Positions 1-64,000 of a DNA stretch of 64,000 bases are shown in pieces. The stretch comes from Ganoderma boninense (lineage: Eukaryota; Basidiomycota; Agaricomycetes; Polyporales; Polyporaceae). The notes under the pieces are model-generated. The model was not told where the DNA came from and ran no database searches. It saw only the letters and a list, made by a program, of their open reading frames with translations. The position numbers and the translations under genes were made by a program. The stretch lies in assembly GCA_002900995.3 (NCBI GenBank), contig CM035310.1:3185394-3249393 (forward strand). The letters run 5' to 3'. Numbering within the stretch: the first letter of the stretch is position 1; the number at the start of each line of letters is the position of its first letter.

Positions 1-600
1 AGTTGTCGGCGATCAGCCGTGCGGGTACTACGCTCACGAAGGTATCGCGTGCGTGCTCGCGTGGGGAGAGGGAACTCGGGCGGGGAGGTGAAGCGCGCGG
101 TCGCGATCGTGGTGATTCGGTGCGGGAACCTCGGGCCGTGAGTCCCGTCTTCGGAAAATGTTGGTGCTGAGAGGAATGCTTCCGCTTCTGGCAGAATCGT
201 TTCGGCCTTCAAAGCTTCATATGCTTGTGCCAGCAGGACATCCCGCGATACCTCCCCGGACACGGGACCGGGCTTGGATGCCTGTGTGGCGCGTAAGCGT
301 TCCCGTTGTTCCTCAGGCTGTCCGTCGATTGCGCGAAGATGATGCTGACACGACACAAACTTGGATTTTTCTGCAGGGCGGTCTCGACCACTCTCGCGAT
401 GCTGGCATTCGCGTGGCTGAATCGGAAAAAGATCGCACAGTGCGAACGGAGGGGGACCACAGAGGACATGGCGAGCGAGTTCGTCGAGATGGGCTTGAAC
501 GCTTCGCCCTTGTACAGGTAAGTAAGGCAGATTTCTCCTGAGTTCACGAGTAACCTGTTCTCTTAGTGATCAGTAATAATATTTCAGGTATACGATGTGA
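1..600 (+). pseudogene. 3' end of an MFS transporter (anion:cation symporter / allantoate permease type), decayed
   Basis: The reading frames encode the last quarter of a Dal5/Tna1-type major facilitator: a GGEVKRAVAI segment near 79-108, a GNLG motif near 125-136, QQDIPRYLPGHGTGLG near 235-275, then a final membrane helix and a charged tail ending ASPLYRYTM. This matches the C-terminus of plasma-membrane carboxylate/vitamin permeases. Plausible introns are about 138-201, 293-376 and 518-587, with the stop at 598-600. The frame has to change at least once and probably twice: between the LAWGEG and GGEVKRA segments (about 62-75), and between IVSAF and the QQDIPRY segment (about 205-235). No combination of GT-AG introns that I tried repairs this. 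The 5' part lies outside the window. I read it as a decaying gene; assembly error is the alternative. Confidence 0.55.
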
Positions 601-2296
601 GAAACCACTCTGTGCCGAAGTTCAGAACGTTCAGAGCCGGGTCTTCGAGGGGCGGCAGCTTGCTGATCTCGGGCTAGTCTCTACTTAACCAAGACCGTCC
701 AGGCGATCGCAGTGTAACGTCCAGGGGAGGCGTTTGTGTCGAACTCGGAACCTAAGTCTTGGTGCTGTGTGGAGGTAAGTATTCTAGATCGAGTTTAAGG
801 AACGCAGGCAGTCGTAGTCGTATCGCCAAGGAGGAAAACATAGTACTCCGGATCCATTGGAAGGATCACACAATGCGAAGACTTGCTGGTACGGATCAAG
901 CACCCCAGATATTGCAGTGAAGCAGCGTGAAATGAGAGTCGGAGCAGTGGCATATCTAAATCTACAGGACATGCTGGGTGAGGATAAGAGTCTAGAGCAA
1001 GGGCAAGTCCTGGGGCAGCGGCATGTGAGTTACTGGAGATTCAAAGATAGAGCGCTAAATACACGTGGCATGCTTGGTCCAATCACAGCGTGGGACACTT
1101 TACCAAGATTGACGGATGAAGTTTAAATTCTGGCTCGGCGAGTCCTCGAACTCAACATTACTGCACTGCTTTGCCAGAAGACGATCGATGATCTCTTGAC
1201 TTGTCACCCTGTTTTCAATGTCGAAAACAATCGTCACGAAGCCGAAATAAGCTTGCTCTTCTGGGAGTGTTTCGGGAGCGATCATCGATTGGCATGGTTC
1301 AAACTAGTAACCGGGGTATGGACGATCGAGCCATGATACCGTACGTTACCACTCATGCTCTATGGTCATGGGAGCGATAAGAGTCAGACTGAGATGACAT
1401 GTTGCTGCAGAGAGACCGTGATGTACGCCACGTCCTCAAAGCACCGAGGCGGCCAGATTTCATGTTTGCGCTTCAAGGAAACCCCGACCATGCACTCAAA
1501 TCCTTCATCCATCTCCACCTCCAGTCACCATTACCATTCTCTCCAGCTGTGAGAAAAATCACCTCGAGTGCGATTCGAATCGGGAGGCTCAAGTGGTTAT
1601 CCTGGTACCAAGGCACGGCTGAAATAGTATACGCAACCCATGCTGTGCCACCCTCGATACGATATGGGGCTAGGCGCCACATCAGAGATTTGGCTTTCGC
1701 CACTCCGCAGAGCCGATGCTTGCCTATTCTTGCGCATCTGTCATGATCGACTCGCCGGGGCCTTCTTTCAGACACATGACCTGGGGAACAAGTCCTTCTC
1801 CGGACACCCTGTGTGTGAGGTGAAGCTACCGGGCGTTGCCAAGGACGCCTGCGGTGGGCGTAATGTGGTATGTGGTGCGCCAGATTTCTACCACTTTATG
1901 TGGCGATGGGCTTACAGAACTTGACAGCATGCCTGGGAAGGCCCTCTGCAATGCAGACCTGCGTACATAGCCCTCTGTTCTGCCCTCCTACGTAGTGTCC
2001 GGCTGATATATCGATCCATCTCTGGTGGAGGGCAAGGACACTAAGTAGCGTTAGAGTGGTGCCGCTCAGCTCGCTACCTGTGGCAGATTCGATCCGTGGC
2101 TGATTATGGTTTGACTATACTTAAGTGCCTCGGCTCACGCCGTGGGGCCTCTATGATCCCGGTCGCAGTGCTTGCTGCTTTACCCCCTCCTACTCCGGCT
2201 CGCTTCGTCTCGACATTGTTGTGAAGACCACTCTGAACCGACGGCTCGCCATCTGCGTGCCCCCTCGCAGGAGCCTCGCCACGCAGCTTCGTCAAC
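601..2296. other. Intergenic, no recognised gene
   Basis: I see only short, unrelated frames here. The minus frame 1100-1285 (about 60 codons, acidic) looks somewhat protein-like but matches nothing I know and has no convincing neighbouring exon. Confidence 0.4.
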
Positions 2297-4585
2297 ATGG
2301 GTGCCGACCTCGCGGTGACCGTCGGCGCGCTTCTGATCGGGGTGCTCGTAACAGCCGTGTAAGTTGTCTCCGTTATAGTAGGACTCCGCCCTATCGTCCC
2401 TACCCCCGCGCATTAACACCCTGTTGCACGCAGCGGATACGGTATCACGACCATGCAGACTTACATGTACATCGTCCAGTTTCCAAGAGACCCATGGCTC
2501 ATCAAGTCGACGGTACGTATAGTTACGTGTATGCGTGCCTGCGCCTGTCCTGATCGCTTTCGACACCGTGCTGCAGGTTTGGTCCTTGCTGTACGTCCCA
2601 TGTCCTCTTTTCAAGCGGCGTCCGTGCTCAAGCGACTCGCTCCCCGAAGCGCGTTGGACACGACGCACGTCATGCTCAGTTGGCACATGATATACTACTA
2701 CCTCATCCTCAACTTCGACAACCCTTCCGCTCTGGACGACTCTGTGTGGTAAGAACCCTTGCCTTCAACTCTCGTCGCCCTGGGCACTACACTGAGCACT
2801 AAGCACCTCTCGCCACGCTTCGCAGGAGCTTCGATGTATGTGCACCTATCCTGCAAAGCGCGCCTTCCTAACACCGTGCTCACCCTCAAATCCGCCGGTA
2901 GGTCACGATCGTCCTCACAGTGAGTCTCCAGTCCTCCCGACACTACGCGCACATGGCTCGCTTACACAACGCTTCAGGCAGTGATCACGGTCATCGTGCA
3001 TTGTTTCTACGCCCGCAGGGTATTCATACGTGCGTCCTCCCTCTCCGCGATCCAAATGCTAGCGTCCTTACACCGCATGCAGTGGGCGGCGGGAACTGGA
3101 TCATCACCGCCATCATAGTAAGGACATGCAGTTCTGCAGCCATAAGCATACTCGATACAAGGCCTAAACCCCGACCTCGCAGCTCTGCCTTTCCGCGGTC
3201 AGGCTGGTCTTCGGCTGCAGTAAGTCTGAGTCCGCCGCGCTTGCGACGCGATGACCGCCCGCTCACGCCTCCTTGCCTCCAGTTGTCTGTGCGAAGATGT
3301 AGGGTCCCCCTTCTCCATTCTCCTCCTCGCCTCCTGCTGCGAGACACGGTGGGAACTCTCGCGCTCACATCGCGTTGTGCACAGATTACGGTTCAGGGAC
3401 CTCAAGGAGCTCCCGGAGGAGATCGGGCCCCTGGTCGGCACCGCGCTCGGGGCGGGGACGCTCGCGGACTGCATCATCACGGGCACGCTTGTGTACTATC
3501 TCCGGGGGTACAAGTCTGGCTTCAACAAGTGCGTCGTCCTCGCGATCATGCGTCTGACCTGACCGTGTGTCGCTGACATTCCCTTTCCCCGTCAGTCGGT
3601 AGGTCTGGATGTATGCGAGCCGTCCCCCTTCGCTCATCTCCTGTGGTTTTTGTGTTGGCAGCATGGACACGGTGCGTCCTTCGCGTTCTCTGCCAGAGCC
3701 CGATCCATGTCGCTGATGGCGGCCCTTTCGCCCTAGGTCCTGGACAAGATCACGTACTGGACGGTCAACAACGGCATGCTCACGAGCATCGTCGGGCTCG
3801 TCGTCATCCTCACCTTCTGCACCATGCCGACGAACATGGTCTACCTCTCCGTCCACCTCCTCCTCAGCAAACGTGCGTCCCTCCCTCTCTCCCCGCCCTC
3901 TCCCTGCGGCGTACATTCTAACAGGGTTCTTATCTGCGCAGTGTACGCGAACTCGCTCCTCGCAACGTGAGTCCACGCGCCATCCCGATCTCGCCGCCCA
4001 TCCGTGCCCCCAGCAGCTAGTAGCTGACCGCGCCGTCCCCTTCCCTCGCCCCCAGCCTGAACTTCCGTGCCTCGCACTACGGGCGTGGCATCGACACCGA
4101 CGCGACCTCGCGCGCCAGGTCCACCAGCCTGAGTTTCCGGCACAGCGCAGCCGGGCGCGGGGAGTCGCTCGCGTTCACGAGCGACGGCAACCTGAAGACC
4201 AACCAGGTGCGCCCCGATCAGGCTCCTCTTTTTGCGTCGCGACTGACGCGCACGCGTGGCAGACGCTCTCCTCGTCCGCGCGCGCCGCCCCCACGGTGCA
4301 CATCCTCACGACGACCGCGACGGACCACTGCTATCCCCCTGCCGCGCCCGGCCTCGGCAAGGACGGGCTGGGGATGGGGCTCGACCGGGTGCGTGTCGAA
4401 TATTCATGCTTCGTGTGCTGCGGCGACTGTGGTGTGCGTTCTGTGCGTTCCGGTGTGCTGACACTGCTCGCTGCTCGCTGCTTGCTGTTTGTGTGTTGCA
4501 GGACGGCATGCTCCACCACGTCGGGTACGAGCTGGAGGCGGCCTCGTCGGACTCGACCCCCGCCGGCTCGCCGCACGTCGCATGA
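2297..4585 (+). CDS. DUF6534-type seven-helix membrane protein
   Basis: This is a many-exon gene for a basidiomycete integral membrane protein of the DUF6534 type, a family of unknown function greatly expanded in mushrooms. The start at 2297 (MGADLAVTVGALLIG) opens directly into the first helix. Diagnostic stretches in order are GYGITTMQTYMYIVQFPRDPW, DTTHVMLSWHMIYYYLILNF, AVITVIVHCFYARRVFIL, GGGNWIITAII, ADCIITGTLVYYLRG, NNGMLTSIVGLVVILTFC, MVYLSVHLLLSK and LYANSLLATLNFR, followed by a Ser/Thr-rich cytosolic tail. Exons I could set: 2297-2358, 2434-2512, 2577-2590, 2650-2748, 2826-2835, 2902-2919, 2978-3029, 3083-3117, about 3183-3219, about 3388-3528, 3662-3671, 3737-3872, 3942-3966, 4056-4206, 4263-4388 and 4502-4585. 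Several exons are only 10-18 nt. The junction between 3183 and 3400 is not resolved, because the phases do not match with the obvious sites. Confidence 0.85.
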
Positions 4586-5401
4586 GCGCACGCGCGGATC
4601 CAGGGTATGCAGACCGCGCCCCGCGGTCTAGTCGGCCCCGCGGTGTGGCGGATACGGCTCCGGCGACGCGCGTGCCATACGCAGCAGACGAACCGTGCTC
4701 ACCGACACCGACGTGCGGCCGCGTAGTACGTCTAGATCGAGGCGGCGGCGGCGAGCGCCGGTCCCCGACGTCGACTCTGATGGCGGATAGTCTGCTCGGC
4801 GACTCGGGGGGGATCGCAGGCGACAGTTGAGCATAGCGAGGCTTCGAGGGAATGAATGCGTAGTATCTGTTGTCTTGCTGGAGCCCGGGGATAGCGGCAA
4901 TTGGCGGCACTGGCAGAGCAGAGGCGGCTTCGACTTGACGGGAGACGAGATGTATTATGATTGTTATTGCCAGACAGGGAGCTCCGAGTCCACAATGACC
5001 ATTCGACTCTACTGGTGGGATCCTTCCGCATGTGGGAACGCAGCTGGGTATGTTATTATTTCCCTTAACTCACTTGGTGGCCCAGCGTTCTTCTCATTCT
5101 CCAGATGTTGCGAGACATGGACGAAGATGGAGTTCTGTATGTAGGGGACGTTCCTGGCTCGGTTTTGGGCCTAGTAGCCGCCCAGGGAACGATGGATGCT
5201 GAGTCCCACGGTCCGAGGCCACCGACGACAATTGGACTCCGCGAACGGCGGCTTCCGAAAAACATGGCTTTGCACATGTACTTAAGTACGTACGTACGGG
5301 GACAGGTGTCATATAAAGAGAGCGAGGCGACACCCTCGTTACTGCTACACCGATAGCTCCCCCTTTCCAACGTCCCGGTTGGACACTCGAGACCTTTCCG
5401 G
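4586..5401. other. Intergenic; upstream region of the GMC gene
   Basis: No gene seen. It is GC-rich up to about 4830 and then of mixed composition. It should hold the terminator of the DUF6534 gene and the promoter of the GMC gene downstream. Confidence 0.5.
5312..5317 (+). promoter_or_regulatory. TATA box of the first GMC gene
   Basis: TATAAA lies 85 bp before the ATG at 5402, in the sequence context CATATAAAGAGAG. The position is usual for a fungal TATA promoter with a short 5' UTR. Confidence 0.5.
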
Positions 5402-7522
5402 ATGACAAGTTTTCCGGAGTTTCGCGTTCAGGATGTCGGGGTGCAGCTATTGACCTCTTCAGACGAGATCGCAGACTCGGACCAGCACACCTATGATTAC
5501 ATTATCGTCGGTGGTACGTGTTCCAGTGCTCTCTGCATATTTTCTACTCATTAGGAGTTTCACAGGGGGGACGTCGGGGTCTGTGCTTGCGTCGCGGCTA
5601 AGCGAAGATCCCCATACGTCCGTCCTTCTCTTGGAGAAGGGTCCTCTGGCAGACTCTTGGACGTCCCGCATACCCCTGATAGGCGGTAACCCGAGTAGCA
5701 AAGACTATCTGGGCATCGCGTGGCAGTCTGTGCCTCAACCAAATATCAATAATCGTTCGGTGTCCATCATGAGAGGTGAGGCTCTTGGCGGAGCTTCTCG
5801 CATCAACGGTACGCTCTATACTCGAGGTCAGTACGCTTTTTCATCACGATCATTCCTACGTTTTCAGCTGAAACAGTCAATAGGAACACCCGGCGACTAC
5901 AACCGCTGGGAGGCGCTCGGAAACACTGGGTGGGGATACAAGGATCTTGAACCCTACTTCGTGAAGTCGGAGAGGACTGAAACTCACCAGGAGTCAGAAT
6001 TCAGGGGAAAGGATGGTAAGGACATCTGTCATCTACTAGTTTCTTCGCTGATATGGGTCACACTCCAGGTCTATGGAAGAACAAGAAGGTCGAAACTCCA
6101 TTCAGGACCGCCGTACAGTGAGTGGTGGGATTCGATATCCGGCCTTCACTCACCCTAAGCCAGCATCGATGAAGCCATGCGGCGGATGGGTTTTGAACAT
6201 GTACAAGACTTCAATGATCCGAAGGCGCCTGCAGCTTGTACTGGCACTCTAGACATCATCGTCGACTCGAGGTCTCGTCGTCAGTCCACCTACGCGAGCT
6301 TCATTCCTCCTGAGGTGGCCCAAGCGCGACGGGAACGACTGAAGGTCTGCACCAGGGCTCTTGTGAAGCGTGTGCAGCTGGACGATTTGAGCGGAGGCGT
6401 GCGCGCGACGGGTGTTGTCTTCGAGTCTATGGATCCCGAACAGGATGCCGGTCAAGAATTCTTTGCGAAAGCTCGGAGCGAGGTTATTGTTTGTGCTGGT
6501 GCACTCGTATCGCCTCAGGTCCTGATGCTGAGGTGAGTCAGCAGTGTGTTGGCACACAAATGTGAATGTTCTTGCCTGATAAAGTCCCTGACGTCGACAG
6601 TGGTATTGGTCCAAAGGAACATCTTCACGAGATTGGCATCGACGTCGTTCGAGATATGCCAGCTGTAGGTTCTCATCTGGTGAGCTATACTCTTGAATAT
6701 CCCGTTGCGCTTCACTGACATATGACATAGCAAGACCATATCGGACTCCCTGTCGAGTTTACAGTTCCTATCGAAGACTCGCTCCATCATCTTCAATCGA
6801 GCCCGATGAAAGCCCTCGTCGAGTTTCTCAAGTATCTCTTCCTTGGCACAGGCCTCCTCTCCTCCGCGTTCCAGTTTTCGTCGACATTCATCCCTACTAG
6901 ACTACTACGCGACGACCTTACGATAGCGAAGGAGGACCCACGCAATCTTGATACCACCCTTCCCGAAAATCGCCCCGACATAGAGTTCATGCACATCCCT
7001 GTCGACTGCATCCGCGCACAGATCTCCGGAAAGGGTGCTTTCACCTTCCTCGTCACGCTCATCCGACCGAAGTCCGAGGGTACGGTCCGTCTAGTATCCA
7101 ACGACGCTCGTACGCCCCCAGCAGTCGATCTCGGGTACTTTAATGTCTTGGAGGACTATGCGCCCTTGCGCGCCGGCGTGCGGCTCGCGCTGCGTGTCGC
7201 GGAGGACGTCCGCAAGCAGGGCTACCCGTTCACGGACTTGGTTGTTCCTGAGGTCGACAACGACGAGGGGATCGACAGCTTCATTCGGGAGAACGTCATG
7301 TCCTGCTTCCACTACACGTCTACCTGCCGGATGGGCCCCGAGCTCGACGGCTCGCGGCAGAGCGTCGTGGATGCGGAGCTGAAGGTGCATGGGGTGAAGG
7401 GACTGCGGGTGTGCGACGCGTCGGTCTTCCCTGAGATCGTCGGGTCTCATACCATGGCCCCTGCGGTCATGGTCGCCGAGAAGTGTGCAGAGATGATCAA
7501 GGCAGCATGGATCCGACGTTAG
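5402..7522 (+). CDS. GMC oxidoreductase, aryl-alcohol oxidase-like
   Basis: FAD-dependent glucose-methanol-choline oxidoreductase of 597 residues, the usual length of fungal aryl-alcohol/alcohol oxidases. It would oxidise an alcohol to an aldehyde, passing electrons to oxygen or a quinone. The N-terminal Rossmann motif YIIVGGGTSG is at about residues 33-42, followed by the GMC signature MRGEALGGASRING. Near the C-terminus the catalytic pair is visible: His528 in FHYTSTCRMG and His574 in GSHTMAPAV. Exons: 5402-5513, 5566-5826, 5884-6015, 6071-6119, 6164-6532, 6601-6679 and 6731-7522; all phases agree. I see no signal peptide (MTSFPEFRVQD), so it may be intracellular, unlike secreted AAO. Exon lengths are nearly the same as in the paralogue at 15707-17813. 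The substrate cannot be told from sequence. Confidence 0.93.
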
Positions 7523-7958
7523 GCATCAGCTTGTACAGAGTGTGTTGCGGCTTCCAGTAAATGATGTATGAACCGTTCTACTACGCTCGCTGTTACACGG
7601 ACCCTCTATATCCCATGAGCCATTGTGCGCAGTGCGCCATCAAGTTCAGTCAGGCCTGTCATTATCTGCGCCCCGACCCAACCTACATTGCGACACCGAC
7701 ATGCTTTATAGCACTCTGCGGAGACGGAGATAAGGCGGAAGGGACGGGGATGGCAGTCCGAGTCTCATGCATATGCATGATGATTGCCATGGAAGGACGG
7801 CGTTGACCAGCTTGGGCTTGCTCAGGTCAATAGGACGGAAATTCTGTTATATTGTTGTTTCTAGCACACACACTCGAGGCAGAGATACTAATGGCAACAG
7901 ACATTGGGGACAGAAGATCCACATCTAGAGTCACAACACTTGCGGTAGCCATCCTGCT
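7523..7958. other. Convergent intergenic spacer
   Basis: This lies between the 3' ends of the GMC gene (plus) and the P450 (minus). The frame 7561-7806 has no recognisable content. Confidence 0.4.
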
Positions 7959-10031
7959 CTACGTTTCCTGAACATCACTATGCCGTCTCGAGCAGGTAGG
8001 AATGGAGAACCCCATGCAGGTCTCTTTCGGTCGCTTACCATCTCCCCCAAGCTTCAAGTCATAGTGGACGATGATGTTTGCCAGGATGACCTTCATTTCC
8101 ATCACAGCGAAGAACTGGCCGGGGCTAGTATCCAGAGAACTAGTCAGTGCTAGTCCTGTGCAGACTGACAGGACGGTTGCAGCGACGTACCAAGCATGCG
8201 CACCGTATCCCCATGGGAGATAGGTCGCAGAAGCGGTTGTGTACTGGTGCTTTATAGTGTCCCCGTCCTCCTCCCGCATGCGAGAGAATCGGAAAGGATC
8301 AAACTCGTCTGCATCTCGATAGTACTTCTCGTCGTGGTGCATCGGGCCGTACGCAGCGACGAGGACTGTCCCTTTCGGTACGAATGTCCCGTCACTCAAC
8401 CATACATCCTTCATTGCCTTCTTCATGAGTGACGCTGTGCAACGACGAAGTAGCAACGTCAGTGCGCATATCATCAATTATACGAGCCGCGATACACGAT
8501 CACATACTCAGTCCAATGCTCGTGTACCGTTGCGACTCCTTCATGAAGCTGTCGAGCTTGGCCATTTTGCTGAGAGATGCTGCTGTCCAACCTTCCGAGG
8601 ATACCAGTGCCTCGACCTCTGTTCTGAGTGCTTCGTGGGTATCTGGCGAGGCTGCCAGATGGTATAGCACATGCGTAAGCGTCTAGTCGAAGGAGCGTGA
8701 ATGAGCACAACAACAGTGAGAGATGCGCTAGAGACAGACATTCGTAGTCGAGTTGATAGCCGCAAAGTTGGATCCTAAGAGGCGGTCGAGGACGTAGTCA
8801 TCCTACCTGCCCTTGGAAATAGCTCTATCCAGTATCCATTGCAGCATGTCATCCTGCGGAAGCTTATGAGATTGCTGCTGGCCGTTGCAAAGGTGTGCGT
8901 ACTGGTTTCCCAGGCCACTCTCTTCCGTACTCCTCCATTAAGCGCTTCCGTTGCTCAATTGCGGGGGTGAGCACGAGCAGAGCTGCAGCCACGTTTTCGG
9001 GCACTTTGCTCACCCTCGGTCCAAGTGTTCTGTTATACAACGTAAGCTCAATGTGGCGGTCGACAACGTACGTCTGCGCACTTTTTTAGGAACTTTGGGA
9101 TGATATTCATGATGACGGCGGTCTTCATAAAGTCTGCCAAGTACTTGTTCACAATAGATTGATATCGTTCGTCGTGGCCTGGAATCTCAACGTCAAATAC
9201 GATTCTGATGACGCATGAGATGAACGCACATAGAGGAAAACCGACAAATACACGGCTGGTACTTCGAGCGGTGATGTTCTGCAGCAGATTCCAGGCGTTC
9301 ATCGTCGACCAGTCTAAACCACTTAAAGCTATAAGCCTCGACACATTATCAAGATAAAGCAGGCATACCGTCATTACCAGAGATATATTCCTGAAGTGCA
9401 CACTGCACTTCTTCTGCTATGATCGGGACGGAGCTGGGGAGACCACGGGTAAGGTTTTCTTTGATGATAGTCGACGACTCGTGACCTGTGCCAGCAAGCA
9501 TCTCTGGGCCCGCAGTATAGGCGGTCTGACTGAACTGCGATCGTACAGTGTCCGCGTCAAGCGTGAATTCAAGTTGAGAGATGAGAACAAGAACCCACCT
9601 CTCGGATTCCCTCATACGTCGACAGCTCATCATCGGGGCGCTTCCTGATGTCCTCGATCATCTGCGGCCCGCAGACGACGACAACCCACTTATTAAGCAG
9701 AGGTACTTTGAAGACAGATTCGTGATACTGTCGCATGATCCGTGAGCTTCGCAGAGTCAGAGACACACATAGACGACGAACTCACTGTTTTGTAACCCTC
9801 AGAGTCCAGCAGCGTCTTTGAATGGTGCACGAAGTGGAGCGCGGCGTGCATAGAGAACATGGGAAGCGAAGACCCCCCTATCGTCGGTATCGAGTGCAGC
9901 TGTGCGGTAGTAAGATTTCTGACTAATGTTCAACAACCATGGGTAGACCTACAGGATTCGTGTACCAGTGGAAGAAAACCAGACCGCAAAGACACACCAC
10001 GGCCCGAGGCGGTCCAAAAGACGTAGTCCAT
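7959..10031 (-). pseudogene. Cytochrome P450 (ent-kaurene-oxidase-like) with an in-frame stop
   Basis: Reading on the minus strand, the exons give an almost complete microsomal-type P450: a membrane-anchor-like segment ending FFHWYTNP (about 9950-10010), HSIPTIGGSS (about 9890), the SRVFVGFPLC block (about 9240), an I-helix segment NFAAINSTTNTLTHVLYHLAA (8650-8790; here Asn-Ser replaces the usual Thr-Thr), a K-helix-like KLDSFMKESQR, the PERF-like DEFDPFRFSRMR (about 8290), and the haem loop LPWGYGAHACPGQFF. The haem Cys codon is split by an intron at 8125-8190. A TAG at 8815-8813 interrupts the frame between ISKGR and DDYVLDRLL. The only GT-AG alternative there is 32 bp and puts the next exon out of frame. 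The ATG at 10031 is also one base out of frame with the hydrophobic anchor. Everything else is conserved, so decay is recent, or there is a sequencing error. Confidence 0.75.
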
Positions 10032-11312
10032 GGTGAATGGCTGCAAATGTGGATAGGTGGATGGGTCGTCGTCAACCGTTTGTTAGACAAGGGCGGGGGG
10101 GTAGGGAGGCAGACTGCTTGGACGGTGGTGAAGAAGCGGCAAGCACCAGAGCAACGTGACGCCTATTAGCATAGAGTTCACGGCGGTGTTCGTTTCGAGA
10201 AGCCCAATTACCTTCGTGCCCGGGGACCCGTAAAAATACTAAGCGAAGCCCCGTCAGTGCATGCTTTCTGGCTTCCCGATGAGCTCGACTGCAAAATGGG
10301 TGTGCGCCATCCACATGTCGGCATTTGATGCTTGTGGCGGTCCGTGTCTACAAGGCTGTCCTTCTACTCCCGAGTAAAGTTCCCGAGGGCGCCAGGTGGA
10401 GAAGATTTTGGGAACAGTAGAGCTCGGGTGGATGGTACAACGCGAAGAGGCTGTCCATATCAGAGTATAAAAATGATATCAGACATTTTTAAGTATGCCG
10501 GTCCCTCTAAATATCGTGTCGACGTCTTCGACCTCGACGCGGGTGGCACGGCCCACTGCCGCGGTCTTGCAGTGCTCCACAGCTTGATACTCTCTGAGAG
10601 TTTGCCATTAATATATGATCTTGAGATTCACATCGGACGCAATGGGTCAGTCAGCTTTCACCGTCCTACCACAGCCACTCGAGAACTTTAACTTTGCGTC
10701 CTCGCGACCGAAAGTCAAACCCAGTCAACCCCGGTAACACCTGACACCATCCCGCTCCGCTATGTCTGAATTGCTGTGCAATACAAGATTCGAAGCCACC
10801 CACAGCTCTGTGATGCTACCTGAGGCTACTCCTCAGATGGTCGAAGTAGTCATCCCCATTCTGCTGTACACATGCTGCTCTGACGCATCTATATCCAGAC
10901 GCTTCTTAGACTTCGACCACCACTCAGCTGCTGTCAATAGCACTTACATCACTGTGTTTTCGTACGAGCGTTCATCTCAAATCAGCACATTGGGGACACG
11001 AATTCTTGTGTGTGTATGCTCCAAACGCTGACCTGCTAGCGCATGCCCATGATCTCCGACGTGATCAGGCTTCCATCCACTGCACCAAGGGTCACAGACA
11101 ACGAATTCTAATCTTGAATTGGACCATAGATCAATTCTCCGACGCCATGTGTGCAATTCCCAAACGATAGCCCACCGACCCGTCTCTAGCAATAGACGGG
11201 ACCGCTCAGTGTTTGCTTGTCCTTAAATATACCCAAGATTCTTCGATGAGTGGCGACAAGGTCTGGCACTCCTTCTCCCCACGACCATCCACGACGCCCT
11301 CCTACCTGCTTA
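10032..11312. other. Intergenic; upstream region of the membrane-protein gene
   Basis: No gene recognised. A TATA-like TTAAATATA at about 11223-11231 lies roughly 85 bp before the ATG at 11313. Confidence 0.4.
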
Positions 11313-12534
11313 ATGTCTGCCGGGATCCCGACAAATTCACCTCCCGCGTCCTCGTCCTTCCCCACAGCAGCCCTGCAACCCCTCATTGACGGGCTCGAAG
11401 GGCCAGTCAATGCGATGCTGCTGAACGCGATATGGTGCTCATTCCTCCTTCCCATCATCGTCGCCCTGCTTCTGTCCAATTCACGGAACTGGAGGACACC
11501 CGTCTTTGTAATGAACGTCTGTGCGGTTGCGCTTGGCTTGGCCTTCGGCATCATCACGGTGTACCTGCAGGTACCTACTCATCTCCTCACTCCTTGTCTC
11601 GCAGCGACAAATGCTGACTCCGGGCTGCAGAAGAGAAGCATCGCCCTGGATCCGGTGGGGCCGAGGCTCCTCTTGGCGATAACATGCCTCTATTTCTGCG
11701 TCCCGATCTGCACCCAGTCGATCCTCCTCGTCCGGGTCATCGCTGTGTACCCTCCGCGGCAGATCAGCTGGGCTCGACGCGTGGTCATATACGGCACGTT
11801 CGCGACGGTTCAAACCGCTCGCATTGTCAACGCCGTCGTAGACTTCGTCAAGATTTCTAGGGTCATCAACGACGCCTCCAACTTCCTCGTGGCAGAGGAA
11901 TCGGCTTGGACGATGCCTAACGACAAGGTGGAGTTCATCCTCCAGCTCGTTTACGACGTGTGAGTCCCTGGCCCTCTGGAGAGCTGCGGCACGTACGTCG
12001 CTGATCCAGAAGCATCCAGCTTCGCCTCAAGTCTGTTTCTCCTACGCCTCCACGAGGGCGGCGCCTTACGGACGAAAACAACCGGGCACCCCAGCGTCTT
12101 CACGGGGAACGAGCGCAGTACGTCGACTTCCGTGCCCACTACCTGGTGTCTTACATATCACATGTGCAGGCACGTACGCGTCGCGCCTCCGCGCGCTGTT
12201 CTGGATCGCCGTGTGCAACTTCGTCTTCCCCGTCATCCTGAACGTGGCCGTGATCGTGTTCCTCTTCCGGGACCCCGACCCCCAGCACGGCGTGAACGTC
12301 ATGGTCGTGAACGTCTACGTCGACATCATCTGCGTCCTCCTCGCCACCGTGTGGTGCTCGGGCACAAACTGGCAGACCGCGAGTGTTCCAGGGAACACAC
12401 CAACATCAGAGCTGCACGCCCATGTGCCCGAGGACGTGACCATCCAATCGCTCAGCACGGCGACGTTCGCACCCCCGAGCGTGCATCCGTCGCGCGTGCA
12501 GTTGGACGTGGAGATGGGCGAACTGACCAAGTGA
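11313..12534 (+). CDS. Seven-helix-type membrane protein, unclassified
   Basis: Hand-spliced protein of 349 residues from exons 11313-11570, 11631-11959, 12020-12117 and 12170-12534; phases agree. It has about seven hydrophobic segments, for example MLLNAIWCSFLLPIIVALLL, VFVMNVCAVALGLAFGIITV, LLLAITCLYFCVPICTQSILLV, FWIAVCNFVFPVILNVAVIVFL and VYVDIICVLLATVW. A polar, acidic C-terminal tail of about 60 residues ends EMGELTK. This layout is common among uncharacterised, receptor-like membrane proteins of agaricomycetes; I do not recognise a named domain. An upstream in-frame ATG at 11250 exists, but 11313 leaves the TATA-like element at a reasonable distance. The first intron (11571-11630, 60 bp) has no stop and could be retained. 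Confidence 0.75.
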
Positions 12535-15500
12535 ACGACGACCAAGTCGAATGTATATCATTCCAGATCCAGATGGCTCTCCCTGAGCACGCGAGGGGGT
12601 TCCGTGCAGAGCAATGCTTTGCAGGGATGATCCCTGCGGACGAGGAAACAGCCCCTCATCCTTCAGTCCATATTCATTCTCCAGACTCCAGAGACGGAAA
12701 AGAATGAATTATGTAGAACGAAGAACTCACCATGTGACTGTTCTGTGCAGGCGCACTGAACGAACTGGAATGCTCACATTTTTGTCTTCAAGTGGCTTCG
12801 CCCTTCCTCGTCGAGCTTGAAGCCCCACGATCGACCCACACCGGCACTGTCCTTGCACTCTCTCCCCTCCACGCCTCTGTATGGGACCCCTGGTTTCCTC
12901 CCCAGCGTTCTGGACGGGGACTTGATATCGGTTGGGGACTTCGAAGCCGACGAGCGTGTTCTTGTGGAAAATAGATAAGGTCTGTGCGCTGTTGCAACGT
13001 GGGCCCAGAGATGGCACGAGAGAGAGGAACCACGACAGACCCAGTGAGAGGCAAGAGCGGTAACGACGGACAAGAAGGTGGCAGAGAGAGGCTGGCACCT
13101 AGAGGAAGCCCAGGACGCAGAAAAGGAAGTCGAAGTACACGGCGGAGGGCTTGCGATGGTGCGAGGCGTGAAAGGCGCTGAGGAGACGTGAGCGTGAGCG
13201 ATGGAGAGGTGGACCTACGTTCAGGAACCCACGTTTAACGATGGAAAGGGGGATGTACCCGGACAGCATACCTGGACAACGACTTTCTGCAGCACTTCGA
13301 CACCGACGGAGGGGCAGTCACGGCCCGTGTTTCCATGCTCCAACAGACGCGCCAGCGTTATGCAGCCCTACCACACCTCCATATGCGTAAACGTGTCGTA
13401 CAAATGCAAAACTCACCTGTCGCAGTGCGGGACGTCTTGCATGGTAGTGGGAGGAGGATGAGTCGACACCTGGAGACTCGGACTTTGAACCGGCCCTAAG
13501 CGAACGCGTCAACAACGCGTAGCACGTCACCGCGTTCCACGTCACCTGATAAACGCGCCGGGCTGGACGTCGACGGTCGAACTTCGAACCCTCAGCACAT
13601 CCTCCTCCGAGTCCCCATAATATTTCGACCCTCATTTACTTCCCTCTGCCTTCTCCTTCTGGGATTTGGAATGTACACGTGAGTGAAGCGCCGCATACAC
13701 TTCCATGAACCCGAGCCCCGCCAGCTCATCTCAGCTCCCTTTGTGACTCCAATCATCTCCACCAGCCGCCCTATGGTAGCCTCGCCCTCATTCCAGACTT
13801 CATTGCCTGCTCAATACCGACTGTCAAGTGGCTCGTTGCACGCTCACAACTGCTGCCCTGTCTGATACTGACTCCCCGCCGCAATCGAGTCGAGCGACGG
13901 GGCTGAGGTATGGCAACGAAACATCCAACGTCTGAGTGGCCTTCGCATCCTCAATCCTCGACCCAGAATCCCACTGGCCATGGCTCATTCTCATCTGCCT
14001 CATCATCATCCCCTCCTCTCCCCACGTCCTCGGCCAGGAGCTCGTCCCCATGCGCTGCAGGGAATTTGAGGGCGCTTAGATTGGGTTCATGATTGTTGCG
14101 GCGAAAAAGATTCTCGGAGACCAGGCTATCGCCTCCCAGTAAGTCTCCCCACGTACATCGTCAGTCCGAGTGCGTGCATGCACCGAGCTCATCCATTCCT
14201 ACCACTGGCCCCGCTGGCTTCCTTGCAGCTATCTTGCGCTAGTACCGCAGTCGCGTCCGTGCCACGAACACGGAGGAGAGCGACCTTCGCTGCGCCCTCT
14301 TGGACGAGGTCGTCCGTGAGGGAGGCCTGAATATTGGATGACGTTCATGGTTCGGCTCAGCGACATGCTTGGCCATGGCGCGTCTCCCTCCTATTGCTCT
14401 CCGCGAGAGATGGAAGTCTGACGAATGGCCCTTCTCCGCGCGTACAGTCACGACAACCATGTTCACGACGGGCGCGACGGAGCTATGTGCGTAACTCGTC
14501 GCCATGTTCGTAGCCCTCCATAAACACTTCGTATCTGCTTACCTCGGGACCGGCATCGTCTCCGCCAACGGCAACAGCGGACGTATCCCTCTCTGAGCCT
14601 CAGTCGCACGTCGCGCGTCGCACCTCCCTGACCGTCGCATCTCCTGTTCTCATGGGCTACATCGACGGCAAGGTCAACAGCGTCCGGCAGCGCATCGCCA
14701 CAAGGCCCGCCAGGCCAAGTCCGGCCACCCCTCGGTCGCTCCCTCTGCCTCCGCATTTCCGTTCTGCCCGGGGCACGATAACAACTTTGAAGGCACCGCG
14801 CCGCTCGTGCCTCGTCATACGCGCCAGCGTCCGTCCGTCTCTTCCCCCCGGCCCTCCGGCGCAGCTCAACGATGGATATGCATGGCTGTCAGCCTTCGTG
14901 GAGGCTCTAGCCCCTTCCGCTTCGCAGCCTTCACCATGAGCTCCCCCGTCTTCCGCGCCATCCCCGTTCCACAACCCTCTCGCCCGATCCCACACGGACC
15001 AGGAATAGTCCTTGTGTTCCACGCACCAGAAACCGCTGCCCCCCCCCCCCGATCGATTCCACGAGCCACCACTCGCCGAACCTTGCGCCCACCCAGCCTG
15101 GGCGGCATCGACGCATTGTGGCAGGCTGTCCCAGCGCGACCACGCCTCCGCAGAGATGGATACGGGAATCGCATCCGGGTCGGTGTGCGGAAGCACGGCA
15201 CTGCTCGCCATTGGCATTGCCGTTGTCGAGCCTCCGCGCCGGCGCGGTCAAGAATCCCTTGGAGTCCGCGTCCGCGTCCGACGAGGCGGGCGGTGATCAA
15301 AGCGGTGAGGATTGGGATTTGAGTTGCGTACATATAAGGCCTTGCACGTGGTGGGGGGCATCGTCACTCAGCTTATAATGGCGTTCGCCCGGATCTTCGG
15401 TGAGACTGTGGCCCTGCTGCAGCTGTTTAGCCAATTTATTGGACGACCCATGCCGCACTCGTTCAATGTAGGCTTGGGGATGGGTGAGTTAGCAAGTTAA

Positions 15501-15706
15501 CGTTGTTCTGAAGGTGGAGCCTGCTGAGCTGTTGTACAGGTCGAGATCCGTGGTAGACCCGTCGATGTCAGTTTTCTTCGCATGGTGTATAATCGACATT
15601 ATTCTTTGCCATTTTGACTCCCGGACATTTCACTCCTAATGCATGATGTATAAGGTCATGTTCGACAAGTGCCAAGAAGGATGAGATCGAATGAACATCC
15701 ACATTC
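12535..15706. other. Long stretch without a clear gene; possible small relic at about 14090-14340
   Basis: The many GC-rich overlapping frames between 14650 and 15330 have no recognisable protein content. A 12-base C run lies at 15039-15050. A possible relic begins at 14090: MIVAAKKILGDQAIAS, a GT-AG intron to about 14228, then a tyrosine followed by LAL. Inserting one base at about 14244 would continue as LGTAVASV. That would resemble the start of mitochondrial ATP synthase subunit K, but the match is short and the rest does not follow the family. Confidence 0.3.
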
Positions 15707-17813
15707 TCATGATCGCTGCCGGCCCTTCAGCAGGTCCGCACACTTCTCCGCGATCATGACCACCGGTGCCATCGTGTGCGAGCCGATGATGTCTGGGAAA
15801 ACCGAGGCATCACACACCCGCAATCCCCGGATGCCGTGAACCCTCAGCTCGGTATCCACGACGCCGGGACGCTCGCCATCGGCCCCTGCTCCCATCCGGC
15901 ACGTAGACGTGTAGTGGTAGCACGTCCGCAACCCACCGCGGATAAACTTGTCCAAGTCCTCGTCGCTCTTGCCCGAGGGCACCGCAAGGCCCCTGATGGG
16001 GTAGCCCTGCTTCCGGACCTCTTCGACCATACGGAGGACGAACCGTACACCCTTGCGGAGCGGGATGTAGTCCTCGGGGCTTGCCAGGTATCCGAGGTCC
16101 ACGTTCGGCATGGCGCGGGGGTTGCTCGTCGCGAGGCGGACCATGCCTTCAGATTTGGGCCGAATGAGGCTGACCATGAGCGAGTACACCCCAACTCCAT
16201 CTGGGGTGTTGCATTCGGAGGAGTTGTGGGGGATGTGCATGAGCTCGATGTCGGGAGCGTTCTCGGGGACAGACGCATCGAGGTCGCGGGGGTTGGCGAC
16301 GGACAGTACGCCATCGTCGTCGAGCAGCCGGGAGGGGAAGAAGGTCGAGCAGCTTTGGAGGGGCGCACTGAGGAGGCCGCCGCCGGTAATGAGGTACTTG
16401 AGGAGTTCTATGACCTGTTTAGCCGTGCTGCTCTCGATGTGGTGCATGGTGTCGGCGAGGGGTACTTCGAACATGACGGGGAGGCCGAGATGATCGCGCT
16501 ATACAGCGTGTCAGAAACGTACGAAGAATCCGCTAGCACCATGCGCACCAGGTGAGCCCCTACGGCTGGCATGTCTCTGACCACAGGGAGCCGGTTCTCG
16601 ATGAGATGCTCCTTCGGCCCAATACCGCTGTGATGGAAGTGAATTAGATTCCAGATGAACGGAGGAGTCGCAGTACGCACCTCAACATGAGAAGTTGGGG
16701 AGACCAGAGCGCACCTGCGCAAAGGATGATTTCTCGTCCCGCTTTCGCGTAGTATCGATCTGGTGCGCTCCTCATCGTCCTTCCTTCGAAGTGCACGCCT
16801 ATCGCGCAGAGATTGTGATCCCCTCCCGCAAATTCTATCCGGGTTGCAATCGTGTTGGATACGATCTTCAACTGTGCCTTCCGCTTTTGCGTCAGCTCTG
16901 GGGGAAGGAATGCCCGAAATGTCGAATGACGAAAGTTCTTGTTATCCATTGTGCATTCGAGTACTCCAGTGCAGGCGGCGGGGGCATCGGGCGAATTGAA
17001 GTCCGGAACGTGTGGAATCCCGAGCTTCTGCAGCGCAGCGTCTACGCTGATCGTAACATGAGCACAATTGTCAGCCCCTTCGAGGTCCGACGATGGCGTA
17101 TACGCACAGAGCATTTGTCCTGAACGGATCGGGATTCGTCCTGTTCTCCCAAGAACCTACACATGGCTTAACACTGATGTAGAATGGTTCAGAAACGCGA
17201 TAAGGTACCTTTGCTGCCCCGGAATTTTGATCCTGGATGTGTGCGACACTTCTCCGACTTCATGAAGTACGGCTCCAAGTCGTCGTATCCCCATCCATCA
17301 TTACCAAGGGCTTTCCACTCGTTATAGTCTCCCGGGGTACCTGTGACGTTGTCAGGACAATGGAATGCAGGCAAGTTCCATAAAGCACTCGCCCCGAGTG
17401 TACAGCATAGCGTTGATACGAGAACTTCCACCAAGACCCTCGCCACGGACGACCTCAACGTATCTGTCACCCGCGGCCTCGAGCGGAAGAGACCACCACC
17501 TGTGAGCCAGTGTCTCCTTGTCGAAGGGGTTTGCGGAGATGAGCGGGACCCGAGAACCCCATGTGTCTGCCACTGGACCACGCTCGATGAGGAGCACAGT
17601 CACCGATGGGTCCTCGGTCAGCCGTGAAGCCAACGTGCATCCTGCCGTACCACCTGTGAACTTGTCAGAATGGCGGGAGAAGACCTATAATGCTTGCTGG
17701 TGCTTACCTCCGACGATGATATAATCATACGTGTACGTCTCCGGGGCTATGTTGGGAGAGACAGGAACACGGGCACCGACGTCCTTTGGGGACAACCCCG
17801 GAACGCGAGTCAT
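15707..17813 (-). CDS. GMC oxidoreductase, aryl-alcohol oxidase-like (paralogue)
   Basis: A 594-residue FAD enzyme closely related to the gene at 5402-7522. The start at 17813 (MTRVPGLSPKDVG) is chosen by alignment to that paralogue; an upstream in-frame ATG at 17945 would add 44 residues. The FAD motif is YIIVGGGTAG, the GMC signature VRGEGLGGSSRIN, and the catalytic histidines His526 (YHYTSTCRMG) and His572 (GSHTMAPVV) are present. Exons, read downward: 17813-17708, 17653-17393, 17340-17209, 17156-17108, 17046-16681, 16627-16549 and 16498-15707. The second intron begins GCGAGT instead of GT. This splice is required to keep the frame and matches the paralogue exactly. It was probably produced by duplication, and has since diverged in the substrate-side regions. 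Confidence 0.92.
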
Positions 17814-18830
17814 GGCGAAGCGCGATGCTCTAACAGCCTCAAGAACAGCAGGATGGCAGCGCAGCGGGGGGAGACGGAGACGAGGTGGCCCAAAGAGCTG
17901 TGTATGTACGAAATCTCTAGAGGACCAGACCAGACTTTCGGCCACAAAGAAGGAGAACGTTCTAGTGACCTTCGGCCAGTACGAGGCCGCAAGGAGTGGG
18001 CGCCGCCGTCAGAGTCCTACTGATATCCCACCTGGTCTCCTGGTCTGCGACCCTATCATCCGAACACCACCCGGTACTGTACCGCAGATAAGGCACCGCA
18101 TTCCGCCGCCCACAACCCATGGGTTCCATGAGCCACCAGGAGAACCTCGCGCTCATCGGCACGCTCTCGTTGGGCGGCATGGGCGCCGCCGAGTGGTTGG
18201 TTGTGCGAGTGAACCGCGCCGACGCAGAGATGCGATTCGCACCACGGAGCTGGGGCACTGGGAGGGCAAAGAGGGCGTTCGAGTGTACAACGCCTGGGAT
18301 CGGTACGTTCGTCCATTCTGATGATAATAAGTAATCTTATCGACCTGGGCGGAGCGCCGTATCAGATTGGTGCCAAACATTATAATCGAACCGCACCTCA
18401 TGTCGACGGAGGGGTCCTCGGCGGCGTCGTACACGATGACCCCTGAGATGTACAGCTCCCTGAGCAGCTTGAGGTGCTTCTCCCGGGAGTGGCCATGTTT
18501 CGACGCGTTAGCAAATGAAGTATTAAATCTCGGTTGCGAATGCGCGGAGCTCCTTACAACCTTCCCCATCCCGCTTCTTTCCTGCCCTGCAGGATGACGC
18601 TGAATCCTCGCGTCAGTCGCTCTGCAGCTGTCGCCTTGCCTATCCTGTCTGTTGCCCCAGTCAAGATGGCTTACCGGGCATTCCCAACAATTCACATTTG
18701 ACAGAACTAAGGCGGACCGCGGAAAACGGCTTCATAGACATACAGCCACATACCTAGCCTGACGTCTGAGCAACTTCGGGTGGATCGGAACATGATTTTT
18801 GATGCACTTACTGAAGCTCCAAGGCACGCG
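17814..18830. other. Intergenic between the GMC gene and the LINE
   Basis: No gene recognised. The minus frame 18153-18695 contains a protein-like stretch (KHLKLLRELYISGVIVYDAA near 18450), and the plus frame from 18119 starts MGSMSHQENLALIGTLSLGG. Neither extends into a known family. Confidence 0.3.
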
Positions 18831-18843
18831 TATATGCCCATCC
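18831..18843. repeat. Target-site duplication of the LINE, left copy
   Basis: TATATGCCCATCC is identical to 23901-23913 and sits directly against the (TTA)8 tail. Confidence 0.9.
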
Positions 18844-18867
18844 TTATTATTATTATTATTATTATTA
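18844..18867 (-). repeat. (TAA)8 tail of the LINE
   Basis: On the plus strand this is (TTA)8. Read with the element it is a (TAA)n 3' tail, as in I-factor-type non-LTR retroelements. Confidence 0.85.
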
Positions 18868-19027
18868 ATTTCGCGTCAGAGCCTGCGCGGGAACACAAGA
18901 CAGAGTACAGAGTCAGCGTGAGCCCGTCAGGACGACTACTATCCCCGATTCGATTGACGGCTCAACAGCCCGGGGCCCACGGCGAAGCCAGCGTGTGGGG
19001 AGGCGACCCGCCTAAGGCGGGACGGCT

Positions 19028-22000
19028 ATTCCGTATCCGAAGAGTCAAAAAGCTCTGAAGTGCTCAGAGATGGGGAAGGGGGGGACGGCGAGCGGCGGGG
19101 CGCGTTGACCGCAGGGGGAGAGTGCGAGCCTTCACGTCGGAAGTGCGCGCGGGATTTGCGGCTGGGACGGAGGCGTAAGAGGCGTCGGCGGAGGGTGCAG
19201 AAGGCATCGTGGGAGAGGTCATACTTGTGACCCCTGGCGCGGAAGGCCTTGGCGTAGCGTCGAAAGCGGGATTCCTGCTTGTATTCGTGGGCGAGCTCGA
19301 TGAGCGGGAGGAGTTGGGAATCGAACACGTGGGTGTGCGCAAACTGTTTAAAGGCGTGCACTGCGTCGGCGGGGGAAAGGCGCGACGCTGGGGTAGGGAT
19401 CCACGTCCGGAAGGCGAGCCCGGGCACTACTGTGCCTCAACGCCTGGTCTCCGGGAAATTGGGAAGGGGGGAAGGGGATCGGGAGGCGGGCCCGGACACT
19501 CTCATGTCGGAAAGCGAGGTCGCCGATGAGGTTGATGAGGAGTTCGAGGCGAGGGTCGACCTCGTCGTCGTCCCAGTCCGAGGTGTCAGGAGGGGCGTCC
19601 TGAGCGGTGAACGCGCCAGGGTTGAGGGAGAGGAACGACAGGATCTTTGGGAAAGGATCCAGTTCGAGGAGGTGGTCGAGTTGAGAGATGTCCCCTCTGT
19701 AGTAGAAGGGGCATTCGAACAGGACATGATGGCGATCATGGAGCGGCGTGCCTCGGGGGAAGAAGCCGCAGGGGCAGGTGGTGGGTTCCTCGGCGCGAGG
19801 GCGAAACTTTGCTCTGTAAGCACCAGTAAAGGTGTGATTGTTGATTACGCGCGCCGTGCGGGCGAACGTAACAATGGAGAGCTTGCCGAACCGGCGAATG
19901 AATGATGTGGCCAGGGCAGGGTTGAAGATGTGTGTGGCGGGGGCATGGAGGTAGTCATGGCCCCAGTAGGAAGGGTCTGGTTCGGGCTGGCCAGTGAGCG
20001 GGTTGGCGCGTAGCGTGGCGGCAGTCCATGCGTTAATCGTATCTATCGTAATGCGGCGTTTTTCGAAGGAAAAATGTGTATGATGGGAGGGGGAGGCATT
20101 GGGGGGGGCCCAGGTTGGCGATGAGTCGATCGACCCGCTCGTTGCCTTCTATGCCCATGTGGGAAGGACAGTACGAGACGTGCAAGTGGTTGCGTTCAGA
20201 GGAGAGGAACCAACTGCGCAGTGTGGAATTGAGGGACAGGAGTTGTGAGCGACCTGACTTGGTGTGAAAGAGTGCCTTAGCGGCGGATTCGGAGTCTGTA
20301 AAGATATGCAGGTGGTAAGTGGCGAGGGAGGACGAGATAAGATGTGAGACAGCTTCAAGTATAGCGATAAGTTCTGCATCGAACGAAAATCCGCGGCCAG
20401 ACCAGGATGCCTGTTCGGTCAGGATTGTGTGGGCTGGGAAGTAGGCGACAAAGCCCGATGATGAGCAGGAGCCGTCGGTCGTTGCTGAGCCGTCGGTGTA
20501 GATGACTATGGAATTGGGATCCTCATGCGCCTGATTGATGCGTGGCAGGAGGGAGTTTTGAATCCATTTGTGGATTGCGTCGTCATCGGCCTTCTTCGGA
20601 GGGTGGTCCAGGTTGAGGTGGATGCGATCTGCAAAGAGGTCAATGACACGGTTGCCGGGCTGGCACTCCAGGTCAGTGGGGTCGAAGGTGTCGCACACCG
20701 CGTTGGTCAACGGGGAGTCCGCAATGTGGGGGAGGGAGGAAATAGAACCGAGAGTGGTCTGGTAGTACTGCGCCCGAGGCGGCCGGAGTGGGGGGTAGAA
20801 GGGAGCGTGTGGAGAATTGTGCACAAGAGGGTAGCGAGAGGGGAAGAGGGACTTGATGGGATGGGACGGCATCAGGGTATGGATGCGGAGGCGGTAGGAT
20901 GCCTGGAGGCGTCGGCAGTACAGGTGGATGGGGAGCACACCGGCCTTGACTTCGAGCGAACCGACCGGTGCCGTACGGAAATGGCCAGAGATCCATCGGA
21001 GTGCGAGGTTTTGTGCGACCGAGAGGCGTTGGAGGAGCTTCTTGGCGCCCTTTTGGCGGTACCAAACTTGACAACCGTAGGTGAGGACAGGGCGAACCGT
21101 CGAGATGTATAGCTGGCGGCGGTGGTAGGGGAGGAGACCGCGCGTGGAGGAGCCGAGCATGCGCGACGCCTCGGTGGTCGTTTTGGCGCGGTGGGCGTAC
21201 CAGCTGACATGGTACTTCCAGCTGAGGCGCGGGTCCAGCCAGAAGCCAAGGTGGCGGAGTTGATCCGGGGGGACGATAGGCTGCGGGACACCAGGGAGGG
21301 GGATCGGGCACTTGACGAATTGATCTTCTGCAGTGTTAGATGAATGGATGAAATGCATCGCCTCCGTCTTGTCGTGTTCGAGGACAAGGCCAGAGCGGTG
21401 AAGGGTGGTGGTGATGATGTCGTACAAAGTAGCGATGAGACGGAGGTTGGTCTGTACGGAGGGGGACGTAACCATGATGTTGCCGTCATCTACGTACATA
21501 TGAAGATAGGAGAGCCGAAACTCAGAATGAGAGCGAAAGAACTTGTGCAGGATGTACATGAGGGGTGAGGCCAAGATTCCTGAGAAGGTGGGGGAGAGTG
21601 AAGACCCCTGGCCGACACCGACACGGGGGCAAGCAAACGAGGGAGAGAGATCATTGCCGAAGCGGAATGAAGAGGAGTGGGGCAGGAAATAAGCCTGAAG
21701 CCAGCGGATGAACGTCGGGGAGAAGCCGCGGCGTTCGCAGATGGCTATAAGGAGCTCATGATTTATAGACGGGAAAAACTGAGCGACGTCGAAGCCGACC
21801 ATAGTGGTCACCAGCTTTTTCCGCCATGCCTGTTGAATGTGGTTCGTGACATAGGACACCGCGTCAATGGTAGAACGTTGCCAGGCTGAGCCAAACTGGC
21901 ATGAATGTAAGATTCCATGCTTGTGAGAGTCGTATTGAACGCGTTCATTGATCACCTTCTCCATCCACTTGGCAATCGTGGATAGGAGGACAATGGGACG

Positions 22001-23836
22001 GTAGGACTTAATTTTTGTGTAGTCATCCTTCCCCGGCTTGGGGATGACGACTGTCACGGAACGCCGAAATTCGTCCGGCCAGAGGGCGAGAGAGAAACAG
22101 GCATTAAAAAGGCGTAAGAAACCAGTCATAAACGTATGATGGTGTCTCGGGTTCAGCTTAGAGGACGTGAGATGTTTCAGGAAGAGCCAGGACATATGAT
22201 CCCAGCCCGGCGAAGACTTGCTTGAGCACGACGACAGCGCGTCCGTGAGCTCTTGCTCCGAGAAGGGGTTCCACTCCCTGGTATCGAGTCTAGGAAGCTC
22301 CTCCACCACGCTCAAGTCGACAGCGCGATCTTGTGCAGAGTGGAAAGTAGAGTTGAATGACTGCCACATCTCGTCGCGCGACGAGATGGGTATACCGTCT
22401 GAGGACTTCAATCCCAGATAATCCGGGATAGCGCGAGTACGGACCCATGGCATCAAGTCCCAGATACGTTTGGACTTGACGGAGATTTCGTGGATGCGCT
22501 GCTCAAAGAACTGATTTTTTGTGCGCTTGAGGAGGGTGTAGAAGTCTGAGCGGGCCTTGTGCCTTTCACGCGCTGCCCGTTCGAAGGCGCGGCGTTCGCT
22601 GTCCCGACGGATGCCGGGGATATGTGTCTGATTCATGAACTCTGGAGAGTAGCGGATGTGAGGGGGGAGGCGGCGTCGGACGTTCTTACGCTGCCACGGG
22701 GGCGTAGAGTCAGCCAAGAGGCGGGACAAAACGCGCTTGCTTTCAGCAAGCTCCTTGTTCCACCAAGGCTTAGACCGTGGAGAGTACTTATGGGGGCGGG
22801 CGAAGCCGTCCCACGTGTCCGTGATGATCTTATATGCCGCCGTAACATGGGCGCATACGGATGTAGGATCCGAATCGTCTAAGGGCCCCGAAAACAGAGG
22901 AGCGAGGTTGTCACCCAGGGCCTCGAGGAACTCAGGAAGTGAGTCGTTCGAGACCCTGGGGGCAGCGAGAAATGAAAAGTTAGGAACCGGAATGAGTGTG
23001 CTTACAAGGGCGTGGTCGGAGCCACCTTTGCCGAAGATATCAATGTCGATATGATAGCGGTTGGCCGGGGTGTCTTCGGGTACCCAGACCAAGTCGATGA
23101 CCGAGCCGCGCAAACGCACATTGTGCGGTTGGTGGGTGGGGACGTCGGGTGGGGAGAGCAATCTCAATCCCCAAAAACCTGTGACAAAGTATAGTTTGGT
23201 GAGTACAGAGAGCGGCGAGGAGTTGGAACCCCAGCTGGGGTCCCATTCTGGTGAATGAAGGTTGAAGTCGCCGCCGAAGCAATGGAGCGTCGCTGGGAGT
23301 TCGTGTTCGTGGTCGGTAATCCTCTCGACTATAAAGTCAAGAAGGGCGCTGTTGTGCTTGGGGTCGTTGTATATATTCAGGATGTGGACTGTGTTCTCAT
23401 GCGAGAGACGGAGGGCGATAAGCATGGCGTCCCGGTGGATGATGCCGGGATGGATGGTGGCGCGTGCGTTTGCAAGACGTCTGTTGACGTAGCACGCAAC
23501 GCGGGGGTGCGGTCGTTTCTCATGTTTGAGAGAGGCGTGTTCGAGGAGGTACCAATCGGGGTCGCTTTGCGTGCCGAAATACTTGTCGTCGTCAGTGCGA
23601 TCGCCGGGCCCGGCAGAGTTAAACTTGCCGCCGACGGATGGGATTTTCTTGATGGGACCGTACCAAGGTTCTTGGATGCACACCACGTCGTAGTGGTGTC
23701 GGTGTTCTTGGAGGAGGTGAGTGGTCTGTTGTGACCGCCTGTTAGCATTGTGGAAGAGAATACGGATATCAGTAGCACGGTCAGTTCTCGAATAGATGTT
23801 CTGCCGGAAGATGGATGAAGGGTGAGTGGAGGACAT
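19028..23836 (-). pseudogene. LINE ORF2: AP endonuclease-reverse transcriptase-RNase H
   Basis: From the first ATG inside the element (23836) the frame is open to 20033, 1267 codons. The endonuclease shows VVCIQEPWYG, FGGDFNLHSPEWD and a final GGSDHALV. The reverse transcriptase has GFDVAQFFPSINHELL and the catalytic YVDD in LHMYVDDGNIMV. RNase H has IYTDGSATTDG, FDAELIAILEA, FTDSESAAKAL and HMGIEGNERVD. The frame then fails, most simply by a one-base slip in the G8 run at 20101-20108, and coding resumes in another frame (FSFEKRRITIDTINAW). That frame includes TTCPCGFFPRGTPLHDRHHV, a Cys/His cluster typical of LINE C-termini. A second shift near 19430 is needed to reach the last helical stretch, which ends at 19028. 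The continuous frame upstream of 23836 (to 24064) is host flank read through the junction. Confidence 0.9.
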
Positions 23837-23900
23837 TACGTGCTGCCGGCAGCTGCTGTGGCTGCGATGCGGGCGGGCTCGTTTGTGCTGGTATTGTTGG

Positions 23901-23913
23901 TATATGCCCATCC
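23901..23913. repeat. Target-site duplication of the LINE, right copy
   Basis: TATATGCCCATCC, identical to 18831-18843. Confidence 0.9.
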
Positions 23914-24390
23914 TGCCACCCATGCGACACCCTCCTGTGTTGTCCCATCCTTCTGGGCAAGGAGAGGATGCCAAAGGAAGTTGTGGGCATGGCATGCACA
24001 CCGTCAACCTGATAGCTCGAATTGAGACGTCCGAGTTGGACAAGTTCGAAACATGGGTGCCCAAGTAGATCGAATAGCATGTTCCCGTCTAACCGCAGAA
24101 GGAAGGACCAACGCAGCCGTCGCCAAGGTCTCAGGCCTACAATGATGGTGCATGCACGACACTTCTCGCTCACCAGCATGCTCGTCCTCTCCGCGTCTTC
24201 CGCAGGCTGTTAGTGGGTCAAGCTTCCAACCTAAGTGAATTCCCAGTCCTCCGTGTGTAGCATGCATGACACAGACGTTGTTGATACATTATTAGCTAGC
24301 GCTTTCAGAACCAGAATCAGATCGCGAGGGTTGCGAGCGACGCGTCGGTCGTTCCGAGACTGTCACCCAGGTTGAGACTCATTTCCGGAC
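23914..24390. other. Intergenic between the LINE and the esterase 3' end
   Basis: No gene seen. Joining this flank to 18830 across one copy of the duplication gives no recognisable coding sequence. Confidence 0.4.
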
Positions 24391-26580
24391 CTATTCCCCA
24401 AGTTCAGGCGCGGCTGAGTTGATGAAGGATATCTGCTGGGCACGGTAGTCGTCAGGAATGACCGAAAACGTCGCCTCCGTCAGGTTCGAGGTTAGGTTCA
24501 GAGTGTCGAACTGGATGAGGACCTGCATGATCGCGCCGGACTTCAAAAATGACCGAGTCGCGTGCAGGATGGAGACGTACCTCGTTGTCAGACGTGTATT
24601 GTGGCCAAGTCGTCTCTGATGACCGATTTCCCAGTTAGCAGGCTTAAAAGCGCGCTCCGGAAACCATGACGTACTGGGAAGGCCTTTCCCGTCGTTAGGC
24701 GTCCCGCTCACTGCAAACGACACCCAATTGTCCACCATGGCCAGAGACACCACACCGCTCTCCACATTAGCCTCCGCGATGGACGGGTCTCCATACACGT
24801 ACGGAACCTCAGAAGCATGGTGCACTGCGAGCGCAGCAAGTAAACCGAGTCAATCCAAGAAAAGGCGAACGAGACGGATACGCACCTCCTCTAGCCGGAT
24901 CCGCCAGAGCCGCGTTCTGGTCCGTGAAGATATAGCCGAACGTCGTCACGCCCGCCGCGGCAGCCGCCTGTATCCACGCCCGCCGTGTCGCCTGGAACGA
25001 CACGTCCCCCAGCATCGCCGCCGCCCGCTTGTACTCGCTGCTCAGCCCGAACGTCTCGTTCCCCGTCCCGAACGGCGACCCGAGCGCCGCGTTGTCCGGG
25101 TACAGCCCCAGCAGCGTCCCGACGTCCTGCTCGAACTGCAGGCTGAGCGACGCCGCGAACGGGTTGTCCGCGACGACGACGAACTCCTCGAGCTGCGCGT
25201 CGCTCGCGATCTGCTCCGGCACGAAGTCCGTGCCCTCGTCCAGCACCGTACCCGCCATGAACGGGATCTTGGAGAAGTTGCCCGCTGCGAGGAGCTTGGA
25301 GGGCAGGTCCGGGAGCAGGCCCCCTGGGCCGTCGATGACGGGGACGAAGAGGAAGGGCTCCGGGAACGCGGCGGCGACGGCTTCCCAGGACGAGAGGAGG
25401 TCGGAGGTGGTGGCGTTGCGCATGCACGCGAATGTCGATCCCGGCGCTGCGCTCGCGCACTCTGTCGTGTTGGCTACAAACGCGTCCCATACGACGTCAC
25501 GCCGGGAGGCGGTGAACGATGGTAGCGTTCCGGAGGACCCCGACTCCATGATCTGTGATAGAATATCAGCATGTCGTGTCGGGATGAGGAACGAGGACAC
25601 GTACTGTGCCGCGAACGCCGAAGTTCTCGAGGCCAGCATTGAGGTATAGGTCGGCAATGGATATCGAGCCCGCGCTTTGCCCGAAAAGCGTGACCTGGAG
25701 GACATTCAGTCAAGACTGGCTTCCTCACAACATGCGAAGGGGCCTACTTTGGTAGGATCGCCGCCAAAAGCCCCGATATGTTTCTGTACCCAAGAGATAG
25801 CGGCAAGTTGGTCCCTTAGCCCTAGGTTGAGCGCGCCGAGCTGGTCCGCTTCCGCTCCTTGCGGGAACCCGAACGGGCCGACGCGGTAGTTAAAGCTGAC
25901 GTAGACGACTGGTGTTCCCTGAAGTGCACGATCAACCAGAGCAACCGGACACCTAGCTGATGGGAAACGTACCCTCGCAACACTCTGGACGATGATCTCA
26001 CTGGCATTGAAGACCGTCGAGACGCCCTCGAGGAAGCCGCCCCCGTATATCCACAGCATGACGGGAACAGGGCCCTCTGCAGTGAGCACCAGCTCTGACG
26101 GGCGGAAAATGTTGATCGTCAGGCAGTCCTCCGAAACGCCATCCACCTAGCAGAAACAACACTCAGTATCTGCAGACTCGCCTAAAAGAACGGATCGCAT
26201 ACATTGAACTGCACGCAAGGCGCGCCGAACGCGGTAGCATTGAACGTCGGCACGCTGAGGCTGTCGAGCTCCACAGGCGGCGCAAAGCGCAAGTTCCCCA
26301 GAGGCGGCTCCGCGAACGGTATACCTGCATCCGAGCAAGCACGAAGTGCGTCAGCGATCTCGTTCCCGCGCCACGAAGCCGGACGTGTGCCTGATAACTG
26401 ACCTCCGAAGAACTCCACATCAATGACGTCCACGAACGTCTGCGACGTCCCGACGATGCTCGTCCCGTTGACATCGACGGTTGGCGGGGCAGCGTGTGCC
26501 ACCCACGGCGCGAGCGCGATGAGCAGGGCGGTCCATCCCCAGAGGCGAGCGCAGAGCGGAGACGCTGCGAAGGGCGCCAT
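24391..26580 (-). CDS. Secreted type-B carboxylesterase/lipase
   Basis: An alpha/beta hydrolase of 572 residues that hydrolyses carboxylic esters outside the cell. The N-terminus from Met at 26580 is a signal peptide (GWTALLIALAPWVAHA). Family marks follow: FFGGIPFAEPPLGNLRF, EDCLTINIFRP, the oxyanion loop IYGGGF, the nucleophile elbow LFGQSAGS (Ser222), the acid in DEGTDF, and the catalytic histidine in VHHASEVPYV. The C-terminus has the usual WPQY followed by an FINS motif. Exons, read downward: 26580-26403, 26324-26203, 26146-25973, 25918-25748, 25694-25605, 25552-24886, 24824-24675, 24615-24581 and 24522-24391; all phases fit. There are several N-glycosylation sequons. Candidate substrates are lipids, wood esters or xenobiotics; the sequence does not decide. 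Confidence 0.93.
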
Positions 26581-26614
26581 GGCGTTGGGGCAAGCCAGTG
26601 GTGCAGCCCCTGTG

Positions 26615-26620
26615 TATATA
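26615..26620 (-). promoter_or_regulatory. TATA box of the carboxylesterase
   Basis: TATATA on the minus strand lies about 35 bp before the ATG at 26580, which implies a very short 5' leader. It supports this ATG over the in-frame one at 26697. Confidence 0.5.
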
Positions 26621-28759
26621 TGCGGCCCGCGGGAGAGGTATATCCGCCCGGCCGGGAAACCTACATTGACAGCCGTGGTGTTTGGCATGGTGAGCATATG
26701 CTAAGCGGACCTGATAAATGGGTCATGATGCATAAGATGTGCGAGAAGCGGGAGATGAGAGATCCGTCGACATACAGTACCCATGCTGCAGCGCGAAACG
26801 AGACATTGCCGGCACACCGGCCCCGAACTTAGTCAGCTGTACTCCGTCGGCCGCCTTCGGAGTGGGGAGAGCATGCCGACGAGGGAGCGCGGGTTATGAG
26901 GAGGGCGGAGCCCACGGGCTTGGGAATGTGTGGGATTTTGATCCGCGAAAAGGGGCGTTGGCTGAAAATACGAATGCATGACGACTGTCGGATGGTCAGC
27001 GACGAATGTCAGAGACTTGGAGCGAGTCCATGACGCACATGGATAGAATGTCTTTGCGATCAGGCCCACCCATATGCCGGTCCGCAGCAACGCGCATCTA
27101 CCGGTGCTTCTCAACATATCCGTGGCATAGAATCGGTTTGCGTGGCGATGCTAAAACCCACAGCTATTTCAGGACTTGGAGGTCGACATTGAGCAATACT
27201 GTGAGCAAGCAGGCACGAGCCATTCACCTTGGGACGCGCATGATGCCATGGGAAAGCCGGCACTCAGAATGAACGCGTAAATGTGGCTCTACGTAACGCG
27301 TCGCCGATCACGTCGAAGCATAAGACACGTTAAATTCGATTGATGAAGTGGCTTGACTGGTACCTACTGCCCGTCTGTGTGTCTTCCTGCTCTCGCACCG
27401 TCATGGACGTGCACGTCGTCTCGACCACCGCGGTCATATGAATCGGGCGAAGCGTTTGGATCGTCGCTCGATGTCTAACAGGGTCGCCGTCGGAAAGCTT
27501 CAGCCCTCAGTATGCTAGACAAGCCTGCAGGACAAGGCAGCCTCTACAAAGAGAGGGAGACGCATGAGACACAACCGATTCCATGGCCAGGTAAATTAGC
27601 GGCGGGCATTGAGTTACAAGGGCAAGTTGACAGCACCTACCAGGTCTTTCGGGAGAAAGGCTACGGTGCTCTGGTAGTGTGGATTCAAGAACATAGTTGT
27701 CCTTCGAAGCTAAGTTATAGGCGGATGGATGGACTAGCGGTTGAGGCAGCCGTGGCACTGAGAAGAACGAGCGGGTTAGTTCCTGGCAAGATCTCCGTGC
27801 TTGGCCTTCACACCACCAGAAGCTAAATGCGAGGCCACAGGAAGTTTTAAGACGCATATACCGAAGAAGAGACCCCTGCCCAGATCCTCGCGACTTGCAC
27901 ACATGCCATACCCATACCCCCCGGTCTCACGATTGTTGCGATAACCAGCAAATATCTACCCCCATAGCCCATGTAGGGCGGCTGCAACGATGGCCGAACT
28001 CCGGTTGACGGCACGTTTACCAGCCCCGCAAAATTGAGCAATAGATAGGGACGCACCTTCACGATGAGGTCGACATCTACCTCTCCCGACGCAGGCTGAT
28101 CCATGATAGTCCATCTCTGTGCCAACGTAACTCATCCAATATGAACAGATTCCTCCCGAGAGTCTCTTGAAAGCTCTTGAAGGGGCTCGGAGCGAGGTTT
28201 GCGGTAGAGGCCACGTTGCAGAGAAACCCAGCGTAGCCAGACAACTGAGTCCCACTTGGAGCACGGTTTGGAGGGGTAATAGCAGACGAATGTACAGATC
28301 AGGAGTAGGAATTATGGGGTGAAAATCAGCGCAAAGTCGGCAGGAAGGGCAGGGATCATTGGGCGATGCGGCGGGATGGTCGGTGGCAAGAGGGAAGCCG
28401 TCGTTAAGCGCCCTGTCTCGCCGACGTCGGTAACCATGGAGCGCGTAACGACATACGGTTCCAACTTCGCACGATGGGATACAACTACTTTGACCATTCA
28501 AATGCAATAAACGTGAAAGAAACTCTCAGATTGTATAAAAGACGCTATAATCCTGCTCCAGGCCGACAGGATGAGGATGGCACCCATGTGCACGCGGTGA
28601 TCTGGTACAAACCACCACCGATGGCGCTGCCTGAGTTCATTTCCATAAACACCGTTGTAGAGCGTTAATGAAGATAAGAAAAACTCACTGTGAAATTGTA
28701 AGTGTCCCAGTGGAAGCCAAGGTCGATATCGCCGCCTCTAACCTCCTCTCCCCGATGTT
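26621..28759. other. Long intergenic stretch, no gene recognised
   Basis: Only short frames without recognisable content or plausible exon chains. It includes the upstream region of the esterase. Confidence 0.4.
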
Positions 28760-29840
28760 TCAAGATTCGGCATTCCAATTGGGAACTTCGACGTCGAATA
28801 TCTTGGGGAGGCGGCTCCAGACGCGCTGCGTTTCCCCACGAGCACGGTACAGAAGCCCTCCTTCGCAGGCTGAACAGTACCCCTCGTTGTTTCGGGGGCG
28901 GGCCCCCCGACGAATGACGTAGTTCCAATTTTCGAGCACGGCGGAATCGGCGACTGACCCATCCGTCATGATTCGTACGAGGAAATTGCGCAGGGAAACC
29001 GTGCAGAGATCGGGCGTCGGGCAATCGTCACTCGGTCCAGAGTTGAAGATTTTAGAGGTGAGAACGGAGGCTTCCTTCGCGAACTCGTTGCGCGCGCGGA
29101 TGCAACGTTTGAGGTCGGCGGGGGAGAGGTGCTCGACGGTTCCGTCCTCCCGTTCCCAGCCATCGACGATGGTTTCTCCAAGGCTACAGCACTCGTATAG
29201 AGCAATCGGTAGCAAAGAGGGTGTGTCGGTGAGTCGGGCAATATTGACGACTGCGATCGGGTCGGCGTCGTCCCAGCATAGAAGGGGGGGCCAAGAGCGA
29301 TCTTGCCATTTTTTGAAGCTCGTCGGCCCGAATGCGTCGTCCAAGATGTAGAGTGCTTGGTCATGCAGGTCTTGGATATGATACTTGTGCGTCAGGCGAA
29401 CGATCGCACAAATTTGATAAAACAAGAATTCTAAATCACCCTCGCGCCGCTGAAGGCTGGAAGTCGCAATTGTCTAAGTACATCATCGACTGCTATGGTA
29501 AATAATTCACTTACAGCATGCGAGAGGTGGGAAGCAATACGCGTAGGAGATGGGCGAGGTCGTGTGGCGATTCCGTGAGGCGGATGAGCGGACAGTCCTC
29601 GTAGCTCTCTTCAGCGTTTGGAGAAGAGGACGCAAACAAATCAGCGAAGACCGTCGATTGCAGGGAAAGGAGACCACGATAGACACGGAACGCCGTATCT
29701 CCAGCTACGAGGACAATGTTCCCATCCGGAATCCAGAACTCCTTGCTCCGTTTGAAGTCGCCATGGGGCGCAGCATCGGAAGATTCAGCATCATTTGTCA
29801 CGCTTCTCGCGCGCTTGAAAGGCCGTGAATCCTGAGACAT
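28760..29840 (-). CDS. BTB/POZ domain protein (intact member of a local trio)
   Basis: A 340-residue protein from exons 29840-29515 and 29456-28760. It opens MSQDSRPFKRARS, a basic, possibly nuclear-localising start. A BTB/POZ fold follows at about residues 30-110: DGNIVLVAGDTAFRVYRGLL, STVFADLFASSS and YEDCPLIRLTESPHDL. A helical region comes next (RLTHKYHIQDLHDQAL, VVNIARLTDTPSLLPIALYECC), then a Cys-containing segment YCSACEGGLL and the ending LPKIFDVEVPNW. This is the mushroom-specific expanded BTB type, whose partners and function are unknown. The two relatives at 32466-33571 and 33966-34832 are broken, so this is the only apparently functional copy here. Confidence 0.85.
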
Positions 29841-30832
29841 CGCGCCGACGCCTGAACCAGAGAGAGGAAGAGAGAGAGAAAGAGAGGCCGTATTCGAGTG
29901 GCGGACGTCCAGGTGGCGCGAGGCTCGAGGCTCGAGGCTATTCCCAGACGCCCAACGGAATGACGTGACCCGGCTTACATAATACAGCCGGCGTCACCAC
30001 TGCCAGCGCAACCCAACCACAACCCTCCGCAGCCTCCATCAGGCGGGGGACAGATTATATGGCGAGCTCCATGGTAAGTATCATCTATTCACTTCAGTTC
30101 GTGACTAATATTGAAGTTGTTGAGACGGTTGGCACATTCAGACTCGGACTTCAACTTGCCCGGCAGCAGCACGGTCCGCGGGAACTCCGCCCTCAGATTA
30201 GGCTCACTGGAGCAGTAGGAGTCAGTACGTGCCATGGGCAGCGGTCCTGATCTGCACGTACTTACTAACTTTAATATCTATGACTGCCAGGTTGTTTCCC
30301 ACATAACAAGTACCGGGATTCTCTTCTGTGGTCAGCGGCGCAGCGCTGATGAAGTTTACAGATGTCTGAAAGATCCGATCGAATGGTATGTCTATGATAC
30401 CTTGTTGATTTTCCTTCGTATAGCATGATAGGCATCCTGATCCATGCTCTGCAATGGTCGCCAGTCGCTCAACGTATGCGTGCACTTCTGGAGAGCACAA
30501 TTTCAACATCCCCGGCAGCTCCACAATCACCCTGCTCATATAGCTGGCTTCGGGCTGCACTCCCATCCCCATGTTTGAAAACGACGCTACGGTTAATTTG
30601 CACGCCGTGGTATCCAGGTTATCCCCATCTAGTGCCACGATTGCCCTTCGAGCAGGTCCAAACGGAATTCCGAGAAGCACGGCGCGGGGACAGTAGGTCC
30701 CCGATTGCGCCCAGTACGTATCTTTCAATCGCCTCCCAACCTCCACATCTTCAACAGTACCTTATACATAAAAACATGAAGCATCATTCACGGCACTTCT
30801 CACATCTCTTCTACCCTTGTCCCCCCTCCTCA
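29841..30832. other. Intergenic with one unassigned minus-strand frame (30222-30746)
   Basis: The minus frame 30222-30746 is open for 174 codons and reads in a protein-like way (for example YCPRAVLLGIPFGPARRAIV and IIDIPFDRIFQTSVNF). I do not recognise it, and no clear splice partners or start context are visible. It may be a gene fragment. Confidence 0.3.
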
Positions 30833-32247
30833 ATGTCATCGTCCGATGCCTCTTCGCTGCCCACAATCGAGGTCTGTCAGCGGCGTCCTGTACCTCGAGC
30901 TCCCTGCGTTTATTACATGCTGACGACGCGTTTAGCTCATTTGTCTCTTCGTGGAGACGTTGATTTTCGGAGCTTTCGCGGTGCTGTACTCCATCGCCGT
31001 CTGGCTCCTCATCGGTGGTCGAACGGACCGCCGGAGGCCTCACTCAAGAGCATGCCTTTGGATGCTGGGCACCTCGACCACGATGTTCGTTCTTGCCTTA
31101 GCGGTAAGTGATTCTGCTTTATGTGGGGCATGCGGTCTACGCTGACGTAAAGCCACTGTAGCATGTAGTCTGCGATGTTCACCGCGCCGTGAAAGGTTTG
31201 ATCGTCGGCAGCAGGACACTAGACGGAGCGGAGCAGTTCTACGGCACGCTGAGCGAGACGACGCAAGTGCTTAAGTCGATTCTCTACGTGGTTCAGACAC
31301 TCGTGGGCGACGCATTCGTGGTGCGCTCTGGCATCCCCGGTTTTAGACACTGTTTGTGTGCTGATATATCCCCGGCGTTGCAGATATATCGTTTACATGT
31401 CATATGGAACCGGAGTGTCTCCATCATCGTACCTCCCGCTGTCCTGTTGGCCGGAACATGCAGTAGGCCACTTCGACTTCTGGTCTCAGATGATATCTGA
31501 CGCGCCGTATTCATAGTCACCGGCCTGATCGCTTGTCAGCACATGACCCGAATCGAAGGGCTGGGCGTGATATTCGCCGAGACGCTTGCCCCCTGGATCA
31601 CATCTTTCTTCACGCTGTCCCTCACGACGAATGTTCTTGCAGCGGGTGAGCGCGCATTCGCCCAGGTTATCTTCATGAAAGCATTGACCTTCGTGCGTAA
31701 CACGCTCCCAGTCCTCATCTCAGGGCGTATCATCTGGTCCAACTACAACATGCGGAAATATCGCGCCAGCTATCCTGGGGTGGTCGTCGCCAACTGGGGC
31801 GTCGTGGAGTTAGTTGTCCAGTCGGCCGCCATCTACACCTGTGTCCTCATTCTCTTGCTGGGGACATACCTCTCCGGCTCCAACATCCAATATATCTTTC
31901 GAGACGCGCTGCAACCCTTGATTGTACGTCTATTCTACCTCATGGCCCTTCTCCGTCGCTCATCGCTACCTGTACAGGGCTTCGTCTTCACCTTGATCAT
32001 CATCCGAGTGCGCCTCCGCGACGCAACGACATCATCATCTGGGGAAATGGTTACCGCCAGAGGCGGATCTGGCTCAAACCCCACTTCGAATCGTCGACAG
32101 GACCACCGGCTGTACCCGTTACGCCCCGTCGCCATCAACGTCTCGGTCTCGCAAACGCAGGATCGGTCGAGCTTCGAAAGATATCACGGCAAGGATGGTC
32201 ACGCTCACAACGGACTCAGCACTCTAGAGAGCGGACAGAAGCTGTAG
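30833..32247 (+). CDS. Seven-helix-type membrane protein, unclassified
   Basis: A 347-residue protein spliced from 30833-30871, 30936-31103, 31162-31320, 31384-31462, 31517-31645, 31724-31923 and 31978-32247; phases agree throughout. The 13-residue first exon (MSSSDASSLPTIE) precedes the first helix LICLFVETLIFGAFAVLYSI. Further helices include TTMFVLALA, VVQTLVGDAFVIYRLHVIW, PPAVLLAGTC, WITSFFTLSLTTNVLAAGRI and SAAIYTCVLILLLGTYL. The tail is Ser/Arg-rich and polar. It resembles the large group of uncharacterised receptor-like membrane proteins in Polyporales, often with a conserved DxYRLxxIW-like segment. The introns at 31646-31723 and 31924-31977 have no in-frame stop, so retained forms are possible. 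Confidence 0.8.
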
Positions 32248-32465
32248 GATGAGGAATATACATTACGTTAAAGCGTCTTTACAGCCTTTCCGGAACAGGC
32301 GACTGATTCTACCCGGGCCCCGCATCGTTCAAGTTGCACCTCAATTTGATCCCCTGTAGCCCCACGAGCAGCCCAAATGTCGTACTGCAATGAACTTGCT
32401 TTTGTCAGCATCCTCGCCGCGTCGACAACGCCGAGCGGCCGCAGAAACGCTACTCACCTTGCACG

Positions 32466-33571
32466 TCAGTGTCCGCCGTTTCCGCCGGTCTGTCCATCAC
32501 CATGCACCTGATCCTGGTTCCAATTCGGAACCTCGACGTCGAAAATTTGCGGAAGCCGATCCCAAATGCGCCTCCGCTCGCTGACGTCCCGGTCAATCAG
32601 CTCGCACTGGCACGCGTAACAATATCCATCGGCGTCCCCGGACAGCCCATGGTCGCGGATGAAGGGAGCCCAATTCTCGAGCACGTACGGCTCGGCGACA
32701 GTGTCGAGCTCCAGGGCGTCCGCAAGGGTCCTCCGAAGCGCGTCCTGACACTTGCGGGACGACGTGCAGCTGTCACTCGGCTCGGGTTCGAAGACCACCG
32801 ACACGAACGCGAAGGCCTCCTTGGCGAGCACCTCGCGTCCGCTGATGCGGACAGGTACTCCGTCGTCCCGTCCTCCCTCTCCCAGCCATCGAGGAGGGCC
32901 GGTCCAAGCCCGCAGCAGGCGTACAGATTGAGGGGAAGGATGGCGTTTGTCTCGGTGAGTCTGGCCAGATTGGTGACCGCGATTGCCTCATGGCCCGGGG
33001 TCGTGATTTTCACGGGAAGCACCGAAAGCCCGTGGTCGAAGAGTTTGAAACTGGACGGGGCGGTGTCTTTCAAGGCTGAAAGGGCTTCGCGGAGAAGACC
33101 CTCGATGTGGTATTTGTGCGCCAGGCGAATGTTCGCCGAAATCTGGTGTACTGACATGGGTGGGTCTCCATTGCTTCGATAGAGACTTATGATAACGCGC
33201 GATGCATAAGTGTGGAACGAGTCGCTCAGAAGCGAAAATTGCACATACGATGCGCCAGCAGTGGGCAGCAACGCTCGAAGAACGTGAACGAGGTCTTGTG
33301 GGGAGTCTGTGAGGCGGATCACCGGACAGTCTTCGTAGCGTTCACCCGCACTTGGAGAAGATGACGCGAACAGGTCTGCGAAGACTGTGGACTGCAAGGC
33401 GAGAAGACCGCGGTAGACACGAAATGCCGTCTCGCCAGCGATAAGGACGATGTTCCCGTCTTCGAGCCAGAATTCTTCACTCCGTTTGAGACCAGTTTCC
33501 GAGTGCTCGGGAGCGTCTTCACCAGAATCTTCTGTCTTCGTACGCTTGGGAGGCCTTGGGTCTTGGGACAT
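32466..33571 (-). pseudogene. BTB/POZ paralogue with a frameshift
   Basis: This is the same protein type as at 28760-29840: MSQDPRPPKRTK at 33571, DGNIVLIAGETAFRVYRGLL, STVFADLFASSS, RLAHKYHIEGLLREAL, NLARLTETNAILPLNLYACC, YCYACQCELI and LPQIFDVEVPNW. An in-frame Met at 33592 would add seven residues. One intron fits near 33250-33185. Between LSASADAR and VLAKEAFAF (about 32830-32845) the frame changes, and about eight residues present in the intact paralogue are missing, so a short deletion is the likely cause. No GT-AG intron repairs it. It is divergent from the next paralogue at 33966. Confidence 0.7.
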
Positions 33572-33965
33572 CGTTGGGGAACGACGATTCATCGCCGGTC
33601 ACCGCGAGCGTTTGGAGGGCAACGGCGGCAGAGAGTTCCGATAGTGTGATGCGTGACTGATGGATGACATAACCATGCCATCACACCTCCGGTCACACAC
33701 CGCCCCGAGGCTGCTTCCGCCCCCCAGCCTCAGTCATTTCGCGAATGCAGCCCGAGATGGTATAGTAGATGTAAAGGAAAGCATATCGTGTCATGTTATA
33801 ATTTTAAAACTGACTGAAGAGATCAGGCCACAGGTGTCAGTCCTCCAGAGTCCAACAGCCGTAATAAGTTGTTACTACTCCGAAGGCTTCCGAAGGCGCG
33901 GGCCGTCCAGATAACTTCAGCACACTGCCGTTCTCTGCTGCTACATCCCTCGAAATTACCTCGGA

Positions 33966-34832
33966 TTGTCGAGAGAGGCAAGGCCACGAAAACGCGCACG
34001 GGTATCCGAGGACGAGAGACCAGTGACCGCCGTTTCATTCGTCAAACTCACACGGGACAAGGAGTTTTGGTTAGGCTACGGGGACATCGTTCTCATCGCC
34101 CGCGATATCTGCTTCCGCATATACCGCGGCCCCCTTGTTGAACAATCGACTGCCTTCGAGGACATTTTCCGCTCGTCTAGCTCGACAGCGGACGAATACT
34201 ACGAGGACTGCCCAGTCGTCCGAATATCCGACTCCCCAAAGGACCTCAAGTATTTGCTCAGCGACCCTCAGGCCTTTAAGGAAGATTTTCCTTTCCTGAT
34301 CAAACAGTCCGCCGCGATCGTCGCCCTCAACCTCGCCCGCCTGCCCGAGACGCCCTCCATCCTCCCTCTCGCGTTCTACAAGTGCTGCGGGCTCGGTACT
34401 GTCGTCATGAACGGATATTCGCACACAGGCGGATTGAACATCTCAGCCTCGAGGATCACAAAGTCTGCATGGCGGGCCGCCTTGCGTTCTTCCGCGAGGC
34501 TCGTGCGCTCGTGTTCCGCATCTTCCAGGAGACCCCGACTCAGAGGCGCCTCACCCGCAGGGTCTGCAGGTTTGGCGCTGCACACCACGCTCGTCCGCGC
34601 GGCGGTAGAGGAAGCGCCGCTCGAGCCTGCCGTGTTCCGCGAGTGTACGCCGTTCATCGACCAGCAGGCCGACCGGCTCGTGCTGTGTAGGCGGTGTCGG
34701 AGGATGCTTTCGAGGCGGGAATTGGCTATGAGGAAGGAGATTCGGGCACGGTTGCCAGAAATTTTTGGGCTGTACGTTTCTGGATGGGGAGCGGACAGTG
34801 AATCGACATCCGGGTCATGTTCCACCTGGTGA
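33966..34832 (+). pseudogene. BTB/POZ paralogue, start lost and multiply broken
   Basis: Paralogous protein starting (TTG)SREARPRKRARV: where both relatives have ATG-TCN, this copy has TTG-TCG at 33966. The BTB part is kept (YGDIVLIARDICFRIYRGPL, YYEDCPVVRISDSPKDLKYLL). It then jumps near 34265 to VALNLARLPETPSILPLAFYKCC, losing roughly 70 residues of the middle. Between 34420 and 34530 the homologous sequence continues in a different frame (EHLSLEDHKVCMAGRLAFF), then returns to the first frame up to LPEIFGLYVSGW. Lost start, internal deletion and two frame changes make this a clear pseudogene. Confidence 0.75.
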
Positions 34833-35595
34833 GGACTCGGACTCACTGCTGCTGCCAAGATTGCGACGTTCGCTAATTCTTGTGCTTGGCTGCATGGCAT
34901 CTCTAGAATAGGCAACGTGCAAAAGTCAGCTTGGCGAAGGCTTTGCCGCTTAGAGGTTTCTTCCTGGCTGCGGAAAGAGGTGCGTATAGTTTACGCCTTG
35001 GCAATCCGTCTCCGTCGAGGGACTGAGGCACTGTGATACAGGGTGTCCATCTCCTCCAAGTCCTAGTCCTTGTACTTATGTGCGACTCGTGCTGAGTTAT
35101 ACAATACGATAGAAGCGATCCTTGCAAACTACAATTACTTCGTCAGCTATCTAGTATGGGGATAGAAAGAGGGGACGCAGGATGCGGTCCGGAGTCAACC
35201 CCGAGACGTGAATGACGACGCCGACAGTTTCGTCGAGTGATTCTTCACACGTCGGTGATCAATCTGGCATACAGGAGGTATATATGGAGCTGAATATGAG
35301 GCCATCTTCTTCACGTTGATTCTGGATCCTTGTTATGTTTCCTCATGACCACCACCCAGAGGTCTTACTATGACCGTGTGTGAAGCTCTGGATCGTCGTG
35401 TTTTGCTTTGAAAGAAACAGTCCGTATCCCCGATAAGCCCCTCAACCATTTAGACACATTCCCCTGGCGATCTATCTCCGCATCTGAATTTGCGCCGGAA
35501 GGGGTCCTTGTCGTGTATTGCAGGGTCAGCAACACCGCGTTCACGCGTCCCCCTTCCGTCGCAGTCCCGCTCGTACCAACTGCGCCTCTTTGTTT
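34833..35595. other. Intergenic, up to the assembly gap
   Basis: No gene recognised. The frame from 35408 runs into the gap and does not resemble a retroelement, so the left end of the element is not visible here. Confidence 0.4.
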
Positions 35596-35695
35596 NNNNN
35601 NNNNNNNNNNNNNNNNNNNNNNNNNNNNNNNNNNNNNNNNNNNNNNNNNNNNNNNNNNNNNNNNNNNNNNNNNNNNNNNNNNNNNNNNNNNNNNN
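35596..35695. other. Assembly gap (100 N)
   Basis: Exactly 100 undetermined bases, a conventional scaffold-gap size. The true length is unknown and probably includes the body of the LTR retrotransposon whose 3' end follows. Confidence 1.
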
Positions 35696-35968
35696 AAAGA
35701 AAGCCAACTTCCCGGTCGGCATCCCCCTGAACCTGCAGCCCTTGAAGTGGAAGGAGAGGAGGAGTATGAAGTAGAGGAAGTGTTAGAGTCGCGTAGGTAT
35801 GGGCGGTGGAAGAAACTGCAGTATTTGGTTCACTGGAAGGGCTGGGGCCCTGAACACGATAGCTGGGAAGACGTGTCGGATCTAGCAAATGCGCCAAAAG
35901 TGCTGCAAAAGTTTCATTCGACACATCCCGACGCTCCTGGCCCTCTCAACAAGAAGACTCGATCGTGA
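35696..35968 (+). pseudogene. Chromovirus (Ty3/Gypsy) integrase C-terminus with chromodomain, 5' cut by the gap
   Basis: The open frame after the gap reads PGRHPPEPAALEVEGEEEYE, then a chromodomain (VEEVLESRRYGRWKKLQYLV, HWKGWGPEHDSWEDVSDL) and a short basic tail ending KKTRS at 35966. This is the usual end of a chromovirus Pol polyprotein, where the chromodomain directs integration to marked chromatin. The rest of gag-pol must lie in the gap. Confidence 0.88.
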
Positions 35969-35981
35969 GGACACGATCCTT

Positions 35982-35991
35982 AGGAGGGGGG
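35982..35991 (+). other. Polypurine tract of the LTR retrotransposon
   Basis: AGGAGGGGGG lies immediately before the LTR start and serves as the primer for plus-strand DNA synthesis in this element class. Confidence 0.7.
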
Positions 35992-35994
35992 TAT

Positions 35995-36454
35995 TGTCAT
36001 GAACGGCACGCTCGGCGCCTACCCCGGCGTCTCTCTTTCCCTTTTCGGACTGTTTGCCTCCCGCATCGTCCTTATTGTCCTCCGTTGTTTAGCAAACCTG
36101 TCCCTTGTTCTTGCAGTACAATAACTCCTGTTACCCATTGTTCCCGTCGTCATTGTACTACATACCATTGTTCTTCCACTGGTTCCCATGTCCATAGTTA
36201 CCTATTGTCCCCGGTTCCCATTGTCCGTTACATGTATATAAGGCCTGTACTTTGCTACCTGGAAACCTCAGTTTCGACCTCTTGTCTCCAGGTAAGCCTC
36301 GCTGTATTCTCGCTCATTAGTTACTCGCTCAATACATCTTGTCTCCAGCCTGACTGTCGAGCCCTGCTCCGCTCTCGCTGCACAAGTGCTCGTCGACGCC
36401 CTTGCTCGTCTCGTAAGCCTCCTCCCTGATCTTACTCGACAGCCAGTCATAACA
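35995..36454 (+). repeat. 3' LTR of the chromovirus, about 460 bp
   Basis: It begins TGTCATGA after the polypurine tract and ends TCATAACA, giving terminal TG...CA and near-perfect 8-bp inverted ends. It contains TATATAAGG at 36235-36243 as the likely promoter. No second copy is visible in the window because the 5' side falls in the gap, so the right boundary rests on the inverted ends only. Confidence 0.7.
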
Positions 36455-37222
36455 AGAGTCGGGAAAAGACAGAAGGCATCTGCATTATCCAGCCATCGTT
36501 AATGACATGAACATACATGGCGCAACGTAGCCTTGAAGCAATAGACAGAAACAGTACCTTGTGGAGTGGCTGGTACGGGCAGAACAGCTTAGAGCGAGGA
36601 ACACGCACATCTCGGGCGACACGGGAGGCGTATAAATCAGTGCATGTTACGTGAGTGGCTACGGAGTTGCAGCAAGCACCATGTCGAGCCGAAATTCCTG
36701 TCAGTCAGTGCGATACTGGCAATGTGTTCAGAGCAACAGGTTCAGACGCCAAAGGCAGGGGTCGAGAGGGAAAACGGCAGATCCTACATTTGAGATTTAT
36801 TCCTGGGGATTTTTAAGGCGCCAATTAAATGCGGGCCGCTATGTCCGATGCTCAGGCTCTGGAAACGTGAGATCAGGTGCATTTAACCGTGGCATCCACG
36901 ACATTCGGGCTCGCATCTGATGGGGGTAGTCGTCATGCCCTCGTGTCCCAGTTTGGAGATCGTAGAATCGTAACCTACCCGGCAGGCTCATAGGCCCTCT
37001 CAACCACGGTTCCTGTTTGTTCTGGCATTGCCGCTGAACAGGGAAGCCGACCGCAGCGAGGTACGTCGGAATGGCCGCCTCGCCGACGCTCATGGCCGAT
37101 AATCAACCAGTGGGGCTAGAATACCCAACTCGTCAGGGATCTTAGACACAAAATGCTTCCTCCGTCTGCGAGGTTCAGCCTGACTTCGACCCCATCCCCC
37201 TTCACACATCCCTACTGGCACT
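36455..37222. other. Intergenic, no gene recognised
   Basis: Only short frames. Confidence 0.4.
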
Positions 37223-37886
37223 ATGCCCGAGTCGATGTTGGAATTGGAGCGCCACTCGCCATCGCCCCCCGCAACCTCGGATGTAATCTCCAAGTCCCCA
37301 TCTCCGCCGCCTAACCCAGGGTACGTGCTCAGGCGATTGTCCTGCGTCCTTCCGACCTCTCTAACGGTTCCTCTAGCCCATACGAATGGCTGCGCCTGAC
37401 GGACATTATTTTCGCGGGCTTCAATGGCGCCGTACCGCGCATGGTAGCATGGTCGGTCGGCTCATTAATGGTCTTGTCGTTCCCTGTCCCGAATGCGACA
37501 CCTCCACGGTCGATATGTGAGTTGTTCTCAAGAGACTCACCCATCCTTCCTATGGCGCTCACATCTGCGGCAGGGTATATCGCTTTGGAGTTGAAAGATT
37601 TATCGGGTGAAACTTGGCACATAATCGACTTGATTGATCGTCCTTGGGTGATCGAGGTTGAAGAGGTACGGCCTTTCTTGCTGTCTTCACGAGCACGATG
37701 TTCATGTCATGTCACTAGTCATCCCTCACGTTCATGTTCGACTTCAGGCACGTCGCAGCAGGCAATGGCCAACGGTACTTCGTCAAAATGGGCTGCCACG
37801 AAGCCTTCTCTTATCTTCTCAGCCACGTGTGTTACATTAAGGGTTGTGCAGTTGGAGCGTTTTTGGAGTCTCGACAAGAGCCGTAA
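37223..37886 (+). CDS. Small uncharacterised protein, 165 aa
   Basis: Four exons with consistent phases: 37223-37320, 37377-37516, 37574-37665 and 37719-37886. The start MPESMLELERHSPSPP is Pro/Ser-rich. The body reads PYEWLRLTDIIFAGFNGAVP, YIALELKDLSGETWHIIDLI, SLTFMFDFRHVAAGNGQRYF and CHEAFSYLLSHVCYIKGCAV. The alternation of hydrophobic and polar residues suggests a compact beta-rich fold. I do not recognise a family, and no signal peptide or membrane helix is evident. The internal consistency of three introns makes a real gene likely. Confidence 0.6.
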
Positions 37887-38559
37887 TGTACTGCTTCATG
37901 TGTAGCTTCGACGCCTCTCAGATTGCGTCGGGCTCCCCCTAATTTGTTCCACCGAAATAGATTTAAGTGTTGCTCCCTACCTCTAAACCTGTGTGACTTC
38001 TTTACGCCAGCTTGCGACATCGGCCAGCTTGCGACATCGCAACTATTGCGTATTGGAAGGTGTATACAAATGACTCGTGAGAAATATTCCCCGTGCGACA
38101 GGTGGCACAAATAAACGGCCGTCCTTGTTCAGTGGCGCATGTCCGTAGATGTCCACTGTTCACAAACATCCTCACTCGCATGGAGCCCGCGACTTTCCGA
38201 CATGAGGTCAACAGCCCCCAGTAACGAAGGCCTCAAAGCGCCGCAGAACATGGATGGCGGGGTTGGCGGTCGAGTACATATGCTTAGCACGCGACTGGGC
38301 GAAATGTGCTATTTGGAGGACCGTGACGCATCAACGTTTTCACTGGGGAGGCTGCGCGGAGAAGCGCGACGAAGGGGGGTTTCGTATGACTCCGGATCAT
38401 CATGTAAGTCTGCCTGTGTCATTACATCGGGAGCGCAACACCGACAAAAGTTCCCATCAGAATAAGGCTTGTGCCTTTTTAAGGCGCAGTTTCCAGCCAC
38501 CTGCCAAGTTTTCCAAAAACAAATCAGTGCGATCTCAGCATTGAAATGCGACCCAGTAG
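37887..38559. other. Intergenic, no gene recognised
   Basis: Short frames only. Confidence 0.4.
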
Positions 38560-39418
38560 CTACCTCTGCAAGACAACATTAATGAGCGAGATCTCCGGTT
38601 GCGTAATGTGGACGGCACGTTCATCGCGGGAAGAACGCTTCATGATGATGAGGTTGCTGGGCCAGTCGACAGAGAAGAGGCGCTGTAAGGTTTGATTGAT
38701 CGCCGGCCTTCTGGTGGCAATACATTCTCTCGGTCGGGGGGAAGATGCAATGAAAATGTCAAAGCCATTCGCGAGGAACAAGCCAGTGCCCGGGAACTCG
38801 TGGACCGGGACGACTGTCAGCGTATCGCGAAACCAGCGAGTCACGTCAAAATCTTCTGCGTATGGCGGAGCACCGCATGCTGGATCCCAATCTTCCTCTA
38901 TGGGTAGGAGGACGATCCTTGGCCGAATATCACCGGTATCATACAGCAATGCACGACGGGTGGCAGGAAGGAGGCCCTGCGACAGCCGCAGCGACCGGTT
39001 AGCGTTCATGACAGGTTTCACATCATGGGAGAGTACCTCTTGGATGAGCAACTTGATACGCTCGTTGTGCTCTTTGACGGTGCGAGACGCTGTCGATTTT
39101 CGGCAAGTTCTTGCCTAGGAGAGATGAGTGCGCATGTGAAGCTTTGGTGAGTTCGTTATAGGGCTCGACGCTAGGAGCGATGACCGACCATTCGTTCCTT
39201 AGCAGTGGTCCGGATGTATGCATTGTGCGCCACTCAGAGCCCTTATATGTGACATACTCCCCTACTGCTGAAAAATGTGTAGACAAATCGAAGAATAAAC
39301 CGTGTAGGAGTCTCGTGGACGATGGGGCGATGATAGACAGTGTGCGGTATACCGAGGCGGATCTCGCTAGATCCTTCAGCGAGATGGTCGGGTAACCTTC
39401 CTCGGACGGCATCTCCAA
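38560..39418 (-). pseudogene. Uncharacterised polypore protein, frame broken once
   Basis: The first part (39418 to about 39095) reads LKDLARSASVYRTLSIIAPS, YVTYKGSEWRTMHTSGPLLR and KNLPKIDSVS. The second (about 39095 to 38560) reads VKEHNERIKLLIQEVLSHDV, RRALLYDTGDIRPRIVLLPI, EEDWDPACG, FDVTRWFRDT and AVHITQPEISLINVVLQR. This has the look of an expanded but uncharacterised family of Polyporales proteins, which I recall only loosely. The two parts are in different frames at about 39095; the removal of one base joins them, and no intron does. It is either a pseudogene or a sequence error. It is divergent from the small gene at 39609, with only 190 bp between the two starts. Confidence 0.55.
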
Positions 39419-39608
39419 CGACGAAATCTGGGATATCTTTCAATCGAGATCTCCTGGGAATTGGGCTGGTGAGCACCCATCACTGGTACCTTTTCCCTTG
39501 CGAAAACCGTGGGTACCGGCAAGTTCCACTCACCTCTGGCATTGACATTATCGTCTCCTCCAATCCCTCTTTCTTCCCCAATCGTCACCCTGCCCCAACG
39601 ACACAATC

Positions 39609-40134
39609 ATGCCGTTCGCAACTGTCTTCACCTGCGACCATGTGGAGTTCACCTCGACCTCTCCTCCTCTCGGCTCAGACAAGGTCCACAACACTTGGTA
39701 CGCCGTGAAGATATCCGTGCAAGAGATCGGCCTCAGCAGCCGTACACACTTTGTTCCGTTTACGCGCCCACACTTGCTCACCTGCATTATTCCTTGCGTC
39801 AGGATGGGTTTTCGTCGAGTTGAAGGGCACTAACCCACCGGTCCTCCCCCTTGCCCACATGGCCTTGAGTGAGGGATGGGACATTTCCTGCGACGAGGTG
39901 AGCTGGCGGACCTACTTCTCTTCATCATCACTCAATCCATTGCGAAAGAGCGGAAAGACCCTTGTTCTCCATGGGGAAGATGCGCAGAGCCACGCTCCGC
40001 TCACCCAGAAGCTGCGGTTCGATCAGGCGACAGATTTTTGGTCATTCATGTATCAGGTCTCGTCCAGTCGTGTGCGCGAGTACGCCAGACGCGACCGACG
40101 GGGTTGTCCCTGCATCAGCGAGGTTAGCACTTGA
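39609..40134 (+). CDS. Small uncharacterised protein
   Basis: The start at 39609 (MPFATVFTCDHVEFTSTSPP) gives a first exon to about 39741. A GT-AG intron (to about 39802) leads into WVFVELKGTNPPVLPLAHMA and SEGWDISCDE. A further in-frame GT-AG candidate (about 39898-39948) may be removed before SGKTLVLHGEDAQSHAPLTQ and FDQATDFWSFMYQVSSSRVR. The last exon is open to 40134. No family recognised. It shares a short divergent promoter with the gene ending at 38560. Confidence 0.5.
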
Positions 40135-41870
40135 TATTGGGCATTTAACACTGTATTTCGTATCTATGAATGTTACTGTGGCAAGGCAGAACTTGCAGCT
40201 GCGAGTTATCGGTGCCTCTAAGCTAATTGATGAGATGCGCTCCAGGGAAACAAACTCCGAACGTCCTGTCGCGATGTTCCCTTCCTCGTTCCTAACCTAA
40301 AGTTCACGTCGGCTCCTTGGCATCGTCACTCCACACAGGCATGTGCAGCGAAGGGTCAATCCCGCCGGCAGTTGCAGAGAAGGTCCAGGGACGTATTGAA
40401 GTGGGATAACTTTTAGGCTGAGACTCAATGGAGAAACCAGCTGCTGCGACTGGCCCGTGTGTCTGCATCTCCGACATTCCCTTGCGGGCACCGTGCGGAA
40501 TTGCGCTCCCTCCCCTCCCCGAGTCCAATACCCTGCCCTCCGTTGCCACCTTCATCTACGCGGTTGCGCGCAGCTGGCTACGTCCTGGCCCCGTGAGCGG
40601 AAGCACCCCACAGGGTCTGGGCTATCCCATGTTATTTATTCTTATTTGCGCTCTCGAGCCGTGCCTAGGCGGTCGCCATCCCAGGCGTGCCTTTGGAGTG
40701 GAACATGAGCGATGAGAGTGGGAAGATTCCCTTGGAATACATTCCGTCTGATTTCTGAGTCCAGTCAAGCACACAACGGCAAGGACTGTCCACGACAAGA
40801 AGCTGCAAGGCACTGGGCCGGCACTGGACTTCATTCCAGCCGTCACCAGTGAACGACACAGCGGGCATCGCTCGCCGTCGAGCGTGAGCCTAGGCCCTAG
40901 GCTGGGCTCATCCTCCTTTCGACCAAGATGTTCTAGTGTGTATGGGTCGCTTGCAGCTTCCCCCCGAGGAACAAGATAAGATGGGCACATGCAACGGAAT
41001 GGCAGGATATTCTTAGTACATTCTTGACCGGCAGACTGTGGTATGAGACACGGCGGTGCATGAAAACATAGTAGCATAGATGGACATTGAGAACTCAATG
41101 TCCTATGAGATGCCACCACCCTCCGCCCACTACCATGTATCTCTCAGAGCACTCAACACAATACAAATCCAATGCAAGGACAGCAAACGAAAATCGCATA
41201 GTGTCCATGATGGGGGGGGGGGGGGCAGAAAGTTTGCCTGTTGTCCACTGTCCATCGCCACTCCAGCAAACTGGGCTTCAGGGAGAATAAATGCATGAGA
41301 GAGGAACGCACCGAGAAGGCAGGCGCAGACCTGCAGTTCGTTGTCACTGGGCGGGCGGGGAACTAGAAAAAACGGACCTCTTACCAGATGCTACCCTATC
41401 TAGGACGCTGAAGAACGAGGCATATGTGTATAGCATGGACAGGACTCCACGAGCTTGTTAGCCTCCGATCCCTGATCCAGTACAAGCAGACATACCTGCT
41501 GGTCAAGGTGACAAGCCGTCACCGAATAGCGTGCGCAGCCGCAAGGCTGATGGCTCTGGGGAGTCGTGTAGCCAAACACCGGGCTTCCGCGGCACGAACT
41601 TATGCTCCAGCTGCCCATGAAGTGAACTGTGTGCGCCGCGAGATCGTCTTGCTGAAGAATGTGGGGAAATGCTTGTCCTAGAGCGTTCAAAGTCAGGACA
41701 AGCACAGTGACGAGGAGACATACAGTTGGACAGGGATTTTCGGGTGCTTCCGCCCATATCTTCGTGCATCTTCTATAGCAGACAACTTCTGGGCCAGCAC
41801 ATAGCTACGTGCATGCCCGAGCGGCCCTGCTGCCCTCCGGCAGAAAAGTCGAACTAGGCGTTGGTAAACA
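40135..41870. other. Intergenic; contains a 14-base G run
   Basis: No gene recognised. A G14 homopolymer lies at 41212-41225. Confidence 0.4.
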
Positions 41871-42206
41871 TCATGAAGAGACGATGATGGGCGCAGGAAA
41901 GCGAACTGGCTGACCTTTCAGGACCCATAACCTCCATGGCCCCTCGATGAGCTTCGAAAGGCAGCGGCGGACGCCTTCCACGCCTTGCGTACACTGGAAG
42001 TTCCAGGACAGTATGGCGATGGGAGTGGGTGACGGCGCCATCAGTTCGATCTGCCTCCAAGCAGACTCAGCAAGACGCACAGGCCCATATTGCTCAAACG
42101 GAAGCGCGAAAGGAATGCGTAGAGATCCCGAGGGAATCAAGCTGAGGAACCCCAGAATTGATAAGAGAAGAGCAAGCTTAAGGGTGCACGTCTGCGCTGC
42201 AGGCAA
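41871..42206 (-). CDS. Possible small secreted protein, 111 aa
   Basis: A single open frame from ATG at 42206. It begins with a signal-like segment (CTLKLALLLSILGFLSLIPS) and continues with protein-like sequence (PFEQYGPVRLAESAWRQIEL). Nothing else supports it: no introns, no recognised family and no promoter signal. It could equally be a chance frame. Confidence 0.3.
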   Translation of the reverse strand: MPAAQTCTLKLALLLSILGFLSLIPSGSLRIPFALPFEQYGPVRLAESAWRQIELMAPSPTPIAILSWNFQCTQGVEGVRRCLSKLIEGPWRLWVLKGQPVRFPAPIIVSS

Positions 42207-42248
42207 GACGCCCGAGGATGATCGATTAGGTCATGTATGGGGAAATCC

Positions 42249-42320
42249 GGGAGCGTGATGGTCTAGCGGCTATAACACACCCTCTAGACAAGTGATTGGG
42301 TTCGACTCTGTGCTGGGCAA
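42249..42320 (+). ncRNA. tRNA-like Pol III unit (pseudo-tRNA or SINE head)
   Basis: An A-box-like TGGTCTAGCGG (42259-42269) and a near-perfect B box GGTTCGACTC (42299-42308) are at tRNA spacing and are followed by short T runs near 42326-42340. The acceptor and T-arm stems do not pair well, so it is not a working tRNA as far as I can fold it. A decayed tRNA or the head of a tRNA-derived SINE fits better. Confidence 0.4.
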
Positions 42321-43059
42321 ATAAATTTTGGATAGTTTTGTAGTATGTGTCCGTTGCTTGTAGCCGGGGAGCGTCTTCTGTAAACACAGTGTAATCGACG
42401 CACTATCAGAATTAGTGGTGCTTCAAACATTGAACATCGATAGGTGCATATTTGGTGCGTATGACAACATTTATTATTGCTTTACAGGTATTCAACGAGT
42501 GTCCGGCCTCCACAAGGTGTCAACTGATGTACAACACATTTCATCTCACATCTGCGTCCCAAGGCAGCTCTAGGAGAAGCAGACGGATGAGAAAGAGGAA
42601 TAAATAAAAGGGAGGGCAAAGCCCCTTACCACGCGCAGACGGACGAGAAGACGGAGGTCGAATAAAGTGACTGAAGAGGCGAGGGGAATGTGAATCGTCT
42701 GCGCGTGATGAAGCGTCAGTTGACAAGCCAACTGGAATCATGTCGGGGTGCGCTCACCGAGGGCGGAGGGAAGAAGCCTTGGGCTCTGGTCGATGAGCTC
42801 AGCTTCTCTCCTTACGAGCCTGACCGGTGACCCGCAACCGACGTAGCGCTGAGTCACCCATCCGCCCGCTCGATGGCATCCACTGGGCTGCGCCAGCACC
42901 GATCGAGGGGCAAGTGACCGCGGAGAGACCCGGCACGAGTCGCGCGCCGGGACAAGAGCTGTCTGCGGTGCAGAGGCCTCTTACACTGCTCCCTACCCCC
43001 GGAATCCGCAGTAAAACCGAATACCACTGAGAAAGAAACCACAAAATGCACTACGAAAA
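42321..43059. other. Intergenic
   Basis: No gene recognised. Confidence 0.4.
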
Positions 43060-43597
43060 TTACACAAACATGTCGCCCCAATAAATACTCTCGACTGCGT
43101 CGATATAGTCAATCATGAGGCTAACCTCCTCAGTCCTCTCCCTATGAAGCGCCATAGCATCCTGAGTGTCGCATGCCGAAACCTCAACCTCTGTGAAGGT
43201 ATGGACCTGAATGGCACAAGGTGTTTTGGCCATAGCCACCATGGTCTCTAAAACGACTCTCTCGAAGTTGACAGTAACTACAGCACCTACAAACCCTCAG
43301 TACAGCATAAAGCAGGGTAAATAGTAAGACTTACCTTCCATAGGTGGTATGGCCTTGGTGAAAAACATGTGAATGCGGGTTGTGCCCATTTTCCAAACAG
43401 TTCTACAATGTCACACAGTTAGTCGTGAAATCCAGCGAGGAAATGCATAGAAAGGATTAACGCTGACTTACAAGATGCCAACAAGATTGTGCATCCACAG
43501 ACAACCCTCTACATTGTTAGTAGCAGTCGCTGAAGGCATGGTTGATAAGAATGAAGGTGCAGGTGGTGGTTGTGATGCAAAATAAGCGAAGACCGTT
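43060..43597 (-). CDS. Unrecognised gene, 3' exons
   Basis: Three exons join in phase on the minus strand: from 43597 (TVFAYFASQPPPAPSFLSTM), through TVWKMGTTRIHMFFTKAIPP (about 43400-43345), to AVVTVNFERVVLETMVAMAK and IDYIDAVESIYWGDMFV ending at 43060. The exon at 43597 follows a clear acceptor, so the gene has an upstream part, perhaps in the frame 43671-43949. I could not join that in phase. Introns are AT-rich compared with the flanking genes. No family recognised. Confidence 0.5.
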
Positions 43598-44485
43598 CTG
43601 AATTATATATGCACAATGCGCACTTATTAGACAAACAAAGATACACATTGACGCCACATAGCAGGCCTTACTAAGAACACCAGGCTGGTGGTAGTCTGCA
43701 GTTGCATAGTGTAATGGTATATAGAATCCAATATGTCAATGCAAAACATGGATTCTGTGTGATATAGAGGTTGCATATCCCATTACTCTTTGCACTGCTA
43801 TTAATCTTCAGAAAAATCACAAAGAAGCTACACACCTTTAATTTCTTCGCCCAAAATTTAACAAGGTGACCTATACATCTATACCAAACAGAAAGGAGTG
43901 GGAGGTGAAAAAGGGGGATACTTGATAGCGCCCTCTTATTAATCCTCACAAAGGCAGTGCACTCCGTTCCACATTGTCATTCATCAACGCATGAACACAG
44001 ACGTCAAAATAGACTGGAGCGCAAGGGAAGTGAATCAATGCCACTCTAACCTTTTCCAGTTGTCACTTGCCACCATATTCGAATTTCATCGAGTTAAAAT
44101 GATGGTTTTCGCCAGTCGAATCTCCCAGTGTGCGCGGTGGACACTGGCAGTCTTGCACGCCTCCGCCGAGACACCTCGTCCTATGCTGTGGCGCCTGGTG
44201 ACGTGCATCCGCTGCGGCTCCCTCTTGGGTCCGCGCGACCCCCTGTGAGCCGAGAGCTATGTAGGCAGTGGGATGGAAGGGGTGTTCCTCACCCCAGTCC
44301 CCGCACGCTGCCTGCAGGTGAGATGTGTTCTGGTCTCACTGACATGCGCTCGCCCGCCTGGGGGCGCCCACGTCCACCTATATTCCGCGTGTGACACCAC
44401 AAACCCAGAAAGCGGCAGGAGATTTGATCACTGTAAGTCAAGCTGTAATGCAACTAACATTATCGCGCAAGCTAGCTGGATCTAT
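43598..44485. other. AT-rich stretch, possible upstream exons of the minus-strand gene
   Basis: The minus frame 43671-43949 may contain upstream coding sequence, but I could not connect it. Nothing else recognised. Confidence 0.3.
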
Positions 44486-45872
44486 CTACCGCCAATCACA
44501 ATTCCCAATGCTGTCAAAATATGTATGCTTCATTGCAGCCTCAAGTGTAGTACGTTGAGCTGGGTTGAGTGCCATGAGCCTATGCAGCAAGTCCACAAGC
44601 TCAATGTTGTGCACATCCACCTGCAACGCTCTTAGGTTTTTCAGCATGCGCGATACAAAGCAGGAATGACGTACCGAGAGAGGCCGCAGGTTCTCCAGCC
44701 GCAGCATAGGCGCAGAATGGGTGTCACGCGTGGGGACTGTGTCCAAAGAGGGATAGATGACCCTGACTTCGTTGTTGTCTAGGTCAAACATGCCAGGAAA
44801 ACGCGCCTCAACAGTGTGGGCAAACACCCTGGAGAAAGGACCAAGGACACGATCCAAGGCAGCGAGATGTTCTCTGTCCGAGCTTATGTCGCCTGAGAAG
44901 AGGTAGTTGCCAAGGTAAACCTCAGCGATCATGCACCCTACTGCGAAGACGTCGACTCCAAATTTCCACGGAAGACCTGTACATGCATTAACTCAGTACA
45001 CCGAAGCCCTCGTATACAGCAACGTACCCAGGGTGACCTCTGGCGACCTGTATGACCGGATCCCGACTCTGCCAGAGTGCAACGAGGACGCCGTGACAGC
45101 AGTTCCCAAGTCGAGCACACATATCTGGGTCATCACGAGGATTTTCTGTGCAAACATGTTGAACTTGAAGGACGCAAAGGGACAGTGTAGTCATACTGAC
45201 CTTATCTTCAAAACCTGTAAGGGGATTCAGCCAGCGAATTGTTGTCGTAGTCTGGTCGCGGACCGCAATGTTGTCTAGCTTGAGGTCAGCGTGAATAATT
45301 CCGAGAGAATGAAGATCTAGATAACATCAGCATCGATGACGCGGCACCAGGCACAGGCTGAGAACTTACAGCCTACTGCGTTGACAAGCTGGTACGCGAC
45401 CTCAAGGATATGTCGAGCGGGAAAGGGGAGAAGACTCAGGTGCCCGTTGACTATGTCGTAGAGGGTGGCGCCGCAGAGTTCGAACACGATACAGTGGAAG
45501 CCGTGGTGCGTACCAGAGGAGATGACCTCAGCAAACAGGCTGCGTGATAGTCCCGTCGTCAGTTCACGCACACAGAGACCAAGTGGCGAAAGGCGCTTAC
45601 TAGATACGCAGATCACACCCTGCGAGGAGGGCGCGGTACACTTTCTCTTCCTGCCGCACATCTTCGTTCAAGTCTGCGTCCTTGTGAAGCAGCTTGATAG
45701 TGACTGCGGTGTCTGTAATATCATCCACGGCGAGAACGACGGTCCCAAAGCCACCTCTGCCGAGACTACGACGGACACGATCTAGCGAGGATGTCAGCAC
45801 CATAGGCGATGATGCTGACAATATCACATACACTTCTTCATGATCAAGTCGTTGTCCTTGAAAGCGTATCTC
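44486..45872 (-). CDS. LAMMER/CLK-type protein kinase, divergent; N-terminus not resolved
   Basis: The kinase domain is nearly complete. Exon 45872-45832 (RYAFKDNDLIMKK) leads into 45781-45601 with the glycine loop LGRGGFGTVVLAVDD and lysine in VTIKLL. The exon from 45539 carries IVFELCGATLYDIVNGHLSL, then GIIHADLKLDNIAV, where LAMMER kinases normally have HTDLKPEN. The metal-binding motif is DLG (CVLDLGTA) instead of DFG. The activation segment is GIRSYRSPEVTLG, then VDVFAVGCMIAEVYLG and a C-lobe with LLHRLMALNPAQRTTLEAAM ending at 44486. LAMMER kinases phosphorylate SR splicing factors. The catalytic Asp and Lys are kept, so activity is possible. Upstream of 45872 the frame is unclear; KSYSWSSYDHRTH near 46080 resembles a CLK N-terminus but ends in a stop. 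Confidence 0.75.
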
Positions 45873-46750
45873 CTGCAGAGCTCACTAAGTCACGAATGGG
45901 CACTGACTCCGAGATCGTAGAACTCACAGTTCAAGCGAATGCCTGGGTTGCGATGGGGCACAGGGTCTCACCGGGGAGTTCATATGAGGCACCTTTCACG
46001 GAGGGATCTGAGGAGATGTGTTGCCGTTTTGCTCTTCGCCTGCATCCACGACATGTGTGCGATGATCATACGAGGACCAACTGTAGGACTTACGAGGGCA
46101 TGAGCCACACAGCTTGAGGGCCTTTGCCCCCACAGGGGCACATGGTTCCACTAATATGTACTGTAAGTGCCAGCCACCCGGGGGGTGTAATTCCATGCAC
46201 TTGCTGGTCACCCGGGCCCAGCCCGGATGCCTGTGTAGTATGGAATGTGCAGTCCGGCCGGGTATGACATACCAGAAGATTCCGGCCGGACAGTCCATCT
46301 CAGTTCTCGGTGCTCAATGTTTGGTGAGTTCATCTAGGTATGTACCTGCATCTAGTGTGGGGGTATAATCTTATTCACTGTTGGTGTCCCGGAGCTTTGT
46401 CTCATGTTGTAATATCACTATTGTCCAAATATACAGTGTTGAACAATATTAGAATGCACTGCATCGAGGGCTTCTGACCCAATTCACTCCTTAGCGCCCA
46501 TGTAGGTAGGAGGGCTGGTTTCCAAACGTCTGGTAGCTTCAAAGGGGGTAACTCCAAATCTTATATGTACTGTATATACGGTCTATTGCGTGTAGGGAAA
46601 GATATTTTCATGTCAATATGACAACTAAACCACACCTGATGTAAGAATCTACCACCTATCGCTCCCGTGACCATGTATCTGCTCTCTGCCTCTGACAGTA
46701 TGCCTCCCATGTTCTCCCAACTACATATATGCAACTACATGGGGTAACGA
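45873..46750. other. Upstream of the kinase; start of the CCGG-rich zone
   Basis: It may hold the kinase N-terminal exons (near 46000-46110). From 46190 on, CCGG-containing words become frequent. Confidence 0.4.
46252..46291. repeat. Inverted repeat GTCCGGCCGG
   Basis: Perfect 10-bp arms at 46252-46261 and 46282-46291 with a 20-bp spacer. They are built from the same word that recurs in the repeats and genes to the right. Confidence 0.7.
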
Positions 46751-46849
46751 TGTGCCCTGCAGTAGCATGGACCACCGTCCGAGGGGTAGTACCGGCCGGA
46801 CAGTATGAACAGGTACTCCATCCGCCTGGCCGGACGTGTGCACCGTACG
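46751..46849 (+). repeat. About 90-bp dispersed repeat, copy 1
   Basis: It shares CTGCAGTAGCATGGACCACC, then CGTCCGAGGGGTAGTACCGG, CCGGACAGTATGAACAGGTA and CTCCATCCGCCTGGCCGGAC with the copies at 46892 and 48651. The TATA-like core of the other copies is altered here to TATGAA. Confidence 0.85.
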
Positions 46850-46891
46850 CTCGGATGGCCACCCCCTGGTCGCCGCACGGTACGTATGGCC

Positions 46892-46979
46892 TATGTGCGC
46901 TGCAGTAGCATGGACCACCGTCCGAGTGGTGGTACTGGCCGGACGGTATAAACAGGTACTCCATCCTCCCGGCCGGAGG
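46892..46979 (+). repeat. About 90-bp dispersed repeat, copy 2
   Basis: Same unit, with the core CCGGACGGTATAAACAGGTA. Just after it, 46984-47004 repeats the unit start (TATGTGCCCTGCAGTAGCAT), a third, partial copy. Confidence 0.85.
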
Positions 46980-47004
46980 CGTCCTATGTGCCCTGCAGTA
47001 GCAT

Positions 47005-48650
47005 CATCAGCAAAAGCGCTAACCTGTGGCAATGGAATTGCCACGCCGGACCGGCTTTGCACACCATAACGGGACAGGTGAGGTTTGCAATGCATCACCT
47101 TGCAGCTGCAAACCTGGAACCGGCAAGGTGGCAATCGCCATTCCAGGGTTATGATTTTTAGTAGGATTGTATTATTATAAGGTCGTCAAGGATCTGATAG
47201 TCAACGCTTAAAATCTGTCGGCAGGCTTGACTCCTCGGTTTGAACGTAAGTATGGTGGGCGGCCCGGGGTCACCTCGGCGCTTCACTCCAACGAAGCTCG
47301 TCCGAGTTGTCCATGTCTCGTCGTCTCTCTCATCGCTATCGACATTCCGCCATGGCTCTCTTTCCTCCCTTCGTCACCGGTCCGACACGGTGAAACTGCC
47401 ATGCTCGTCCTTAAAGTTTCGTGAATTTGGTTTTCTGGAAAGATTGAGTCCAAGCAATGCTCGGAAGTCGCGGTGAGCCCCCGGTCGATTCCCCTACGCA
47501 CGGTGAGTCATTTATTATCTGTGCATGTTCTCCCCGTCTTTTGAGGCCCTGCATATGGAGAGGAGTCGGGTGTGAGGTTCGTGGCCAGTTGACCTGTGAT
47601 TCTTGGACGAGGTCCGTGCGCTGTCACGGGGCCAGTCCAAGTTCATGACCTGTCATTCGGCCGTCCCGCCCTTTATCAAGCTCCTCACCCTCTCTGTTGC
47701 ATTTCTCAAGACTTTTTCCTTGCCTCCCATCGCCCACCACTTCGCTCAAGTGCGAGTGCGATGCTCGTGTCGAACGGGTCCCATGGTAGGTCTTGGAGCG
47801 TGCTGTACTGATGTCCTCATCCCAGGAGGATCTACAGCGTCGGGCACCGATTCGACTCGAGGTCGGTAGGTCGTTGTATGCGCCTCATCCATCAGTGCTG
47901 ACTGTATGCTTCCTCCCCCATTATTGCCTCGTCGGTTACGTCCCTCTGGGTTTGTGAGGCTTCAAAAAGGCGAGTCTTGTTCTCTCGGGCACTCTTGTTC
48001 TCTCGGGCACTCTATCTTCTCTTAATCTTCTCGCTACGGCACCCACCTCTTTCCTATGCACCTACTGACTGCGCTATAGTGCCTGTCATCCCTATCACAT
48101 AGTCACTATCATGGTACTATGTTCCAGCCTTATCTCGCTAGGACAGGTGAGTTGCGGTTTTCTTACACTCATGCCTTCGTCTTCGTCTCCCGCATCCTTT
48201 CTGTTTATTCCTGAAACCCTGGACATAGCCTGAGCCCTTTGGGGCGTCCCTTCTGCCCCCTTCACCCATGTGTACGTTTTCAGCCTGTCGTCGCGATCAT
48301 ATTGTTTTGTACCTTACTAGTAGTTGTCAATAAATCTATTCTTTCTTCGCAATTCATGCAGTGTGCCAAATATTGGTTACTGTATATATATATTAAAGGT
48401 TGTGCTGGCTATGACTGTATTCCTTGCATGCCATAGGAATTGCTACCTTGCGTGGCTAAGGTTTGCAATGCGCCCCGCGAGGGTTTGCAATGCAATCCTC
48501 GGTATGCATAGCCAATCCGATAATAACCACTCCTTTGTAATGGCACTACAAACTTCAAATCGGCAATCCAGTTATGTAATGTTATTTAATATAAGATATT
48601 ATTACATTGACTTTGTATTCCGGATTGCAATAGTTTTGCGCCCCCGCAGA
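47005..48650. other. Intergenic; minor repeats
   Basis: Contains an imperfect inverted repeat around 47019-47147 (arms with GGCAAT/ATTGCC) and an exact 18-bp tandem duplication (unit TCTTGTTCTCTCGGGCAC) at 47975-48010. The motif GGTTTGCAATGC occurs at about 47081, 48457 and 48482. No gene recognised. Confidence 0.4.
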
Positions 48651-48736
48651 TGATGGACCACCGTCCGAGGGGTAGTACCGGCCGGACGGTATAAACAGGT
48701 ACTCCATCCGCCTGGCTGGACGCGTGCACCGTACTC
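48651..48736 (+). repeat. About 90-bp dispersed repeat, copy 3
   Basis: It matches copy 1 almost throughout (ATGGACCACCGTCCGAGGGG, TAGTACCGGCCGGACGGTAT, AAACAGGTACTCCATCCGCC) and keeps TATAAA. It ends a little over 130 bp from the original stop of the serine-rich gene at 48870. Confidence 0.85.
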
Positions 48737-48869
48737 TGGGACAACGTACCCTCGGACAACCCTTGCTCCTGTGTATTATAGGGTGTATCACAATTGCTGA
48801 TATCTGCTGTCATGCACAGCCATCCATTACCATCTAAACTGGTACATTACTGCTGCCGCCAAATATACT

Positions 48870-49019
48870 CTACGTATTATGTCCGTCCTGTGCTCCGTAC
48901 ATAGTCTCCCATTCACCCCATACCGTTGCTACCTCATCCAAATTAGATGCAAAGACCGCATTATATGTATCCCAGGAACTCGGGACAAGTGTCGCTGGAA
49001 CCTCACGCAGAGAACGGAG
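48870..49019 (-). pseudogene. Severed C-terminal coding end of the serine-rich gene
   Basis: Forty-nine codons and a stop (LRSLREVPATLVPSSW ... AQDGHNT). They lie in exactly the frame that the gene at 49546-50403 would continue in if the MITE and one copy of its 8-bp duplication were absent. Separated from its start, this piece can no longer be translated with it. Confidence 0.8.
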
Positions 49020-49027
49020 ATTGGAAT
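49020..49027. repeat. MITE target-site duplication, left copy
   Basis: ATTGGAAT, identical to 49549-49556. Confidence 0.85.
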
Positions 49028-49548
49028 TAAGGCTGAACATAGGTCCAGGTTTCATGCAGTTCAACCTGGCTTGAACCTAGATATTTACCTATAGGTCGTG
49101 ATCTGTAGGTTACAGGTACTTGTGCTATGAATCAGCCACAAATCTGAATCAGGGATCTTGAAAAAAGTGACCTGGATTTGTAGGTTTGGGTATGGGTCAC
49201 TTGTAGGTTGATTCACACTTCAACAAGCAAAAATAGTATAAATTGGAGGCTTTAGTTAATAAATTGTCCTTGTATAGCTTAATACTGCATATATAAGCAT
49301 ATTTCTAGCATAAAAAAGACTACTAACACTCAATAATAGACCAAAATCTTAAACAGTAGCTGAGAAAATACTATATTTAGTATTCAAATCAAATCAATGA
49401 TTTGACCTATAACTTATAGGTTTGCTACCTGCAGGTTGTAGGTGAAAAGTTGGTTTGATTCATACAGATCCCAATCAAGCTTTTGAAAGTGGCCAAACCT
49501 GCAGGTACAGATCCCAATCAACCATAGGTTGACCTACGTTCAGCCTTA
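49028..49548. mobile_element. MITE, 521 bp, 8-bp target duplication (hAT-like size)
   Basis: Terminal inverted repeats: the left end reads TAAGGCTGAACATAGGTC, and the right end, read inward, is TAAGGCTGAACGTAGGTC (one mismatch in 18). The 8-bp direct duplication ATTGGAAT abuts both ends. The inside is AT-rich, non-coding and full of palindromic AGGTT/AACCT words such as ACCTGCAGGT and ACCTATAGGT, which may be transposase-binding subterminal repeats. An 8-bp duplication is typical of hAT transposases; the terminal sequence itself does not identify the family. Confidence 0.85.
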
Positions 49549-50403
49549 ATTGGAATATTGCGCCTCCAACACATGTATCTCTTCATCCAGCCTCGCACGC
49601 CGATCTTCTAGCCATCGTCGACTTTCGCTATCTGGTAAACGCTCTGGCATTAATGGAGAGATGGTTGGGTTCTGAATTTGCTCTGGGGATGGAATGGAAT
49701 CTATGTTGCGAAATCGGACGGTGCGGCGCACGCGCTGTACTGCATTCAATGTGGCAGATGTTCCCTCAGGTGACGGAGAATCGACTCTGAGGTGTTCCAT
49801 GAGGTTTACAGAGGTAGCCTCTGAACCCCTTCCGCCTTCATCCATGCGTTCTGGCGGGGTGGACGCACTCCTTCTAGTGTTGCGTCTCCAATCGCACGGC
49901 GATACCAGTGGTTGTGATGGAGAGTCCTGAATGTTCAAAACATGCCCCACATGGTGTGAACGCCTTAGCAACGGCGATTGCGACGTGTCCCGGTTCGGCC
50001 AAGAGGAAGGCATCATGTCCATTGCGGATGATGTGGAGTATTTTGCACGGTAGAACCGTGGCTGCGAGGATCCGGAGTGCGAGCTCGAGCTCCGGCTCGC
50101 GGGGTCTGGGGTGGCAGGCCCCGGAGACTCGCCGTGGTAGAAGACTGGCTGCTGTGAGGATCCGGAGTGCGAGCTCAAGCTCCGGCGCGTGGGGTCAGCG
50201 TCAGCCGTGTGCCCTACAACCTGTCAGTATGCGAGCAGTGTGTCATAAGCAACCAGACAATAGACAAGTGAGCAATACATTCATCAGCGTACCTGGCGTG
50301 AAGAACTAGATTCGACGCCTTCGGAAAGAGAAGGAAGTGCGCCCGGAGAGCCACCACGATAGAGCATCGGTGATAAATCGCCATCGTCCATTGGATCTTC
50401 CAT
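49546..50403 (-). CDS. Serine-rich orphan protein, truncated by the MITE
   Basis: Two exons, 50403-50293 and 50220-49546, give 261 residues from the ATG at 50403 (MEDPMDDGDLSPMLYRGGSP). The frame is open further upstream to about 50490, so the true start may be earlier. The protein is low in complexity, with a duplicated SSHSGSSQ unit (DNA repeats at about 50076 and 50157) and a C-terminal helix LEDRRARLDEEIHVLEAQYS. Its TAA stop (49546-49548) is the last three bases of the MITE. The original frame continued 49 codons further (48870-49019). No family recognised. It is divergent from the Cys-cluster gene starting at 51062. Confidence 0.6.
49549..49556. repeat. MITE target-site duplication, right copy
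   Basis: ATTGGAAT; part of the last codons of the interrupted serine-rich gene. Confidence 0.85.
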
Positions 50404-51061
50404 ATTCTCGGACGGTCCGGGGGCTTTTGCTGGAGGTCTCTGTTGCAGTCGATTGTCCTCACAGTCCTCTCTAGCATCCCTGCCATACAAACAGCGTCAT
50501 TTATCACCTACCAGGCCCTCTGGACAGCATTACAATACCTACACTTGCCACAGGTTTGGGGATGAGGTCGACGTTAATAACATTGGGGTAACGTCCCAGA
50601 TCGGAGTAGGTAGTCTCAACCTAACGTGTTTTGTTGATGGTTTCGATTCGGACGCTATACGCTGACCCTTAGCTGCCGTACGGTCAGAGGGCGGGTCAAG
50701 TACCTCCAGATTCTGCACACCCGCGCTTCTTTAAATGTTTTGCGCCCTCTGAGGACATCTGCAATCGTGTTGATAATTAAGACAGTTTTCGTGAGTTATC
50801 CGCTGTGTGAAAGACATACCTTAAGTTTGTAGTGCGATCCTGGGGAACACAAAGCTGCGTGAAGTGTGCGGAAGCGCCTCCTCAACGCCGGGCGTCTGTC
50901 TGGCGTCTACCCAACCACAACAATGTCTGAGGAATCAGATAAGAGATCGTGATAATATTACCACAACTTATGAGTCTGTTCACTTCTTGCGCCGACCACC
51001 ACCATCATCGATTGCACCACGTACATCTGTCCACTTCGAATCCACTCATCCCTACCTCGCT
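50404..51061. promoter_or_regulatory. Divergent intergenic region between two orphan genes
   Basis: 658 bp separate the serine-rich gene (minus) from the Cys-cluster gene (plus) and should contain both promoters. No TATA box stands out. Upstream exons of the serine-rich gene may lie near 50490-50700. Confidence 0.4.
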
Positions 51062-54000
51062 ATGGCTAAAAACACCAAAAAATCCCAACCTCACCCCCAA
51101 CCCACGCCAGAGCTCATAAATGAAGTCCGAGAATATGCATCCGAACTCCACTACGCCTTTGAGATGCGGCCAAAGCAAAACCCTCACCTCCGCCTTCGAT
51201 GGGACCGCCAATTTTGCCACATCACCAATCAACTCATTCGGTGTCTTGAACGCGGTCGCTTCTCCTTCCTCCCTCGAGTTGCCATGGGGGCCATTTGGGC
51301 CAACAACAAAAACATATTGCTACAAGAGGGTCGCAGTGTTGTGGTACGTCCGGCTCGACTGATTAGGTCCAGTACTGATGATGCTTCGTGTAGACCCCTT
51401 TCGAAATGGAAACTGTGATCCCGGTCTATGGCACGCACAAGTGCCTTGCGCCTCCGGCCCATCTGCATCGCGCTGCTCTCGGCGGCATCACACCGGACAA
51501 CTACACCCCCGGACTGCAGCTCCTCCCACTGGAGGAGGTCCGGACCAAATGGTGGGAGCCTTACATCGATCGTACGTATATTACATGTCTTTCCGCTGTC
51601 CATATTAACTACTCATTGCTTCCATCCGGTATTTCCAGAACCTGTTCTCGCAGCACCAAACCCACCCCCGGAACCCGGCCGGGCATCTCCCGAAGAGCAT
51701 CCGGAGGAGCCCGATGTGGGCACCACATGCAGGGGCCACTCTCAGACTGCAGTGGGCAGCACAGGCAGGGGCCACTCTCAGCCCGGATTTACCAGTGCGC
51801 GCAGGGGTTGGTCTCAGACTCATCGAGGGCAGTCTGCCGAGCGTCCGGGGCATCACTCAGCCCATCCGGGAACCAGTACGGCAGCGGATGCGCAGTCCGT
51901 GGCCTCGGACGGAGAGGAAGAGATTGACGACGTCGAGGAAGAGCACCCGCAGGTCCTTCGCAAGAGTTCAAGGGCCAAGCGTGCGACGTCCCGAGTCCGC
52001 GAACAGCCTAGACGCAAGGCGACGACGGCGTCCCAAGCTCCGGCTACAAGCTCGGGTGTCAAGGGTAAGCGAAAAGTGGAGGAGGCTCAGGTGGATCATG
52101 CACAAGGTCCGGAGGCGAAGCGCAAACGTGCAGCCGGTGACATGGAGGAGCATAAAGTCCTGTGGAAGTGGTACCTACACGTATTATAGCTTTCCTTACT
52201 TTTTATTGGGCTATCAGATGCTGATACTTTGGCTTCGCAGCTTCGCCCTTGCGATGCGTGTAAGCAGGGCAACCACCCCTGCCACTTTTGCAGCCTGGTC
52301 TCGACTTCCTGCCGCAGGTGCATTCTCAAAAAGTCTGCTTGTTCGCTGACTGTTGCTGGCGGTAATGCCGCCATGGCTTATGTCGGCTATGAGTACTACT
52401 ACCGCTGTTGCACGGACATCGGGAAGAAGAATATCAAGCACGCGAAGGTAGTTCCACAGGGCTTTCAGCCTCCGGAGTGGTTCATTGCACAATACCGAGC
52501 CATCTCCTCTGGCAAGCACAAGAAGGGGCCACCATCAGGTAATGTTGGTGCAGTACCCTTTGTGCCCCTTCCGGAGATCTCACTGCCCCCTTCCCCTGTG
52601 GATATGCGACCGGACAGTACTGTTGCTGACATTGTAGAGGAGAACACTCCACTAGCATTGGAGGCGTTCCTCAGGAAGCCGAAGAAGACTTCAAACGAAG
52701 ACGCAGGCGAGGAGTCCCCCACGGATGCCATGGAGGCTGTGGACGAACAGCCGAAGAAGGCTCCGAAAAACAAGACCAAGGCAGTGCAACAGCACGCAGA
52801 CCGTCAGACCGCTCCCAAGCTTAAGATCGACAAGCGCAAGAGGAAGGGACCACCGGGGCTTCACACCCTCCCGGACATGGTTCCCACCACGTCGGTATTG
52901 GCTTTTCAGCCTGTCACGGCTGCCGGGGGTCCAAGCCGTAGTGAGCAAACCCGTGCACCATCTGGTGTTCCGTCCGGCTCACGCCGTGGTCGAGCAGTTG
53001 TGCCGGTGTTGCCCTTACTACCCCCTCGCCGCCGACCTTCTACAACGACAGCAGTACGGTCGGTCTCCGCATCCGGGCATCGCACCCGTTCACGAAGCAG
53101 AGCTCCGTCAGACAGTCCGGCTCGGTCGCGCTCTGCATCGGCAGCCCCATCACCCTCGAGGCCCTCCTCTGCCACCGCCTCCCCGCCTCCTACAACCCCG
53201 GCCGCATCATCCGCTCATCAGGAGGACCACAATATGGACCACCTGGACTCACCTCACTCTGGCGACGACAACGACGACAACGACGACAACGACGACAACG
53301 ACCCGCAGGCAATCAAACAAGAACTGCTAGAGCAGGCCCATTTTGAGGGCACTCTCCCAGATGAACTAGAGTATGCTTCGGATGCCCCGGAGTACACAGA
53401 GCAAGAGCACATCCTTTTTGTGGCAGACGATGTAATGGATGCAGACAACAACAATCTCCTGGGACCGTCTTCACTGCCTGAGAACACCCCGCGCAGACGG
53501 CGCAGTCCGTCCTCGTCCGTCGAAGGCTCTTCACCTCCGACCGAAGTCAAAGGCAAAGGCAAGGCCGCGACACTGCCACCCCGGTTTCATCGTTCCCTAG
53601 GCTGGAACTACGATCGGCCGCGTCATCGCCGCCAGTCTGAGAGTGTGGAGAGCGTCCGGGCCGTTCAAGCAAAGGATGATTATGACGAAGTACCTCGGTT
53701 GAATGGTAAGTGGATCGCCTTATGCCCAGTCACCATTATCAGCTAACTCGGATGTGAATACATCATAGGCCCTTGGACCGGTCTACCGTGGCTGACGACG
53801 TGGACTGATGAGGAGCCCCCTTTCTTTCCCGAGGACAGGCCCGCGTCGCTCGAAGATTTTCTTAACCTGCGTGGCCTTGTCGATCCCACCGGTCCGCTTG
53901 AGGGACCGGAGAGCCCGGATCCCCCCCAGACCCCACTCGCTCAAATCTTCCAGCTGGGAACGAGGACCCAAGACGTCTTGCAGGCGGCCAATGAGCAGTT

Positions 54001-55216
54001 CATGCAACTCCGCCACCTCGCTAATCACGGATATGGCAACATCAAAGAGCTCAACCAGCTTGAGGCTAATATCCAGACTCGACGCCGCAACGCTGTCCTA
54101 GCAACTAGCAGCATCGTCTCCTTCCAGGATGGGATGGAGAAGTTGTTTGTGCAGGTGTCCGCAATCGAGAGGAGTCTCCTGGACGTCGTCAACTACCTTG
54201 CGACGACTATCAACCAAGTCTGTACCATTGCCGACGTCTTCCACTTCGTTCTGACGGCCCCGGTGGATTGGATGGCCTTGAACGAGCTTCTGGAGGTCTA
54301 CCACAGACAGGAGAGCCTCTACCATGAGATGTGGCAACGGTATGCCGTAGTCAAGGACCAGATCAAGCCTCTTTCAGATGATATCGCCGTCCTTCGCGAG
54401 CAGGTCTTGGATGTCGTCGACGGCGCAACTGGGGGGCCTTCATCGATCGACAAGAAGACGGTCGACCGCCTCTTTGTCACACTGGAAGAACACGTCATGT
54501 CCGTCCGGAAGACATGCGAGCTGGACACCATGGCGCAGCTGAAGGAGGTGTGGAAGGAGTTGAACAGGATCGCCGGGCCGGCTCAGTCCCAGTCTCAGAG
54601 CATCATCCAGTCTATCCAGGAGATGAAGGAAGGGTATGATGCCGTCCGGAATGCGCAACAAAGCTTGCAAGAACTTTTGGACACTCTCGGCATACGTGGT
54701 ACTCTCACGTCTGGGATGGCCGAGCTTCAACAGCGCGTCGACAAGTTGGAATTGCACGTCGGGCTTGTTGAACCTGACCCGTCCGGCTCCGGTGTGGTGC
54801 CTGCAGACCCGGGGCCACAACCTCCCAGATCTCGAAGTCTGTCGCCACACGCTCAGTCCCCTCCTGCACGTCCAGCCACCTGCTCATCTTCCGAGCCTCT
54901 GGATGGCGGCCTGGGGTGGCAATCTGCTGAGTTCCCCTCGCCAAGGGACAGTCCATTCTTCTTCCAACCTCTACTCGCTCCGCCGCCCAACTTCAATGCC
55001 GAACTGCGAGGACTTCACGCTCGCATGGACCGTGTAGAGACATCGATTGATGCCCGGATCGATCAGGCTGTGAGTGAACGCCTTCCCGGCGCAGTTGAGG
55101 ATTACTTGAGCAGGATTGGATTGAGTCCGGAGCTTTTGAAGGACCTTGGGGAGCACGCGAAGGCCATCATCGCACGCAGAACGCAGGACAATGGGTCGCA
55201 GACCTCGGAAGGGTAA
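51062..55216 (+). CDS. Large orphan protein with a Cys cluster and a coiled-coil end, 1297 aa
   Basis: Five exons: 51062-51343, 51394-51571, 51639-52136, 52218-53705 and 53769-55216; phases agree. The N-terminal about 150 residues (ELINEVREYASELHYAFEMR) look folded. A long Pro/Ser/Glu-rich stretch with basic nuclear-type patches (KRKVEE, KRKRAA) follows. At about residue 325 comes a cysteine cluster CDACKQGNHPCHFC with SCRRCILKKSAC, spaced like a zinc-binding module but not a standard Zn2Cys6 domain. A DDN repeat (DNA 53262-53303) and another disordered stretch lead to a helical, probably coiled-coil C-terminus (LNQLEANIQTRRRNAVLATS, MAELQQRVDKLELHVGLVEP). No known family. It is rich in CCGGA words and lies in the TET-KDZ module; possibly a DNA-binding or structural partner (inference). 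Confidence 0.75.
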
Positions 55217-55721
55217 TTCGGACGTTTCTTACATGCTCTTCATGTATGATATGTAACTGCAGTTGTCAATGGGTAGCAAATGCTTCTTGGGTCTCATCTA
55301 TGCATGTCCGCATGGAAACAACATTGAATGTCATGACTCGTATGCAACAAATTGTACATGGCGTAAACAGTAAAGCACATCAGAGACACCAAAGCTACTT
55401 GCATGCCTTGTTCTTCCTCCCACAACTCCCGCTCGCCTGCAATTGTGTCCTCGGAGCTCCGTCCTCTCGTCCTTCCTCTTGCGCGCACTGCTTGCGAGTC
55501 CGAATAACGAGATCCGGCGCATCGTCAGTAGTCCCTCTCCGAGGGTGTTTAAGTGTGGGCACGGGCTCGGACGTTCCTCCTGGTGTTGTCGACCCTCCCG
55601 CATCGTCGGTGGACGTTCGAACACGGCCGGGCTGCGAGGTTAGCCCACTTCCACGTTCCTTGGCAGGCCTACCATGAGCGGGAGCTTCCGATACGGCTTC
55701 TTCGCCTGTCAACGCACTGCC
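55217..55721. other. Convergent spacer with a possible read-through extension of the minus-strand gene
   Basis: On the minus strand, the frame of the HMG-like gene stays open for 105 codons (55712-55395) after its TGA, with similar polar composition. Confidence 0.4.
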
Positions 55722-58631
55722 TCAGGTAGTGCGTCTCGGCAGATGCTTGGCCGGCCGTTCCAAGGACTGTGCAGCTGTGTCGGAGACATTGCTATCAGTC
55801 TCCGAAGCCCTCTGCCTTCTACCTGCGCGCCGCGGCAGGGTCTTGAGGGTCGGACGGCCTGGGGTGTGGTCGGAGCTGTCTCCGTAGAGATGAGGGTGGG
55901 AGCTATGGGTCTGCGAGTTGGACGTCCTCTTCCAACCGCGTGGTTCCTGGACAGAAGCCTCAGCATCGTCGTCCGGACCCTCAGAAGCATCTCGGATGGG
56001 TCGGACGGCAGCTCGTACCACATCCCCCATCTGCCCGGAACCACGGGCACCCTCCGACGTGATCGCAGCGCCCTTCCAATGCTCACCTTCATCGTCCGGG
56101 GTCTCCGGCCTTGGTCGAGCGCCGGCCGGTCGCGGACGATGCACGCTTTGTTCAGCGCACAATTTCAGCAGCTCCTTGACCTTGCCCATAGTCAGGACTG
56201 TGTTGACGAAGCAGTCCGGGGTTCCAGCTTGCACGTTTCCATCTTCGTCCATGCAAAAATGCGCCATGTTTATATCTTGGAGGGTCAGCCCCATTGCGAG
56301 TATATAGCACTGCACGTCCGACACGGATGTGTCTGGTGCAAGGCCCCGTCGAAGCCAGCTTAGAAGGACTTGAGCTTTCTTGTCCTGCGCATGCATGGCG
56401 TCCGGAAGGAATGGGCTGGTATAGGTCCACCACAGCCATGCCATATTGTTTGCCGGCGTGCCCGACACAACTTGTTCAAGCTATCCGGACGGTCATCGTC
56501 AACATCCTACATCCTTGCAAACCGTCCGTCTACATACCTTCGACCGCCAGCGAGATAGCAGTTTCTGGTACTCTGCATGGCTCGACAGACCTTTAAGGTA
56601 CTGGAAGCGGGCGGCCGCACTTGCACTGACAGAACAAGGTGCGAGGAGTCCCAAGGACATCGGACCCATGCTTCCGTCGACGTGCTCGTCGTCCGGTGGT
56701 GTCATAGCCTTTTGCTTGCCCTTTCCACCACTGCGGTTCAAGCCTCGGGTCTGTCGGACAGGTCGCTGTAGCGGGAGGCCGTCGTCCGACAAACCCGCGT
56801 CATCGTCCGGAACACCGCCCTCGACATCGGACAGCCATGGGTCGTCATGGCCGTCAACGCCCCCTGGCTTCCCGACCTCGAAAGAGTCCATGTCCTGTTC
56901 CTCCTCCATGGTCTCTTCCTCTGTATCGCATTCCTCGTCATCGAGGTCCTTCGGCTTCCTCTTGCCCTTCTTGCTTGCCTTCTTCTCCGCACCCTTGGCA
57001 GCCTTCGCATGATGGCGGGCAGTAGCACGTGCGGCGACATTGAGCTCATGGACGTGTTTCCGACTCAGCTGGAACATAGCATGGGTGCGTGTGGAGACAG
57101 GAGACCGTCCGGACGCCATTCCGGACGGTGCCGCAGTGTTGTGGTCGTCGTCCGGATTTGAGACGTAGGTGGGGCCACGCACCGTTGCCTTCGCCCGGCG
57201 GTGCAGCTGGATCTCCTCTAGCTCCTGAGGGTATACGGCCGGCAGCCAGGTGTCTTCGCCGTTGATCGTCGTCTTGTAGTGGCTGAAGCGGAATCGCCAA
57301 GGCTCTTCGTCGTCTTCATTGGTCTCCTCTGCTTCCTTCGTCGTGACATGCTTGTAGAAGTTGTAGATCGCATCCCGGTTTATATGCACTGGATCGTTCC
57401 AAGCAAACTGTGGCGGCGGGGGCACCATGTCGTCCGCGAAGAACTTGTGCGGAACCGCCATCAGTGATGACCACGGCACGGACTTGACCTTCCGGCCGTT
57501 TGCAAACTCTGTTATGAAAGATCAATTCGAGCTACAAAGCATATTCAGAGCCCCCTTGGGACGTACGGTAGTGGAGATTCATGTATTGCTGCAAAACCTG
57601 TTGCTTCCTTGGCAGTTCCATTTCCTCTCCGTTCTCCTTCGTGGTCAGGATGGGAGTACCATCGTCGTATCTCTCGAACGAAAAGGGTCGCACCGGAGCG
57701 GCCACGGTGTCTCGGACGGCAGCTGCAATATCGTCATTGGCGTCGTCTGGAGTCAGGATGACTTTCCAAAACTCCCAAAACTTCTTCCAGAGGTTGACAT
57801 CCCAGTGTAAGAGGGCCCAGAACTGTGGGTACGGGTCCTCCTTAGTGTGGAAGAGCTCCGAAGAATCGTAACTGTTACCGGACATGAGGAGAACGGTTCG
57901 GACGGCAAAGACAACACCTGAGCACTCACCAGCATGCTTTCAGGCTGTCGTCTACGTCTTGGAAGATGCCATACATGAAGATCGGCATACCGAACTGACA
58001 CCAAAAGATTCGGGAGACTGCCATCATCCACCGGAGCGCATGCTTGCGTGCCAACCTGCTGGCAGTAAGCTTCTTTGCTCGGACCGACTAGCATAACACG
58101 TACTGCGCCTTGATATCGTCATCCGGGCCTTCCTCTGTCCACTTCTGTGCGAGCTCCACCCAGAGCTCCTGGTCCTGCTGCGACATCCCCTCCCAGATGG
58201 TCTTGCGTGTCCGATTCCAGGTCGAGACGTACTCTGCAGACTTCGGGTCGATGTCAGGCATCTCCTTCTTGGTTTCATGGCGGTTGCGTAGGCCCCACAC
58301 TCTCTCTCCGGTGAAGATCTTGCTGAACGCCAATTTCTCCTCGTCCTTGTTTCCCTTCTTGGGGCTGTGGTTGACATACCATGTATAGATTTTCTTCCGC
58401 AATGTCACGTCCGTGAACATATTTCAATACATGAGCTGCTCGACAGCGCACCTGCTCGAACATATCTAAGGACATCGGGGTTTGCGGTTCTCCTCGTTTC
58501 TCCAGGAAATGCTTGGCCAGGGCCACCCGGAAATCTGGCTTCTTAGCCGCGGCAGTGCCCCGATACTCACCCTGCCGTTTCTGCAGTAGATCAACCTCAT
58601 ACTTGTTAAAGTCACTCGCACGAGGAGGCAT
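55722..58631 (-). CDS. Orphan protein with HMG-box-like N-terminal region, 876 aa
   Basis: Six exons, read downward: 58631-58452, 58393-58104, 58055-57930, 57871-57567, 57508-56538 and 56480-55722; all phases agree. The start MPPRASDFNKYEVDLL is followed by a helical region with RKTIWEGMSQQDQELWVELA, which resembles an HMG box. Aromatic-rich segments follow (IFWCQFGMPIFMYGIFQDVD, QFWALLHWDVNLWKKFWEFW). The middle is Lys-rich, then acidic (KKASKKGKRKPKDLDDEECD), probably nuclear. After a Cys-poor globular stretch (MAWLWWTYTSPFLPDAMHAQ) the tail is disordered. No named family is certain. It is transcribed away from the TET/JBP gene, with 426 bp between the two starts, suggesting a shared promoter and a role in the same mobile module (inference). 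Confidence 0.75.
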
Positions 58632-59057
58632 TATGGTGGTAAGGGACAACACGAAGTGCTGGGGATGCAAGCTGACAATCGAGGGGGACGACGAGCAAGT
58701 GAAGGCAGGGAAAGGAATCCACAAGGTTGCCGTGTTCCTTGCGAATGGGCAACGGAACTCTCTCCAGTAGGGGATGCACACACGCTCGTCAGCTCCAATG
58801 CGCACATCAGATTGTCCTGCATGATACGACACGTTCCAGTGACCACCGGCCGGCCAGCACTTGTAACCACTTGCCCTCCGGTCCGAGTGCCCGGGCTGTC
58901 ACGCGAGAGGCAGTGCTCATACATTAGACCATCAGATTTGCACAGCACCACCTTGCTGATATCGTTTGCATGATGAGAATCTGGCGTGTACGACCTAGCG
59001 AGCATCCTTGGACCAGTTAAGATCTGCCTTGCTCGCACATCCGTGCAGGAGGGCTCG
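58632..59057. promoter_or_regulatory. Bidirectional promoter region, HMG-like gene / TET gene
   Basis: 426 bp between two divergent ATGs. No clear TATA box seen. Contains several CCGG words (for example 58848-58856 and 58877-58883). Confidence 0.45.
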
Positions 59058-60409
59058 ATGGACGCGGCCAGTGGTGTTTCTAACCCCCTCCTTCCAAGGC
59101 ACTGGGCCATCAGGCGACGGACCGCCCAGTATGTGGTTGCACTGTTTCATTACCATCGATTCCGTTTCAATCCCGATCGAGGCAAGACCGACGGCCAGCT
59201 GTCCCGCCCCACCCCACCCCCGATTTCGTTTAGGCTAATGGAGGATTGCGACTCCGTAGCCCGGACCCTGGCTCTTGCATTCCGAAATCAATGTAAATTA
59301 AACCTCTCTTACTGTCAACTGTGTGTCTGATTTCCCTGCAGTGGCTGTCAGCTGGGATGCGGAGGAATATGCCAAAATATTGCCCTGGGCCACCACACTG
59401 AAGCGCGATGTGGAGGAGAGACTTCTACGAGAATTTCCCCCCATCACACCTGCGGACGAAGTTATGGCACGGACGGTCTCCCTTCGCATTGTCCGAGACC
59501 CGGCCGTGTTCACAGATCGCACGGGACGGATTTTGGCATGGTCCCTCCCCCAGGTCATTCCCCGGCATCGCCAGGTGAAGACTTCGATATCATGGTCACA
59601 TTGCATGGTGCTGAAACTTCATCCGCTCTGCCTCAGGTCATAATGTTCAAGGCTGTGGAGCACCTTAAAACCCGCCTCAAAGTAAAGCCACAACCATTGG
59701 GTAAACCGCCTGTGAATTGGCGGATGGCGGCCCAGAACTTTACTCCAAGCGCCGAATGGGGGGCTGGATTGGTCACGTTGTATCCAGCTGGGTTTCAGCT
59801 AGGACATGCCGTAAGTGTGGAGCCTGATATCTCGATCACCGAACTGAAGTGCATGTGTAGGGTCCGAACTTCATTCCCGCTCCCAGTAAGGAGTTCTCCA
59901 CAACGCAGGCCAATCAGTGGATGTCGGAGATGGAAGAGTCTGGTAGCTTGCTTGACGGAATTCTGGCGGTAACCCATCCGGACCTTTACGCCATATCTCA
60001 AGACTTGGCCGACAAAGTGTTCGCAGAACAATGCTGCTCATTGGCCACGGAAGGCATGCGTTCCTGGCCCACGAGCTTCAACTCCATCCAAGTGATAGTG
60101 AATCGACAATCACGCCTCCATCGTGACAAGAATACTGGCCCCGGGTGGGCGGACCTCCTTGCAACATTCGGAACATACGGCCAGTACGCGGTGCTAGAAC
60201 TGAATAATCTAGGCGTGTCCGTCCCTTATGACAGTGGAAGTGTAGCCGTAATCTGCTCTCGGATCGTGCGTCATGGAGTGCCGAAGGTGCAGGGAGACCA
60301 CGTGTACTACGCGTGCTACATGGTGCAGAATGTTCATACATGGTTTGAGATGCCGGACCCTGGGTTTGCCGATACAACCCGTGTTGCTCTCATGGACGGA
60401 TCGATGTAA
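59058..60409 (+). CDS. TET/JBP-family 2-oxoglutarate/Fe(II) dioxygenase
   Basis: A 396-residue protein from exons 59058-59292, 59342-59574, 59637-59810 and 59861-60409; phases agree. TET/JBP enzymes oxidise 5-methylcytosine (or thymine) in DNA. Typical fungal-type features: DRTGRILAWSLPQ (about 150), NWRMAAQNFTP and GAGLVTLYPAGFQLGHAG before the core, then SFNSIQVIVNRQSRLHRDKN with the iron-binding HRD at 301-303, WADLLATFGTYGQYAVLELN, and VRHGV with the distal His352. About nine residues later, where most relatives that I recall have the Arg that holds 2-oxoglutarate, this protein has His361 (VQGDHVYY). Thus iron binding looks intact but cosubstrate binding may be altered. The KDZ transposase starts 51 bp downstream on the same strand; such linkage is known for mushroom TET genes. 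Confidence 0.88.
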
Positions 60410-60460
60410 ATACATACACAGACCTGTGAAGCCTGTATGTTACTCACTTGACTGCTCAAC

Positions 60461-63400
60461 ATGTCTCACCGGCGTCAATTCGAAACTGTAGAGCCATTCG
60501 AGGAATTTGGCCTCCAAAGGAGACGGACAAAGAGGGAAATCGAAACAACAACGAAGAAGGTCCGGCTGGGGTTACCAACGACAAGCGATGGGCCTCCCTC
60601 TTCGGCGGAACCCTCTCCGGGACCGAGCGGCACATCGACGCCCGCTCCGGTGCACATCCAGCTTCCTCCTATTGAGACTGGAGAAGGTCTGCCGTTCGAA
60701 TTCACGTTTGAGAACAGCAGGCGGACGGGCAAGGTGCGCTAATGGTCAAACACAATAACCGACCGTGGTGCTTCGCTAATGCGTTGGTCAGACCCAGAAC
60801 AATTTTCAAAGGGAGTTTCTGAATGTCAGGGAGGAATATCTATACTGCGGCCTTGCCCTGGAGTCACTGCCAGAGGATGGCAAGGGAATCTGCAGCTATC
60901 TGGCCACCTGGAGATGCCTCACCTGCCATGGATGGTTGACATTCTGCGCTGAGTGCTGTAGGGAGCGCCACCTGAGCCATCCGCTCCATCGGGTGGAGTA
61001 TTGGACCGGATATTACTTCCATCCGGGATGGCTACGGGATCTCGGAGTCCAGATTCATGCCGGTCATGGTGGCCGGCCATGCCGCCGCCTACAGCCCTAC
61101 TCCGGGCAGCCCATGGACACTCCGGACGGCGCGCGCACTGTTCTGGACGACCGGGAAGAGGAGTCCAGAGTCATGCTAGATGAAGAAGCAGATGATTTAC
61201 AGCTAGACGATGAAGATGTGGACCTCGACTTCTATCCGGATGAAGATACACTAGTCACCTCTCTAGCAGACCTTCCTCGTTTCGGTGACCCCATTCATCC
61301 CCCTGGCAATTTCCTACATTCAACGACATATACAGGGGATCGCATGATGGTGGTCGTAGATGTCGATGGCATTCACGAAATCTCTGTGACGTTTTGCGTG
61401 TGTGACAACGCTGCGAGCGATGACTTGCAAATCTTGGATCTAGGATATTATCCTGCGACGACTATACGACCGCGAACAATGTTCACACAGAGAGTGCTAG
61501 ACGACTTTCTCCTTGCCAACAAGGAATGCAAGACCGCCACATGGAATTACTACAACAAACTGCAGCGGACTACCAATGACGCTTTTCCGCACATGGTGCC
61601 GGTACGTTCACCAACCTCCGTGTTCACGGCATTGTGATGAATGCTCCGAGTCACAGGATCATTATAAGGAACTGCTACGTACATCGTGTCAGTGGCGAAA
61701 TCTGCACCTGCGAAAATCTTCCAGCTTTGGACATCGGACGGAGGCAATACCTCCAGGTGGCATGGCTGTCCGGTGTCTGGCATGCCCACAGCCCGGCGAA
61801 AACCTCCCGGACAACTGGCAGGACGATCCGGACAGGTAATAGTAGTGATGCAGATGCATGAGGGGCAACGCTGACCAATGCCTAAGGTGGAAATATATGC
61901 GGTCAGTGGTCTTGGATGGCAACTTCTCTGCACAACATCGTCACATGCGTAATCTGGAGGATGATGTCCCGCTAGCGGACGGACACGCTTTCATGGTTAC
62001 GGACGGCCCGTACAAGCATCACCTGAAGACGGCGAAAGAATTCAAAGAGGTATAACACCAGATCTGATGTCTGAAGAGGTCAAAAGCTGACCGGACATCC
62101 AGAATTTGAAAATCACCTGTAACGATCACCGTGCCGTCCTGAACGCCGCGGTGAGCCATGGGAAACTGGAAGCAACTGGAATTGGGGCAGCCGCATGCTC
62201 TAGGCATGGATTCTTTTCGCCACATGCCTGCGTAGACTTTCAAGGAGGGGAACGGTGAGCTAGAACGTACAGGCTGATGGCGGGAATTAAGCAGCTAACA
62301 ATTGGTACAAGGCAGCGAAACATGGACTACGTGCTGCACTGGATACTGGCATATCTGAACGGCCTCACCTGGATCCTGGTGATGTACAACGTAATGTGCC
62401 AATACTTTACGAATTTGTACCACAGGTTCAGGGACAGCCCAGCTCTATCTCTGCCGGAAAGCCTCACGTTCATGCGCGGTATCAGACAGTTTCATGTTCA
62501 TGGGCACGTTGCGCCGTGCTTCCCCCGTTTCTTGTCGAACTTTATACGAGGGGCTGGAATGCAGGATGGCGAAATCATCGAGACCTTGTGGAACAAGACA
62601 AACACAATATCTGAATCGACACGAGGCATGTCGTCAGCGCACAGACGGGAGGTGATTGACGACACCATGAATGACTCGAATTGGATGAAACTAACGCAGA
62701 TCGGTACGTCTTCCGGACACTGTGTTCGCACTGACTAAAACGTCACTACAGTGTCCATCCTGAATCGAAAGTGGCGGAGAGCCTGTAGAGAGTGGCAGCC
62801 AGCGGTTGAAGCATTCCAGAGCTTATCCGAGGCGTCCGGAGAGGAGCAATGCGCCGAATGGCTTGCGGATGCACTGCACGCGGATGAGGAACGGATGGAG
62901 GATGTAACAGCCATGGATATATACGACGTGTCCAAGCAGCAACATATGCCCTATCCGTCTGGAATTACTGGCGTCGCTAACCAAATATTGCCTCACAGTG
63001 CCTACCAGGAAGGAGAAAGAGCTGTCGTTGACCCAAAAGGAAGGAGACGTGGACGCCACCATGCGGGGTGCGGCCAGCTGGATCTCGAACGGAATCAGAC
63101 TGGAGGAACAGAAGTAAGTGTACGGAACGTAAGCATACTTGGCCTTGCTCACAGCATTGTAGACTATCCATCGCGTACACTGCAAGATCCCTCCGTGACA
63201 CGGGAAGCAGCAGTGATCGTTTGGCTCTGACGCAGCAGCGACAACGATTGCTCACTGGTATGAAAGCTTTCCACAAAGCGGCAGACCGTCATCTCCGGAC
63301 GTCAATTAGCGCGACGGGGGTCCCTGTGAGCAATGATCCAATGGACTTCGGACGAGTCTGGGATCCAGTGGAAGGCCTGGAAGGCAGCTGGGCAACAAGC

Positions 63401-64000
63401 GGCGGGGCTCCTGAGCCTGGGGGCCCGCTGGACCTGGAGGAACAACCACTCGCCCTTCCGTCAACGATGGGGTATACCTATCTTGTCGAACACAACCTCA
63501 AAGACCTTGCGGAAAAGGAACAAGAGCTCCGGGAAGGACAGGTGAACGATTGCCTCCAGGGTATCCGGACCGCCATAGCATACAAGTCACTCTTGTACCG
63601 GACGAGGGTCCAGAAAGCCGGATCGTACCGGAACAAGCTCCGCAGCTTTGACGAAATCCGGACTACCAATGACGGACTTATGAAGCACGTCCGGGCGTAT
63701 ACACAAGCCCGGAAAGCAGCGGCACGGCTGTTTGACCGTGACATGGCTGACCCGGACTCGACACAGCGGCGCAACGTGTTCTTCTCGCGATACAAAGAGA
63801 TACGCCGCGAAGACCTGGGAGTGATGACAGCGGTTCTGGAACAGTTTACACATGGCCTACGGAACGTGCATTCCTCTTGGATATGGCATGTAGAAGATTC
63901 GGACGCTGTGCAAAACACGAGCTGGCTGGTAGATTGTGAGTAGCATCACCGCCGGCATGGGTCACGTTGTATTAAAGCTCTACATTAGTCCGGCGCATGC
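60461..64000 (+). CDS. KDZ transposase with CxC2-type cysteine cluster (runs off the window)
   Basis: Transposase of the Kyakuja-Dileera-Zisupton superfamily, at least 1017 residues. Exons: 60461-60733, 60792-61601, 61657-61835, 61887-62049, 62103-62254, 62312-62703, 62752-62956, 63009-63113 and 63163-63935; phases agree. A last intron starts at 63936. A disordered N-terminus is followed by the CxC2-like cluster (YCGLAL at 110, RCLTCHGWLTFCAECC at 132-147), then KELLRTSCQWRNLHLRK. The core has the LDGNF motif (Asp431), DVPLADGHAFMVTDGPYK, CNDHRAVLNAA, MYNVMCQYF, HVHGHVAPCF, DGEIIETLW (Glu613/616), STRGMS and DDTMNDSNW. KDZ transposases normally have Asp in the YD-x-x-CQ motif; here it is Asn552, which may disable catalysis. 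The C-terminal third is a helical, charged tail. Confidence 0.9.

Follow-up and report, generated by a model that had tools for sequence, protein, structure and literature searches.

Genes of the window element

The window (the whole stretch of 64,000 nucleotides of Ganoderma boninense DNA that was analysed) contained five genes between 49546 and 64000; domain matches and spliced models agreed with the order and orientation given in a preliminary description. At the left, a two-exon Ser/Pro-rich gene on the reverse strand (49549..50403) started at 50403 and was cut at 49548 by a MITE-like repeat of 521 bp (49028..49548), which displaced its 3' end; this short repeat had an 8-bp duplication (ATTGGAAT) and was found in full length at at least 35 other places. 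A gene for a protein with a cysteine cluster and a coiled coil followed on the forward strand (CysCC; 51062..55216; five exons in the spliced model, open, 1296 aa), and then an HMG-like gene on the reverse strand (58631-55722; six exons, open, 876 aa), with weak matches to HMG-box-like helices followed by a GTF2I-like domain. Pfam named none of these three 'orphan' proteins above its cut-offs; the HMG box profile scored 14.6 bits against a cut-off of 25.4 at L016:827-1570 and did not match the window piece.

The TET/JBP dioxygenase gene (59238..60409, forward strand; four exons, open) matched Pfam Tet_JBP above cut-off (E = 5e-15, at 59861-60409). Alignment to 8jkk and 7vpn, with CcTET residue numbers taken from PMC12730594, showed that the HxD...H triad (as HRD) and the equivalent of CcTET Asp337 were kept, while the place of Gly331 was occupied by Thr; judged by this alignment, the gene has the residues of an AG-type TET. 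The KDZ transposase gene (60461..64000, forward strand) extended just past the window and was modelled as open up to the second exon. It matched CxC2 (E = 4e-26) and KDZ (E = 2e-26), both over cut-off. At one acidic place of the KDZ motif, the window copy and its near-duplicate in L011 had Asn, where nine other KDZ exons had Asp; the window transposase is therefore probably dead.

The CysCC protein comprised an N-terminal A domain, a Zn2Cys6-type cluster (from 52250), an acidic linker and a coiled coil. Zn2Cys6 clusters follow the pattern C-x2-C-x6-C-x(5-12)-C-x2-C-x(6-8)-C, which was satisfied in all eight elements checked by the same spacing, C-x2-C-x6-C-x9-C-x2-C-x6-C; one stray match to this spacing occurred elsewhere, at window position 23854. 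In having the exact cysteine spacing with a coiled coil at a distance, CysCC resembled the fungal regulators PPR1, Leu3 and LAC9, and there were five weak PDB sequence matches, to LAC9, LEU3 and Pho7-type regulators. Most CysCC members (6 of 8) matched Pfam Zn_clus, with E = 1.2e-4 at best, and no other family did so. Unlike the known regulators, the Zn_clus bit scores given (11.5 and 12.6) were below the curated cut-off of 21, and the model of the cluster was of low confidence (pLDDT 61), its top three Foldseek matches being PPR1 and Leu3 (twice) at E = 0.13–4.6. Fungal Zn2Cys6 regulators recognize a CGG half-site; the basic residues that contact CGG in known zinc clusters were neither evident nor conserved in the CysCC cluster. 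Sequence searches for relatives of CysCC found none. Of the partners, only the HMG-like gene matched a relative from another fungus known by name, and this match did not include genomic context.

Ends of the element

The interval 49546-64000 is the middle part of one big DNA transposon. Comparison of copies showed a sharp left end at 46139, common to six copies including that of the window, with unrelated flanks beyond it. The right end lay 27 kb past the window edge, at C7:3276541 (91148 in continued window numbering). The 7-bp sequence ACAGGGG was found at 46132..46138 and again directly after C7:3276541, and an exact target site duplication of this length, as in Kyakuja, was present in 8 of 9 elements of this kind with both ends examined in the same genome. 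The suspicion of a large transposon with common ends was thus borne out, and the TET gene lies inside its duplication-bounded ends. The proposed module of about 14 kb did contain the genes assigned to it, but the element is much longer; R2, a gene that recurs, lies right of KDZ, as does R1, a probable gene of the window family. Elements began with CACAT and ended in TGGAACACACTC or TGGAACGGGCTC. Terminal tandem repeats at the left, of about 85-bp units carrying CGGACGGT, occupied 46750..46982 with a further unit at 48653-48741; another repeat, without CGGAC excess, was inserted within this array (47005..48652).

These features are similar to TET-bearing Kyakuja (KDZ) elements of Agaricomycetes (Kojima 2025, PMC12730594), i.e., a CxC2 KDZ gene, a linked TET, a 7-bp duplication and a 5'-CA start. 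The 5'-CA..TG-3' termini without TIRs that are stated for Kyakuja-1/2_LB were not found, since the 3' end was ACACTC or CGGGCTC instead of TG; hence, the elements are called 'Kyakuja-like' only. They also differ in having a zinc-cluster protein, recurrent partners and family words, where the main-text description of Kyakuja (PMC12730594) names no partner genes in the parts concerned. The KDZ1-3 elements of Cryptococcus are 9–11 kb long and, unlike the elements here, have TIRs of 139–241 bp, duplications of 4–8 bp and CxC1, with no partner set named in the relevant part of their description (PMC12810828).

Recurrence of the partner genes

The three orphan genes had been proposed as fixed partners of a TET-KDZ pair, a linkage already known in mushrooms. 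Co-occurrence was assessed in one genome, the G. boninense assembly. The HMG-like gene was divergent from TET and 2.2–3.3 kb upstream of it at 25 of 29 TET places, against 0.02 such places expected for an HMG exon at one spot by TET; the arrangement is therefore not due to chance. CysCC was upstream of TET at 21 of these 29 places, KDZ was downstream on the same strand at 24, and R2 was downstream at 19. A positional counterpart of the Ser/Pro-rich gene was at the left in all six diverged elements with the left side examined. Among the eight other TET loci examined first, HMG-TET-KDZ had identical order and strands in every case and CysCC was present in seven; in the eighth, its position was beyond the DNA examined. 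The recurrent set was Ser/Pro-rich (-), Zn2Cys6/coiled-coil (+), HMG-like (-), TET (+), KDZ (+) and, in most, R2 (+).

Given these counts, the orphans are recurrent partners; they were multicopy and mostly linked to TET or KDZ, and not the ordinary single-copy host genes that the preliminary description had named as the contrary case. An HMG-like partner had, however, been reported before for KDZ/TET elements; a 2014 abstract by Iyer et al. reportedly lists a divergent HMG domain among the additional proteins of such elements.

A family-specific CGG word

What is new here is that 7 of 8 elements were enriched 9–12-fold for a CGG word of their own, chosen on the same data as tested, which was mostly confined to the element, present on both strands and in excess of codon usage. 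The clade words were CGGACSST, CGGCASST or CGGAASST. In the window element (46139..64000), CGGAC, with CGGACGGT as its best form, was dispersed throughout (112 observed, 41.9 expected; 16.1 kb, two inserts left out). Observed and expected counts of CGGCA[CG] were 65/25 (C8), 80/22 (C10_259) and 84/21 (C1_5301), and those of CGGAA[CG] were 64/16 (C6), 65/17 (C1_6237) and 62/19 (C10_1007), so that enrichment of word by family was close to block-diagonal. CGGCASST reached 10.8 times expectation, against 0.5–2.4 for its one-letter neighbours. Inside and outside the duplication-defined ends of five elements, the word occurred 32/0, 36/2, 22/2, 25/0 and 22/6 times. Neither a nested KDZ element nor 44 kb of window sequence next to the element had an excess.

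The pattern was not uniform. The CGGAA clade was loose (CGGAG 5.5-fold, CGGAC 3.3-fold, CGGCA 3.0-fold), the window element also had a modest excess of CGGAG (66/41.6), and CGGACSST was hardly raised in three window-family exons (3 vs 1.3). C12_171 had a different, weaker word, TCGGCG, whose excess may be coding bias. Near the divergent gene starts, the window-family word was close to background (2.6 per kb at 49549-51061, an interval that includes Ser-rich exons, and 3.3 at 58632-59238, against about 2.4 outside). When words were discovered blind in a half-split, that of the element came up again in 4 of 8 cases; no CGG word ranked top in two 2-kb hold-out pieces, a test of low power in that such pieces ranked the known word first in 1 of 7 cases.

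Possible role of the word and its partners

VANDALs are Mutator-like plant elements and are not known to encode a TET. In Arabidopsis, short words differ between related VANDALs and occur in their tandem repeats as well; the element-encoded protein VANC is thought to read them (PMC5735166, PMC10398659). A family-specific word concentrated in the element is likewise present in 7 of 8 elements here. In those accounts, VANC words are in noncoding DNA, whereas here they occur in exons also, and the reader is a putative one deduced from its sequence. The family word may allow element proteins to recognize and un-silence their own copies only, and VANC is a precedent for this self-tag logic (PMC5735166). 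The CysCC protein, perhaps with the HMG/GTF2I-like protein, would bind the CGG word of its family, for which the element body and terminal tandem repeats would offer landing sites; it would bring TET to the word, where TET would oxidize 5-methylcytosine. Copies of the same family alone would be un-silenced, and could then be moved by their own KDZ transposase. Whenever families split, the word and its reader would evolve together. Both the DNA binding and the demethylation are activities predicted from the protein sequences.

Self-recognition directing TET to its own element, by a logic like that of VANC/VANDAL, is the preferred reading and is judged evenly balanced. The narrower form, an address code in which each sub-family un-silences itself alone through a private CGG word, a zinc-cluster reader and a TET eraser, and families split by joint change of word and reader, is plausible if slightly doubtful. 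Direct observation covers where the elements end, their 7-bp duplications, the order of their genes and the words specific to each family; taken as a whole, with reader and TET targeting included, a TET-bearing, Kyakuja-like KDZ transposon of about 16–19 kb with up to six recurrent genes is an even call as the best explanation. Word and recurrent putative DNA-binding partner together give a concrete, testable answer to why mushroom genomes carry dozens of transposon-borne TETs, and to how TET could favour its own element over all methylated DNA. If true, sequence-specific anti-silencing was invented independently outside plants, and natural reader-TET pairs would exist for aimed demethylation.

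The foremost alternative, possible but on the improbable side, is that TET is untargeted, as Kojima (2025, PMC12730594) suggests for Agaricomycotina; the partners would be transposition cofactors and the word a site for the transposase or HMG-like protein in synapsis, packaging or choice of own DNA. Oxidized methylcytosine also occurs on retrotransposons in Coprinopsis and Laccaria (PMC12730594). In the window element, the word was denser in coding exons (7.2 per kb) than in noncoding DNA (4.9 per kb), which fits a role in handling the whole element, and the KDZ gene is likewise family-specific. But transposases are expected to read element ends, whereas the word was spread over the whole element; and two TET/KDZ loci of another class had KDZ, but neither word excess nor any partner exon was found there.

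It is unlikely that the word arose as a side effect of mutation or composition, whether through CpG context, through codon usage or by gene conversion between copies. The words do contain CpG, and relatives within a clade can be similar (C10_259 and C1_5301, 81% identity). However, the excess went beyond dinucleotide shuffles and, in 15 coding exons, beyond synonymous-codon shuffles (50 sites, all distinct, 25 per strand, vs 8.1); CpG observed/expected was 0.89–1.02, and TGG and CAG, to which the words would decay, were at 0.7–2.3 times expectation. At 62% identity, C8 (33 sites) and C1_5301 (30 sites) had no more than 6 sites in common, and words differed between clades.

Capture of host genes by chance, with no common role, is very improbable. 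Among 27 A-domain exons, 4 had no TET within 20 kb, and the same held for 2 of the 28 HMG exons; for two of these, C1:252862 and C4:279065, neither a TET nor a KDZ was listed within 40 kb. But order, strand and spacing recurred across elements with exons 19–75% identical, and reading frames stayed open in most exons read.

Structure of the element

The window (C7:3185394-3249393) has the genes of a mushroom-type fungus. Those at 49546-64000 were suspected of belonging to one large transposon, and this was upheld by common ends and by exact 7-bp duplications around several elements. The left end was sharp at window position 46139 (CACATGGTTCCAC...), and DNA searches placed it in six copies, the window included, with unrelated flanks; the right end of this family reads ...TGGAACACACTC. 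The window element finishes at C7:3276541 and has ACAGGGG at both flanks, as an element on C16 has CTCGGGA, while one on C12 shows a 7-bp duplication (CAATTCA) within a multicopy repeat resembling a gypsy polyprotein. Pairwise alignment located the ends of four other TET elements, all with exact 7-bp duplications: C10_259 (17.5 kb, GCTCGAT), C1_5301 (18.6 kb, AAGTGTC), C10_1007 (16.6 kb, TTCCGCG) and C6 (15.8 kb, CATGTCC). Two repeats, one of 1.65 kb and a short one of 521 bp, enlarge the window copy, together with nested KDZ-bearing DNA.

Several irregular copies were observed. A different KDZ-bearing element (L011:468-3720 and C1:6231189-6234431) was nested within, or lay next to, the right-hand part of the window element. 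At C7:3241950-3264813, which begins at window position 56557 and extends 15 kb beyond the window, a near-tandem duplication of about 11 kb surrounds a 100-N assembly gap; the second, frameshifted unit may be an assembly artefact. C15:65708-79649 is a 13.9-kb window-family copy with both ends, GCTACCA at both flanks and the A exon of the Cys-cluster/coiled-coil (CysCC) gene, and without a TET, HMG-exon or KDZ-domain match among the matches listed; an internal deletion and movement in trans would probably account for it. The ends at C15:121780 and C15:158564 have different flanking 7 bases and may not represent one insertion. The flank before C15:121780 (L040) resembles a CxC2 exon of another KDZ gene, and so that copy seems to have inserted there.

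Gene content and its recurrence

Both claimed enzymes were found by Pfam: the TET/JBP domain occupies 59861-60409, and the CxC2-KDZ transposase runs from 60461. The three orphan genes matched no family above the cut-off. Open gene models with GT-AG introns were obtained for CysCC (51062-55216, plus strand, 1296 aa), the HMG-like gene (58631-55722, minus strand, 876 aa) and TET (59238-60409, plus strand). The CcTET structures 8jkk and 7vpn aligned to the window TET (E 8e-10), which retains HRD, the distal His and the equivalent of Asp337, with Thr in place of Gly331. In KDZ, the window copy and its near-duplicate have Asn where nine other KDZ exons compared have Asp.

When window exons were compared by tblastn with the surrounding 20 kb at eight further TET places, the order and strands of HMG-like, TET and KDZ were kept in all eight, and CysCC exons were present in seven. 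Exon identity was 19-75% for seven loci. For C12_2785, the eighth, it was 92-98%; there the CysCC part lay beyond the piece compared, and DNA at that spot was 98% alike. Throughout the genome (55.6 Mb, 74 contigs), 25 of 29 TET places had an HMG exon 2.2-3.3 kb upstream, on the opposite strand, against 0.02 expected by chance. On the same strand as TET were the CysCC A exon (7.4-17 kb upstream, 21 of 29), KDZ (2.2-5.2 kb downstream, 24 of 29) and R2, a gene right of KDZ (4.5-11.2 kb downstream, 19 of 29), which was not found near C6, C1_6237 or C10_1007. Two of the 29 had no KDZ among the matches listed.

Within this one genome, homology search placed most A and HMG exons within 20 kb of TET; the orphans lack a Pfam family and recur as TET partners. 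Of the 27 A exons 4, and of the 28 HMG exons 2, stand alone, with no TET at that distance. Close copies of the window family account for two of the lone A exons, C11:200426 and C15:76586. Two A-domain exons, C1:252862-253191 and C4:279065-279394 (397-aa frames, 48-49% identical to C10_1007), had no TET or KDZ among the matches listed within 40 kb and no HMG within 20 kb; they are either remnants or domesticated copies. Three of the 29 places (C12:455783, C1:648748 and C12:2270750) form a second TET-KDZ class, in which KDZ lies on the strand opposite TET and partner exons were not found; the CGG word described below was absent from the two examined.

An HMG partner for TET/KDZ elements reportedly featured in a 2014 abstract by Iyer and colleagues. 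According to Kojima 2025 (PMC12730594), TET-KDZ linkage, 7-bp duplications and complete TET-positive Kyakuja elements are already known. The portions of open-licence literature searched yielded no report of the zinc-cluster, Ser/Pro-rich or R2 partners, nor of the family words.

Clade-specific words

Hexamers were scored against dinucleotide shuffles. The top hexamer contained CGG in seven of eight elements (CGACGA was first in C8), and in none of seven control or two hold-out pieces. CGGCASST occurred 33, 28 and 30 times in C8, C10_259 and C1_5301 (2.5-2.9 expected), CGGAASST 23, 22 and 22 times in C6, C1_6237 and C10_1007 (1.9-2.1 expected), and CGGACSST 22 times in the window element (2.4 expected). 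Neither C12_171 nor the controls showed a comparable 8-base excess, and the words-by-elements matrix was close to block-diagonal. The CGGAA clade was looser, also carrying CGGAG, CGGAC and CGGCA forms; CGGAG was modestly raised (about 1.5 times) there and in the window element. One-letter neighbours reached 0.5-2.4 (CGGCASST), 0.6-5.5 (CGGAASST) and 0-4.2 times expectation (CGGACSST, CGTAC highest). CpG depletion was not seen.

The words were mostly confined within the duplication-defined ends, with 32/0, 36/2, 22/2 and 25/0 inside and outside four elements in the DNA examined, and 22 inside the window element versus 6 in 46 kb outside. In the window family, 5 of 12 CGGACGGT sites fell in the left terminal repeats, and the leftmost 44 kb of the window had none; word density was low around both divergent starts of the window element. 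Fifteen coding exons held 50 distinct sites, 25 per strand, against 8.1 in synonymous shuffles. Sites turned over: 14 were common to 28 and 30 at 81% identity, and 6 to 30 and 33 at 62%.

Some results count against the words, the low density at those starts among them. When discovery was trained blind on half-splits, the word emerged again and was confirmed, at 3.6-5.2 times, for the window element, C10_259, C1_5301 and C6, and not for the other four of eight. The hold-out pieces L051 and L052 gave AGGTGG-like and AACGCC-like top words; these decide nothing, since pieces of that size rank the known word first in just one of seven cases. TCGGCG in C12_171 (45 against 13 expected) could stem from coding bias, with 8 observed against a mean of 2.8 and a maximum of 8 in codon shuffles. 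Elements within a clade are related (one pair is 81% identical), so that the seven represent three independent cases, or four with C8 apart.

Possible function of the words

The results show one mobile unit with recurrent genes and private words. Zn2Cys6 proteins bind CGG half-sites, and TET enzymes oxidise 5mC. CcTET is one that does so (PMC12730594). CysCC, perhaps with the HMG-like protein, would tether TET along its own element. We consider the case for such self-aimed tethering evenly balanced, our confidence being slightly lowered by the looser word of one clade. The chief alternative has the word serving in transposition or DNA handling, with TET acting unaimed, as Kojima 2025 suggests for Agaricomycotina. 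The closest logic to tethering is that of VANC/VANDAL, where a protein induces methylation loss throughout its element and related elements differ in their words, many of them placed in tandem repeats (PMC5735166; PMC10398659).

The leftmost gene

The window Ser-rich protein matched close copies and weak places, one of which (C1:4978863) adjoins the A exon of the C1:4968 element at the corresponding spot. A minus-strand Ser/Pro-rich gene occupied that spot in all six diverged elements whose left side was examined. These six have a common core (RF..PTP..TPP....IVGE), and three a common C-terminus; the window protein carries VRFR..SIPSP at the core place. Homology is likely. The window gene was truncated by insertion of the 521-bp short repeat (49028-49548; TIR TAAGGCTGAAC, 8-bp duplication ATTGGAAT), which has at least 35 other full-length places. 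In C10_1007 and C6, the Ser/Pro-rich gene has grown into long in-frame tandem repeats of 57 bp (19 aa; L021:1-1005, L035:9644-10000 and L016:8368-9117).
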